From Arctopsyche grandis (lineage: Eukaryota; Arthropoda; Insecta; Trichoptera; Hydropsychidae), in contig NC_135362.1 in the NCBI RefSeq assembly GCF_051622035.1, positions 22,157,001 through 22,221,000 of the forward strand: a stretch of DNA of 64,000 bases, in the 5' to 3' direction. This document shows positions 1 through 64,000 of this stretch, in pieces. The stretch's first letter is position 1; the number at the start of each line of letters is the position of its first letter. A program made the position numbers and the translations under genes. The notes beneath the pieces are model-generated. The model was not told where the DNA came from and ran no database searches. It worked only from the letters and a program-made list of their open reading frames with translations.

Positions 1-2022
1 AAAGGAATTCGAACTCGAACTTGGAAATCGATACGGGAAATTAAACCCAGAAGCAGACATAGAGGAATTGAACACTGTAATTAGTTCGGTTCTAACCTCA
101 ACAGGTAAGAAATTAGGTGGATTCAGGAAACAGATTAAATTAAGCAAAATTTCAGCGGAAACAAAAAACCTAATTAAGCATAAAAGGAATTTAGATAGGG
201 ATAATAATAAGCAAGAATACAATCTAGTAAATAAGGAAATTAAAAAGAGAATAGTCAGGGATGTCAGGGATTTTAACAGCAAGCTAATAGAAAATACCAT
301 TAAGAATAACCGTAGCCTGAAAAAGTGCAAACAGGATCTTTTCTTAGGCAAAAACCAAATGATCGCAATCAGATCAGAGAGCGGAGTAATAATTAGGAAT
401 AGAGAAGAAATCATAGACAGAGTTTACACGTTCTATGCAAAACTATACGAGAACGACAACGGCCAATTCCCCGCTCTGGAATCGATACACGGTCAAAGGG
501 TTCCTGCAGTATTGCCTAGCGAAGTAGAGGCCGCGCTAAAAACTGCAAAGAACGGTAAAACCCCAGGGGAAGATAATATTCCCATTGACTTACTAAAATG
601 TGGCGGCCCCCCCCTAATTAATATCTTAGCTAGGCTTTTCAGCAAATGCATCCAGAACCAAGCTATACCAGAAGGATGGAATAACGCAACTATCATTTTA
701 ATACACAAAAAAGGCGACAAAAGCGATATCAAGAACTACCGACCCATTAATCTACTTTCAGCGGTCTACAAGCTCTTCACGAAGGTTATTACAGAAAGGC
801 TGAAGAATATCCTCGACGAGAACCAACCTATAGAGCAGGCAGGGTTTAGGGCAAATTTCAGCACAATGGACCACCTCCAAGTAGTTGGCGAACTAATCGA
901 GCGCGCCAACGAATATCAACGGCCATTGTGCCTAGGTTTCATCGATTATGAGAAAGCCTTCGATACAGTTAGTCATAATGCAGTACTTAACGCTCTAAAA
1001 ACACAGGGAGTGCCGGAACCCTATGTGGGACTGTTAGCTGCAATATATAAGAATGCCACAGCTTCGGTTAAAATTTTTTCAGGTACAGATAGATTTAGCA
1101 TAGGAAAAGGAGTAAGACAAGGAGATACAATCTCGCCCAAGTTATTCAATGCGGTGCTTGAGGGAGTTTTCAGGAAATTGGATTGGGATACAGCCGGAGT
1201 AAGCATCAATGGTCGCTTTTTGAGTCACCTTCGGTTCGCAGACGATATAGTTTTAGTAGCTCGTGATTCAGCTGACCTACTTATCAGACTAACACAGCTG
1301 GACAGGGAAAGTAGAAAAGTAGGATTAAAAATTAACGTAGATAAGACTAAACTAATGTTCAATAGCTATTGCATGCCTGATAGCATCCCCTTAGATGATA
1401 AACCAGTAGAAGTAGTAAATAATTATTTATATTTAGGTCAAATAATTGACATGTCTGGTAGTAAAAATGAAGAGATAAAGAGACGTATGAAATTAGGGTG
1501 GAGTGCATTTGGACGGATGAATGCTGTTTTTAAATCAAAAATGCCACTCTGCCTGAAGAAAAGGATCTTTGATCAATGCGTTTTGCCAGTGATGACGTAT
1601 GGATGTGAAACTTGGACACTGAACGCCAAGATGCAAAATAAAATCCAATGCACTCAAAGAAGTATGGAACGCTGTATGCTTGGCATAACGAGGAAAGACA
1701 GGAAGCGGAACACGTGGGTGAGAAATATGACAAGGGTAGTGGACATAGTGGATAGAGTGAAGAGATTGAAATGGCAATGGGCGGGTCACGTAGCTAGGAG
1801 GATGGACGAAAGGTGGACAAAAGAAGTGCTTGAATGGTACCCGAGAGAAGGCAAAAGAGTAAAAGGAAGACCGCAAGGAAGATGGGTGAACGAAATTAGG
1901 AAAATGTGCGGAATGAGATGGATGAGTGTTGCGCAAAACAGAGACGAGTGGAAGCGTGTTGGAGAGGCCTTCATCCAGCAGTGGATGGCGAATGGCTGTA
2001 AATGATGATGATGATGATACAT
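1..2022 (+). mobile_element. RTE LINE, 3' part
   Basis: The element comprises the reverse-transcriptase frame, a very short 3' UTR and a terminal (ATG)n-type microsatellite at 2004-2020. The 5' end and target-site duplication lie outside the window. Confidence 0.85.
2..2005 (+). CDS. RTE-type LINE reverse transcriptase, 5' cut by window edge
   Basis: The frame is open from the window edge, so the N-terminal endonuclease lies upstream and about 667 residues are visible. The reverse-transcriptase core is complete. It has an RPINLLSAVYK block, motif A as FIDYEKAFD, motif B as RQGDTISPKLFN and the catalytic FADD as LRFADDIVLVA. A C-terminal GHVARR block and a WMSVAQNRDEW tail, usual in insect RTE-like elements, follow. 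The protein would nick and copy its own RNA into the genome. The stop codon lies against a short ATGATG microsatellite, the usual RTE 3' end. No frame break is visible in the part present, so this is a recent copy. Degraded fragments of the same family occur on the minus strand at about 11980-12680 and 29183-29690. Confidence 0.9.
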   Translation, partial: KEFELELGNRYGKLNPEADIEELNTVISSVLTSTGKKLGGFRKQIKLSKISAETKNLIKHKRNLDRDNNKQEYNLVNKEIKKRIVRDVRDFNSKLIENTIKNNRSLKKCKQDLFLGKNQMIAIRSESGVIIRNREEIIDRVYTFYAKLYENDNGQFPALESIHGQRVPAVLPSEVEAALKTAKNGKTPGEDNIPIDLLKCGGPPLINILARLFSKCIQNQAIPEGWNNATIILIHKKGDKSDIKNYRPINLLSAVYKLFTKVITERLKNILDENQPIEQAGFRANFSTMDHLQVVGELIERANEYQRPLCLGFIDYEKAFDTVSHNAVLNALKTQGVPEPYVGLLAAIYKNATASVKIFSGTDRFSIGKGVRQGDTISPKLFNAVLEGVFRKLDWDTAGVSINGRFLSHLRFADDIVLVARDSADLLIRLTQLDRESRKVGLKINVDKTKLMFNSYCMPDSIPLDDKPVEVVNNYLYLGQIIDMSGSKNEEIKRRMKLGWSAFGRMNAVFKSKMPLCLKKRIFDQCVLPVMTYGCETWTLNAKMQNKIQCTQRSMERCMLGITRKDRKRNTWVRNMTRVVDIVDRVKRLKWQWAGHVARRMDERWTKEVLEWYPREGKRVKGRPQGRWVNEIRKMCGMRWMSVAQNRDEWKRVGEAFIQQWMANGCK

Positions 2023-2228
2023 AGTTAAAATGTCAAAGGAGAATATTTCCTAGCGTGTGCAGCTTATAGCGGTGCATTGCAGAATAGAGGGTTGATTCTG
2101 ATGTAGCTAAAATGCAGACAAAATACATTGTTTTTGTTCATACTTAATTGAATTTCTCTAGGCTTACCAAATTTTCATTGGGCCCTGCTTTTAGGAACGA
2201 AAACCAATTTATAATGTGTTCATTGATA

Positions 2229-2722
2229 TCAATGATATATGTATAATGAGTTCATTGACAGCTCGCGAGCTTCACATACATATGTATATGTAATTGTATT
2301 TAAATCGGAATCATTAATAGAATCTTTGGTTGCTAATTGCAAAGTATGTGCCGCACATTTTATTCCGATGAGATGAAGGAAAAAACAGTTCTCATTGGAA
2401 GGTAGCATATTTGCTTCATAATTAATATTCTGGTTTTCTTCGTCTATTTCGATTTCTAACAAGTTTGATCATATTAGCTTCATTATTTGTTGTAACAGAG
2501 TATATTTTATTTTTCTAAAAGTTTCAAAAACGTGTTTTAAATATACATTACTGTATGTGTGTCCATTAATTCTATCATTCCGAAAGTATACATATGTATA
2601 TAATTTTACCGAACCGAAAAAAATGTGAGCTCGGTTTCGGTTTTGGTTTTGGTTTTCGTTACGGCAAAAATAACAGCTAATTTTCGGTTTTCGGTTCTGT
2701 TCCGGTTCGGGTCCCTGATATT
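2229..2722 (-). mobile_element. hAT transposon remnant
   Basis: The minus strand encodes GIKCAAHTLQLATKD, a signature of hAT-superfamily transposases with BED-type relatives. The minus-strand 5' end at about 2716 reads CAGGGACCCGAACCGG followed by AACCGAAAACCG-type repeats, which resembles a hAT terminus. The remainder is AT-rich and broken, and the catalytic core is not recognisable. This is a decayed fragment. Confidence 0.6.
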
Positions 2723-3267
2723 TACCTATATAAAATAGCACATATACAATGGCCTGACTTAATTTAATATATTATATAATTTGACATTAAATGTCGTTTT
2801 GACATTTGTCGTGTAATTTATTTTACAGTCGGAACAAAAATATTATCCCAAATATATTGTGAACGTGAATTTTGCTATCAAATTTATTCTACATAAAAAA
2901 ACATATATTTATTTAATGCTAAATGTTTATTATTTTTCGCTCCGCGCATTCTTTATGTCCATGTGAAATCGTACCTATATTTTAACTATATAAATCATAC
3001 CTTATTATTCAATTATTTTAAAAAATAACAACCAACATAAGAATATTTTTCTAATAGTTCTGATAGATTTTTCGCATATAAAAAATATGTCTATAAAATC
3101 TTGTTCTTTTAATTTGTCATAGTGCCCGGAATAAATTTTTCAGGGCCCGGGATTCCTGTTGGCGGCCCTGTATACAACATATGTATAGTGATCGGATAAA
3201 TGCACTAAGGAGAGTCGCACTTCCATAACATCCACTTACGCAATAGAATTCCACAAAAAAGCATAAA
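2723..3267. other. AT-rich intergenic stretch
   Basis: No reading frame or repeat terminus is recognisable here apart from a short GC-rich patch (CAGGGCCCGGG) near 3143. That patch could be a transposon end. Confidence 0.3.
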
Positions 3268-3760
3268 TTTGTCACATAAAGGCTTTTCCTCCCGTATTCT
3301 TGTTCCTGCTGTATCCTGCTCGCGCAAATTAAGTGAGTATGTACGTGAGGGTTCGGTGATTACTAGTCAAATGTGAACCGGTCACAGGACAACCAGTCGC
3401 TCTAGATCGGTCACACGTGATCACCCGTCACACTAAAACTGGTCACGAGAAAACTGGTCACACCCTTAAACTGGTCATACCCTAAAATCGGTCACGAGAA
3501 AACTGGTTGACCGATTTTAGGGTGTGACCAGTTTTCTCGTGACCAGTTTTAGGGTGTGACCAGTTTTAGTGTGACCGATCTAGAGTGGTTGTCCTGTGAC
3601 TTATTTACATATGACCAGTAGTCCGTTTACCGTACGTGAGTATGTACCGTTTACCATGCACCTTTTTTTTTTGATCTTTCGACTTAAGATCTTTCGATTT
3701 TCGATCTTTGCCTTCCGATATTTGAGTTTTCCGGCGTTTCACATTCGGGCTCATCATGGA
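3268..3760 (+). repeat. Fold-back element B, right half, interrupted by element A
   Basis: The sequence matches the right arm of fold-back elements also seen at about 3975-4265 and 51512-51893. It shares a TCCCGTATTC block, a CTCGCGCAAATTAAGTGAG block and an ATCTTTCGATTTTCGATC block. It is split at 3350-3631 by element A, whose 9 bp target duplication falls in this arm. Noncoding. Confidence 0.65.
3350..3631. mobile_element. Fold-back MITE A, copy 1, 9 bp target duplication
   Basis: This 282 bp element runs from GGTTCGGTGATTACTAGTC to GACCAGTAGTCCGTTTACC. It is flanked on both sides by GTACGTGAG (3341-3349 and 3632-3640). A 9 bp duplication fits the Mutator superfamily. The interior is a long palindrome built from repeats of CTGGTCACACCCTAAAA and CTGGTCACGAGAAAA, so it carries many GGTCAC/GTGACC hexamers. 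Two further copies lie at 44527-44797 and 56241-57577. There is no coding capacity. Confidence 0.8.
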
Positions 3761-3974
3761 GACCGATTATGTACATATGTCGTAATGTGGAGATTTCTAA
3801 TGAAATTTTTTTCACCGATAACAGACGGTCTGTGAAAGATATGGCTGCATACGTAATGGCATAGTAAACAAGATCATGGTGAACAGACGGGGTGAGAAAG
3901 AGATGGCCGTATACGTAATGCCTGGAGCGCATCATCGGTTTACGGAAAATCTGTGAACGAGTTGTCAGGTAACC
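3761..3974. other. Repeat-derived intergenic stretch
   Basis: It contains two imperfect copies of a segment with ATACGTAATGGC/ATACGTAATGCC and GAACAGACGG/AACAGACGG motifs, so it probably derives from repetitive DNA. No gene is supported. Confidence 0.3.
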
Positions 3975-4265
3975 GGTAAACGGTACATACTCACTTAATT
4001 TGCGCGAGCAGAGTACAACAGGAACAAGAGGAACAGGCTTTTCCTCCCGTATTCTGCGCGCGCACATTAATACGGGAGGAAAAGCCTGTTCCTCTTGTTC
4101 CTTTTGTATCCTGCTCGCGCAAATTAAGTGAGTATGTACGTGAGTATGTACCGTTTACCATGCACCCTTTTTTTTATCTTTCGACTTAAGATCTTTCGAT
4201 TTTCGATCTTTGCCTTCCGATATTTGCGTTTTCTGTAATTTAACATTCTGGCTCGTCACAAAGAC
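3975..4265. repeat. Fold-back element B, copy 2
   Basis: The two arms are near-perfect reverse complements around a centre near 4060, with a GCGCGCGCAC loop region. They read AGTGAGTATG...AATACGGGAGGAAAAGCC and the reverse. The left arm is truncated relative to the 51512-51893 copy. Noncoding. Confidence 0.65.
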
Positions 4266-4439
4266 CGATACATACATATATACATATATACCCTTTTATG
4301 TTTTAGCCACCCCCCCCCCCCTAAAAAATTCCTGGGTACGACCGAGATACAAGTGTATGTTTAATATATAATACATATGTATGTACCAAAATGCCCAATC
4401 TAAAGAAATAATGCAACTTTTTGTCTCTAGTCTCCACCT

Positions 4440-4672
4440 TTTCCTCATAAAGTTGGTAAATCTTCTTCTTCCTAATATTGGTTAATCCAATGGACTATCC
4501 GCCTCCACTCCTCCCGGTGATGTGCTAAGTTGAAAGTAGCTCTTAGGGACGATCTCATCAGTTTTTTTAATTTAGTCTGAGGGAGACCATCCTATCGCTC
4601 GCCTTCCCTTCAGTATTCCGGTGAAATTCTCCACATTCTTCTTGGCAATATGGCCAAAGAAGGAATGAATCC
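4440..4672 (-). mobile_element. Degenerate LINE 3' end, RTE/BovB-like
   Basis: Minus-strand translation gives pieces such as FFGHIAKK and ILKGRRAIGWSPSD, the C-terminal block of RTE-like reverse transcriptases. The 3' end is followed by GAAGAAGAAG microsatellite on the minus strand. It is not the same subfamily as the element at the left edge, and it is decayed. Confidence 0.5.
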
Positions 4673-5960
4673 TTCTCTTACATGTTGGGTACATAGTAAA
4701 TCGATCAGATATATGTATATTTGAAGATAGATGAAATATTTGAAAATTCTTTAGTATGTTGATTGATTTGGTCTGAATATATTCGCATTTTTTCTTGGTA
4801 AAATGATCAGTTCAACAGATTAAATAACAAAAATACTATAAAAATACTTTATTTTCTTTTTTTTAATATGATCAGTACAAAACAATCCAATAAGCATTTG
4901 TACTCCCTTTATAGCACAGGTATGTTTAATCTATAGGTATAATAAAACATATTATATAACCAACATACAAAGTACATAATATGATTAAAAAAAACACAAT
5001 GTAACGTGTCATGCATATAATACTTCAAATGAGCTCTGAATAGCTGAATAAAGATTTTCTCAAATTTAAAAAATACATATATAAATCAAACAAAACGTGC
5101 GCTATCAAAACTCGCCACACCCAGTGTATAATAAAATTTATATATAACTAGTGGTTTTACCTGGCTTCGCTCGGTATTTGTAATATAAACAGCTTAAAAA
5201 TGGCAAAACAATATAATAGAAAACATTAGTAAACATAGAATCGAAAAAAAATAATAGATATCGTCATCATAGAAACTTTCGATTTGTTTTCGATGTGCCC
5301 AACAAACCTTACATAGTTACAAAGTCTCTTTCGAAATTATATATTAAGATGTGTGGAAACAACATATGAAAATAAGTGAATTCTTATTTAAAAGCATAAT
5401 ATTTAATCTTAGTATGCATTTAGATAATGACTAGTTTAAAAAAATAGATAATTATGTATTTGATCAATTAAACAAATTGCAGTATAAAGCTATTTAAACC
5501 GTTACACCATAATATATAGCGCATGCCTAAAAATATCATAGATAAATAATTTATATTATATACGTAATAACAAACACATATAAGGAACACTTCATTTATA
5601 ATGTACATACATACATACGAGTATGCAGATATATAGATAACAATATTTACAAAAAATCTTACACATTAGATGTAACAAATAGAAAATAGCCGAATATAAA
5701 TACATACATATATCATATCCCAAATGATCTTGTACTAGTATTATACATACATATGTATGCTCTAAGTATGTGCAAACACACTGAAAAAATTAGCAACTGC
5801 AAAAATTTGTGACAATTATGTGAAAATTTGCACAAGCACAAAACCCTGTCGTGACATTTTAAATTTTATTTAGTAGTATAATAACAATCGAATAAATAGT
5901 GATCATAATTACATCACCATTGTACATATAATATGTAGAATATTAAAGCAAAGCTACATA
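4673..5960. other. AT-rich region without recognisable gene
   Basis: There are many TACATA/ACATATGTAT simple motifs. A segment near 5255-5345 (CGTCATAGAAACTTTC and CAAAGTCTCTTT) matches sequence flanking the hAT remnant at about 38890-38960 and may be a related transposon 3' end. Nothing else is supported. Confidence 0.3.
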
Positions 5961-5964
5961 TATT

Positions 5965-6920
5965 AAACGGTGCTACTTTAGTATGTGGTCTATCTTAGCA
6001 TACGATCTACCTTTGAATCGCAGTCGGCTTTTTTTTATTTGTATCGAAATGTTCATTACAATGTTGTCGAAGCATTTCTATCAAAATATCGTCAGCAGAT
6101 ACATATGTCTTAACCAAATTTTAAATGAATAGGGCCAACCTTAATTTAACCTAACCTATCCTGACCCTTAAATAAATAGGTGTTGGTTACTAAGATGTTT
6201 TTTTTTTGTGAGAATATTGATGAAATAAAACTTTAAAAAAAAAGATATCTTAGCAGCCAACACCTATTTATTCAACCCTTTGCCCGCGGCAATAAATATA
6301 CAACAAGCCCTGTACGCGGCACCTTTTTCGCAAATTTGGCAATCGAGTTTTCGACCTTAAATACAAATTTTAATATTTACTCAAGTAACCAGATATGTTA
6401 TTATTAAGTATTATTTTAAACAATAAAATACATAATATATCTCGTAGTTTTGGCTTAATTGTCAAATAATCATTCTTCATAAAATTGAGACGTATCGTCG
6501 CCATTGTTCAACAGAACTCACACATGCTACATGACGTCACATAAACGAGGTTTCAGTATAGTTCCACAAAAAACTAATTTTGACTGGTATATATGAATTT
6601 TAAGCAAATTGAATAGATGGCATTCAACTCTCAGTAATATATTCAACCAATTTTGAACCTTAAAACAGTTGAAATAGGCGCATATAAGGCTCAAAATCCC
6701 GTGCAAAGTTCAGAAATTCTATGGAAGACAGCCGCGCTACAGACTTGTCGCGCAAAGCTTCCATAGAAGACGGCTGCGGGCAAACAGTTAAGGGTCAGGA
6801 TAGGTTAGGTTAAGTTAAGGTTGGACACGCGAGAACTGAGACAGTGAAGTAAAAACGTGAAGGTAGATCCCATACTAAAGTAGATATGTAAAGGTAGACC
6901 GCATACTAAAGTACCACCTA
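5965..6920. repeat. Multi-tier inverted repeat containing a MITE
   Basis: There are three nested arm pairs. The outer pair (about 5965-6012 and 6857-6920) reads GGTACTTTAGTATGCGGTCTA-like. The middle pair (about 6132-6170 and 6788-6825) contains AACCTAACCTATCCTGACCC. The inner pair (about 6168-6197 and 6245-6275) reads CCAACACCTATTTATT. Between the inner and middle arms lies a segment bounded by CCCTTTGCCCGCGGC and GCTGCGGGCAAACAGTTAAGGG (about 6280-6790), which resembles the termini of piggyBac-type MITEs. No protein is encoded. Confidence 0.55.
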
Positions 6921-6978
6921 TTAACCTATATTATAAATAAAAAGCAATGGATATGATATTCTTAATTCTTTTTGAACA

Positions 6979-9286
6979 TTAGTTCAGGCGACTAAAATAT
7001 TTGGAACACATTATACGAACTTGTCCAGCCCGACCGCCAAATGCATTGAAAAAATATGCAGTTGAAGATGGATTTGATTTGAGTGACAATATACTCTGTA
7101 AGGGCCAACGGTCAATCGGTGTTAACTTTGGCCTCCACTGTTCAGAAATATGTTTCACATCAGAAGTCTAAAAATTTCAAATGAAAAATAATTTAAATAG
7201 ATTTAAAAAATACATACACATATATTATGTAAATTAAAAAATAAACTCACTTTAAGTATATCAACAAACTGCAACCCATATATTTCTTTAGCCTCTTTGT
7301 AAGTGCTAGCGTCAGGAACAAAATTTTCTAAAGGCTCTGTCCGTGTACTGTTAAATTCTATCGGATTACCTTTGGGTAGCTCTGGACGAACAGGAATTCC
7401 ACTCAAGTTAATTTCTTCAGAATATGTTATGAGCTAAAAAAATAATGATATTGTAAATGGATTACAAAATTTTAACATACATAGTTTACAAACTTAAAAA
7501 TACATACAAATTGAAGCCTCCGTTTTTTGTTAAAGTGGTGTGATTTTAATAAAGGAGTCCTGATTGGAATCGACATTAATTGACCACATACGCCAGTAGC
7601 TAAAAGTTGATCGCTCCAAAAATTGGTGTCCAGCGAACCACCTCCCGGAAAGTAATGCGTTGCTGATAAATACAACTCGGAAAAACCAGCGAACCGAGCT
7701 GTTAACGCAACGATAACATGAAAAGTACTTTTATCTACAAATAAAGAACAAAGGTTAGAAATACATATGTAAATGTGAAAGTCCATAAATATGTAAAAAA
7801 AATTACTATGTTCAGTTTCAGGATTAATAATTGCTTCAGAAATTGCAATTAACTGTGGCCATGGACTAGACGAGGTTATATTCATAAATCGTCCACGCTT
7901 CTTCATAACTCTGTATGAATCCACCCAGATGCTACAACCTGATAGTGAAGATACACCTAAGGCTCCGTGGCTTTCATCCGTTTCACTTCCTTCGTGTTGA
8001 GGCATAAATAATAAACCTAAAAGATATCATTATAGTTAAATTAATATATGTAGAATGAAAACAAAAATTAAACAAAATTGCAATATTACCATTAATAACT
8101 TCAGTATAAGGTTGGAATTTAAAATAAGGCAAAAGAACAACATTATCGGACACTTTCAACTTAAGCAACGGAGATTCTAATGTGATATCAAATAATGCTA
8201 CAAAACCATTTGTATAACCAATGGCAATAAATTTATGACCTTTCATCTGAAAATAAACCTGAATTGAAGTAAAAAATCAAAACATTCATAATTTTAAATT
8301 AGTTTAAATATACAAACCTGTGACCAAGTTATTTTACGGGCTTGCGAAAGATTTTTTTGCGAATACTGTGAATTGGTTTCTTCAAAACTTAACTCCATCA
8401 CAGGCTTAGTAGTATATATTTTACTCTCACTGTGAAAAAAAAAATTAAATTAAAAACCGATCAAATTACCGATTATAACAAAATCAACGAAATATTAACC
8501 AATGCGGTAAACATGAAGGATTTGGAATCGAATATATGTAAGATTTTCCATTGGAACAAGCAACTGCTAACAGTCCCATCCTTACTAAAGATGATTGACT
8601 GGGACTTGGATTGCAATCATCATCACAACCAGATGGACACCAATCCATATCCCACACTACTCCATGACTATGAGCAATTGCAAACGCCATTTTTGCAGAC
8701 GTCAAACACTTTTCACTGAAAAAATACAAAATTATCACACCGTGTATAGAAAAAGTAGTAAAAAAAAAAGAAAAATTTAATACTTTTCATTAGATATATT
8801 GCCAACATTCCAAAATTGGATAATATTATCATGGCTATAAACTTGATTAGACAAATATTTGGAATCCATGTTGGAATCGGCTGCCACTGTTAAAAAACTT
8901 TCATCTCTAATTCCAGGTACCCATTCCAAAGACCAAACAGGTCCACCACACCACATGGTAACAGCACCTTTAAACATGTTAAATAATTGATATGTAAATA
9001 ATCTATATCACATCTTACACCATGAATAAATTAAACAACAGTAGTACATATTAATATGTAGTGATTTACATCAAGCATGACACACTAACCATTAGTTAAC
9101 TCAGATTCGAATAGGCTATATTTCTTCCATTTTGGGTTTTCTTTACTATTGTGAACAGTATGAGCCATATTACAAGATTCTTTATTAGCAGGTAAATATT
9201 TTTCAGCAACAGTATCTGACAATGGTAAAAATTCATTGCAAACGATATCCTTAAATAAAATCCCCTTGGCAAAATTAATTGAAGCA
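6979..9286 (-). CDS. GTF3C2: TFIIIC110/GTF3C2-like WD40 protein
   Basis: It resembles general transcription factor 3C polypeptide 2, a WD40 subunit of the TFIIIC complex that recruits RNA polymerase III to tRNA genes in the nucleus. Diagnostic blocks are GGPVWSLEWVPG with HDNIIQFWNVG, then AHSHGVVWDMDWCPSG with RMGLLAVACSNGKSYIY, then FIAIGYTNGFVALFDI and the C-terminal FGGRAGQVRI. Exons on the minus strand, inferred from splice signals, are 9090-9286, 8784-8967, about 8535-8715, 8318-8429, 8090-8246, 7807-8016, 7508-7734, 7251-7433 and 6979-7167 (stop). The junction between the third and fourth exons did not resolve cleanly. The exon at 9286 starts in mid-codon, so the N-terminus lies upstream. 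A small exon at 10098-10185 is phase-compatible and would connect it to the zinc-finger gene upstream. Confidence 0.8.
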
Positions 9287-9330
9287 CTGAAAATAATATT
9301 TGAATAGCATTTTAACATGTATTATGTCTA

Positions 9331-10045
9331 CCGGAAAGTTCTGTCCGATAATATCATCTCAAGATTCAATATGTTCATTTGAAACATATAAGGGCGTCTC
9401 TTTTGAGCAATTCGTTCGGGTAAACATGTCTATTGATAAATTTCATTTACGGCATTAAATTCTGTATGAGTTTCAACAAGATAGAAATTGCTACAGAAAC
9501 GTGTAGAAATTTGTCTAGTTCTTACAGAAACATAACAGAATAATGTTGAGGCCATTATACAGCAAGATCCTTTTTCGACAACATCAGATATTGCACAACA
9601 GTTCAACTCATTAGTAATGATGGAAATTATATTGTTCACAACAAAATGTCTATACCCTTCAGGTATAAACACAGATTACCTAAACACGATCTGCTTTAGG
9701 TCATCGACTTTAGAGAGTCTTTAATTAATATTATGTATTAGATGTATTATGAGCATTTATAAGGATTGTAAATAGGTTTTTGAGCTCTTTTTCCTATTAT
9801 GCTGTAGATTAACATTAGAATAATATAATACTATGATTACTAAACAAATTAAATTAAATTGTAAAATAGAAAATGATCAGTAGATCAGTAGCTATTTAAC
9901 TAGATATATAAGATGTATTGTGAACATAATTTCGTAATAATACAAAGCATTTAAAAATCAAAATATTGTTCAGTCAATATGTATTAATAAACGTATTGAA
10001 AATTAATTATTTTCTTTTAATTAAAAAACGGACAGAACTCCACAG
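9331..10045 (+). mobile_element. mariner-like remnant with inserted LINE tail
   Basis: The ends CCGGAAAGTTCTGTCCG and CGGACAGAACTCCACAG are inverted and flanked by TA dinucleotides (9329-9330 and 10046-10047), as in Tc1/mariner. The plus strand from 9427 reads MSIDKFHLRH followed by ILYEF, resembling the N-terminal helix-turn-helix of mariner transposases, but the frame is broken soon after and the catalytic domain is missing. About 9720-9965 is occupied by a LINE-tail-like repeat. The remnant lies in the gap (a possible intron) between the exons at 9286 and 10098. Confidence 0.6.
9720..9965 (+). repeat. LINE 3'-tail-like repeat, copy 1
   Basis: About 240 bp are shared with 60222-60445 (opposite strand) and with the interior of the element at 56468-57563. 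Shared words include TTTTTGAGCTCTTTTTCC and TGTGAACATAATTTCG, and the copies end in AAAGCATTTAAAAATC. It is noncoding and could be the 3' UTR of a LINE. Confidence 0.55.
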
Positions 10046-10226
10046 TACACCTATTATTATATAATGAAAAATATAAATAAAATAAAATAATTACAACACT
10101 TCAGCATGCTTTTGATAAAAGGAATGACCTATTTTACCAATTTCCTTCATAAATCCAAATGGCACAGAGTTGAGTGAAAATTTCTCTGTAAAACAAAAAT
10201 ATATTTCAAATAACATATTCAAATAA

Positions 10227-13200
10227 TCATGAATTATATTCAGCAGCATTATTGATGATTATATCCTCACTACTTTGATAAACGACATCTCGAGAATTCC
10301 TTTCAAGGCATTTAACCTCTTGATCAGACTCATCACTCAGATCAAAGTCTACATTATCATAATTTTCATCATTTGCTTTCGATTCTAAACAACTTTTAAG
10401 TAAATCAGGGTGATCACTCAAAATATGATTAACCACAGCATCTTCTTGTGTGAACACAGTGTTGCATGTATTACACGTGAAACCCTAAAAAAAGCACAAA
10501 ACAAAGTTGTTTTTTTTTTCTTGACAAAACATCAGCATCAAAAAACTGAAAAATATAAAATTCAAATACCCTGTCGGCTAAAAGGGGACATGTACTGACA
10601 AAATGCGTTTTCATTCTAATTTCAGACGTATCTTTGTAATCGCAATTGGGGCGATAGCATTCAAAAGGCTGCCCAGCATCTTTTTGTTCCCTCCAAGATC
10701 TTTTTACCCAAAAAGTTACAAATGTGGAAACAGGTTTAGTATATAAAGTTTTCTGAAACACGAAAATTTAAATGAAACATTTTTTATAGTATCCTTACAC
10801 TTCGTATAATGCAAAAAAAAAATTCTCACCGTTGCCATGATTGTTGCAATAGCATCATTGGCGTCATTTTCATTATGCAATTTTTTAAATGATTCTATAG
10901 CTCTAAAAAATTGAAATAAAACAATATTGTAAAATAAATTTTAACATGATATATTATTAAAAAGAAAAATATCTTGCTTTGTGGCAGCTTTCCGTTTTCT
11001 AGAGACGTCTTCAGTTCCAACATTCGATTCTTCTAGTTTAGCCAAACGCTTTAATCGATCTTCACGGGCGTGAGTACCCAAATGAACTTTAAGACTTGCT
11101 GGTAACATACTTCTATTGCAAATTTGACAAACTTCCAACAACGCTGTTATCTCCTTTAACACAAATCAATGAATGTCTTAAATAAAACAAACAATTCATA
11201 CAAAATATCAATACAAATGCAAATAAAATATACATATACCTGATCAGACTTTTGACATGATAGCTGATGTGATTGAAAGCCTACAATGGAACTTCTAAGT
11301 TCACCGCACGTTTCACATTTGAGTTTTTTCTTAAGTTTTAATTTCTTTTTATACAATGATAAAACTAAATCTGTGTCGAACAAATCCTAAAATATATTAC
11401 ATATTTTAAAAATACAAATTTCATAGAATTAATCTCATATAACTATATATACGTATAATTGTAAAAAAAAAAGCATACAAGGGGTGTTTCTCCTTCTATC
11501 CACGCTAACAGATTGTGATCATTGAGCGAATGTCTGTGAAAATCATCTATTGGCATTTCTTTGTTACATACTGCACATTTGCAAATATTTTCTGGAAAAA
11601 AGCAGATCTTAATTGAACATTCCCTACTACTTAGTTGAACATTCCCATTATTTTATAAATACATACGTGATTTTTTTTTTTTTTTGACCGTTGAGCGTGA
11701 TTTATTGACCGTATCCGTCGAATGGAAATCAATAGATTCCGTATTTAAAACGTCATCAGTTGTAACATCACTTTCATTAAAGTGCTGTTCTTGTTTCATA
11801 TTTTGCAATCCTTCTTTTACTCTTTCTAATTTTCGCGCTTCACGAGTGTGAATTGACATGTGGAACTTAATTTTACTTGTCAACATCACTTTATCGCATT
11901 TTGGACATGTTTCCATCAAAGCACCTACTTCCTATAAAACAGACACATAAACATTAAATAGTATGGTACACATCATCATTATCTACAGCCGCTCACCATC
12001 CACTGCTGGATGAAGGCCTATCCAATAAGCTTCCACTCGTCTCTGTTTTGCGCAACTCTCATCCATCTCACCCCACACGTTTTGCTAATTTCGTCTTCCC
12101 TGCGGTCTTCCTTTTACCCTTTTGCATTCTCTTGGGTACCACTCTAGCACTTATTTTGTCCACCTTTCATCCATTCTTCCAGCTACGTGGCCCACCCATT
12201 GCCATTTCAATCTCTTTACTCTATCCACTACCCTTGTCATACTTGTCACCCACATGTTCCGCTTCCTGTCTTTCCTCGTTATGCTGAGTATACAGCGTTC
12301 TATACTTCTTTGAGTGCATTGGACTTCATGTAGCATCTTGGCTTTCAATTTCCAAATTTTACATCCATACGTCATCACTGGCAAAACGCATTTTTTTTAC
12401 TACCAGACATGTCTATTATTTATCCTAAATATAAATAGCTACTGACTACTTCTATTTATCATCTTATAAAATTACTTTAAAATATTGGTTTGGTCTTATC
12501 TACGTTAATTTTTAATCCTACTTTCCCTGTCCAGCTATGTTAGTCTGTTAAGTAGGTCAGCTGGATCGCGAGCTATTAAAATAGAATAGTTTAGGAGAAA
12601 TGTTTAATAGAAATAGTTTAACCGAAGCCGTAGCGGTCTTATATATTGCAGCTAACAGCCCCACATAGGGTTCCGGGACTTCCTGTGTTTGTACAGCGTT
12701 AAATACTGCATTATAAGTTTGTCTCACCGCAGAAAAGTTTCTGATTTGTTACTTTTATATAAGATAGTTAATGGTGTCCTTGACACATCTGTTTTGAATG
12801 AAATTAATTTTAACGTCAATGCCCGATTCACCAGATGTACAAGTCATTTCTATCCACCAATTTGTCATAACACATCATTTAATAGACCAATCGCACGGAT
12901 ATGCCGTCTTTACAATGGTATGAATGATTGCCTCAACCTTTAACTGACTCTATCAGTACTTTTAGGGCTAAGGTGAATAAGCAAATTAACCACAGATTTG
13001 CTTCTTCGCCTTCATTGTCATTCATTATTTATTATTTTTACTATGTTTTTGTAATTTTTCTTTTTTTTATATTACCATGTGGTGACACTGTACTTGGAAT
13101 ATAATATTTTCATTTATATTTGTATCTTTTTTGTCTCACTGTACTGCTTTCTTTTATATTTTATTCTGTATGCGTGCCAATTTAAATAAATAAAAATAAA

Positions 13201-16200
13201 TTATGACCAACTACAACATATATCGAAGACTTTCTCATAATCGACGAATCCTAGGCACAATGTCCGATGATATTCATTGGCGAATTTATTAAAATTAGAA
13301 TTTAAAACGATATAGTACACACCTTAGCAGATACCTGACATGTAGACATATGTGATAAAAAACCGACAGCAGACGATCTGGTCTCACTGCACTTTTCACA
13401 TTTGAGCTTTTTTTTAGCCATAAGTTTTTTATTCAATATTTTAAGTACTATTTTTTTTTCCGAAAGGTCCTGTAACATATGCATTTATTAATGACAAATA
13501 GAATCAATAAATGAAATAAAGTGATGAGAAAAATTCATACAATAGGCTTCTCTCCTTCCATCCACGCTAACAAATTATGCTCTTTGAATGAATGTGATGT
13601 GAAATCTCTCATCGGCATTTCATGATGACAAACTGCACACTTGCAAATATGATCTGTGATCAAAAAAAAAAAATCTGCTCTGTAAAATTATCTTTAAAAT
13701 AAGTCATTTCATAAAACAAAAAATAATTACTTTTCGTAAGTTTAATTTGATTTTGTTTTTTATTCTCTTTAGAACTATTACTAACGCAGTTAAGTTTCTC
13801 TACATTTTCTATCACAACACCACCTGGTTCTTCGACACCATGTGTATTTGTTTCATTCACAACAATATCATTTTCGATTTGATCTTCCGCTTCTGATCCT
13901 GGAGTAGATTGTTGTTGACGTCTTCGAAGATATGATTGCAACAACGATGCAATTTGATGCACACTGTCATAATCAACTATGTCTATTTTACTAGAATCTG
14001 TATCGTTAATAGAATACGTATCATTGTTCACTGTTGTATTTAAATCAGTGTCTACAGTTATATTTGCACAATTTTCTTCTGTTGCATATGCATCGAAATC
14101 TACTGTTGTATTTACATTGGTCATATTTACATCATTATATATGGTTGAATTTGCATCGGCGTCTACTATCGAAATTGTATCATTCTCTACTGTCGTATTT
14201 ACATTGGTTTCTAGTGTCATATTTACATCATAATCTATGGTTGCATTTGCATCATTGTCTACTGTTGAAACTGCATCATTCTCTACTGTTATATTTGCGT
14301 CAGTATCTGCCGTTATATTTGTATCAGTCTCTATTATAATATTTGCATAATTCTCTACTGATGCGTTTGTGTCAGCCCCTATTGATGAATCTCCATCAGT
14401 TTCTAATATTGTACTCGCATAATCATCTATCATTGAATTTGAATCATTGTCTATTTTAGTAGTTGCATTATTTTCTACTGTTGCATTTGCATCAGTTTCT
14501 ACTATTGTATTTATATTTTCTTCTATAGATAAATTGTCATTATTGTCTACTGTTGTAATTGCATCATTTTCTACATCTGTGTTTGCATCATTTTCAACAA
14601 CTATATTAATTTCCATTAATTCTTCCTCGTTTGCACCATTATCGTTTTGCACTATTAAAACTATATTACTATTTTCAGTTTCCAAATTATTTCCATCAAC
14701 CGGCATAGATGAAAAATTCTGAGAATTTATATCTGGAACACTAGAGCTAGTTTCCTCAATTTCCATGGGTTCGTCCATCTCAGCGAACATTAAATTTTTT
14801 TGAGGAATTGAATTTTCATTACATAAATTATCAGATTCAAAAACTGACACATTATTTAATTCAAGGCTAAAATCACCACCGGGAATGCAATTACTTATTA
14901 TTTCCATTTTAAGTGAATTTTCTATTTTTTTTATTTCAAGGGCTGCACTCGTATCTGTATCAATTTTCTTCATCGGACTTGATGGTTCAACCATAGAATC
15001 AGATCCAGTATAAGTTTCATCCAAGCAGTACGACTGTAAATTGGCATTATTTGAAGAATCAAAATCAGATACTCCTTCATAATTCATCGATGCATTCAAT
15101 GGAATATTGATATTTTCACATGCAGGTTCAATAGGAATTTCTTCACTGATTTGATCGCTCAAAGACATAGCAGTTTCTTCACTGATTTGATCGCTCAAAG
15201 AAATAGCAGTTTCTTCACTGATTTGATCGCTCAAAGAAATAGCAGTTTCTTCATTTTTAGTTTTTACTTCAATAGAATCAATCGATAAAAAGTTGTTTGT
15301 TTGAATTATGTTATCTGTAGAATTAATGCAAATGTTATCATTGTTGTTAGACATTGACGCATTTTCAATATCGATAGTATGTTGATCTAAAACATCGTTA
15401 CACTTCTGTATACATGCCTCTGTGGCAGATTTCGTTATATCTGAATTCGAGGAGTTATCATAAATTTGTGTTTCCGACGTATATGAACCGCCTTGTAAAT
15501 CTAATGCTGAAATTATTTTATCTAAAAAAATATCTTTATTTGTATCTGGAACCATTAAGGGCAATGTCGGTAATGAATTTTCTGACTGAGAGATATCAGA
15601 TTCTTCCGAAGTGTGTTTTTTCTTAAGATCAATATTATATTGATCTTTTTCAATCTGTCGATTGATTAATTTTGCTTTCAATTGACCGACAGCAAACTTA
15701 ATAACTTCGCATGAATTATTTTCTACTGGCTCTCCCGTTAATATTGGCGTACTTGGAGGAGGTCCTACATCCTTTGAAGCAGCCAGTGAGTTTGGCTCAT
15801 TATTATCGAGCTTTAATTTTGAATTTAACATATTATCTCTAGGCATTTTAAAATTTAAATCATCAACATTAAAACTCAACAACTCTTCAGAGGTCAAACT
15901 GTGGAAATTGTTCAATGTTTCGTTTTCAATTAAACCACTTAAAGAAGATTTCGATAGCGTTGATGAATTTTCAGATAATATTTGACTAGAATCAAATGTT
16001 GCATCTGAGGCCTCTGCTACTTTTTTTAGTGCTGGGATTTTAATATCAATCGCTGAAATCAGAAAAAGCAAAAAAATTAACATTACAGAAATGCATACGG
16101 AGTTATTAATGATGTATTTAAAATTGTTTGTTGATATTTTTACCGTTTGAAGAATTTTGAGCTTTCTCAGTTTTTTTAGGAATCAACGGGATATTAATTC

Positions 16201-16408
16201 CAAATTTTTTCAGCATATCCGGTGATAAAATAAAAACTTGAGATTTATTGTTTTTAGATATTTCTTTTTTTAATGTTGAATCAGACGATTTGCTATTGAC
16301 GGGCAGACTGTTTATCTTCGGTTGTACTATTGACGTATTATTCTTTGCACTACTTATATTAGGTATGATTTTACGCCTCCGCATTTCTCTAGGGTCTTTT
16401 TTATCCAT
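10227..16408 (-). CDS. C2H2 zinc-finger protein with acidic repeat region
   Basis: This multi-exon gene starts with ATG at 16408 (MDKKDPREMRRRK). Exons from splice signals are 16144-16408, 13731-16052, 13541-13653, 13335-13469, 11667-11931, 11479-11591, 11240-11386, about 10980-11153, about 10830-10902, 10570-10752 and 10227-10484. The 2.3 kb second exon encodes a low-complexity acidic region: three 13-residue copies around SLSDQISEETA (about 15130-15250) and about 25 octapeptides of ENDANTTV type (about 13985-14600). The downstream exons carry C2H2-like modules (KCEKC...H, CPKCDK...HMSIH, CQICNR...HLGTH, FECYRPNCDY, FTCNTC). It is probably a nuclear DNA-binding protein, but I do not recognise an orthologue. 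The last exon either stops at 10227 or splices at a GTGAGG donor into 10098-10185 and so on into the TFIIIC110-like gene. The boundaries of the two exons between 10830 and 11153 are uncertain. Confidence 0.75.
11979..12685 (-). mobile_element. RTE LINE fragment, rearranged
   Basis: It matches the minus strand of the LINE at the left edge. The 3' end (CCACTGCTGGATGAAGGCC on the plus strand) and the C-terminal block GHVAGRMDERWTK are at 11990-12390. Pieces corresponding to the reverse-transcriptase domain follow to about 12680, with internal deletions. It lies in an intron of the zinc-finger gene. Confidence 0.75.
12690..13205 (+). mobile_element. LINE 3' end, Jockey/CR1-like
   Basis: The plus-strand frame RRKVSDLLLLYKIVNG, continuing to SFNRPIARICRLYNG, is the C-terminal block typical of Jockey/CR1-type LINEs. 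An AT-rich 3' UTR and an AAATAAATAAAAATAAA tail near 13180-13200 follow. It abuts the RTE fragment in the same intron and is 5' truncated. Confidence 0.65.
13985..14620 (-). repeat. 24 bp coding minisatellite (octapeptide repeat)
   Basis: About 25 degenerate units have an 8-residue period, for example ENDAVSTV, DNDANATI, DYDVNMTL, ETNVNTTV. They lie inside exon 2 of the zinc-finger gene and stay in frame throughout. The composition is almost only Asp, Glu, Asn, Thr, Ala, Val and Ile. Confidence 0.8.
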
Positions 16409-17140
16409 TTTTCAGAAAACTGCAAACACCTCTGTAAATAACGCATAACATTCATATTAAATTGAGAATGGCAAAACAAATAAAAAAGGTTAATATCAAA
16501 TAAAACAATTTCAATAGGCGTGTGTAATTCACAATGATTTGCAAAAACGGTTCTGATGTATAATGTTAACCAAAATATATATTTTAAAAATTCAAAATAG
16601 GGTTCGGAAAAAGAGACTCCACAATGAGGGCTCGAAATCAAAACCTTCAGTACCAATTCAAGGCATGTGCTTTGACAACTGTTCCATAAAGCGAAACACT
16701 GGTGTGTTCCTAATTGTAATTTTACCTTACATTATATATACACGTGAAAATTATAAAGATTAATAATTTATCGAATAAATGTAATTCAGATAACGAGGAA
16801 AGTGATGACATCAGATCTCAACGCAACGTGACATTTGACAGTTGGTAATTGTAGCGTTTTGATTCGACATAAAAAGCGTTGCGTGAAAAGAAGTCACATT
16901 TTAAAAGACGGGGCAACAAATTGTTTAAAAAAAACTTACATTTTAGAAGTGACTTCAACGTGAATCGAACCTGTGACCTCGTGTTCTGGAAATTTGGAAA
17001 ACCGTTCGCTAGTTGCTACTCGCTGTCTGTTGTAGCTGCTGTTTGTCCCTTTCCAGCCAGTAGCTTATAACATAATAAAAAAATAATAAATTTATATAAT
17101 ATTACATATTGCTTTTTCTATAATCTTTCTATAATTTTTC
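16409..17140. other. Upstream region of the zinc-finger gene
   Basis: This is the probable promoter/5' UTR area of the minus-strand gene starting at 16408. A tRNA-like segment at about 16955-17060 on the minus strand has a B-box-like GGTTCGATTCAC and may be a SINE head. No other gene is supported. Confidence 0.35.
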
Positions 17141-17745
17141 TATAGAACAGGTGGTCGAGTGAAAGGTTTCGACCGTTTCCCGGCCTATGGAAATTCAGTT
17201 GAGTTTGAAAGAGGATCGTTTATTTTCGTTCAATTGGTACAATGGTTATTGTATGTACGAAGAGGTTTCTTCGGAGAAGTGATCTGTTTGAACTCCAGAG
17301 GCTCACTCTGGCGGTGGAGGTTGCTGCGTTGCTTTATATATGGAAGTTCTAAGCGTGGCGTGTGCAAAAGATCTCTTTGTTCTCCAGGGCACGTGTTCTC
17401 AGGGCGAGAGTTTTATGGGTTCATACGCCTGGACGTAGTTCGTGGTTTTTATGGGTTCAGTGAGTTCTTCCTTTGTTTCCCAGATACGTGTATAGAAACA
17501 CGTGTCGATCTTTTGACGAGGAGAGCGTGTGCCATGCATTAATGACTTTCCTGGATATGTGTCGCAGTGACCTGATGAGATTGTGGGTCTCGGGGGAACA
17601 GGGTAGTTCCTCCCCCACGAGTTAGGACCGAATGGTCGAAATGACAGCTCCACTGCCGTAACCATGGCGACCGGTGTTGCCACCCTCTTCTATGGGGTCG
17701 CCACATCACTCCCTCCCCAGCGACATTGCGTAGCCGTCGCGACAA

Positions 17746-20700
17746 CTACGGGATGTAGCTGTCCAGATGGGCTGGCCACCGGACTCTCCTGCCAGTCCGT
17801 GTGGTTGCTTGTCGGCCAGTTTCTTGCTGTGGTTCTGCATTTTCTTGGGGGGCTCTCTCTGCTCTCTCTGGGGGCTCTCCGCTGCTTTCCATGTATGCCG
17901 GCTTTATGCGGTCTACCGATACGGTGACATTGGAATCCTTAATTCTCAGTGTGAAGAACTTCGGTCCCCTCTTCAACACCCTGTATGGACCATCGTATGG
18001 AGGCTGTAACGGACCCTTGGCAGCATCGTGTCTCAGGAACACCTGATCACTGGTGTGCAGGTCTTTGAAGATAAAGGTTGATCTTGTTCCATGGCGCCGC
18101 GGTGGACTGGGTCTCAACCTCGCCATTTGGGACCGCAATCTCTCTGCTAGTTCCGCTGTGTTGGGTCCTCCGTTTCGTTGTGGAGCCAGAAACTCTCCCG
18201 GTAGCCGTAGCGGTTGACCATATACCAGTTCTGCTGACGTGGCATTAAGGTCTTCCTTCCATGCCGATCGGATTCCCAGTAACACTGTCGGTAGGGCTTC
18301 CGTCCACCCTTCGTCTTGGTGGCACATGATCGCGGCTTTAAGCTGCCTGTGGAACCTCTCTACCATCCCATTTGCTGCAGGGTGGTATGCGGTTGTCCTT
18401 ATGTGTGTCGATCCCGTCAACCTATTCAGTTCCTTGAATAGAGTGCTCTCGAATTGTCGTCCTTGATCGGTAGTTATTCGTAGGGGGCATCCGAATCTTG
18501 CAATCCAACCACTGACGAATTTCTTTGCAACCGTTTCTGCCGTGATATCTTCCATAGGGATAGCTTCTGGCCAGCGAGTAAACCTATCAACGCATGTCAA
18601 TAAGTACTTGTAACCGGCGGACTGTGGTAAGGGACCAACTATGTCTATGTGAATGTGGTCAAATCGATTTTCCGGTGGCTGGAACTCTCCCACAGGTGCA
18701 ATGACGTGCCTCGTTATTTTTGATTTCTGGCAAAATATGCACTCTTGGGCCCATCTTCTGCATTCCTTCTTCATACCCGTCCAGAAATATCGTTGGGTCA
18801 CTAATTTAGCTGATGCTTTTACCCCTGGGTGCGCCAATTGATGGATTAGTTCGAACGCCTGTTTCCTAAATTTCGCTGGCAAGTACGGCCGTTGCGTTTC
18901 TGAAGATACATCACAATAGATGGTCGTCTCTTCGCCTGGAATAGGTATCTTGGCAAACTGCTTGTCGGGATCTCGTAGCAGTTGTGACAGTTCTGTGTCA
19001 TCCTCCTGCGCTCGTGCTATTGCTTGAAAGTCCATCCCGGAAATTGCTTCTATTCTTGACAGTGCATCCGCTACCACGTTTTCTTCTCCCGATACATGTC
19101 GAACATCTGTTGTGAACTGGCCTACAAAGTCTATGTGCCTAAACTGTCTTGGCGAACATTTCTCTGGCTTCTGTTGGAACATGTATATAATAGGCTTGTG
19201 GTCAGTGAAAATAGTAAAAAATTTTCCTTCTACCATATGGCGGAAATGCCGGACTGCACTATATATTGCCAACAACTCCCGGTCGTAAGTGCTGTATCTC
19301 CTTTCTGTTCCTGACAATTTCCTTGTGAAGAATGCCAACGGCTCCCACCCTTCGGGCGTCTTCTGCTGTAGGACTGCTCCGAGTGCTACATCTGATGCGT
19401 CCGTCACCAATGCCAAGTCTGCCCCTGGTTTTGGGTGGCTGAGGAGGGCTGCGTCTGATAAGCTATCCTTGCACTTTCCGAATGCTTCTTCCAACGCGTT
19501 GGTCCATGCAATCTTTGCCTTGTCTTTCTTTTTAGATCCTTTTAGCAACTCGTTGAGGGGCGCCTGCAATTTTGCAGCACCCGGAACAAAACGCCGATAG
19601 AAGTTTATCATCCCCAAAAACTGCCTTAATTGTTCGATTGTAGCTGGTCGGGGAAATCTTTTCACCGCAGCTACTTTGTCTGCTTGGGGTTTGGTTCCAT
19701 TTTCTGACACCTCGTATCCTAGAAATCTTACAGTTTTTGCTCCGAAAACGCACTTTGCTGTGTTGACTAAAACGCCATATTCTTGAAACCGTGAAAAAAG
19801 TTTTCGTAAGTGGTTAATATGTTCTTCTTCGTTTTCTGACGCTACCAGCACGTCGTCAATATATACGTAGCAGAAATCCAATCCCCTTAGGACTTCGTCC
19901 ATAAACCGCTGGAAGGTCTGTGCCGCGTTTCTGAGTCCGAAGGACATAAACGGGAATTCAAATAACCCAAACGGGGTGGAAATAGCTGTTTTTTTTATGT
20001 CTTCATTGTGTACAGGGATTTGGTGGTATGCGCGCACGAGATCAATTGTAGAAAATAACTTCTTGCCATATAAGGTACTGGCGAAATCTTCTATATGCGG
20101 TACTGGATACCTATCTGGTATAGTGCGGGCATTCAACGCTCTGTAGTCCCCGCATGGTCTCCATTCTCCGTCGTGCTTAGGTACTAGGTGTAATGCTGAT
20201 GACCAACTACTGTCTGATGGTCGAGCGATTCCTTCGTTCAACATGGTCTTGAAAGTCTCTTTTGCGATCTGCAACTTCTCCGGTGCGAGGCGGCGCGGCT
20301 TGCAACTTGCTGGTGGTCCTTCAGTGGTTCTGATATAATGCACAGTATGATGTTTCATTGTTCTGTTTTTATTTCCTGTCGGCCGCGTTATCTCTGGAAA
20401 CTCTGTTAGTAGATGGTGAAATGTTGATGTGCCACAAATTGCTTTCACCTGCTCTACTTTTGCTGTTCCTATTGCTCGGCCCCTCACTGAAACAGTTGTG
20501 AGATTATCCATCAGTTTCGCATTTTTCAAATCAATCAAAAGACAAAAATGTTTGATGAAATCAGCGCCAATAATAGGCCTTGATACGTCGGCTATTACAA
20601 ATCTCCATTTGTATACCCGACGTAGTCCCAAGTCGACGTCTACCTCCTTCCAACCGTACGTTTTTATCGTAGATCCGTTCGCGGCGAATAGAAGGTATGA

Positions 20701-20841
20701 TGTCGCTATTTTGCGACCCGGCAATATTGACTTCGGAAGGACACACAGGTCAGAACCGGTGTCGACTAGGAACCGTAGTTTACTGACCTTGTCTGTTACG
20801 TATAGGCGGCAAGAAGTGGGGCTGGGGCTGCTTTCCGCCAT
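17746..20841 (-). CDS. pol-like frame of the LTR element
   Basis: The frame has about 1031 codons. In order it holds an aspartic protease ([11 protein letters not shown]), a reverse transcriptase with YIDD ([13 protein letters not shown]), RNase H ([14 protein letters not shown]), an HHCC-type integrase zinc site (HQLAHPG then CIFCQ) and an integrase core ([19 protein letters not shown]). This domain order is that of Ty3/Gypsy. The frame abuts gag. Confidence 0.92.
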
Positions 20842-21722
20842 TAGCGCCTGCCCTGGAAGTTTTCCGCCTGGTTAAACCTGCGCGGTGGCGTGTTCCTGCG
20901 GCCTCGGGGACTCTGTTGTCGTGGTTGCCAGCGTCGGCTCCTCGCTGGGGAGTGTGATGGCCTTGATTCTTTCCGATTCGTCTCGTTCGTTTGCAGTAGC
21001 CGTCCCATCATCGTGGTCAGGTCATCTACCTTTTGATTTAATGTTTGGAACTCTCCCCGTGTCACATACTCATCATCGGTTTGCCGCCTCTTCTCTCTGC
21101 GGTCTGTCATCGCTGCCACGTGGGGGCTGCTGTCGTACCACCTGTCTGCCTTCCTGGCCAGCTTATCCAAATCGGTTTCGTCGCTCATTGCCAGTTGCAA
21201 GCTTAGTCCCTCTGGCAGCCTGCTCTCCCACGTGGTTCTCAGCAGATCCTCCGACATTTCCTGGGCCGCCAATATCCGGAGGTCTCTCAGGAACTGTGAT
21301 GGCTTCCTGTCGCCAATTTCCTCGCGTTCGAGGAGTCTGCGATGTCTCTGTCGTTGGCCGACTCCTAACCTCTCCAAAATTTCCTTCTTCAGGAAGGTAT
21401 ATCGCTTGAGTTTCGGGGGGGCCACGTGGATGTCCCAAATCTCCGTCATCACCTCGCGAGGCAAACACGCGATTGTTCTGCAGTATCGCGTGTTTTCGCT
21501 AGTGATTCTGGCGGCTTCGAAGCTCGCCTCCATCTGTGCGAACCATATTTGGGGGTTCTCGGCCCAAAAGGGGGGGAAGGGGGGCACGGGCGCCCCCAAA
21601 AAGTCAAGATTTACCGTGCTTTGGTTGCGGTCGCTGTTCTCCGCGTTTTCCTCCATGTTGTTCTGCACATTGTTCTCCCCGCCTGCTTCGGCGGCGCCGT
21701 TGTCTGCTTCACCGTCGGACAT
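20841..21722 (-). CDS. gag-like frame of the LTR element
   Basis: This frame of 293 codons contains the [19 protein letters not shown] block found in gag proteins of Kabuki/CsRn1-like elements. A helical capsid-like middle and a basic Arg/Pro-rich C-terminus follow. No CCHC knuckle is evident. It is a structural particle protein of the fossil element. Confidence 0.85.
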
Positions 21723-22076
21723 CGTGTTTCCAAGATTGTCGGGAAGAATAGGGGGGATGGGGGTGCGCGCTGTCTATCACGTCGGGGTCACCACTGTGGG
21801 TCTCGGGGGAACAGGGTAGTTCCTCCCCCACGAGTTAGGACCGAATGGTCGAAATGACAGCTCCACTGCCGTAACCATGGCGACCGGTGTTGCCACCCTC
21901 TTCTATGGGGTCGCCACAAGATCATTTCAGTTGTACTATATGCCTACATTTCTATAATCGAACTTATACAACTATTTGATTTTTATGCTAAACCTTCATC
22001 GAAAATTGCACTTACAAATCAATGGAAATTATCATTTTGATAATTGGTAGTTATCATTTTGAGTTCAATTCAAACG

Positions 22077-22244
22077 GTCTGGTGATTATTCACTGAAATC
22101 TCGATCACGGAACATGTGGCACCCAAAAACTCTATCATTCGAAAGATACCCACGCGAAATATTGTACTAACGAGAACTCGAGTGCCAGATATTCCGTATT
22201 CGCGATTTTTGTAGCAGCGATTGTTGTTCGCGCGATCGCAATAA
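22077..22244 (+). repeat. Repeat D, copy 1, truncated by a MITE
   Basis: It shares TCGATCACGGAACAT, AATATTGTACTAACGA, CTCGAGTGCCAGATATT and GCGATCGCAAT words with copies at 32429-32622, 46130-46305, 55863-56047 and 56107-56240. The start is a variant of GGTTCGGTGATTATT. The next element follows directly after a TAA. Confidence 0.7.
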
Positions 22245-22452
22245 ACGTCTGTTCATACCTATCCAGCACGACCCGTACCCTGCAGGTGTCCTGCAAGTGC
22301 GGATAGTATTCTTTGGTACATTATATGGACGTATTCATACTCCATTCGCGCATTCGCATTTACGCATTCATGCGCGTCCATATAGAATGTACTAAAGAAT
22401 ACTGTCCGTACTTGCAGGATTCGAGTTGTGCTGGATAGGTATGAACAGACCT
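22245..22452. mobile_element. Harbinger-like palindromic MITE, TAA duplication
   Basis: The 208 bp element has arms of about 80 bp that are near-reverse complements, beginning A(C/G)GTCTGTTCATACCTATCC. It is flanked by TAA (22242-22244 and 22453-22455). A 3 bp TAA/TWA duplication with this arrangement fits the PIF/Harbinger group. It is noncoding and was inserted into repeat D. Confidence 0.7.
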
Positions 22453-22455
22453 TAA

Positions 22456-23434
22456 TTCGTTTACCTATTCAAACACATGCTATCCAGCAGGTTCATGTCT
22501 AAACTGCATATGTGCAAAGCTCACGGTGCACCGAGCAACCAATTTTAGGAGGCAGCCAAATCGTTGCTTATTTAAATATTTTTTATAAAACAATACATCT
22601 CAATGAAGACATGAATTTCAACTTTCAAAAAAATTTCACCGAAGGACCGACATTTTATTTATAAATTATTCAAAGAAATGAGACTTTTTGATATTTAAGG
22701 AAAATTATATTTTTCCGCCAGTACGTTTGTCTCATCTTAAGCAGCTCCGATTTGCATGGTAGTTTGACTATACGATTTTTGTAAAGTTAACGTGGAGAGG
22801 GAGGCAAAACAAGGTTGCATACGGGCGGCCAAGCTCTCTATATCCAGCTTTATTTTGTGATTGGTAGAAGAGAGAAGTTTCACTATCGCGAAAACCTTAA
22901 ATGATTAGTTATATTTATTAGTCTTCCATATTGATCATATTTACATTGCATACACAATATATTACAGTTGTTAGATAATGTACAGTTTCTATTGACGATA
23001 GTCAGGTAGTAGTGAGCGAGAATACCATTAAGGGTACAAAAGATACTAAGTAATATTGAAAGGTTCATATTTCTTATCTATGAAATTCAAACGTGGGACT
23101 AATTGTGTATCCTCTATTTAAAAAAAATTGTCAGCACTGTTAATTATTAGTCGCAACAAATGTTGGTAGCACTATCGGCGACTGTCAGAGTGACAGTTCA
23201 GTGACACGCTTTATCATTATATTTTGACTAGTTAGTCTTTCGACTATCCTTATATTTTGACTTTTCATATACTAGGTTACATTGGTGGGTTTCATTTGCC
23301 TCATTCAAATTATAAAAAAAATTTCATTTCAACTTTCATCTTCATATATCTGTTATATGTATGTACATACATATGTAACTACATTCAGTTGATTTGCATT
23401 ATAAAATTATTAAATTAGTTCATTTCTAGGCAAT
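22456..23434. other. DR1 upstream region
   Basis: No reading frame is supported here. The DR1 promoter and 5' UTR probably lie in the last few hundred bases. A splice acceptor-like TTCATTTCTAG sits just before the ATG, suggesting a noncoding first exon upstream. Confidence 0.35.
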
Positions 23435-24124
23435 ATGACAACTCCCGATAGAGAATTGTGTATCGCGGAAGAAGATGAGCTTACTCTACCAAGAGCGAGC
23501 ATAAACAAAATGATCAAAGAATTGGTGCCCTCCGTTCGAGTTGCTAACGAATCAAGAGAATTAATTTTAAATTGCTGCACAGAATTCATACACCTTTTAA
23601 GCTCTGAAGCCAATGAAGTTTGTAACCAAAGCAATAAGAAGACCATCAACGCCGATCACATTTTAGTTGGTCAGCTTATGTCAAAACACTATAACTATAT
23701 ATACACATGTACATAACGATGTTTAAATTTTTCCTGTCTCAGCCCTTGATAGGTTAGGGTTCTGCGATTACACAGTGGATGCAGAAGCCGTTGTAAGAGA
23801 CTGTAAAGCAGTCGCTGCCAAAAGACGACGTCAGAGCACGCGTCTCGAAAATTTGGGAATACCTGAAGAAGAACTGTTACGTCAACAGCAGGAATTATTC
23901 GCTAAAGTGAGATTTATTCTGTTCCAATTCATTACTGTTGATACAATGTGATATTTTTTTCTTATATCATAACTGTCTAATAGGCACGTGAGGAACAAGC
24001 CATAGCAGAGCAACAGCAAATGCTTCAAATCCAAGAAATGGTCGGTCAACCACAACTCTCTGGAATGCCAGTACCTACACCAACACCGGCTAATGATATA
24101 GACAGTGACGATGATTACTCTTAA
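23435..24124 (+). CDS. Dr1: Protein Dr1 (NC2-beta)
   Basis: Dr1 is the beta subunit of negative cofactor 2. It pairs with NC2-alpha through a histone fold and binds TBP on promoter DNA, blocking TFIIA/TFIIB entry. There are three coding exons: 23435-23669, 23743-23906 and 23984-24124, 179 residues in all, the usual family length. The histone fold comprises LPRASINKMIKELVP, RELILNCCTEFIHLLSSEAN and NKKTINADHIL, then ALDRLGF after the first intron. The conserved RLENLGIPEEELLRQQQELF and an acidic C-terminus (DSDDDYS) follow. The first donor was placed at 23669/23670 because it joins VALDRLGF in frame. Confidence 0.95.
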
Positions 24125-26824
24125 AACTCATTTGTATAATATAATATGAATGTCTTTAATATTTCTGAAATAAATAAGTATTTGTGTATAATTTCTTGAT
24201 TGATTTCTTCACATCATAAAAAATTGTAATTGTGTTCAATGTATGTAGTAGGCTGAAATATAATTAACCCAAAGGAATTCAAAGACTATTGTATATTTGG
24301 TGAAATCAAATAATTTTGTTTAACATAAACAAGTAACAATATAATTATTGCTGAATAAATCTGTTACAAATAAAAAAGTAGTCATTTTACAACGGCTCAA
24401 CACAGATACTGAACACATACATATTCAAAAGTATATAAATCACTATTATAAAATCTATTCAGTATATTATACAATTGTTTAATTGCCTAGGAAACGTTTT
24501 TAAATTTCCATTTATGATAAAAATGCATATTCACTACATCGATAAATTTGGTCTTCCGACGATGTATGCAAACTGTTTCCTGTATGTATACGTTAATTCT
24601 TCCATATTTGATATCGCGACTAAAACTTAAATGAAAAACGAAATCAAAACATATTAAGATATCGATAAAATTTTATTATCAATAAAACTCAAAATAATCT
24701 AGTATAACTAATCAATTTCACAACATAATGGTTGGGATGTATATGCATAATACAATTTATAATATTGTAAACCATAAAAAAGTAAGCTGTCTTACGAAAG
24801 AGTATTTTATATTCAAAGTCCAAAAGTACATGTGTATGTATTTAAATTACATGAAGTAAAAAATTACACTAATTAAATACATGTACATATGCAAAGCAAT
24901 TAAAATTTTATATATTATGTAATTAAAAATGTTTCATCCACACAAACAAATGCAATACTTAAAATTAGCACTAAATGAGGTTTTCACAATTGCTTGCTAC
25001 CTTGCAGCACACCACTCATACTTTAAACGAGACAGCATGAGTAAAAAAATAAATATTATACTGCATAGTACACACTCTAATAGCTATAATTTCCATTGTG
25101 TGTTTTGGGATAAATATAGCAGCTTTTCGGTTAAAAATAAATTAAAAAATAGAATGCGAATGATGCAAAATAAATAATCTTATATCGACTATTATTTTTA
25201 CAAATATAAATTCTATTTTATACACAAAAAGAAATTCAAAAATTTATTTCATAATATGCATGGCGATAACTCTAATAGCTGTTTATTACAATGCGTTTCA
25301 AAACCATAAAACGTATTATACTAATTAAAAAACATGTTACACAAATACAACGATAAAACACATTTAATTATTGATTAGAGACTAGTTCATTTAATTATTA
25401 AGAAAAATAAATTCCACATTGTGATGGACCACAGCTCTAAGAAACATAAAAATTTGAATGCACTGTATGATTGAAAATAATTGCTTTCCAAAAAGACTTT
25501 TGAATCTTATGTAATATACATAAAACTTGATATTCGGATTAATAAAAATTTCATAAGTACAAACATTCATGAGTCGAGGATCTATATAGCATATACGCAA
25601 TAAAAATAGTAAGTTTACATTTGAAATTATTGTATTTCTTTCTCAAATAACCGTTATTTGTAGATAGAGAAATATATAATAATAAAAATTATACGTTTAA
25701 TGATTATATCTAATTCTATGCAACCAAAATTTTAAGTACCAAGCGAACTTAACTGATAAAGATAAAGAAGGTTTTATCTCTGTAAATGATAGTAAAATTG
25801 TGGATAATATATTAAATGTTTTATAAGTATTTGTTGTGAAAATATGTAGCTTAATATATATAGAATAAATAATATGAAATTCAAAGCTGCCGACATTAAA
25901 AACTCCTATAAAAACTAATCACATATAAAATAGTAAAAAAAAATTGATTGATTTATATCGATAGCTACCGAGCATTCCTAATCTCAAGGGACAATAAATA
26001 CATTTAGCAAAGTTGTGACAACATAATAGAGTATTTTAAAACAAAAACAGTAATATATTTTTAATCATATTTGATAGTTTTTGTGCCAAATTGCCGGTGT
26101 TACAGTCGAATGCCTTCATCGGTCATGAGTATTGTTATTATTAATTTATATACATATAAAAGATAATATATCATTACAAAATCATAGGACAAGATATATT
26201 CGACATATACATATTTATCACTAATTCAACCCTGGTAACCTATAAAATACATACATAATATATGTCTACACATAAATGCCTAGACTTACATATTATGAGC
26301 TAAAGTTATTAATGACATAATAGCACTTTTACATCCAAGTATCATTCATCGATTATAATTTAACCATTATTAAAATGTAACTCAATATATATTATAAGTT
26401 AGCCGAAGTCAAAATCAGTAACATATTGTATGTACATAAGTGTAAATAAATGCCAAATGTCTTTTTTTTTATATATGTATATATCTTTCGTCAATTGGCT
26501 TTGTAAAAATTGACGGCATTCATATATTTCTTTTCCTTTAATGTTTCACGTGTCACTTTTATCTAAATATTGGCATTTTTTTTTTTTATTTAAACGATAA
26601 AAAATATTTTACACATTTTCGTTCAATTTGAACTGGTTCATTAAATTCATTGCCGGATGATTTTTATATCACTAAGCAAATGTTTGATGATATAATACAT
26701 AAAGTGGCAATGCTAGCAGCACACAACAGAGAGCGGGCGAGCAAGAGCGAAGGAAACGGTGTTGTCATTTGGATGACAGCGGCCAGCGCAGATTGCGAAC
26801 AATGCTGCGGCCGCAGCCTCCGGG
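24125..26824. other. AT-rich intergenic region between convergent genes
   Basis: DR1 and DOLPP1 point into this 2.7 kb stretch. It holds AATAAA signals just after DR1 (near 24170) and many short AT-rich words. I see no supported gene or transposon terminus. Confidence 0.4.
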
Positions 26825-29800
26825 TCATTGAGCTTTCAACGGTACCAGCTTGCGTGAACGGGCGCGTGCCTCTTGACGACTGCTGGTATATTCGAACCAC
26901 AAAACGTTAGGAATCAAAGTAGTATCTCGAAGCAGCAACAATTCCGATATTTTCCTACAAATCGACAGTAATCAGTACTATGCAAATTAAAATTACATAT
27001 TTTCATCATAATCTATTGTTTTAAGGGGGACCACTAGTGTGACATTTTTAAAAAATCTTTTTTTTGCATATTTCGATAGTCTATACCTTTAAAAATAACA
27101 TACTAAAATTTCAAGTGCATGTCTCGAATAGCTTTTGAGTTACAGCGAAATATACGCGGTATATTGGCGATGGTGATAGTGTCACATACAAAGGATCGTT
27201 GGATTTGAATCCATATGATGTTCCAATACAAAAACTTGAGTGCTATCTACGTACATGTAAAGAAAAGAATGGGATCACGATGCCGTAGTTTGAAGAACGT
27301 TGATAAGACCTTAGGAGGAAAAAGCAAGGATACATAAAAAATAACAATCAAATTAATTAATAAACTCCAATGGTCTCAAAACTATAGAATTATCCAATTA
27401 TTTTGCTACGTCAATATTCAATGACGGTTATTCTTCTATTTTAAAAATGTTCAATGCGATGGGAATAATAGTTGGACCTGCAGCAAACGATTATGCCGCT
27501 GACAATAGCAGATCATAGTCAACAGGCTACTTCGAAAGAGGGCCGATCAGCTCAAAGAAAAACTTCATCAGCCCAACAGCTGTCTTTCTAAGAGGAAGGT
27601 GCATTGTATGGCATATTAGCAGTAGGTATGATATTTCTTGATTTATAACCACGAAATCAGTAACTTACACTTTAAACGCGTTTTTCTCGAAACTACAAAT
27701 TTGCTGCAGTTATAACTCAAGAATGAATCATCCGATCGATTTGATTTTTATATATGTTTCTCCGTGCCATGAACCTCCAGCTTTCCGATTGAATAAAAAA
27801 TTTAATTTTGGCTGGCCAAAAATCAACAAATTTATGCGCGAATCGAACAAATTTCAATTTTTTTTTTTGATCGAGGTTCATGGTACGGGAAATATCTTCT
27901 AGTTTAATACACTTTTTGAATTTTTTGATTTCAGGCACTGTGAAGGTCGCTATCACTGCAGCAGTGGGGGTACTTTTTTTTTGGAGCCTTGGGAGATTAC
28001 GTATAACTCGCTGAATTTTCAATTTTTTTGTCTAAAAACTTTTATTATGTATTTAGTATATATCTATAAATATATCTATAAAACGATAAAACATTCCATC
28101 CAGTAGTTTTTTTTATTTTAATTCCCAAAAATCACCTTTTTATGGTGCGGTCACACTAGTGGTCCCCCTTAATTTGATTATTTTTACAGTATGATGATTA
28201 ACACTTACCAACAGACAATTTGAGGAAACAATGGCGTCAATATACAATGAGTTAATGCAAACCAAAGTGTTGCTGATAAAAATCCGACGGCAGCTCCGAC
28301 GGCAACTTGCCTAACGCTATGATACAACAAATATACACGACCTATAGATACAGCTACTGCACTTCCTACAACTCCACTTATTACGCTAGCTAACCATACC
28401 CGAGACAAAATTGAATTATTATTAATGTGATGCAGCCTGAAATAGAGAAAATAATTTATTTAAATTGTACCGAGTATAAAAAATAATTTTAAATTAAGTT
28501 ATGTTGAAAGATTCATACCTAATGAATATAAAATAAATAATGTATGTTGTGAAAAACCACATAAACTGAGAATGCGATGATGGCATTCCATATTCACTGT
28601 ATAGTCCTTCTCTGGCCGCTGGTCTTTCTTCCTTAATGATATGTTTTAAAATCATATTGAAAGCTTCATTTACAAGTGTTCCTATGAAGAATGTTATCTG
28701 AAAGAAAATAATATTTATAATTGTGTAAAAATTGATCTTTATTATTTAAAGACGGAAGTTCATTATCTTACGGTGTGTAAATCTCTTCTAAATAATATCA
28801 ACGCTATAAATCCTGCGCCGATTCCAAATGGAGTTAAGCTTATAATGGCAAAAAGTTTGCCAATAAAATCTCCTGCAACAGCAAAAAATACGAAACGTGA
28901 AGTATGATCGTGTATTGAAACATTATTACAAACTTTTTCTAGTAATTGGCAACAAATAATTAGGTCAAAAAAGGCCAACAGCAAAAGACGTCAATATTAA
29001 TGATTCATTCAAGCTGAAATAGAGTTCATTGATATTGTTATCGGCAAACATGATAAATCAAAAGTGTTTATCTTAGAGCTGACAAAATGTTTTTCTTATC
29101 GATGAAACAAATGTAAACCTAAGTTTCACGCGTGCATTAATCAGAACCGATTATTTCATACAATTCTGCACACACTTGATCATCACCATCATTATTTATA
29201 GCCATTCGCCATTCACTCGTTTGTTTTGCGCAACTCTCATCCATCTCACCTCACACATTTTTCAAATTATATCCTCCTTACGGCTTTCCTTTCACCCTAT
29301 TAGATTCGCTTGGGTACTATTCCAGCACTTCCTCTGTCCATTCTTCTAGCTACATGACCCACCAATTGCCATTTCAATCCCTCCACTATATCCACTACCC
29401 TTGTCATACTTCTCTCACATATTCCGTTTCATATCTCTCCTCGTTGATATATTATAAAAGTACATAATTTTACGAGAAAAACAACAAACATTTGATATGG
29501 GTAGATTAATAGGCACATAATTGTACCAACAATGAGAAAATGAAACTAAAACTAAGATACATTTTTCAAATTCTTCCGTACAGCCTTCCTTTCATCCTTT
29601 TACATTCTTTCGGGTACTATTCCAGCACTTCTAGCTACGTGACCCACCAATTGCCATTACTCTCTCCACTATATACCAAGTATTCCATTTCGTACGTAAA
29701 CGACAACATACATAAAGTAATTTTTTTTTTAATATATTATATTGTGAAAGTTGGATGTGAGTTCAAATTATACAAATAGAAATTGAATTCACACTACATT

Positions 29801-30428
29801 CTGAAGTGGGACATTACATTTAAGGTAACCAAACGAGGCTAGTAACAAATATATATATGTACATATTTGTTACTAGCCTCTTTCTATTGGATTTCTAAAT
29901 AATTCTAGTTGGAAGGAAATTTTCAGCTTGGCGGGCTTTCAACAGAAAATACGTCAGCACTCAAAAGGTTAATGTATCCACCGAACATTATTTATATAAT
30001 TTCGAAATGTGATTTATTTTATTAATAATCTCCGGGAGAGACCTGGGTCTGAGGTAGCAACCGTATATAAGACAGACTTGAATACATTGTAGGTAGCTAG
30101 AAAAAAAATTGAAAAAGCCACATCGGCAAACCGTAAAGCGATATCTCGATGTCGGAATGAATTAATATCTAGCATCACATTGAACGGAGCTTATCAACGG
30201 AATAATATATGAAAAGTGCGGAATTATGAGAACATCGGAAGCAGCTCGATATCCACAAATAGCTTGAGAAGAATCTACATATCTTGGTTGAATGTTCAAA
30301 AGAGTGGTGTATGTATGTATGCGAATGCAGAGGTCGTAGAGCAAGCAAGCAGTGGATGTGAATGCACCTTTGGGATATTCGACGAGGGTGAGAGCCAGTG
30401 GGGCCCAGTCGCCGGATCGCGGCTCCAT
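26825..30428 (-). CDS. DOLPP1: Dolichyldiphosphatase 1
   Basis: This ER membrane phosphatase of the PAP2 family hydrolyses dolichyl diphosphate to dolichyl phosphate, so the lipid carrier can be reused in N-glycosylation. The minus-strand exons are 30368-30428, 28772-28872, 28519-28697, 28209-28436 and 26825-26954. They join in phase to give 232 residues, close to the human length. The N-terminus is [20 protein letters not shown]. Phosphatase signatures are [10 protein letters not shown] (KxxxxxxRP-like), [10 protein letters not shown] (PSGH-like) and SRVWL through [15 protein letters not shown] (SRxxxxxHxxxD-like, with the last position altered as is usual here). Several hydrophobic membrane segments are visible. 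The tail [15 protein letters not shown] is characteristic. Intron 1 holds RTE fragments and intron 4 a Kolobok-like element. Confidence 0.93.
27025..28168 (+). mobile_element. Kolobok-like DNA transposon, degenerate
   Basis: The 1144 bp element is bounded by the 19 bp inverted repeat GGGGGACCACTAGTGTGAC and flanked by TTAA on both sides (27021-27024 and 28169-28172). The plus strand retains broken pieces resembling the insect Mutator-like/Kolobok transposase ([23 protein letters not shown]). The TTAA duplication with that protein points to Kolobok rather than piggyBac. It lies in DOLPP1 intron 4 and is non-autonomous. Confidence 0.7.
29183..29690 (-). mobile_element. RTE LINE 3' fragments, two pieces
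   Basis: Pieces at 29183-29460 and about 29571-29690 match the 3' end of the RTE element on the minus strand (for example AGCCATTCGCCAT, TTTTGCGCAACTCTCATCC). The two overlap in content, so they are separate insertions or a duplication. They lie in DOLPP1 intron 1. Confidence 0.65.
29834..29882. repeat. Short perfect hairpin
   Basis: GAGGCTAGTAACAAATAT and its reverse complement face each other across a TATATGTAC loop. It is isolated and noncoding, in DOLPP1 intron 1. Confidence 0.6.
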
Positions 30429-30589
30429 GTCCCCCTCACGTGCCATTGCGCCCCCTCCTTCACCCCCTATCCCTTACCCCTAAGCCCTTTTCCCCTCGCC
30501 CTTGTGTGGCACACAAACAAACAAGACAGAGAGAACACGAGGCGCGCGATTGTCGTTCCATCTACTGGCCGAGACCCCTCTACTCTACA

Positions 30590-30668
30590 CGTAGTCACTA
30601 GTCACTAGTCACTAGTCACTAGCCGCTAGTTGCTAGTCATTTGTTGCTAGTGACTAGCCACTAGTCAG
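30590..30668. repeat. CTAGTCA heptamer repeats upstream of DOLPP1
   Basis: At least five head-to-tail copies of ACTAGTC, then degenerate copies, lie about 160-240 bp upstream of the DOLPP1 start in its GC-richer probable promoter region. Confidence 0.6.
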
Positions 30669-30871
30669 TGATCTCGACTCTGCTGCCGTGTCGCAGAGTG
30701 CGTACGAACACGAGTACGAATACGAACACACTGTCTCTCGCTCTCTCGTTCCCTCACCCACTCCTACTAACTCCCACCCAGCCGATAAGTCATAAACACG
30801 TCTTTTGAAAAATAGCTATTTCAATGAAACGCATGTTTTACGTTCGGAATAACATGTTCTTGATGCTAAAT

Positions 30872-31330
30872 TTGCATATTTTATTTTATTTTATTATTTA
30901 TTTTTATTTTACATATATACCAGGAAGGCCTTACAGGTAAATCCCAATGCGCCTTCCTGGCCAATTACAAATACAAATGCAGCATTTTTTTATTATAAGT
31001 CGTTGAATTGCGAGACACTGAAAAAACTCGCAAATTAACGAGACATCTATGAATTGTACATACATTTTTATTGTACATCCATCAAATTTCAAATAGTGGT
31101 GACATAGTAGGTAGGAAGGATTTTTAGCCAATTTTTTTTTTCCGGGAACCGTTTCAACAATGAAATCAGAGAAAATTGGCAAACTCTGATAGGAAACGAT
31201 CAACCTGGAGTCACAAATCCAGGTCTGAACAACAGCATACTCTGAAAAATTCATTTTCATTCAGGGATAGAACCCGGCACCTTCTTGACGGTAAGCAGAA
31301 GCTTAACGTCCGAGCTATGCTGCTGGCTTT
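30872..31330 (-). mobile_element. tRNA-derived SINE, type 1, copy 1
   Basis: On the minus strand it runs from AGCCAGCAGCATAGCTCGG, with an A-box-like start and a B-box-like segment, through a conserved core (TATCAGAGTTTGCCAATTTT) to GGCGCATTGGGATTTACCTG and an A/T-rich tail. Sister copies are at 31917-32328 (minus) and 42959-43432 (plus). Confidence 0.75.
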
Positions 31331-31392
31331 ATCGATTGGCTCGACCGTTTGCCGAATTGTCGCAATATTTATTTATTTTTACATATATACGG

Positions 31393-31916
31393 CATTAAGC
31401 CAGCACTTTGGCTTAATGATAGCGTATATATTTAGCACCACTGAGGTCGAAGGTTCGTGTCCTCGTCAAACTGCTGGTTAGGTTTGGGGGTTTTGTAACT
31501 CCAAATCGATCGTTTCTCTATCAGAGTTTGCCAATTTTATCTGATCATTGTTGAAACGGTTCCTGAAAATTGGTATTAGATCATTTCCTGTTGTCACAAA
31601 ATCTGTTTGTATAATTTGTAAAGATTATGCACAGTAATCTGAAATCTATAGATATCTCTATATTTTATATATCTCGATATCTCTATAATTTCGTGTTTAT
31701 TATATGTATAAAAATTGTAATAATAATTGTACACAAAAATCTAAAAATAATCCATAGATGTCTCTATGATTATTATTTGTGTACTGATTAATTGTTATAT
31801 GCTATGTATTCTTATTGTATATGTATTATTGTATTTCTGACCGTTATCGTACACTCGTCTCATTGGAGCGATCTGTAATGACGAGTGTATATTGATTGTA
31901 GCAATAAAATAAAATA
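31393..31916 (+). mobile_element. tRNA-derived SINE, type 2
   Basis: The head differs from type 1 (TTGGCTTAATGATAGCG, with B-box-like AAGGTTCGTGTCCTCG). The central core matches type 1 (TATCAGAGTTTGCCAATTTT, CATTGTTGAAACGGTTCC). The tail also differs, ending GTAGCAATAAAATAAAAT. It abuts the next SINE tail to tail. Confidence 0.7.
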
Positions 31917-32328
31917 CCAGGAAGGCCTTACAGGTAAACCACAATGCGCCTTCCCGGCCAATTACAATTCAGCATTTTTATATAAATCACTGAATTACGA
32001 GACACTGTAAAACTCGTAAATCAATGAGACATCTATTAATTTGTACACAAACTTATTTATTGTACATTAATTAATAACAAATTATAGGTGACATATCGTA
32101 TCGGAGGGATTTTTAGCCAATTTTTTTCCGGGAACTGTTTCAACAATGAAATCAGAGAAAATTGGCAAACTCTGATAGGAAACGATCAACCTGAAGTCAC
32201 AAATCCAGGTCTAACCAACAGCATACTCTGAAAAATTCATTTTCATTCGAGGCCCGGTCCCAAGGATCGAACCCGCCGCCTCTCAACGCTAAGCAGAAGC
32301 TTAACGACCGAGCTATGCTGCTGGCTTA
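31917..32328 (-). mobile_element. tRNA-derived SINE, type 1, copy 2
   Basis: It has the same structure as the copy at 30872-31330. The head on the plus strand ends GAGCTATGCTGCTGGCTT. Its tail meets the ATAAAAT tail of the type 2 SINE, suggesting insertion into that tail. Confidence 0.75.
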
Positions 32329-32428
32329 AATATGAATATGTGTAGGTAAGTGCGCGCTCTTCGCATGGTGGAAAGGGAAGTTATCTGCTTTGGATTCATT
32401 TGAATTTTCATTCCGATAAATCTGAAAC

Positions 32429-33199
32429 GGTTCGGTGATTATTCCGCAAAAGGCGATCTAAAATTTCGATCACGGAACATCTGGCACCCAAGAATTCCAT
32501 GATGCGAAAGCTACACACGCAAAATATTGTACTAACGAAAACTCGAGTGCCAGATATTACATATTAGCGATTTTTGTGGCAACGATTGTCTTGCGTGCGA
32601 TCGCAATTTGCACAATAATCCATTTTGTACATTTTGTTTGATAGTACATATATCGATATAACTAATTTGTTGTGGTCAAGAACATTGAAAATAAAAAAAA
32701 TCACGAAATATTTAAAAAAAAAAAATTCAATTTTAACGAAAGATAGATCTCAATATATTCATAATATCAATAACAATAAATATAGGTGAGTCTGTAAGGA
32801 TATGGGTTCTAGATCTAACGGGTAAAAAAAAGGAATTCTAGAACGAGATTCCCTATAACATAAGATTTAATAATCTTCCTTTTGGAAAATTATTTAAATC
32901 CTGATTGTGAATTTCGTATTGGGATTGTGAACTTCACCCCACATAATCTTTAACGAATAATGATTTAGGTTACGAAATCGAGAAATTAAAATTTCTTGAT
33001 TTTTGAAAAAGTTGATTTTCTCAGAACAAGAAATCTAAATTTCTAGATTCTAGATTTCAACCACTACGCCGACGATATAATGTGACGATAGTTTGCGTGC
33101 ATAACTCTCGATGGATGGAATTTTCGGGTGACAGATTTCCAGTGATAAAGATTTTAGTGACGTGTGCTAGAGCACTTTATGCGGAATAATCACCGAACC
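32429..33199. mobile_element. Element with repeat D termini
   Basis: It runs from GGTTCGGTGATTATTCCGC to its reverse complement GCGGAATAATCACCGAACC, so the two ends form inverted repeats. Within each end are the repeat D words TCACGGAACATCTG and CACCCAAGAATTCCAT. The interior is AT-rich and noncoding. No target duplication is evident. It shares its first 13 bases with fold-back A. Confidence 0.6.
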
Positions 33200-33394
33200 C
33201 ATACGAAATCTAAATTTCCGATAACTATATCGTGTGCTAGCTTTTCCCCTATCAGTATCTGAAGAAATAAAATTTAGTTAGAATGTGACAGTTGTAAGCA
33301 GTGGTATGCCCAAATATTAGACTGTTGAGGTTTAAGTGACAGGAGCGCCAGTCGTCTCACCGTTGTCTGGTGTCTGGTGTCTGCTCTCTTCGCC

Positions 33395-34345
33395 ATGGTT
33401 TTCTACTATACAAGCAACGTGGTCGCTCCACCAGCTATTATTTACATGGGAATCGATAAATACGAAAGTATGTATCATTTCAATTCCAAATCATAAATAA
33501 TTTACCTTTAAAATAAATAATAACATTATACAAATATAATACACTTAATTTTTTTTATTAATACTTGTCATATTCATAGATGATGATTTGATCAAATGGG
33601 GGTGGCCTGAAGACGTTTGGTTTCATGTTGATAAAATATCATCGGCTCACGTCTACCTGAGACTGGAGCAGGTAAAAAAAACATTTCACGCATTGTCGTA
33701 TTAGATTTAGCACTCCTTATCTTTCCTTCGTCGATAAAATAGATTGATTAATTTAATCGTAAGCTTACAATCCGATGTAATTTGATAACCATACATATAA
33801 ACCTGTTTTTGCAGGGTCAGTCGATAGACGATATTCCAACGTCTGTATTAGAAGACGCCTGTCAATTGGTGAAGGCCAATTCGATAAATGGAAATAAAAT
33901 GAATGATGTTGATATTTTGTATACAATGTGGGATAACTTAAAGAAAACGCCAGGAATGGAAGTATGTATATTTTAATTTAATATGCAAGAATTTTTTTTA
34001 TTCGAATGATTTATTATGCAATTTTTTTAGGTTGGGCAAGTGTCTTTCATAAAAGAAAAGGAAGTTAAGAAGATGCGAGTTGCAAAGAGAAACAATGAAA
34101 TTGTGAATCGTTTAAATAAGACAAAACGAGAAGAAAAACCCGATCTTAGAGCTGAAAGAGAAAAGCGGGATAGACTTGAAAGGGAAGATAAAAAACAAAT
34201 TTTAAGAGTTCAAAAAGAAAAAGAGAAAGAAGAGGAAAAGAAGAAAAAAGATGAAGCCGAACTTAGAAACTATAGTACATTAATGAAACCAGAAAATATG
34301 AAAACGAACTACGATTCTGGAAATGATTCTGACGATTTTATGTGA
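33395..34345 (+). CDS. CCDC25: Coiled-coil domain-containing protein 25
   Basis: This NFACT-R domain protein is related to the RQC factor family; in mammals it has been reported as a membrane sensor of extracellular DNA. There are four exons, 33395-33467, 33580-33671, 33815-33961 and 34031-34345. They join in phase to 208 residues, exactly the usual length. The N-terminus [19 protein letters not shown] and the block [20 protein letters not shown] are diagnostic. [13 protein letters not shown] and a Lys/Glu/Arg-rich coiled coil lead to an acidic end ([10 protein letters not shown]). It is convergent with QTRT1, with 237 bases between stop codons. Confidence 0.96.
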
Positions 34346-34582
34346 CATGATTACATCAAATATTTGTCATTCATTTGAAGATCTGTTAATTTTTACTCTA
34401 AATTCTCGTATTTTTTATTGTTCGCATATAACCAAATAAATATTAATTATATTAAGACTTAATTCGTATAATGCTTCAGTATTAACAAGAAAACTACAAA
34501 TATCAAGATTATTCTTAAAATTTATATAAATCGACGTACATATATACATTTTGAAAATCATAGTTTTTTTACAAATTGAACA

Positions 34583-36142
34583 TCATTCTTCAATAAGATT
34601 TATATTCACGGATAATAACGATTTATTCACCCAATTTGGATAATTTTTGTCGGGATACAGTTCACTCATGAAATTCTTTACAAAACTAACAAAGGTATCG
34701 TTAATTATGTGTTCTCGCATAGTTCTCATTAACCGCAACTAAAATGAATAATACATATATATATAAATAAACTAAATATTTGAAGGGATTTTGTTCATCA
34801 AAATATATATTTAAATTTAAACCTGATAAGCTATGTTGTGTACAGATAATAGATGACAAGAAACGGTCTCCACTGTAGCAATCGAATGCAAATACGCCCG
34901 TGTATGTCGTTTGCAAGTCGAACACGTACAGTTTTCGTCGATTGGCCCGAAGTCATTTGCAAATTTCTTATTTTTCAAAACAATCTGTCCAGTGTTTACG
35001 AGCGCACAGCCAAATCTCTGTAATTTATATTGCTGTTAGAAGTTATTTGTATATGTAAACTTGAAATTTAGAATAAATCTTCTACATACGGCAGTTCTAG
35101 TGGGAAAAACGCAATCAAACATGTCAACTCCAAGAGCCACACAAACAACAAGATCCACAGCTAAACCTACGCCCATAAGATACCTCGGTTTATTACTAGG
35201 TAATATTCCTGTGCTCAATCGGACCATTGGCCAAAAATCGTCCTTAGCTTCACCACCACTATAAGTGCAAAAGATTTATTTGTATTACATCTCATACGAT
35301 TAAAGGCACAAAACATACTGCACACACCTCAATCCACCAATAGCAAATCCATTGACATATTTTTTCACATGTTCTCTAGCACTTTGTTCTCTTAGTTCTG
35401 GATTTAATAATCCTTGTATAATAGGAAATACGTTTTGTTCGTCAGGTTTTTGATGAGCAGAAATACACCTATCAAGCCAGCGGGACGTTCTCTCTGTAGC
35501 TTCTTTGATACGAGCAGTATCATTGTGAGTCGTTTGTACAACATCATCTAACTGCATTATTATATCGGCACCTATAAAATAAACCTTGATAAGAAATCAA
35601 AACTATGAAAAAGTTGATCAAAAAAAAAAAAAAAATTATTACCAATGCAATTTTGGATTTCTATCGAATGTTCTGGCGTTAACATAATTTCACTATCATT
35701 ATAGGGCGATTTAAATTTCACACCTTCTTCGGTGATCGTAGCGAGCTTTAGTAACGAGACCATTTGAAAACCACCAGAATCAGTCAACAATGCGCGTTTC
35801 CATCCCATAAATTTGTGAAGTCCACCCGCTTTAGATATCACCCCCACACCGGGTCTATTTCCTAAATGGTAGGTATTTGCTAATATTATTTGACAATCTA
35901 AATTTTCTAACTGATCAGGCAGTAAACCTTTCATTGTGCCCTAAAATTAAAACGGGATTAAATACACAACTACATGATAATTTAAGTGTATCGTGACTCG
36001 TAATATGACCTACCTGTGTACCGACAGGCATAAATACAGGCGTTTCCACAGCACAATGTGGAAGTTGCATTAAGCCGGTTCTCGCCCTAGTTTGACTACA
36101 TTGTGCTATGACTTTATACGTAAGAGGACGTGATTGCGACAT
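34583..36142 (-). CDS. QTRT1: Queuine tRNA-ribosyltransferase catalytic subunit
   Basis: It exchanges guanine-34 for queuine in GUN-anticodon tRNAs, together with QTRT2. The exons are 36014-36142, 35643-35940, 35328-35571, 35090-35258, 34823-35017 and 34583-34738. They join in phase to 396 residues, against 403 in human. Visible signatures are [24 protein letters not shown] (nucleophile region), [16 protein letters not shown], the catalytic [14 protein letters not shown] and the zinc site [15 protein letters not shown]. The start [15 protein letters not shown] is typical. Confidence 0.96.
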
Positions 36143-36469
36143 TTTTTTGAAATTAGCGAAATCGGCAATTACACTACAAATCTGTAAACAATTAATTTAG
36201 AAATGTTTACACATTCATGAAGCACCAACACGTGCGCCACAACTGTCAAACGTTCCCGTGACAGCTACTGTGGCAAAAGTTTTGGTCGTAATACATCGAT
36301 GATCGAACAAACAAATCGACTTTTTTACACCAGTTAGTTAGTTACGGTAATTATACTATTACGCACATTGCGACTGCCCAAAAGACAATTTTTGCCATGA
36401 AAATCGTGAATACGAAATATTTGGCACTCAAGTTCTCGTTAGCAGGATAGTTATAGTTACCCAGTATCT

Positions 36470-36745
36470 CTGCGCTGCAAACGATTGCAAACCAAGCGAG
36501 TGCATACTCATTTCGCTGCATGCTCATTTTATACTTTTGTCTCGGCTTTTGCCATTTTAAACTTGTCAGAAAGATCCAACTCAATTTTAAGAATTGCCAA
36601 TCATCAATGTACATCGAAATGTCATTTGCGCAACCCCATGAATATCTCGTCATTCGTACATGCTGAAATTCAAACAGTTAAAATGCAATCGAAATGAGCA
36701 TGCAACCGGGCGATTTGCAATCATTTGCTACAAACCCCACACCCG
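36470..36745. mobile_element. MITE G, copy 1
   Basis: It shares CAATTGCCAATCATCAATG-like, GAATGTCAT and CGTACATGCT words with the MITE at 51486-52128. Both ends resemble GCAAACGATTGCAAA in inverted orientation. It lies in the spacer of the QTRT1 palindrome. Confidence 0.5.
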
Positions 36746-36904
36746 TGTTTTTAAATCCTTCCCGTATTTCTTCCAATTTCGACCTTTTTTTTGCTCTTTT
36801 GCTTTGTAAGTTTTTTGCTCTTTTGTACATAAAAACATCTTCGACGCCGATCTCTGATAATAAGTATGTATGTATATGTATAACTATCTGGTGGCAAAAA
36901 GTCG

Positions 36905-37790
36905 ATTTGTTTGGTCGAGCATCGACGTATCACGACCAAAATTTTACCACAGCAGCTGTCACGAGAATGTTTGAAAGTGTGGCGCACGTGTTGGTGCTTC
37001 ATGATTTACACAATCATTTCTAAATTAATTGTTTACAGATTTGCAGTGTATTTAATTGCCGATTTCGCTAATTTCAGAAGGAAGTCGCAATCGCGTCTTA
37101 TTACGTATAAAGTATGACTTTGCACAAACTAAGGCGTTTAGTTTAGTCAAACTAAAGCGTTTAGTTTAGTCAAACTAAGACGAGAACCGAATTAATGGAA
37201 CTTCCACATTATGCTGTGGAAACACCTGTATTTATGCCTGTCGATACACAGGTAAGTCATATTACGAGTCACGATACACCTAAATTATATAAATTGCAGA
37301 GATTTGGCTGTGCGCTAGTAAACACTAGACCAGATAATTTTGATAAATAAGAAATTTTCTAATGACGGCCAATCGACGTAAACTGTACGTGTTCGACTTG
37401 CAACGAAAACTGTACATGTGTGTGTATTTGTATTCAATTGTAGAGACCATCTCTTATCATCTATTATCTGTACACAACATAGCTTATCAGGTTTAATTTT
37501 AAATATATTTTTTGATGAACAAAATCCCTTCTAAGATTTATTTTATCTATAAATATTATTCATTTTAGTTGCGGTTAATGAGAACTTTGCGACAAAACAT
37601 AATTAACGATAACTTCGTTAGTTTTGTAAAGAATTTCGTGAGTGAAATGTATCCCGACAAATCTTATCCAAACTGGGTGAATAAATCGTTATTATCCGTG
37701 AATATAAATCTTATTGAAGAATGATGTTCAATTTGTAAAAGGCTGTATGATTTTAAAAATTTCTATACGTCGATTTAACAAAATTTATTT
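36905..37790 (+). pseudogene. Inverted partial copy of QTRT1
   Basis: It matches, in inverted orientation, the QTRT1 upstream region and exon 1 (36905-37270). It then jumps directly to the end of intron 4 and continues through exons 5 and 6 and the 3' flank (about 37295-37790). Exons 2-4 are missing, the start region is scrambled by a short tandem repeat of TTTAGTTTAGTCAAACTAA, and several in-frame changes have accrued. Introns are kept, so it arose by DNA duplication, not by retroposition. The two arms form a large imperfect palindrome around about 36340-36900. Confidence 0.85.
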
Positions 37791-38935
37791 ACTATTATCA
37801 ACCTTTTTTTTGCTCTCTTGCTTTGTAGGACCATTTGTTGTGCATAAAAGCATCTTGGACGCCGATATCTGCCTATTATAGATACAGAACCAGGTAAATA
37901 CCTACAAATGACAATATTTTGATAAATTTATTTTATTTTTATAATATTATGCAAGTTTCCTTTGTGATAAAAATGAAAAGGACCTTTATTTTTGGGCTGG
38001 CTATTTGTGTCAGGTGATTTCTTTTGATACTGGTAAGCTATTCAATTTTTTGGGGAGATTTGAGTCACAGATCTCAACAATATACTGAATTGACTGTCAG
38101 AGTTAAATAGTATGTTGGGAATTTTTTTCAATCAATAGTTGGCTAAAATATATAAAATAGAAGTTAGTGCGAGCGATTCCATTATTGTATACGAAATAAT
38201 TGGTTTCGCCGTTGCTTTGGCGAGTAAATGATACTTTATATCACATTTTCTTAATTTCATGTGTGAATCAATATTAATTTTAGAGAAAAGTGACATAACA
38301 GCAACCGAATTACACGATGTTATGTTTCAATGCAAAGAAAAGTTAAAATCTCGACTGTAGGATAATTTCTATGGGAGCAAAATTTGGGAATCATTCAAGC
38401 ATCTCAGTCAAACATATCAGAATCAGAATTTACAGTACAAGCGAGAGGAGTATATGAACGTGCCAATAGTTACATACACAAATATTATGATTTTGAAAAT
38501 AGTTGTTATAAATATTTAACTGCATTAAAAATTAAGAAAAATTATCTGAAATATGACAAAGTTCTGAAAATTGCCCCTGTTTTGAAAATATAAATTAATG
38601 AAGATCGATTATATGACGAAATTAATATTATCAAACAACATATTCATAATCTGCGTAATAATTATAACTGTCCAAGCACGGAGCTGATCGGAGTGTCAAT
38701 TTTTAAAACAGTCGAAAACATGACTGAAATTAAAAAAAATAGTATGTAAAGTTTTGTCCATCCCAATCAACAATGTATTTGTTGAAGGCATTTTTTCTAT
38801 AATGGCATCTATTTGGAGGAATGACAGAAATATATTCGGCTTAAATTTAGTTAAGTCCGAACTGGTAATTCAGATTAATTTTTCATATCGTCATAGAAAC
38901 TTTCCCAACAATTGCCATCCAACATTAATTATTTA
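37791..38935 (+). mobile_element. hAT transposase remnant
   Basis: Broken frames read AVALASK, DITATELHDVMFQCKEKLKSR, ESEFTVQARGVYERANSYI and, at about 38757-38890, SIPINNVFVEGIFSIMAS then NLVKSELVIQINFSY. The last is the C-terminal dimerisation block of hAT transposases. Several stops and shifts show it is dead. Confidence 0.65.
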
Positions 38936-40186
38936 CATATAAAGTCTCTTTCTAAATTATATATTAGATTCGATCAATATTTGATGGTTTATTATTCTGG
39001 AATTATTTGACATGTGGCACATCGTGTAGTTTGGTTATATTATTTTATAAATATTTTTTTATATATACTTTTTTCACTTATTGTTGTTTTGTACAGACGA
39101 ATGTGAGCGCGCGCATTCTTTTTTATTTTCCCATCGTGATAAAATTATATTCTTGATTATTTTCTCTATTTTTTTTTATTATTATTATTACATACCTCCT
39201 TTACGTTTCACTTATGATTTATTTACAATTCAGGAAAAAGTTTGCCTCTTATCCGATCGTTTTCATACTTTGCCATATTGCTCATTTTGGTCATCAATAT
39301 AAGTAAATCGATCCTCCGCCATTATGATTGCAAAAATATCGTGTAAGACGCGTTTTAAGTCTGCCCGGCGAGATAGTCGTTGACGTTTATCCACCGTTTG
39401 TTTATTAGTTTTAAATATAGATGGCGGTAGTAAAATAAAATTATTGATATTTTTATTCAAAATAATAATTTTATATACAAATTATAGAAGAGGTATGTTT
39501 TTAAAAAACTTTTTTTTTATTAATAATTAATTGTTAGTTGTTACTATGTTAGTTTGGGACAACCATTTGCGCACCGTTTAGTATACATAGTTCTACCTAT
39601 CTACATATGTATGTATATGTATTTTCATGATACACATATATTAAATATTTTAATAATAAATAAATTGTCTATAATTAAAATTTTATATTTTTTTGTCATA
39701 TGTATATGAATAAAATTAATAAATAATATGATTCCTATTAAAACTATTCGTATTTACTTGATTTTTTGTAATTCTTCTGCATTGCTAAGATTTTTTTTAT
39801 ATTAAAACCACCCCAATTCCACAAAAAAAAAAATTCTCCGGGTCAGCATTGGCACAATGTTGGCAACCCTAGAACGCGGCGAGACGATATAAAAAAAATA
39901 GTTTTCGCAGCAACTACAGGTCGATTTTTAATTTATACTTAAAAAGTTTTTGTATCAATTTATTTGAACTTAAAAAATTGATATTTTGTACTTAATAAGA
40001 AGAGGTTAGTAAAAATAGTTAAGGTTTTTGTTGGTGTCAACGTTGTATTGGCGGTAAAGTGCATTTGTGTCCATAACTTCATTTATTTTGTTGAATTGAA
40101 TTTTACTTTGTTTATTTTAAGCTTAATTTGTGTTTATTGAACTGGTAAGCGAATTTATATATATCATATATAAAGACGGTAATCTG
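38936..40186. other. AT-rich intergenic stretch
   Basis: It contains simple AT-rich sequence, a TTATTATTATT run near 39177 and a segment near 39845-39875 with GTTGGCAACCCTAG that may be a transposon end. No gene is supported. Confidence 0.3.
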
Positions 40187-40210
40187 TGTGTGTGTGTGTG
40201 TGTGTGTGTA
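40187..40210. repeat. (TG)n microsatellite
   Basis: A clean dinucleotide run. Confidence 0.9.
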
Positions 40211-40554
40211 TCCTAACTCTCGCCGAACATAATGAATGAATCGATAAAAATCGATAAATTCATTTTTCGACGAGACGACTTTTCGCGACTCGAACCGATC
40301 ACCCCAATAGCCTGAATATAGGTCTAAATTGAGCTAATAGTCACGGACATCACGCCAAATCCAATTTTTCATTTCGCCCTTTTTTTTTTAAACATTAATT
40401 GAAATATTCCTTCTCGCCATATAAAAATACGTAATTTTAATAATTTCATTTAGCGAGGTTTTGAACCATTTTTTTTGTATTTATTTTCAATTAAATTATA
40501 ATTATAATTTAAATTATTTATATTTTGACGATATTCGAGAAAAAAATTGATTTC

Positions 40555-40632
40555 ATTCACCGCGGGCGCCGGGAATCGAACCTCGGACCCTCCGATCCAA
40601 ACGCAATGTCCTCACGAGCCCGCGCCGTAAGT
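40555..40632 (-). mobile_element. tRNA-like SINE head
   Basis: On the minus strand GGGCTCGTGAGGA (A-box-like) is followed after about 30 bases by GAGGTTCGATTCCCGG (B box). The acceptor stem is imperfect and no tRNA fold closes, so I read it as a SINE head rather than a tRNA gene. Confidence 0.5.
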
Positions 40633-41288
40633 CATATCCTCGCCCAGAATACGTGTTGTAAATACACATCATATGTATATGCACGTAATTTGTTATGTGT
40701 AATAATAATATTCAACGTTACGAGGTCAATGACCGTTTGTGTATAATCGGAAAATATTACGTTTTGTTAACGTTAACTTAAAGAATTGAAAATTATTACA
40801 AATAAAGAATTGAAAACTATCTGTCTACGAAAATAACGGTTCCGGTTCCGGATTTTTTTTTAGTTTTATACGGGTATATAATAATTTTATACCCATGCGA
40901 TGATATTTCATCGGGCTATTCACTAGTATATATATATGTGGCGGCACCCGAGGTACTGGCCGTAAACCAAGGTGTGCTAAAAACCTGTATTGTTGATAAT
41001 ATTGACAGTTCAAAACCCTCCATCAATATCGTAAACTTGAAGTAATACTGTTTAAACGAGAATTGTGATCCGTATTGACTGTGTAGCAGGGCCCATTTTG
41101 AATCTATATTTGACATTTCAATGTGACAGTTCGTCCACTATGTTCATAGTCGAAACACGTGGAACATTCGCCGGCTATATATAAACTTTATATATGTATA
41201 TTTTCGCCGGTGATTTGTCGTAGCGATGGGATAATTTCGTACTAATTAATTGTTATATTTGATTGGAAGTCATAAAATACGAAAAGCA

Positions 41289-41786
41289 ATGGAATGTCGA
41301 CTTTGTTTGCAAATAATAACACCTACTGATTTGTCTGTTTCAATCCGAGACAATATCCAATCACTTCCTGAACAAATTCGGAAATGCTGTCAGCTACAGG
41401 TCGACTCTTTTCAATACAAGCAATCGAAAACTTGTTTAATGTATCCTTTTTCAACAAACTAAACTGAAGTAATTCCTTTGCAGGTGGCGAAAAACGATAG
41501 ACTTCCAGATAAAATATGCTCGTTGTGTCAATCCAAGTTGATATTGTTTTTAAATTTTAAAAATATATGTACTGAAAGTGAAAATAAGCAGATATCCAGA
41601 TTATACAAGTGTTCAAATATGAAAGTAGAAGAGATTGCGCTAGAAGATTTAAGTTGGGAACAAATGGAAACTGATTCCAAGTCCACTACCTCTATTGACG
41701 AAGATACCAATAATCAGCAAACATGTGTTTTGAAAGAAGATGCCAACATCAAGTCTTCAAGTTTCAAAACTGAGGAAGTTTCACTG
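41289..41786 (+). CDS. ZAD-domain zinc-finger protein, 5' exons only
   Basis: Two exons, 41289-41399 and 41484-41786, join as CCQLQ-VAKNDRLPD and give 138 residues. MECRLCLQ and KICSLCQSKL supply the two CxxC pairs of a ZAD (zinc-finger associated domain), an insect dimerisation module usually at the N-terminus of C2H2 transcription factors. An acidic linker (SWEQMETDSKSTTSIDEDT) follows, then a donor at 41787. No C2H2 finger exon is found downstream, apart from a tiny orphan fragment at about 54660-54713. The gene may be truncated by transposons, or its finger exons may lie outside what I can recognise. Confidence 0.75.
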
Positions 41787-42033
41787 GTATTATATCCATT
41801 TTACACTAATTGATACATATGTATACTGTATAATATACTTTATTTTTAAATCAACTAATTAGATGTGACTTCAAGGTTTTAATATTTAAATAATGAAGAT
41901 TCTGCATGACAGAAGCTCACATTCTATTTGAAACATTTAAAGATTGCTAGTTATAAATAATTTTTTTTGTTTGTTGATGAACGAAATGCGAGTTTTTCAC
42001 CGTGATTAATATAAATACATGTGTGATTACTAA

Positions 42034-42182
42034 AGAGCGGACCCAGAACGCGCCGTTCATTGTTCAATTGTTGTAAATGCATTGTTAAAGGTTCGCCGAA
42101 CCTTTTTTTTTGGACTTTAGCTTTGTAAATAGAGCCAAACCGCCCCGATTCCTGGAAAAAGCACGGTCTCTATCCGCGCTCT
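42034..42182 (+). repeat. 150 bp hairpin/T-run element, copy 1
   Basis: It contains a perfect hairpin AAAGGTTCGCCGAACCTTT followed by a T run, then TTTGTAAATAGAGCCAAACC and TTCCTGGAAAAAGCACGG. It starts AGAGCGGACCC and ends GCGCTCT. Other copies are at 47253-47403 (plus) and 45825-45960 (minus). Confidence 0.65.
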
Positions 42183-42958
42183 AGTTATTACTGTTCAAAA
42201 ATGCTTACAAAGAAATGTCAATTTATGTTCAGACAAATATACGTACGTACATATTATAATAAATTATAAAACTGAATTCCATTGACTAGTATATTAGTGA
42301 TTAAGTATTATTTAATAACTTCATTTCGAATCTATAATTACATTTTAAATTCGTAGGGACAGTCCTTAAAAAAAAAAAAAAAAACAATATAAAGTTAGCA
42401 ATTTCAGATATTCCAAATAAAAATAACCTGAAAACGCAATTAGACCGCTGAACTTTTAGGATTTTGGACTTTTCACATTCGTTGTCCAACAAGCGAAAGG
42501 TTTTCAATTGCCTCGTAAAGTACGGCAGATCCTATCGTATCTGAAATGTAATTTTTACCAATCGTCCTATAAGAGCAACTTCTGTCTCGCTCTCATTATT
42601 ATTACATGCGAAATCTGCTCAGATTCACGCACTACCCAGCAAATTCCTAATTTGCCTCTCCCTTCAACCGATGCTTATTTCGGGCTAAGTAGAGGGTACA
42701 CAAGGCTGTGGTGGTGTTTTCAAAAAATCATAGAATGCAAATACATATACAATACGTTGGTAGAATCTACATTAAAGCAATAAACTGGGACACTTGGTTG
42801 TCCTGAATGGTTTGTTATGGACACTGGGATACAAGACTACGGTAAAAACACACTCGAAGTGCGGCCTGGAACGCTTAGAACGTGCGGCTGGAACGGTTTC
42901 TCCTACATTTCCATCTTCAAATATGGGAATCACTGTCAATCGTATGTGAATATATATT
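42183..42958. other. Intergenic stretch
   Basis: Short frames only; no recognised domain or transposon terminus. Confidence 0.3.
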
Positions 42959-43432
42959 AGCCAGCAGCGTGGCTCGGTCGTTAAGCTTCTGCTTAACACT
43001 GAGAGGCGCCGAGTTCGATCCCTTGAGCTGACCTCGATTGAAAAGAATTTTTCTGAGTATATCTGTAATGCTGCTGGTCAGACCAGGATTTGTGACTCCT
43101 GGTTGATCGTTTCCTATCAGAGTTTGCCAATTTTCTCTGATTTCATTGTTGAAACGATTCCCGATTAAAAATTGGCTAAAAATCCTTCCTACCCACTATG
43201 TCACCACTATTTGAGTATGATTAATGTAAATATTACAATAAAAATGTATGTACAATTCATAGATGTCTCGTTAATTGTCGAGTTTAAGTCAGTGTCTCGT
43301 AATTTAGCGACTTATGTATATAATAAAAAAAAAAAATGCTGTATTGTTTGTGATTTGGCCAGGAAGGCGCATTGGGGTTTACCTGTAATGCCTTCCTGGT
43401 ATGAAATGAAATAAAAATAAAAATAAAATAAA
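42959..43432 (+). mobile_element. tRNA-derived SINE, type 1, copy 3
   Basis: The head AGCCAGCAGCGTGGCTCGG gives an A box, and GAGTTCGATCCC gives a B box. The shared core TATCAGAGTTTGCCAATTTT, the body ending GCGCATTGGGGTTTACCTG and CCTTCCTGG, and an AAATAAAAATAAAATAA tail follow. This copy is the best preserved of the three. Confidence 0.8.
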
Positions 43433-44146
43433 TTACCAAAAACACTCCAGAGAATGCAGTCAAAATGACTGCATTGGCAACCCTATGTGTAATAAATATG
43501 ATAAATTAAAATTATAAGTTTCGTATGCTAATATTTTATAGTAAATGTTATAAACTTAGAAAGCATTTTTTTTAGTTATAAAACGATTATTTATACGTCT
43601 TTATTTTCTTCAAACAAATATGATCACCATAGTTAAAGTTGAAGTATATTTTCAGTTGTTATATATTTTGACTAGTTAGAATATATCCCAACTAACCCGA
43701 ATAAGTCGATTCATATGGCGGAATATATAGAATAAATAGCCCTGTAAATTATATTTCAACTGGTAAAAATACATTACAACTGAAAATACAGTTCAACTAT
43801 ATTTTAGTACATATCAGGTTAAATAGAGAGATTAGGTTTTGGCAAATGTCACTCGACTAGTAAATTGAGCTGGAAAGTCACATTTTTTTGTTTTGAACAC
43901 ATTTTTAGAATTATCGTTATACTGTACTCCTTACCTTTATTCTTAATACCTAACAAATAATAAGGCATTTGTTAAAACATCAGAGCTGTCAAAACTCAGC
44001 TATTATATTACAACAACATATTTGCGCTTTGTAGAGATATAATTTACTAGTTGAATTGTATTCGAATATGAATGACCTAAAACGCTAGTTGGTATATACA
44101 TATTTCAACTGAAAAAACATTTCGACAGTAACATATGTACATTACG
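43433..44146. other. AT-rich stretch with TCAACTG motifs
   Basis: Several TTTCAACTG/CAGTTGAA-like words occur at 43655-43800 and 44040-44120, possibly the arms of a decayed inverted repeat. No gene is supported. Confidence 0.3.
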
Positions 44147-44846
44147 GTGACCATTCGTTCTGTTTTTACTAGTACAGTGCTGGTTTTTTGAGTATCTGTC
44201 CTAGTACAACCAGTGCACTTTTTTTTATCTAATAGATGAATTTTAATATACAAAACCTTCAGCGAAAATCATGTCTCATACAAAAATATTGGCAAATTAG
44301 TCAAATATTGTCTTTGTTTACCAGGAACATATGCATCTGCCGAAAGATTTTTTCTTCGATGAAAATTTTTGTTCCGGTGATAAAACGCTATATTGAATGT
44401 TAAAACTCTAAAATGTTTGCTAATCGATAAGAATAATTTTAACCAGTTCTGCGTAGAATTTTATAAGAGCGTCAAAGAAAATTTATTCTTTATGTAAGCC
44501 TTTATTAATGGAAGTAATTAAAAATGGTAAACGGACTACTAGTCATATGTGAACCAGTCACAGGACAATCGGTCACACGTAATCACCCGTCACACTAAAA
44601 CTGGTCACGAGAAAACTGGTCACACCCTAAAATCGGTCACGAGAAAACTGGTTGACCGATTTTAGGGTGTGACCAGTTTTAGGGTGTGACAAGTTTTCTC
44701 GTGACCAGTTTTAGTGTGACGGGTGATCACGTGTGACCGATCTAGCGCGACCAGTTGTCCTGTGACCGGTTCACATTTGACTAGTAATCACCGAACCTTA
44801 AAAAATATATAAAATATCCTGGTTTTCAATTCGAAAGAATGGTCAC
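44147..44846 (+). mobile_element. hAT-like remnant carrying fold-back A
   Basis: The ends GTGACCATTCG and CGAAAGAATGGTCAC are inverted. The plus strand at about 44320-44480 encodes TYASAERFF and LKCLLIDKN pieces of a hAT C-terminal domain, with breaks. It is interrupted by element A at 44527-44797. No clear 8 bp duplication is found. Confidence 0.5.
44527..44797. mobile_element. Fold-back MITE A, copy 2
   Basis: The ends GGTAAACGGACTACTAGTC and GACTAGTAATCACCGAACC, with the same palindromic GGTCAC-rich interior as copy 1, identify it. The flanks ATTAAAAAT and TTAAAAAAT are a near match, possibly a worn 9 bp duplication. Confidence 0.75.
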
Positions 44847-45197
44847 ATTGTGTCACATGCATACACATTGTGTGTGCGATACATAAAGGCACCTTACACG
44901 ATCAATATTACTGACGTTTACCTTCGGATCCTACAAGGTCAATAATATCGTAATTACTTCGAAGCTATTCTTGAACGTGTAAACTGTCGAGAATATTTAG
45001 AGTGGAGGGGATACTGTCACTAATACTTTGGCGTGCAGTAGTGGCAGTATTATTGATCGTGTATTGTCCGCTTAAGCATCCGAGTTGCGGGCATTTAATA
45101 CCAAAAGTGGAGGGGGTACTGTCAGTATACTGAGCGTGTGGCGTGTCGGGTGCGCTGCGTCAATATTACGTCAATCATTGGTGAATAGTGTGTCAAC

Positions 45198-48100
45198 ATG
45201 GAAGACCCTACGTACTATAACGAGCCTTCAAGCCGTGATAGTGACACAGAATCACCTGCGGACAATTTGTCAAATAGCGATGCGAAACTCCTTCGAAAAT
45301 TTATCGAGAACTATGAAACGCTTCCGCTCCTGTGGGATCAGACTCATCCAGATTATTGCAATAAATTCAAGAGGAATGCCGCACTTGGCAAGTTATTGCG
45401 TATTTACATTCGATTGAAACCGGGAGCGACTGTTATCGACGTCAAGAGAAAAATCAACTCGCTGCGTTCTAACTACCGCAAGGAACTGAAGAAGATTATA
45501 GCATCGAAAAGTTCCGGTGATTCACCAGATGACGTATATTCTCCTACATCCTGGACGTTCTACGCACTGAATTTTCTGGACAAGATTGAACAGCCAGAGA
45601 ATTCTCACCAAAACAACCAGTACCGACTAGTTGAAATTGCGGTACGTCACCAATGCTTTGCCCACTTTGATTAAGTTATTATTATTGACTAGTGTTGTAC
45701 CCGATGAAGTATCGGCTCAAGTGCAGATCCGAGTCAGTGTGTAAGTGTATGTGTGTATTTGACGTAAGATCCGAAATGTCCGCCACGGCAGTATTGTCAG
45801 TGTAATAAGTAGACACCGGATAAACACAGTGCTTTTTCCAGGAATCGGGGCGGTTTAGCTCTATTTACAAAGCTAGAGTAAAAAAAAAACGTTCGGCAAA
45901 CCTTTAACAATGAAATGAACAATACACAGCACCCTCTGGGTCCGTTTTTTTCAAGACGGCATCTTGGTTTTCCGGTCTTTAGTAATAAGAAACCGCTTTA
46001 ATTTCTCGAGAATAATAATTTGTCGGCTCACAAACGGAGATACGTGCTTTCGTTTTTGGTTCATTGAAAATGTGTGGATGTGAGCGAAACGAAAGCCGAA
46101 ACGTCGATTTGGTACATGTCGCGGGGTTGGGGATCATTGGTCACAAAGCGCTCCCCCAAAAGTCACTAAAATCTTTATAACGGAACATCTGGCCGCCGAA
46201 AAGTCCATCATACTAACGAAAACTCGAGTGCCAAATATTCCGCATTCACGGTTTTCATAGCAAAAATTGTCTTTGTGACCATCGCAATGTGAGTAATAAT
46301 CCAATTACCAAGTCGCGGATTATTTACATTGTACTTTGATTATTTACAAGAATTTGTGTGTAAGAATTCGTTTCTGACGGTAATTGGAGAGAATTGCTCA
46401 ATATACATAGATGCGGGATAATGACAATTTAATTCAAGTGTTTTTTCATTGCACTGGCAATACTACCGTGGCGACCATTTTGGATCTTACGTCAGAACAG
46501 ACACTCGCTATTCTAAATGATTACCAGTTTTTTTTTTTCACTCGTTTGCGTTTTCAATTCGTTTATGGTTCACCAAGAGAGGTTTGTGGATCCGAATTAT
46601 AGTAAATTGCATAATTAAAATGTTGAGAATATGTGGATGCGAGCGAAACGGAAGCTCAAACGTCAAATACACACACACACACACACACACACACACTGAA
46701 CAGCCACTGACTCGGATCTGCACTTTAGCCATGATATCATCACATGGCTGTTGGCCAATTAAGTTATTAAATAAAATTAGATTAAAAGAAATGTGTTGGT
46801 CCTGTGTTCGATCCGCACGCGGTCGAATTTTTTTCAAATACCTTTTAAATATATTTTATTTAATTTTTATATTTAATTGTTTAATATGAAAAAAAAATTC
46901 GGATGGGACCAACCCATGACTTTGTCTATGTATTTGAAGAATATAAGAAGGTCACAAAATGAAATTCGATAATTAAACATACATACACGTTCACACATAC
47001 CGGTTATGGCAGCGTTTTCGATACAAATTGAGCGCAAATGTAGGGAAAATTACATAAGACAAAAGTTCTACTTCCGGTTTTTGGATTTTGTTCGAAATTT
47101 TGTTATTACTTAAAATCACTATAAATATTATACACATTAAATAACAAGAAAATAAAAATAATTTTAAAGGTCAAAATTAAATAATGAATATTGTTTTACA
47201 AAAAAATACTTCTTCTGGTTTACGAATTCTGACCAAAACCTTATCACTGTAGTGAGCGGACCCAAAGCGCGCCTTTCATTGTCCAATTGTTCGCCGTGCT
47301 TTGTTAAAGGTTCGCCGAACCTTTTTTTTTGCACTCTAGCTTTGTAAATAGAGCCAAACCGTCCCGATTCCTGGAAAAAGCACGCTCCCTATCCGCCCTT
47401 TACTTATCAGCTCTAAGTTAGTACATTAAGAATACAAATATATATTTTTGTCTGAGAATGTTTGTTCGCGGAAACATATTTAACACGTACGTATTCTTTT
47501 CACAATGTTACTTCTTTACTGTAGCAGTCGCAAAGGTTTTCATTTTCTTTGTATCTGTTATGACGTTTTTAAAGTTAAATTTGTAAAAACTTTTGTTAAT
47601 TTAAATTGGTTTGTGGAAAACACCAAATCTGGAAGCAAGAATCCCAGAAATATTTTCGAGCTCTCGATAGCTTTCTGTTGAGTTCATATTGGGATAGAGT
47701 CAACGATTTTTACAAAGTTTATTATATGTATGTACAGTCCCTTACCAGAATATTACGCCACCCCTATCGAGATGCGTTTGGGTAAATTTGTCACGGTCGT
47801 AAATAACTCATTATGGGAGCTTTTGGCCTCATTTTTTTTGTGATCTTATCCTTAAATGCAACTCTATTCACTAGCAAAAAATATCGGTGGATTATCCCTC
47901 AAAAGGTCTTCAAAAACAAAAGAAAGATGTTTGAAATCGGTTTGCGTCTGAATTTTGTTCAATATTGACGTGCGTTTCCGTTAAAATCATTCATTATTTT
48001 GTGAAAAGCACTGTGTTTTTTTCTCTTTTACTGCAACTTTATCATATTTCTAAGGTAAGTTGGTATTTAATATCTCGAAATTTTACTTTTTTTTATGATT

Positions 48101-51100
48101 TAAATTGCTTGTAAAACTTTTATTGGATTTTTTTAGATGGGTAGAAAATCAGATCTTTCTATAGAAAAAATTGCAAGCATTACATCATTATTAAATACAG
48201 GAAAGTTTTCTCAAAACAAAATCGCGACAATGGAGGGTGTTAGTAGGGCGTCTATTAGAAAAATAAAACAAAATCTGGAGACTGATTGCGACCCCACACT
48301 CAAGCGGCGAGCTAATAGTGGTACTAAAAAAAAATTTGGCCCTCGTGTGGATCGAAAAATCGCCAGGCTTGTTCCCAAGAATCGATTTATTACAAAAAAA
48401 AATATTCAACAACAATTAAAGGACGAAAACGTGAAATATCTACGTCAACAGTACGACTTCGTTTGGTCTCATATTAATCACATATTAATGATTTTGTAAA
48501 TTTAGTCTAATTTCATAATTATTTTTTTTCATATTAAATTAACAGTTTCCAATCATTCAGAGAGAAGTTTTGATGGTGTCTGGCCCAATTTAAACGAGAT
48601 TTTCGCATTATTTTGGTCAACATTGGCTTCTTTGCAGGTAGCCGTACTTTCAATCCAGCTTGGACCAAACGACGTCGTATTGTTGACGTAGATATTTCAC
48701 GTTTTCGTCCTTTAATTGTTGTTGAATATTTTTTTTTGTAGTAAATCGATTCTTGGGAACAGCCTGGCGATTTTTCGATCCACACGAGGGCCAAATTTTT
48801 TTTTAGTACCACTATTAGCTCGCCGCTTGAGTGTGGGGTCGCAATCAGTCTCCAGATTTTGTTTTATTTTTCTAATAGACGCCCTACTAACACCCTCCAT
48901 TGTCGCGATTTTGTTTTGAGAAAACTTTCCTGTATTTAATAATGATGTAATGCTTGCAATTTTTACTTTATCTATGTACGTAGTAACAATAGATGAAGTT
49001 TTGTGATCATGCGAAAATTCGAACTCGAGATTTTGACTGATTCGAACTCAGAATCGATTACTGACCACGTTTTAATGATCTAGAAAAAATGTGTGTGTGT
49101 GTGTCTGTGTACTTTGGGGATTTTTTCAACACCGTTAGTCCTATCGAACCGAAACTTAGTATCGGTTAATGAAATTTTTATAGACACTACGTAAATTTTT
49201 TCAAATTTTTAAGTTGACCGGAAATGGTACCTCCCCTTATAGGTGTCCTCTTTTTTTTATGTTTTTGAATTCGATTTTCTCCCAAACTACTAACTGAATT
49301 GGACTGATTTTTTTTTACATGTACTAGAAATAATAATTTTTATAATTTTATATTTTTTAAATCTTTTTATCTGAACCGGAAGTAGTACTTTTACTCTAGA
49401 GAATCGAGGTTTTTTATGTTTTTCTCAAAACCCTTTTGATTTATCGAACTGAAATTTCATATCGATCAGTTTAAGCTCAATACCAAGTTATGTATAAAAT
49501 TTGGTAAGCGTCCGTCAACCGAAAGTGGCAGTTTACTCTTGTTCGATTTGTCTTCCACTATTTTTTTCGACCCCTTAAACATGTGTGGTCTTCACGGAAA
49601 AATTCAAGTATAATTCTTGTATCAATGTGATTAAAATAAAAAAAAATCACTAAATTTAATAAACCGGAAGTGGGATTTTTTCCCTTCCGGAAGCATCCGG
49701 AAGGAAGGTCAAAAATGTTGTCGCCTGGATCCTGACCACACCCCTGAACGTATTAAGCTGAAAATTTATATTTATATTCTTTATGTACTAACTTAGATTT
49801 GGTAACGTTTTGGTCAGAATTCGTAAACCGGAAGTAGTATTTTTTTTAAAAACAATATTTCATTATTTTTTCATTATTTTATTTTGACCTTTTAAATTAT
49901 TTTAAGCTTCTTGATATTTATTGTGTATAATAGAGATATTGATTTTAAGTAAAAATAAAAAATAAAACCATCAAATTTAATGAACCGGAAGTGGGATTTT
50001 CTCCTATTAGAAAGGTCAAAAATGTTGTCGCCTGGATCCTGTCCACGCCCCTGAACGTATTAAGCTGAAAATTTATATTTGTGTTGTTTATGTACTAACT
50101 TAGATTTGGTAACGTTTTGGTCAGAATTCGTAAACCGGAAGTTGTATTTTTTTTAAAAACAATATTTCATTATTTTTTAATTATTTTATTTTGACCTGTT
50201 AAATTATTTTAAGCGTCTTGATATTTATTGTGTACAATAGAGATAGTGATTTTAAGTAAAAATAAAAAATAAAACCATCAAATTTAATGAACCGGAAGTG
50301 GGATTTTCTCCTATTAGAAAGGTCAAAAATGTTGTCGCCTGGATCCTGTCCACGCCCCTGAACGTATTAAGCTGAAAATTTATATTTGTGTTGTTTATGT
50401 ACTAACTTAGATTTGGTAACGTTTTGGTCAGAATTCGTAAACCGGAAGTAGTATTTTTTTTAAAAACAATATTTCATTATTTTATTTTGACCTTTTAAAT
50501 TATTTTTATCCTCTTGATATTAAATGTGTATAATAATTATACTGATTTTAAATAATTAAAAAAATTTGAACGAAATCCGCCAACCGGAAGTAGAAATTTT
50601 GTCTTGTGCAAGTATTTGCATATATTTGCGCTCAATTTGTATCGCTATCATAGTTATTAGTTCAATATCGAATTTTGTTTTGTAACCTTCTTATATTCCT
50701 CAAATACATAGATAAAGTCATGGGTTGGTCACACCCGAATTTTTTCTTTAGAAAGATCTGATTTTCTACCCATCTAAAAAAATCCAATAAAAGTTTTACA
50801 AGCAATTTAAATCATAAAACAAAGTAAAATTTCGAGATATTAAATACCAACTTACCTTAGAAATATGATAAAGTTGCAGTAAAAGAGAAAAAAACACAGT
50901 GCTTTTCACAAAATAATGAATGATTTTAACGGAAACGCACGTCAATATTGAACAAAATTCAGACGCAAACCGATTTCAAACATCTTTCTTTTGTTTTTGA
51001 AGACCTTTTGAGGGATAATCCACCGATATTTTTTGCTAGTGAATAGAGTTGCATTTAAGGATAAGATCACAAAAAAAATGAGGTCAAAAGTTCCCATAAT

Positions 51101-54100
51101 GAGTTATTTACGACCGTGACAAATTTACCCAAACGCATCTCGAGAGGGGTGGCGTAATATTCTGGTCAGGGACTGTAAGTCTAAAAGCTTTGTCTGTGAC
51201 GAATACGTATGGGGACAGTTTATTTTGTGTTGGGTAAAGATGCTGGTCCTGGTAAATTCAGAGCTTTTTTTGCATAAATTCTCTAAATTTGGAATATGTG
51301 CAACGCACTTCCATCTGAAATACGACCGTTAATTTTCGCGTCCACCATTACGAACGAAAATAATGTTGTATGTATGATGCTGTATGGTGTTTTCTGTCGA
51401 TTGCCACTATTTTGAAAAATTATTGTCGAGATCCATATTCACGAACGGTTTCACGTCACTCATCTAGTGTTCTTGGTGTTACGGGGCGCTCCGCTACAAA
51501 TCGCTGCAAACGGGGTCTACGTGACGAGCCAGAATGTTAAATTACAGAAAACACAAATATCGGAAGGCAAAGATCGAAAATCGAAAGATCTTAAGTCGAA
51601 AGATCAAAAAAAGGGTGCATGGTAAACGGTACATACTCACTTAATTTGCGTGAGCAGGGTACAACAGGAACAAGAAGAACAGGCTATTCCTCCCGTATTC
51701 TGCGCGCGCACATTAATACGGGAGGAAAAGCCCATTCCTCTTGTTCCTGTTGTATCCTGCTCGCGCAAATTAAGTGAGTATGTACCATGCACCCTTTTTT
51801 TTATCTTTCGACTTTAGATTTTTTGATTTTCGATCTTTGCCTTCCGATATTTGCGTTTTCTGTAATTTAACATTCTGGCTCGTCACGGAGACCGCTGCAA
51901 ACGACGCGGCTGCAATGCTCATTTCATACTTTTATGTCGATTTTTGCCTTTTTAACAATTGCCAATCATCAATGCACATCGGAATGTCATCTACGCAACC
52001 CAAAGAATATCTCGTCTCGTACATGCTTAAATTAAAACAGTCGCAATCTCGTCGAGACGTCAAATACCGAAATGCAGCCGCGTCGTTTGCAGCGATTTGT
52101 AGCAAACCCGTTTTGACACTTATGATACAAGTCTCGAATTATAACACAAATCAATAGTTCCAGTCACAAACTACTAGTATGATAGTTTAATCACTTAGTT
52201 ACTAGTATGGTAGTTTAATCACAAGTTACTAGTATGGTTGTTTAATGACAAGTTATTAACCACTAAAAGTCAAGCAGTTGAATCAAAAAGTGCCTTAACA
52301 ACGGGCTGGTGGTTGTATATATAAAATCTACTGGTGAGATCAACCAATCAGAGAACAGTTTGAACACATGTCTAAATCCGAATATATTTAGAGTTTATAC
52401 ACTTAAGGTCTGACCGCACTATACGACAACCGAACGATCCGATACTTCACAACAGTGTGCGACAATATTAGGTAAACCGCACTTGAACGACAGCGATGCG
52501 ACACTGCAGTAAATTATGTCAATCATTCGTTCGATACCTCGGAGCAAAATGGACGCTATTATAGTATCTTTGATATTCGAGGAAGAAGAACAATCGAAAA
52601 AACCCAAAATATTATGGCTACATGCTATTTCAAAGTCACGAAGAAGGAGAAGGAGAATAATTGTCGCAAGGCAACCCCCCACTCAACGACACCTTGCGTC
52701 AAAGTTGGTCGAAAAATCAACTTTGACGCAAGGTGTCGTTCTACGTCATGCGAATGTCGCGCAGTGCGTTATGTCTAATATTTCATCGTTATGTCTATGT
52801 ACAATTTCATACAAACAATATTTGGTCACGTACTGTTGTGAAGTGTCTGATCGTTCGGTTGTCGCATAGTGCGGTCAGAGGCCTGACTGCACTTAGGGGT
52901 TCCAAAAAACCGCCCGAAATAAAAAGCCGGTTTTCGGTTTTTCTACAAATAAAAAATCGGTTGGACGGTTTTCACCGTTTTTAGAAAATTAAAATTTTTT
53001 TTTAAGTTTAAAATTTTTATATCGAAAAAAAAATGTAAATATACATATATTATATTAAGTTTTTTGTGAATTAAATTGAGTTATAAACATTATGAACTTT
53101 CATAAGATCATTATTTTATATTATTATTACAAATATTACAATAAATATAATTTGTATAATATATCACAGCCGTAAAATGGCAGATCCTAAATGCGCACAA
53201 ATAATTAAATGATTTAAATAAGCTACTATCAAGAATATATTATTAAAAAAATAATGTGTAACCTCGCTAAAAAACTATAATTGTGAAATAGTGAATAAAT
53301 ATTAAGAACTGCCGAGATTCAAAGATATAGATAAACAGATATCAAGGGGATAAAGACATTTCGAAGCTGTTTTTACGCATCTGTTTTAGCTTAAAAATCC
53401 AAAAACAAACCGTTGCAAATTATTGTGGATTTAAAATGCAAATTTTAAATCCACAATAAAAGTAGGTATGTAGCCTTCCAATTCCTTCGAAGAAAAATCA
53501 ATTATATTTCGGGAATTCCTATGCATTTTGCCATAAATCACTTGAGTTTACGACTACTGTTTTGTTGTTGACAAGTATGTACAAGGATTTGCGATAGTAA
53601 CGTTTTTTATACCTGAAGTTGGGTAGGTCATTGAAACTACATACTTTCAATAATATTTTATTGGTCTTCGTCCATTACTAAATCTCAAAGAAACCGCTCA
53701 AAAAAGAAAGTATGTACCGTTTTTTGTCCAAAGAAATATACGCCTATTACCTAAGAGAGTTTATACACAATTTGAAATTCATAATTGTTAATTTTGAGGA
53801 AAAAAACATTAATTAAAGAAAACCTTAAAAAGCCGGTTGATCAAGCCAAAAAGCCGGTTTTCGTTTTTTTGATAAATGGTCAAAAAGCCGGTTTTTCGGT
53901 TTCGGTTTAAACCGGCTTGGAAGCCCTAGACCGCACTATACGACAACCGAAGTGGTGCACACTATACGACAAATTTTGAATAAATCAGTAAAATTTGATA
54001 AAACCAATTATATTAGTAATAAACCAGCCATCATTTATAAAAACAAGGTTGTGTTTGCTCAACTTTGAGATGGTACAAATCGTATACATACATATTTATT

Positions 54101-54491
54101 TGTCGTGGTGTCTGGCATGAATGACATTATTAACCGATCACATATTTTTTTGCAGTATGAAGATTATGATGTGAGCAAACTGAAAGCAGAAAGAACTACT
54201 TCGCTGTCATCTATCCAGCAAAGAGAAAAACACTTTTCTGAACCACCGCGAAAGAAAAAGCGGCTGCTAGGAACTATTTCACAGCAAACTGAGCTTTTAC
54301 AAAAAGCTTGTTCATTTCTCGAGAGTTCTGAAAAACCAGAAGAAAACCCAATTATTGTCAAGTTATGGTATGAAAAACTACAAAATTTGGACCCCCTACA
54401 AAGATTGTATGCTGAAAAGGCCATAAATGATATTTTATTTGAGGCCTCCCTCGGAACTCTGGAAAGGAATTCTGTTAAAATCAATGAGTGA
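45198..54491 (+). CDS. MADF-BESS protein, two exons
   Basis: Exon 1 (45198-45641, 148 codons) encodes a MADF domain: LLRKFIENYETLPLLWDQTH, then KRKINSLRSNYRKELKKI, then SWTFYALNFLDKI. Exon 2 (54156-54491) has a KRRLL-type basic stretch (PPRKKKRLL) and a BESS-like C-terminus (LDPLQRLYAEKAINDILFEA). A GTACGT donor and a TTTTTTTGCAG acceptor join in phase 0, giving 259 residues. MADF binds DNA and BESS mediates protein contacts. The protein could be a host transcription regulator or a transposon-derived accessory protein. The 8.5 kb intron is packed with Tc1, MITE and hAT-like insertions, yet both exons remain open. Confidence 0.8.
45697..45812 (+). repeat. Short repeat, inverted partner at 46440-46735
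   Basis: AAGTGCAGATCCGAGTCAGTG and GACGTAAGATCCGAAATGT/CCGCCACGGCAGTATTGTC-like words recur in reverse complement at 46440-46735. This is a deletion form of the same element. It lies in the MADF-BESS intron. Confidence 0.55.
45825..45960 (-). repeat. 150 bp hairpin/T-run element, copy 3
   Basis: It is the reverse complement of the copy at 42034-42182: TTCCAGGAATCGGGGCGG, then an A run and a worn hairpin. Confidence 0.55.
46130..46305 (+). repeat. Repeat D, copy in MADF-BESS intron
   Basis: It shares AAAGTCACTAAAATCT, CGGAACATCTGG and AAAACTCGAGTGCCAAATATT with other D copies, especially 55863-56047. It ends AATAATCCAATTACC. Confidence 0.65.
46440..46735 (-). repeat. Longer partner of the 45697-45812 repeat
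   Basis: It is inverted relative to that copy and contains an (AC)n microsatellite at about 46670-46697. Confidence 0.5.
46890..47232 (-). repeat. Element F, outer copy
   Basis: It is the reverse complement of about 50400-50745: CCAACCCATGACTTT with CTATGTATTTGA at one end, CAAATTGAGCGCAAAT in the middle and GTTTACGAATTCTGACCAAAA at the other. Confidence 0.6.
47253..47403 (+). repeat. 150 bp hairpin/T-run element, copy 2
   Basis: The perfect hairpin AAAGGTTCGCCGAACCTTT with a following T run, then TTTGTAAATAGAGCCAAACC, is nearly identical to the copy at 42034. Confidence 0.65.
48137..48499 (+). pseudogene. Tc1-like transposase, N-terminal part, left copy
   Basis: MGRKSDLSIEKIASI and FSQNKIATMEGVSRASIRKI form the first helix-turn-helix, and a second paired-like domain begins (KNRFITKKNIQQQL). 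The frame ends by position 120, before any DDE catalytic residue. The left terminal arm runs directly into this start and includes an intron-like GTAAGT...TTTTTTTAG upstream of the ATG. Confidence 0.75.
48536..48964 (-). pseudogene. Tc1-like transposase, N-terminal part, right copy
   Basis: The minus strand repeats TMEGVSRASIRKI and goes further than the left copy (STIRRRLVQAGLKV, MRKSRLNWARHHQNFSLNDW). It stops before the catalytic domain, with a frame interruption in between. Element F separates its first codons from the right terminal arm. Confidence 0.75.
48965..50738. mobile_element. Element F, inserted in the Tc1-like fold-back
   Basis: It interrupts the right arm: GCAATTTTT lies on one side and ATTTTTTCTTTAG on the other. 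The ends ACTTTATCTATGTA and TACATAGATAAAGT are inverted. The interior holds about three tandem units of about 310 bp. A partial inverted copy lies at 46890-47232. Noncoding, family unknown. Confidence 0.55.
49640..50530. repeat. Tandem array of about 310 bp units
   Basis: AACCGGAAGTGGGATTTT recurs at about 49662, 49984 and 50290. Each copy is followed by GTTGTCGCCTGGATCCTG, CTGAACGTATTAAGCTG and TTGGTAACGTTTTGGTCAG. The last two units are almost identical, so the array is recent. Confidence 0.8.
51486..52128. mobile_element. MITE G, copy 2, split by fold-back B
   Basis: The inverted ends contain CTACAAATCGCTGCAAAC on the left and GTTTGCAGCGATTTGTAG on the right. The left end is cut by element B at 51512-51893 and resumes at 51903 with GACGCGGCTGCA, the partner of TGCAGCCGCGTC on the right. 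Confidence 0.65.
51512..51893. mobile_element. Fold-back element B, copy 3, 9 bp duplication
   Basis: The 382 bp element has ends GGGGTCTACGTGACGAG and CTCGTCACGGAGACC and is palindromic around about 51705. It is flanked by exact GCTGCAAAC (51503-51511 and 51894-51902). The 9 bp duplication again suggests the Mutator superfamily. Confidence 0.75.
52129..52405. repeat. Short tandem ACTAGTATGGTAGTTTAATC repeats
   Basis: Three to four imperfect copies of about 30 bp occur at 52170-52255 in the MADF-BESS intron. The rest is unassigned. Confidence 0.5.
52406..52880. mobile_element. MITE with Harbinger-like remnant
   Basis: The ends CTGACCGCACTATACGACAA and TTGTCGCATAGTGCGGTCAG are inverted, extending to CCGAACGATC. 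TAA precedes the left end. Inside, the plus frame MDAIIVSLIFEEEEQ with ILWLHAISKSRRRRRR resembles the N-terminal region of Harbinger nucleases; the remainder is lost. An internal hairpin (CTTTGACGCAAGGTGTCGTT and partner) lies at 52686-52741. Confidence 0.55.
52898..53929. mobile_element. Terminal-inverted-repeat element inside a second MITE copy
   Basis: The ends TAGGGGTTCCAAAAAACCG and CCGGCTTGGAAGCCCTA face each other and are followed inward by AAAAGCCGGTTTTCGG-like repeats. The flanks GACTGCACT and GACCGCACT form an imperfect 9 bp duplication inside another copy of the 52406 MITE, which resumes at 53930. Noncoding, AT-rich interior. Confidence 0.5.
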
Positions 54492-54655
54492 GAGAATACT
54501 GTTCACACTTTTTAAATCAATCCATTACCCAGCGATTAAACCTAAAATTATTGCGATACGTACATTTTGGCGAGGATACACTTCCAATGACCATAGTCCG
54601 TGGTAAGGCGAGTACTGAAAAAATATCAATAATATTGACCGTGTAAGGTTCCTAA

Positions 54656-54716
54656 TTTTATAACAAAACTTTATTTGAAAGTTCATACGACAATTCACAC
54701 TGGTGAAAAACCACAT
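54656..54716 (+). pseudogene. Orphan C2H2 finger fragment
   Basis: The plus frame reads LYLKVHTTIHTGEKPHT and then stops. HTGEKP is the C2H2 linker. Only the tail of one finger remains, just outside the right end of the possible Harbinger-type unit. Confidence 0.55.
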
Positions 54717-55860
54717 ACATAAATGTAAAGTGACAAATGTTAAGTGCTAAGTTCGCGCTAAAATATAATCTAACAATAATCTATAAAATCATACGGTTTT
54801 GCGGAAGCATGATATCTTGTTGCCAATTAGGGCTAAAACTAACATGCTCATGAACTCCCCCCTCTCGAGAGCTGTTCGACTCCTCAAATTACTGGCACAC
54901 TCCGTGGATCTCTTCAATGCCAGTTATGTTGAGTTGGTCGAACACATCCTACATAACACGATATAATTATCTGTATTATTTCCTTATTTTTCACTATACA
55001 TATTTCTTACTTGCTTTTAATTTTTTTATTATTTGTGTTATTCTTGTTTTATTTTTGTATTAAAACCACAGTGAGGCTTTGAGGCTTCCTGTAAAGTCTC
55101 TATTGTATTTTTGTACATTTTATTTTTATAAAATAAAATGTACAAAAATAAACATTGAAAAATCAAAGGCATAATTTATTTCGGCTCAAGTCGTTTTCAG
55201 ACATTTTTACGTTTTACCGAATTGTATTTTGGAGAATAAATTCATTGTATGATATTTATTAAATAATATATATTAATATTAATAAAAATTGTGAACCTCT
55301 GTATTTAGACGATATTGTTTCGAAACGAGACTAATTCACTACTTATTATTTTTCTCTTTCCACATTGAATGAGATGAGAAATTGTCTCGTAATATTTCTC
55401 GATAGATTTTGTCGTTAATAAAGTAAGTATGCAGATTATGTTTGAAAGCCTAATAATTAATTAACATTCTAATATCTGGAGTACTAATGCAGGATACCAT
55501 ATACGTATACATACATATGTACATAGTGACCCGATGTAAATCATTATATTTAAAAAAAAAAATCTATATTTTGTATTTTTTTATTTATGAAACTAATAAA
55601 ACATTACTTTTGGCAAATATCAGGCCTTTCCTCAATTTGACTTTTTTTTTAATAAGGTTAATGGCAAAGGGTTAACTATCACCGACCCTAAAATATTTGA
55701 ATTTTTAAACATGTTTATTACGATTCTATTTCACTATCGACTTGCGGACACAATTTAAATATATCGGGGGTCAAACTTCGCGAAATGTCAAAGATTCAAA
55801 GCGATTGGAAGAGTTTGTCCAAAACAATCGAAAAGTGAAACTAATATAAACCTCGTAAAA
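54717..55860. other. AT-rich stretch
   Basis: A short inverted repeat around ATTTTATTTTTATAAAATAAAAT lies at 55110-55150. No gene is supported. Confidence 0.3.
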
Positions 55861-55862
55861 AT

Positions 55863-56047
55863 GGTTCGGTGATTATTGCCCACAAAGCGCTCGTCCAAAA
55901 GTCACTAAAATCTCTATAACGAAACATCTGGCAGCCAAAAAGTCTATCATACCAACGAAAGCTCGAGTCCCAAATATTCCGTAATCGCGATATTGATGGC
56001 AAAAATTGTCTTTTGGGCAATCGCAATGTGACTAATAATCCAATTAC
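55863..56047 (+). repeat. Repeat D, copy
   Basis: It starts GGTTCGGTGATTATTGCCC and ends AATAATCCAATTACC. It is closest to the copy at 46130-46305. Confidence 0.7.
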
Positions 56048-56467
56048 CAAACAATGTGTACTGCGAATATTAAGAGATTGCGTGGCTCTGCTGTATTGGT
56101 AAAAACGGTTCGGTGATTATTCTGCAAAAAACGATCTAGAACACGTCACTAAAGTCTCGATCACGGAATATTTGGTACCCAAAAACTACATCAATCGAAA
56201 GACACACACGCGAAATATTGTACTCGAGTGCCAGATATTCGGTAAATGGACTACTAGTCATGTGAACCGGTAACAAGATAACCGATCGTTCTTAATCGGT
56301 CACACGTCGTCAACAAAAATGCGACCAATTTTTAATTTTTGGATATGACCAGTTTTTTCGCGACCAATTTGTGGGTGTGACCAGTTTTAGTGTGATGGGT
56401 GTCGACGTGTGACCGATCTAGAGCGACCGGTTATCCTTTTACCGGTTCACATTTGACTAGTAATCAC

Positions 56468-56568
56468 CATAGAAGTAGAATGCATAGAATGGCTCTCTCA
56501 GCCTCCAAAAATGTTGCCACAAAAACTGTGCGGCAGAGTTTGTTCATTGTTTGCTAAACTTCGTCTCT

Positions 56569-56642
<74 letters not shown>

Positions 56643-57563
56643 GGTCTCTCTTTTGATTTTCCGTCTCTCTCTTCGATGGCTCGCTTTTAAAGGATTTTTA
56701 AATGCTTTTTATTGTAGGAATATAACACAAAGTGTGCCATTTCTAAGCAAAAACAGTGATCCCATATATCCTGTACAATCACGCAGAACTCGAGAGCAAC
56801 GACCCCTTCGACCATTCCAGAAGAAAGAGTTCATCGTTCGATCATAAACCAACAATGATCTCACCAGGCCACTGCGACACATATCCTGAAAATCGTTTAC
56901 TCGTGGCAATCATTTACACGTGTTCGTGGAAACAAAGAAAAAGCATTCATGTCTGGCACTTGAACCTATAAAACACGCGCCTTGAAAATAGTTCGACACG
57001 TGCTTCGTATACACGTGTCTTGAAAACAAAGGAAACGTATGACCCCATTCTCTTACGGACATGGCTTTGACCCCAAAGCTATAAAACTCTCGCCCTGAGA
57101 ACACGTGCCCTGGAGAACAAAGAGATCTTTTGCACACGCCACGCTTAGAACTTCCATATATAAACCCGTACAGCAGACGCAGCAGCAGTCCAGTCCAGAC
57201 TTTTCCCTGAAGCAGGCAACTAGCCCACTTATACTATAAATTGTATTTTGGAGAAAATAAATATACTCTGTTAACTACAACGAGTTTCCGTAGGCCGGGT
57301 TTCGGTCACAACATAACCTCTCGACCTACATTATTATTACGAAATTATGTTCACAATACATTTTATATCGATTTTAATAGCTTCCGATCTACTGATCATT
57401 TTCTATTTTACAATTTAATTTAATTTGGTTAGTAATCATAGTATTATATTATTCTAATGTTAATCGACAGCATAATAGGAAAAAGAGCTCAAAAACCTAT
57501 TTACAATCCTGCTTTTAGAGTACTTTTGTTAACAATGACCATTCTATGCATTCTACTTCTATG
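56468..57563. mobile_element. hAT-like element, 8 bp duplication, third shell
   Basis: A perfect 25 bp terminal inverted repeat begins CATAGAAGTAGAATGCATAG. GTAATCAC flanks both ends exactly (56460-56467 and 57564-57571). An 8 bp duplication and a CA start suggest hAT. It carries a (TC)n microsatellite at about 56565-56645, the LINE-tail-like repeat and a solo LTR. Without the LTR it would be about 475 bp. Confidence 0.75.
56713..57330 (+). mobile_element. Solo LTR, innermost shell
   Basis: The 618 bp solo LTR runs TGTAGG...CCTACA with the 4 bp duplication TTAT (56709-56712 and 57331-57334). A TATATAAAC box lies at about 57160 and an AATAAA signal at about 57258. It is the same family as the split solo LTR at 17141-21948. 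The empty site is preserved at 60222-60445, which fixes the insertion point in the LINE-tail repeat. It is a fossil with no internal region. Confidence 0.8.
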
Positions 57564-57719
57564 GTAATCACCGAACCATTGGATTTTTGTGGCGACGATT
57601 TTGAGAAATAATCACCGAATTGTTTTTACCAATACAGCAATTTGGGTCACCTTAAATATGACCCAAAGAGAACATACTCGATAAAGTGGTGTAAAGAGAG
57701 TGAAATGAAAATGAAAAAA

Positions 57720-58035
57720 AAATTGAACGTTCGGCGGTAGGGCTTGGCGGTGTTCGGCGGTGTTAGGAGCGCGTGACGCAGTTCCGGTGGCTAGCGTCGG
57801 CCATTTGGTGTTCGGCCTCGGGCGGGTGCAGCTCCGTTCGCGGCCCGACCCCACTCGACTCCTCTCCTCCTCGTCGACGAACGCGTCACGGGTCACGCGT
57901 CACGCGAACGCTCTCCGAGCACGTGAACACGTGAACAGTCGTGAAGACTCGTGCAGACGCCAACACGCCAGAACCGACCGGCCTCGCCCTGCAAACCGAC
58001 CGGCGCTCCCGGGTCGCAGCCGCCGCGGCAGGTAC
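57720..58035 (+). promoter_or_regulatory. GC-rich island, probable RBM39 promoter and 5' UTR exon
   Basis: This is the most GC- and CpG-rich host segment of the window. It has two CACGTG E-boxes (near 57920) and GTCACG repeats, and ends in a good donor (GCGGCAG/GTACTC at about 58030). The next acceptor with a clear coding start is the RBM39 exon at 60742. The noncoding first exon is inferred. Confidence 0.45.
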
Positions 58036-59939
58036 TCCCTCGCCGCTTTGTAGGTTAAGGGCTACGCCCAATGCTCGTGCTCTTCTCGACGCTTTTTCAC
58101 GATGTCACATTTTATGTGTTGTAATTATATATATATATATGTATCACAATCTGAATACACACTAGCATTGCTTTGACAATGTATTTTTATAAGGCGCCAT
58201 TTGGCATTTGGAGAGTTCTTTCCGTTACGATAAAATGTCGTTTAGTATTGTATGTCACTTTTAATTGCAAACTGCATATCTATGCATCGCCAAGCTGTTG
58301 AGTGGAGTGAAAAAAGGCAATGTTTACAAATATGTCTTGTTGAATTAATATGCGTCTGTTATTAAAATAAAATAGAAACCTCTCTACATTGTGTTTCATG
58401 CAAGACAAACCGGGACATCCCCCCCCCCCCCGAAAATATCAGATCAAATCATTTTTATTAAATAATTTAATCATATTAATTATTTAAATAGAAACAAAAG
58501 CAGTCTTAAAAAATTAAATTTGAAAACAATTGACAATACAATATAAACCAACGAATAGAATCAAAAGTAACCATAAACATCTTAATTTAAAAAATACAAA
58601 TTTTTAATAATAGGTTTCTAAAATCTATATTTTTTATATAGTTGCCATTAGATTTAGCCTTTTGCAATAGTATTTTGTTTATAATTAGATAATCATACAT
58701 TTGGCAACAATTTTTAAATCATAGTTTAAGTATCCACAGGAAGTCTATGTCTTTCACCTGTCATCGATAGTTTATGTTACATATTTTTTTAATTCCGAGT
58801 TAAAAACCTATGTAGGAATTTAAAAAGTAGCAAACCGGAACATTTAGGCGTCCCGAGAGGTTTGTTCGGGACACAAGACTTAAAACAGGTGACAATCCCG
58901 ATTAATCGGGACACCTAACAAACCTAGGTAGGGCTGACAGATTTATTGATATCCAAACCGAAACATTTCAATTGTAACCCCCCCATATAACATCCGAAAT
59001 CATCTTTGAAAATTTGCTAATTTGAATTTTTTTTTTTAATATTTCATTAAAGATTTTGGCCTTTATATAGCTGATGAAATTCCAAGTTGTTCAGTATATA
59101 AAGACGAAATGCGACTACACATCCGAAGCGATCGACAGCATTTGGAATATCGGTGTGTAAAAAGAGGATCAAATCCACAAGACAGAACGAAACCGATTTT
59201 AAAAAATAATCCTGTTTCCACAACACTAAGATGAATTTTCTATAGATGATTTAGTGTGGGGTAATTCTAAAGAAGATTGAGAAAAACCTCGATTCAGTTG
59301 TTTGTTAAAACGTAATAGAGTATGCCTCATTTTATTTCAACCTTTTATAAACAATTTTAAATTAAATTACTAATGGTGAGAAGACAATATCGTTTATAAA
59401 GATTTATGCATATTTTTGCAGTTTCATAACTGCAGGTTGTCAGTTTTCTGAACAATGAGAGATCAATATGCAATTATTTATAACTGTGATATTTGGCTGA
59501 CTCAAAAGATCCCTTTGAGACCTTTTGAGTCCCATTCATTCCCATGTTGAAGTCGAAAGTATATTTTATTGTTTTCCAAATTTATAGGATAGATAGTTTG
59601 GACGAAAATACAGAGTGGTATGGGACGTCGTCTGTCCTTGGCTACCCCCTGTGCACGTGCAGAATGAATATTTTTGGGAGTTCGCACGTGTATCAACCGA
59701 CAAGTTTCTCCTATATTTCTTCAAATATGGGATTCAACGTTATCGATAACTGTCAAGCAAAGATAAAAAATAACTCCAGATGGGTGATCTTTGGAACTGT
59801 ATACTTAGACGTGACTATTTATTTTTGTTTTTTTCCTCAAAACGGGACATCTACCTATTTTTACATAATTATATAAACGCATATTTTTTCATAGTTTTTA
59901 TTCATTAATGAAAAGAACAGGAATGAAAGACACGTGAAA
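58036..59939. other. Probable RBM39 intron 1, transposon-derived
   Basis: It contains a C14 run near 58420 and repeated ACCGGGACAT/CGGGACACCT words at 58400-58920 and 59840 that look like hAT-type terminal sequence. Short frames only. Confidence 0.35.
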
Positions 59940-60180
59940 ATAAATCATTTATGTGGTTTTATATTTTTCTGATTAACAAATTTGCTCGAGTATTTTTGGT
60001 GTTGATTTCAAATAATAATGAAACTCTTGGAAGGATTTCTTAAATTTACTTTGGTAATTAGCATTGCTATAAGAAGTGCGATCGCTTGTCCACAACTTAT
60101 TCATAAGAGAAAACACCCTTTCTATGAGTGCATTAGTGCCGGGCAGACGTAAAAATTGTTACCGTGGATTGCTCTCTTTT
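59940..60180 (-). mobile_element. hAT transposase C-terminal remnant
   Basis: The minus strand reads RKGVFSLMNKLWTSDRTS and then FQEFHYYLKSTPKILEQI, the hAT dimerisation block (usually ERVFSLMNKLW). It is broken by stops in the first part. It lies in the RBM39 intron. Confidence 0.65.
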
Positions 60181-60221
60181 TGAAAATGGGACATTTCGTC
60201 GTCCCAAAGTATTTGGTTTGA

Positions 60222-60445
60222 TTTTTAAATGCTTTTTATTATTACGAAATTATGTTCACAATACATCTTATATCTATTTTAATATCTACTGATAGTTTTC
60301 TATTTTACAATTTTATTTTATTTGGTTAGTAATCATAGTATTTTATTATTCTAATGTTAATGTACAGCATAATAGGAAAAAGAGCTCAAAAACCTATTTA
60401 CAATTCTTATAAATGCTCATAATACATCTAATACATAATATCAAC
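60222..60445 (-). repeat. LINE-tail-like repeat, copy 2 (uninterrupted)
   Basis: It aligns with 9720-9965 and with the split copy around 56692-57510. Here the solo LTR is absent. Confidence 0.6.
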
Positions 60446-60743
60446 GTTAAGTATACAAGTATATGAGCTGCTGCATTGTTTTCACATGTTTATAAGTCTA
60501 ATAAAAAAAAAAATCCCACTCTGTGCTATCTCTCTTTACTGTCATATGTTTGTATTGTATATACTTGCTAGATAACTTAATTTCCATACAATATTGAACT
60601 TTTCACCCATTTCTGATTAAAGTGCAAATATAAAGTTGATTTATTAGGTCTATTTTTAAAGTGTATATTTCATTGTGCCATTTATTATAGTTTATAAATG
60701 CTGGCAGTTTATAATTAACGATTATAATTTTATGATTTCAGAA

Positions 60744-62619
60744 ATGGCGGAAGATTTGGATGTGGAGGCGATGCTGGAGGCACCATACAAGAAGAATGTT
60801 AGTATTTATTTTTATTGTTTTTTTTTATTCACTAGTAATTTGATTATCAATTCCCAAAATTGTGTGCGAAGCAATGGGTATATATATTATTAGGCTTTAA
60901 ACATATTCTTAATTTAAATGTGGGAAAATTTTATTCATACCTTTGTTGATATTACGATAAAATGACATTTGGCCTCATTTCTTTGTATTTATAGAACTTT
61001 GTGGTATTAGTCGAGCTTGCTCCACCCGCCTGACACTAACAGAGGTATTAAATATAAACAATATTTATATATTTTTATTATTTTATTTTTATCACATTTT
61101 CTTTTATTACAAATGAAGCAACTGTTCAGTAGAGTGAATGCAATAATGTTTACCGTATTTTCGATTGATTGAAATGCATCATTGGATGGGTTTTATAAAC
61201 GGGGTCGGAATGTACGATATGCCGAAACAAGAGTGTCAATATCGATTTTGATCATTCATATTGTTGACATTGTTCGAAACATGCCCAAGTTTTTCACTAT
61301 ATTATATGTATATTAATTTATTTTTACAAAGAGTCTTCACCCAATACGCTCGTTCTATACAGTATTCCGAACGTTAAATATTTACAAGTAAACATTCGAT
61401 AGCTTCATCGGGTGAAAAACAATGTTTGCACTTTCGGTGAAGATAATTCAAATTATTAATACACTGCTTAATTTTATCAAACTTATTTTGGTCCCAAATT
61501 GATTCACATGTGTAATTTCAGTTAAGCCTTTTTTTAATTTAATTATATTAATTAGTGCCAAATTTAAAAATTAATTTTAAATTTAGCTTTCGTATAAAGT
61601 TTTGTCTTCTTTGATAAGAGTTGAATTTTGTAACGATAAGACGAGATGTGCTAGGAAGTTTGTGCTGCCGATGCTGATATAGTAAATTTTTGTTCAGGCG
61701 GTGTCTCTGATGCTGAGCTGCAACTGGATGATCTGACTTCCTTGCCTCACATTCTCATGATGGTGTAAAGTGGCGTTGTTTGCAATTCATTTCATGATCG
61801 TATTTTAAGATTCACCTTATTTATTATGAATAGGGCTATATTTATTAAAGTTAAATAACAAATATTAAACCCATTTTGATTGTACTTAATTGTAATTTAA
61901 TTTATTGTAAAAGATTTAAAATTTTTTTTTTTTAAGTTAAAAATGTAAATGTAACGAGTGTGTACTTTCCTAATGTCGGAAGTGTTAACAACAGTAATTG
62001 CTTTTATTTGAATTCATTTGTGAGTACGTCTGGGAAATATTTTGGAAGTATTAATTTTTGTATTTGGTCTTGACATTTTCACGAACTTGGCAATATTGTT
62101 TGCATTAAACGTTAAATAAAAGCAAAATTAATAGGTCTTGATTGATTCTTGTAATATTTAGCTGATGGGGTGTAATATTTTGCAGAATTTTTGCCGAGGC
62201 TGTGTCTCTGTTGTCATGTCGATCATGAACGGTAAGTTAAGTAATCATCCCGGTCCCACCCAGACTTTCCTCTTTTCATCCGATCCTTGACTGTTAATGA
62301 TACAAGGGATTTTGTGCCAGCGGGTACACGATTTCTCTGCATTATTGCAGATAGAACTTTAGGATAAGAGCAAGAGTCAGCTTTCTCTCTGATAAATATT
62401 TTAATTTTCAAGTTGTACCCTTGCTCACTCTAAATCCGCAATCATTAATTATTTAATTAACATATTTCAATTTCTGTTGGCGTGTTGCTGCTTGTGGTGG
62501 TTCTACTTTGCCTGCTTTGTGTGACAGGACGAGCATTCATCCTCCAAGCATCGCGGTGACAAACACTCTGAGAGGCACAAGCATTCTGAGCGTTCCAAGG
62601 ACTCTGGGAAACGATCTGG
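60744..62619 (+). CDS. RBM39: RNA-binding protein 39 (Caper), 5' exons
   Basis: RBM39 is a nuclear SR-like splicing factor and transcriptional coactivator. The exon at 60744-60797 encodes MAEDLDVEAMLEAPYKKN, the highly conserved N-terminus. The exon at 62528-62619 continues with DEHSSSKHRGDKHSERHK and SERSKDSGKRSG, the start of the Arg/Ser-rich region, and ends with a GTTAGT donor in phase 2. The RRM exons are not in the window, so they must lie beyond 64000. A CCDC93 frame occupies the downstream intron. Confidence 0.85.
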
Positions 62620-62940
62620 GTTAGTTTTATCTTTTTTTTATGTAACTATTATTACTTTGTAGTTTTATTTCTGTTGTGAAACTATTGTTTATATGGTTTT
62701 GTACCCTTAAATTAATAGAAAGTATGCTTTAATTAAATTAGATCAACAAGATTTTGAATGAATACATACATATATATACATACCTATTTCTCTATGATGT
62801 TTCAATATATTTTTTGTTTCTAATATTAAGTTACATTTGTTCTTTCGTCAATTTTATCGTGGTTTTTTTAAACTCCCTTAAGTGTAAATGCGAATTGTTT
62901 CGCAATTTTTATGATGATTCTTTTTTCCTTAAGTGAAATC

Positions 62941-64000
62941 ATGGCCCATCAACTCGTGGGTAGGCGGCCCATAAAGCTGACCACTATAATTAACACCGAA
63001 GGTGAAGAAGTGGAGGTTGAAAGACGAGAAGATCCTGAAGAGAAAGCTCTCGCCGATAAAATTATAGGACTGTTTGTTGAGGCAGGATATTTTCAAATAA
63101 ATCATGAAATCAGTTTATTTCATAAATTTACGAGTGGAATGATTTGGTGTTTGCAATCGGCAAACTATGGCTTCGACACGGATTCTTTTACTGGATTTGA
63201 CGAGCAGACTAATATTCGGAATAAGATATTTCTTTCCGAGAAAATAATTCGAGTGTTATTGAGTAAAACGGTGAAATGTCCTTTTGTCATTCAGCCACAT
63301 CAAATTTTAGGTTTAAATGTTGAACATTTGTTTCCTCTTATTAAATGGCTTGTTCATCATTGTTTGCAATCGCAAAAGCAATACAATGATGATTATTTAA
63401 TGATAGCGTCTCAATATTTAAATACAGAAAAGTTTTCAAGCTCGCTATTGCACGTGTTTGATATTAAATTTTCCTGTTTGAAAAAAATAATGCGTCTCTA
63501 TCAACCATTTAGAAATTGTGTTTGGAATTTCCCAAAGAAACAAAAATGGGATTATAAAAAGACAAAAAGAGAATTCAAAAATGTAGTCTACAAAAATAAT
63601 GAAGTTGATGATACATTTTCCATTGATAGTAGTAAATTAATTCCAATGAATAAAATAGATAATATAAATAATTTTACAGTGTTTGGTAATTCTGTGAGAA
63701 ATAAGCATTATAGAAATTTGGCTGATGAAATTTTTTCCAAAAGTGATGTTGTATATGAACCTCCTAGTTTGAAAACTTCAACAAATATATTTTATAATAT
63801 TGTTAAACCTATTAAACGTGTTGATCAAGAGGAAAATATTACTAAGAAAACGTATTCCATGGTTTCAGATTTAAGTAGTAAAAAGTTGGATGCTATGCTT
63901 GATCAACTGATTAATTTGGAGCAAAAATATGAAGAGGCCAAAATCGTCGCTTCTCAAAAGAAAATTTTGTACGATCAAGGAATACTCGAAAATCAAAAAA
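62941..64000 (+). CDS. CCDC93: CCDC93, intronless frame running off the window
   Basis: CCDC93 pairs with CCDC22 in the CCC (COMMD/CCDC22/CCDC93) complex, which works with Retriever in recycling endosomal cargo. The frame is open for 353 codons from MAHQLVGRRPIKLT to the window end. The N-terminal NDC80/NUF2-like calponin-homology fold shows VEAGYFQINHEISLFHKFTSG, MIWCLQSANYGFD, NKIFLSEKIIRVL, PFVIQPHQILGLN and FPLIKWLVHHCLQS. A coiled coil begins at about residue 325 (LDQLINLEQKYEEAK). No intron interrupts more than 1 kb, although vertebrate CCDC93 is split into many exons. It may be a functional retrogene or a lineage with intron loss. The ATG is preceded by TTTTTTCCTTAAG, an acceptor-like tract. 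Confidence 0.88.
   Translation, partial: MAHQLVGRRPIKLTTIINTEGEEVEVERREDPEEKALADKIIGLFVEAGYFQINHEISLFHKFTSGMIWCLQSANYGFDTDSFTGFDEQTNIRNKIFLSEKIIRVLLSKTVKCPFVIQPHQILGLNVEHLFPLIKWLVHHCLQSQKQYNDDYLMIASQYLNTEKFSSSLLHVFDIKFSCLKKIMRLYQPFRNCVWNFPKKQKWDYKKTKREFKNVVYKNNEVDDTFSIDSSKLIPMNKIDNINNFTVFGNSVRNKHYRNLADEIFSKSDVVYEPPSLKTSTNIFYNIVKPIKRVDQEENITKKTYSMVSDLSSKKLDAMLDQLINLEQKYEEAKIVASQKKILYDQGILENQK

Follow-up and report, generated by a model that had tools for sequence, protein, structure and literature searches.

We consider the stretch between positions 44,884 and 54,655 of the window (the whole 64-kb stretch of DNA analysed here) to be a PIF/Harbinger element that inserted at a TAA in a zinc-finger coding stretch and is now reduced to its MADF accessory gene, a reading to which we give a probability of roughly 0.78. 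The process itself is known, and this would be a probable, as yet unproven, instance of it, in which a helper gene may be passing from parasite to host. An earlier note on this DNA had proposed the accessory-gene part of a Harbinger element without its transposase; the PIF/Harbinger-type ends, the TAA duplication (with a one-base ambiguity), the MADF gene, and the absence of a detectable transposase all agree with that proposal. The edges of the element and the finger that it appears to split are as follows:

44849..44860, + strand: split finger, probable left part, C-V-T-C, frame set by the joined flanks
44884..44886, no strand: left TAA flank (putative target-site duplication)
44887..44914, + strand: left terminal inverted repeat
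54626..54653, - strand: right terminal inverted repeat
54653..54655, no strand: right TAA flank, its T shared with the end of the inverted repeat
54654..54722, + strand: split host finger, right part, NFITKLYLKVHTTIHTGEKPHT then stop

The left terminus was correctly placed at 44887, and its right partner is the minus strand of 54640-54653 with one mismatch in 14 nt. The inverted match even exceeds what had been claimed: the two ends are identical at 25 of 28 positions, and the likeness extends over a 33-nt stretch at 85% identity (repeat pair I22). The local alignment of the two ends scores 41, compared to a maximum of 32 in paired dinucleotide shuffles (0/5000 at 41 or above); the same score was attained by 6 of 2913 random pairs of real regions from the window, which we attribute, without case-by-case check, to the window's other repeats. 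The best further matches to the left end within the 64 kb reach 20-21/28. According to the available parts of PMC4482050 and PMC9710019, PIF/Harbinger elements duplicate TWA, carry inverted repeats that mostly are shorter than 60 bp and start with A or G, and encode a transposase together with a Myb/SANT/MADF protein; ends of 28-33 nt reading AGG...CCT fit this description (PMC4482050). TAA is indeed present on both sides, but the right copy does not lie purely outside the inverted repeat, the T at 54653 being both a base of that TAA and the final base of the 28-nt repeat. The junction can be read either as a TAA duplication, the ends then being asymmetric by one base, or as a 2-bp AA duplication with symmetric AGG...CCT ends, and both readings give an identical empty site. 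Among 200,000 random flank pairs a TWA match with one base of play occurs in 0.65%, and an exact match in 0.16%.

The right edge of the element falls within a C2H2 zinc finger, of which half begins there. When the flanks are joined and TAA is counted once, the frame of the finger stays open and a C-x2-C is reached on the left, a coincidence found at 1428 of 127,760 positions (1.1%). We infer that this C-x2-C belongs to the same finger as the right half. It stands six codons too distant from the F, an excess for which an 18-nt near-duplicate (seen by eye) could account, chance being the alternative. Because the split finger keeps its frame across the joined flanks, one insertion is favoured over two MITEs.

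Between the ends lies a gene with the following parts:

45198..45641, + strand: exon 1 (coding, ATG at 45198), with the MADF domain at residues 35-127 of 259
45642..54155, + strand: intron, 8514 bp
45703-46741, 46889-47448, 47735-51175, 51514-51893, and 52409-53927: repeat-bounded spans of the intron
54156..54491, + strand: exon 2 (coding, stop at 54489-54491), with a basic NLS-like stretch and, by eye, a BESS-like end
54249..54263, + strand: NLS-like RKKKR, residues 180-184

The two exons encode 259 aa without internal stop and are spliced phase 0 to phase 0; good splice sites (donor GTACGT after 45641, acceptor TTTTTTTGCAG before 54156) bridge the 8.5 kb. The earlier description as a two-exon MADF-BESS gene stands for the MADF domain, which is secure (Pfam MADF_DNA_bdg, E 5.9e-15, in exon 1), and for the open state of both exons, but not for BESS: exon 2 has no Pfam match at E up to 10 and the label reflects appearance only. 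A low-confidence structure model of exon 2 is helical; the alignment-free models are poor (mean pLDDT 43 for exon 1 and 64 for exon 2), and a fold search with the exon 2 model gave 74 matches when E was allowed up to 10, but none at E 0.001. A PDB sequence search yielded 0 matches at E up to 1. We base no conclusion on these models and searches. Splicing of ZAD exon 2 to MADF exon 2 is phase-compatible by count and otherwise unsupported, and was rejected.

The many insertions reported for the intron are borne out: repeat-bounded spans cover 6939 bp of it and leave 1575 bp outside (sums by subtraction, whole spans being assumed to be inserted), and several insertion layers can be discerned. Nested in the intron at 47.7-51.2 kb is a Tc1-type sequence (HTH_Tnp_Tc3_2, E 6.1e-12) with CAGT...ACTG ends and TA on either side; as a candidate for the missing transposase it was rejected, being of Tc1 type and nested in the intron. 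Pfam detected no PIF transposase in the element or in the rest of 30.1-64 kb, and six-frame Pfam scans across the element, with E allowed up to 0.1, returned only MADF, HTH_7, and HTH_Tnp_Tc3_2, without a DDE transposase gene. In the 1-30 kb part, ORFs of at least 90 aa were listed, and seven of the ten chosen ORFs that were scanned came from there. With no DDE transposase detected, the locus is not an autonomous element but at most a non-autonomous remnant; since the defining enzyme was not found, its assignment to PIF/Harbinger rests on the ends, the duplication, and the accessory gene. Protein and exon queries found no relatives in viral_contigs, genome_contigs, phages, or plasmids (viral and prokaryotic collections, of little weight here), nor did the end-core pattern match in viral_contigs (a viral collection, of equally little weight). 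Over the whole window Rfam at gathering thresholds and ARAGORN gave 0 hits each.

An addition to the earlier observation is a set of apparent copies of the end core, TTACACGRTCAATAWTAYTG (given also as TTACACGRTCAATAWTA), which is common to both ends and recurs, less well matched, in the stretch from the left end to the ATG:

44931..44950, + strand: subterminal place 1, like the end core (CTACAAGGTCAATAATATCG)
44971..44982, - strand: subterminal place 2, partial, TTACACGTTCAA inverted
45045..45064, - strand: subterminal place 3, inverted TACACGATCAATAATACTG, belonging to pair I23
45158..45170, + strand: subterminal place 4, GTCAATATTACG, 27 bp upstream of the ATG

All four places fall within the 283 bp separating the left end from the ATG. 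This stretch holds 22 word hits, compared to a mean of 0.33 and a maximum of 8 in 16,765 overlapping control segments. The strict form TCAATAWTAY occurs 10 times in the 64 kb: three times in the two ends taken together, and three more in the left subterminal stretch. The cluster is one-sided, with core words absent from the right 134 bp; in the intron 6 hits were observed where 9.9 are expected.

An ordinary host MADF gene that merely lies between two short MITEs, independent insertions of a single family facing opposite ways, seems very unlikely to us. Repeats are abundant in the window, and a short left element is imaginable because the core recurs inverted further in, at 45045-45064, with TTAA just past it; this copy, however, retains about three of the eight outermost bases that the end has, unlike a second terminus, and a MITE at 44887-45071 was rejected for want of most outer bases, despite the adjoining TTAA. 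Moreover, the outer pair seems to split one zinc finger and both outer flanks are TAA. There is similarly little probability that the element belongs to another group of the PHIS superfamily (ISL2EU, Spy, Pangu) or to an unrelated superfamily. The 2-bp AA duplication given by symmetric ends would suit such an origin, as would Pangu ends, which often begin AG; yet in the available part of the same source (PMC4482050) ISL2EU has an AT duplication and a YqaJ-nuclease gene, Spy targets AAATTT and leaves no duplication, and Pangu duplicates ANT, while a Spy-type junction, as read from the sequence, would disrupt the finger frame. That part of the source also reports Myb/SANT genes for no groups other than PIF/Harbinger, NuwaI, and NuwaII; of these, NuwaI has a CWG duplication and NuwaII a preference for C|TNA|G, a mismatch with ACATAATTTT.

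Within the PIF/Harbinger explanation two fates of the copy have to be weighed. How far the repeats nested in the intron have diverged serves as a rough clock, one that may overestimate the age. Eight repeat pairs were hand-picked, six of them with one intron member; two of these six (46125-46311 and 46207-46309) represent a single intron repeat, leaving five distinct ones. Five of the six pairs are 86-90% identical, and for one nested repeat the identity with its partner reaches 94.7%, in figures that ignore gaps: 85.9% for 45802-45950 and 94.7% for 51514-51902 become 80% and about 89% by BLAST. With the indel ratio of these eight pairs (11/121) and 80% of indels assumed to break the frame, an unbroken 780-nt frame would survive without selection with a probability of about 0.2-7% at divergences of 0.03-0.07, or 0.014-15% across three indel ratios. 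That the copy is decaying without host function, its frame open through youth or luck, we place only a little short of even odds. At a per-lineage divergence of 0.02 or 0.03 the frame would stay intact in 17% or 7% of cases; the nested repeat at 94.7% and the open neighbouring ZAD exons (41289-41399, 41484-41786) point the same way, as does the persistence of ends and TAA flanks, which the insect PIF genes described as domesticated in the available part of PMC9710019 have lost. The five pairs at 86-90%, the three differences in 28 between the ends, the layered insertions, and a probability of 0.7-0.2% at divergences of 0.055-0.07 speak against it. The other fate, a recently domesticated MADF gene that retains its transposon ends and perhaps acts as a self-regulating transcription factor, we hold tentatively, appreciably below an even chance. 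The unbroken 259-codon frame spliced over 8.5 kb, an intact coding region such as domesticated PIF genes have, argues for it, as do the motif cluster in the gene's own leader and a PIF-derived fish MADF protein that binds to the locus encoding it and regulates that locus (PMC11893794, in part). Open frames in this window are nevertheless weak evidence because the ZAD exons are open too, the 303-nt one alone having a 15% chance of being intact at 0.055. The open MADF frame at most suggests selection on the protein, and likewise domestication.

In the mechanism that we propose for the PIF/Harbinger element, a transposon would have entered a TAA in an insect-like genome, within a stretch coding for a zinc finger, the transposase gene being deleted or never present in this copy. 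The MADF protein carries a basic nuclear-import-like signal of its own and probably binds the core of the ends and its weaker upstream copies, and hence its own promoter. In an active family the end-bound protein would recruit the transposase to the ends; at a locus without transposase, binding would give self-control of the promoter and action on related copies elsewhere. Protein-DNA binding, self-regulation, and selection or domestication are what we infer. That the accessory gene outlived the transposase, keeps its ends, drives itself through its own binding-site array, and possibly represses or marks related MITEs genome-wide is rather doubtful. If true, this would be an accessory-gene-only domestication; the available part of PMC9710019 reports transposase-only and paired cases, and its survey used the transposase as the starting point, which could leave survivals of the accessory gene alone overlooked. 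PIF/Harbinger elements are a recurrent source of new insect genes, and a MADF gene still framed by its ends, with candidate binding sites in place, would make it possible to test directly how a component of a transposon becomes a host gene that regulates itself.

The locus resembles autonomous PIF/Harbinger elements in its short inverted ends starting with A or G, its apparent TWA-type duplication, and its MADF accessory gene, but differs from them in having no detected transposase, an accessory gene that runs nearly from end to end, and an 8.5-kb intron loaded with later insertions. With the co-domesticated pairs DPLG7/DPM7, APLG-APM, and LPLG2-LPM2 (PMC9710019) it shares a PIF-derived MADF gene with an intact frame; those pairs retain a transposase partner, whereas none was detected here, and the available part of that source reports no ends or duplications for the pairs from Anopheles and Lepidoptera, while here ends and TAA flanks are present. 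ADF-1L of the miiuy croaker (PMC11893794, in part) likewise is a MADF gene ascribed to PIF/Harbinger; regulation of its own locus was shown experimentally in the fish, whereas the present locus is known from sequence alone. In zebrafish Harbinger3_DR (PMC9710019, in part), which has two genes and needs both for transposition, interaction of the Myb-like protein with the transposase is required for nuclear localisation, and the Myb-like protein binds a 9-bp subterminal motif; comparable subterminal binding, shown for the zebrafish element, is predicted here.

The inverted termini claimed for the element in an earlier note are real: in an ungapped, inverted comparison of the left 28-mer with the whole window, the best match was the right terminus (25/28), followed by an inner copy at 45044 (21/28), and none of 5000 shuffles of both end regions aligned as well as the real termini. 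Among random pairs of real regions 6 of 2913 did so, and these presumably stem from the window's other repeats. One palindromic repeat family (44601-44797, 3350-3546 and 56249-56468; 93-94% alike over two paired stretches) has a copy, the first of these, that stops ca. 90 bp left of the element. The TAA reported on the outer sides is present in both flanks, but the right one overlaps the inverted repeat by its T; a TWA match with equal play occurred in 0.65% of 200,000 random flank pairs.

From the first base past the inverted repeat, the right flank translates as NFITKLYLKVHTTIHTGEKPHT followed by a stop, and its pattern F-x5-L-x2-H-x3-H-TGEKPH represents the latter half of a C2H2 finger. F-x5-L-x2-H-x3,4-H was found once more in the window (27754, minus strand); of the two stretches, only that of the right flank carries the TGEK linker. 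When the flanks are joined, with TAA counted once, the finger frame stays open leftwards through NILVFNSKEWSHCVTCIHIVCAIH and contains a C-x2-C, six codons farther from the F than is normal in a finger; judged by eye, the extra codons come from an 18-nt near-duplicate. Since an in-frame, stop-free C-x2-C within 12 codons occurs at 1428 of 127,760 positions, and one at exact finger spacing at 0.1%, the left C-x2-C is likely, though not certainly, the other half of a split finger. The following feature lies upstream:

41289-41399 and 41484-41786, plus strand (that of the finger): ZAD (zf-AD) domain, ca. 3 kb upstream of the element

Both ZAD exons are open, with plausible splice sites. Because they share the finger's strand at this distance, and neither pattern nor Pfam found an intact C2H2 finger between them and the element, the element may have hit the finger exon of the ZAD gene, a ZAD-finger link that we infer. 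The exons have no C2H2 array nearby, and could belong to a host gene cut by the element. A ZAD domain points to an arthropod, and the window is eukaryotic, as it holds general animal-type genes (queuine tRNA-ribosyltransferase, NFACT-R, CCDC93 and a histone-fold protein). Elsewhere on the minus strand are an 840-aa open frame of degenerate asparagine/aspartate-rich repeats (13660-16182), with a Pfam phage gp5 trimer domain match below its cutoff, and two long open frames (17746-21773) that look like a Gypsy-like retroelement.

The two-exon gene placed between the termini was borne out, exon 1 (45198-45641) and exon 2 (54156-54491) joining in phase to 259 codons. Of its proposed MADF-BESS composition, the MADF domain is secure, but the C-terminal part is BESS-like by eye only and has no Pfam match. 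Residues 180-184, RKKKR, resemble a nuclear-import signal. Counting 11-mers from both inverted repeats with at most one mismatch, we found 22 motif-hit positions in the 283 bp from the left repeat to the ATG, 6 in the intron against 9.9 expected, and none in the right 134 bp. For comparison, 16,765 segments as long as the 283-bp stretch, overlapping and drawn at random from outside the element, had a mean of 0.33 hits and never more than 8. The 22 hits group into four places, half of them direct and half inverted, and one place is partial. The cluster occupies the stretch before the ATG in which one would expect the MADF gene's promoter and leader.

Whether the gene now serves the host, its frame kept by selection, was weighed against the age of the intron repeats. 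Six hand-picked pairs, each an intron repeat and another window copy (five distinct intron repeats), were 85.9, 86.1, 86.3, 88.3, 90.2 and 94.7% identical with gaps left out. With half of the pair divergence as a rough age, the probability that 780 nt stay intact without selection is ca. 0.2%-7% at the observed indel ratio, which suggests selection, and 0.014%-15% across the three ratios tried. Had the two termini started out identical, their present difference of 3/28 would agree with that age. Weighing the other way, the repeats may already have been divergent when they inserted, and the neighbouring ZAD exons are also open; we hold domestication to be somewhat short of an even chance. Copies of one repeat family (42035-42188, 47254-47407, 45802-45950) lie both within the intron and beyond it, in either orientation. 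A Tc1-like element (47735-51175) has TA flanks and 440-nt arms 99% complementary; the 5' half of this element seems to have been doubled in a head-to-head arrangement and broken up by a block (ca. 48971-50737) with 307-bp tandem repeats rich in AACCGGAAGT.

Pfam scans in all six frames, reading stops as X, found only MADF, HTH_7 and HTH_Tnp_Tc3_2 inside the element, and no Pfam-recognisable remains of a PIF transposase (E up to 0.1). At E up to 1, the stretches 40.0-44.9 and 54.7-59.6 kb also yielded none, their matches besides ZAD being a hAT dimerisation stretch and Atrophin-1, neither of which reached its cutoff. At E up to 0.01, no PIF transposase turned up in 30.1-40.1 or 59.5-64.0 kb either. 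A transposase could have decayed past Pfam recognition. Once the spans between repeat arms are subtracted, the element measures ca. 2.8 kb (9767 minus 6939 bp), whereas autonomous families average ca. 4.1 kb in PMC4482050, the source of the group definitions.

According to PMC9710019, insect PIF genes were domesticated as a lone transposase or paired with MADF, and are reported without ends. The same paper describes a subterminal motif for the Harbinger3_DR Myb-like protein, which our motif cluster, known from sequence, resembles. No insect MADF-only element retaining its ends appeared among the titles and abstract openings listed, a coverage that leaves out most subscription papers. Among these matches, the nearest published case to a MADF-only element with ends is fish ADF-1L, described in PMC11893794 as a self-regulating MADF gene preceded by a PIF-like sequence.
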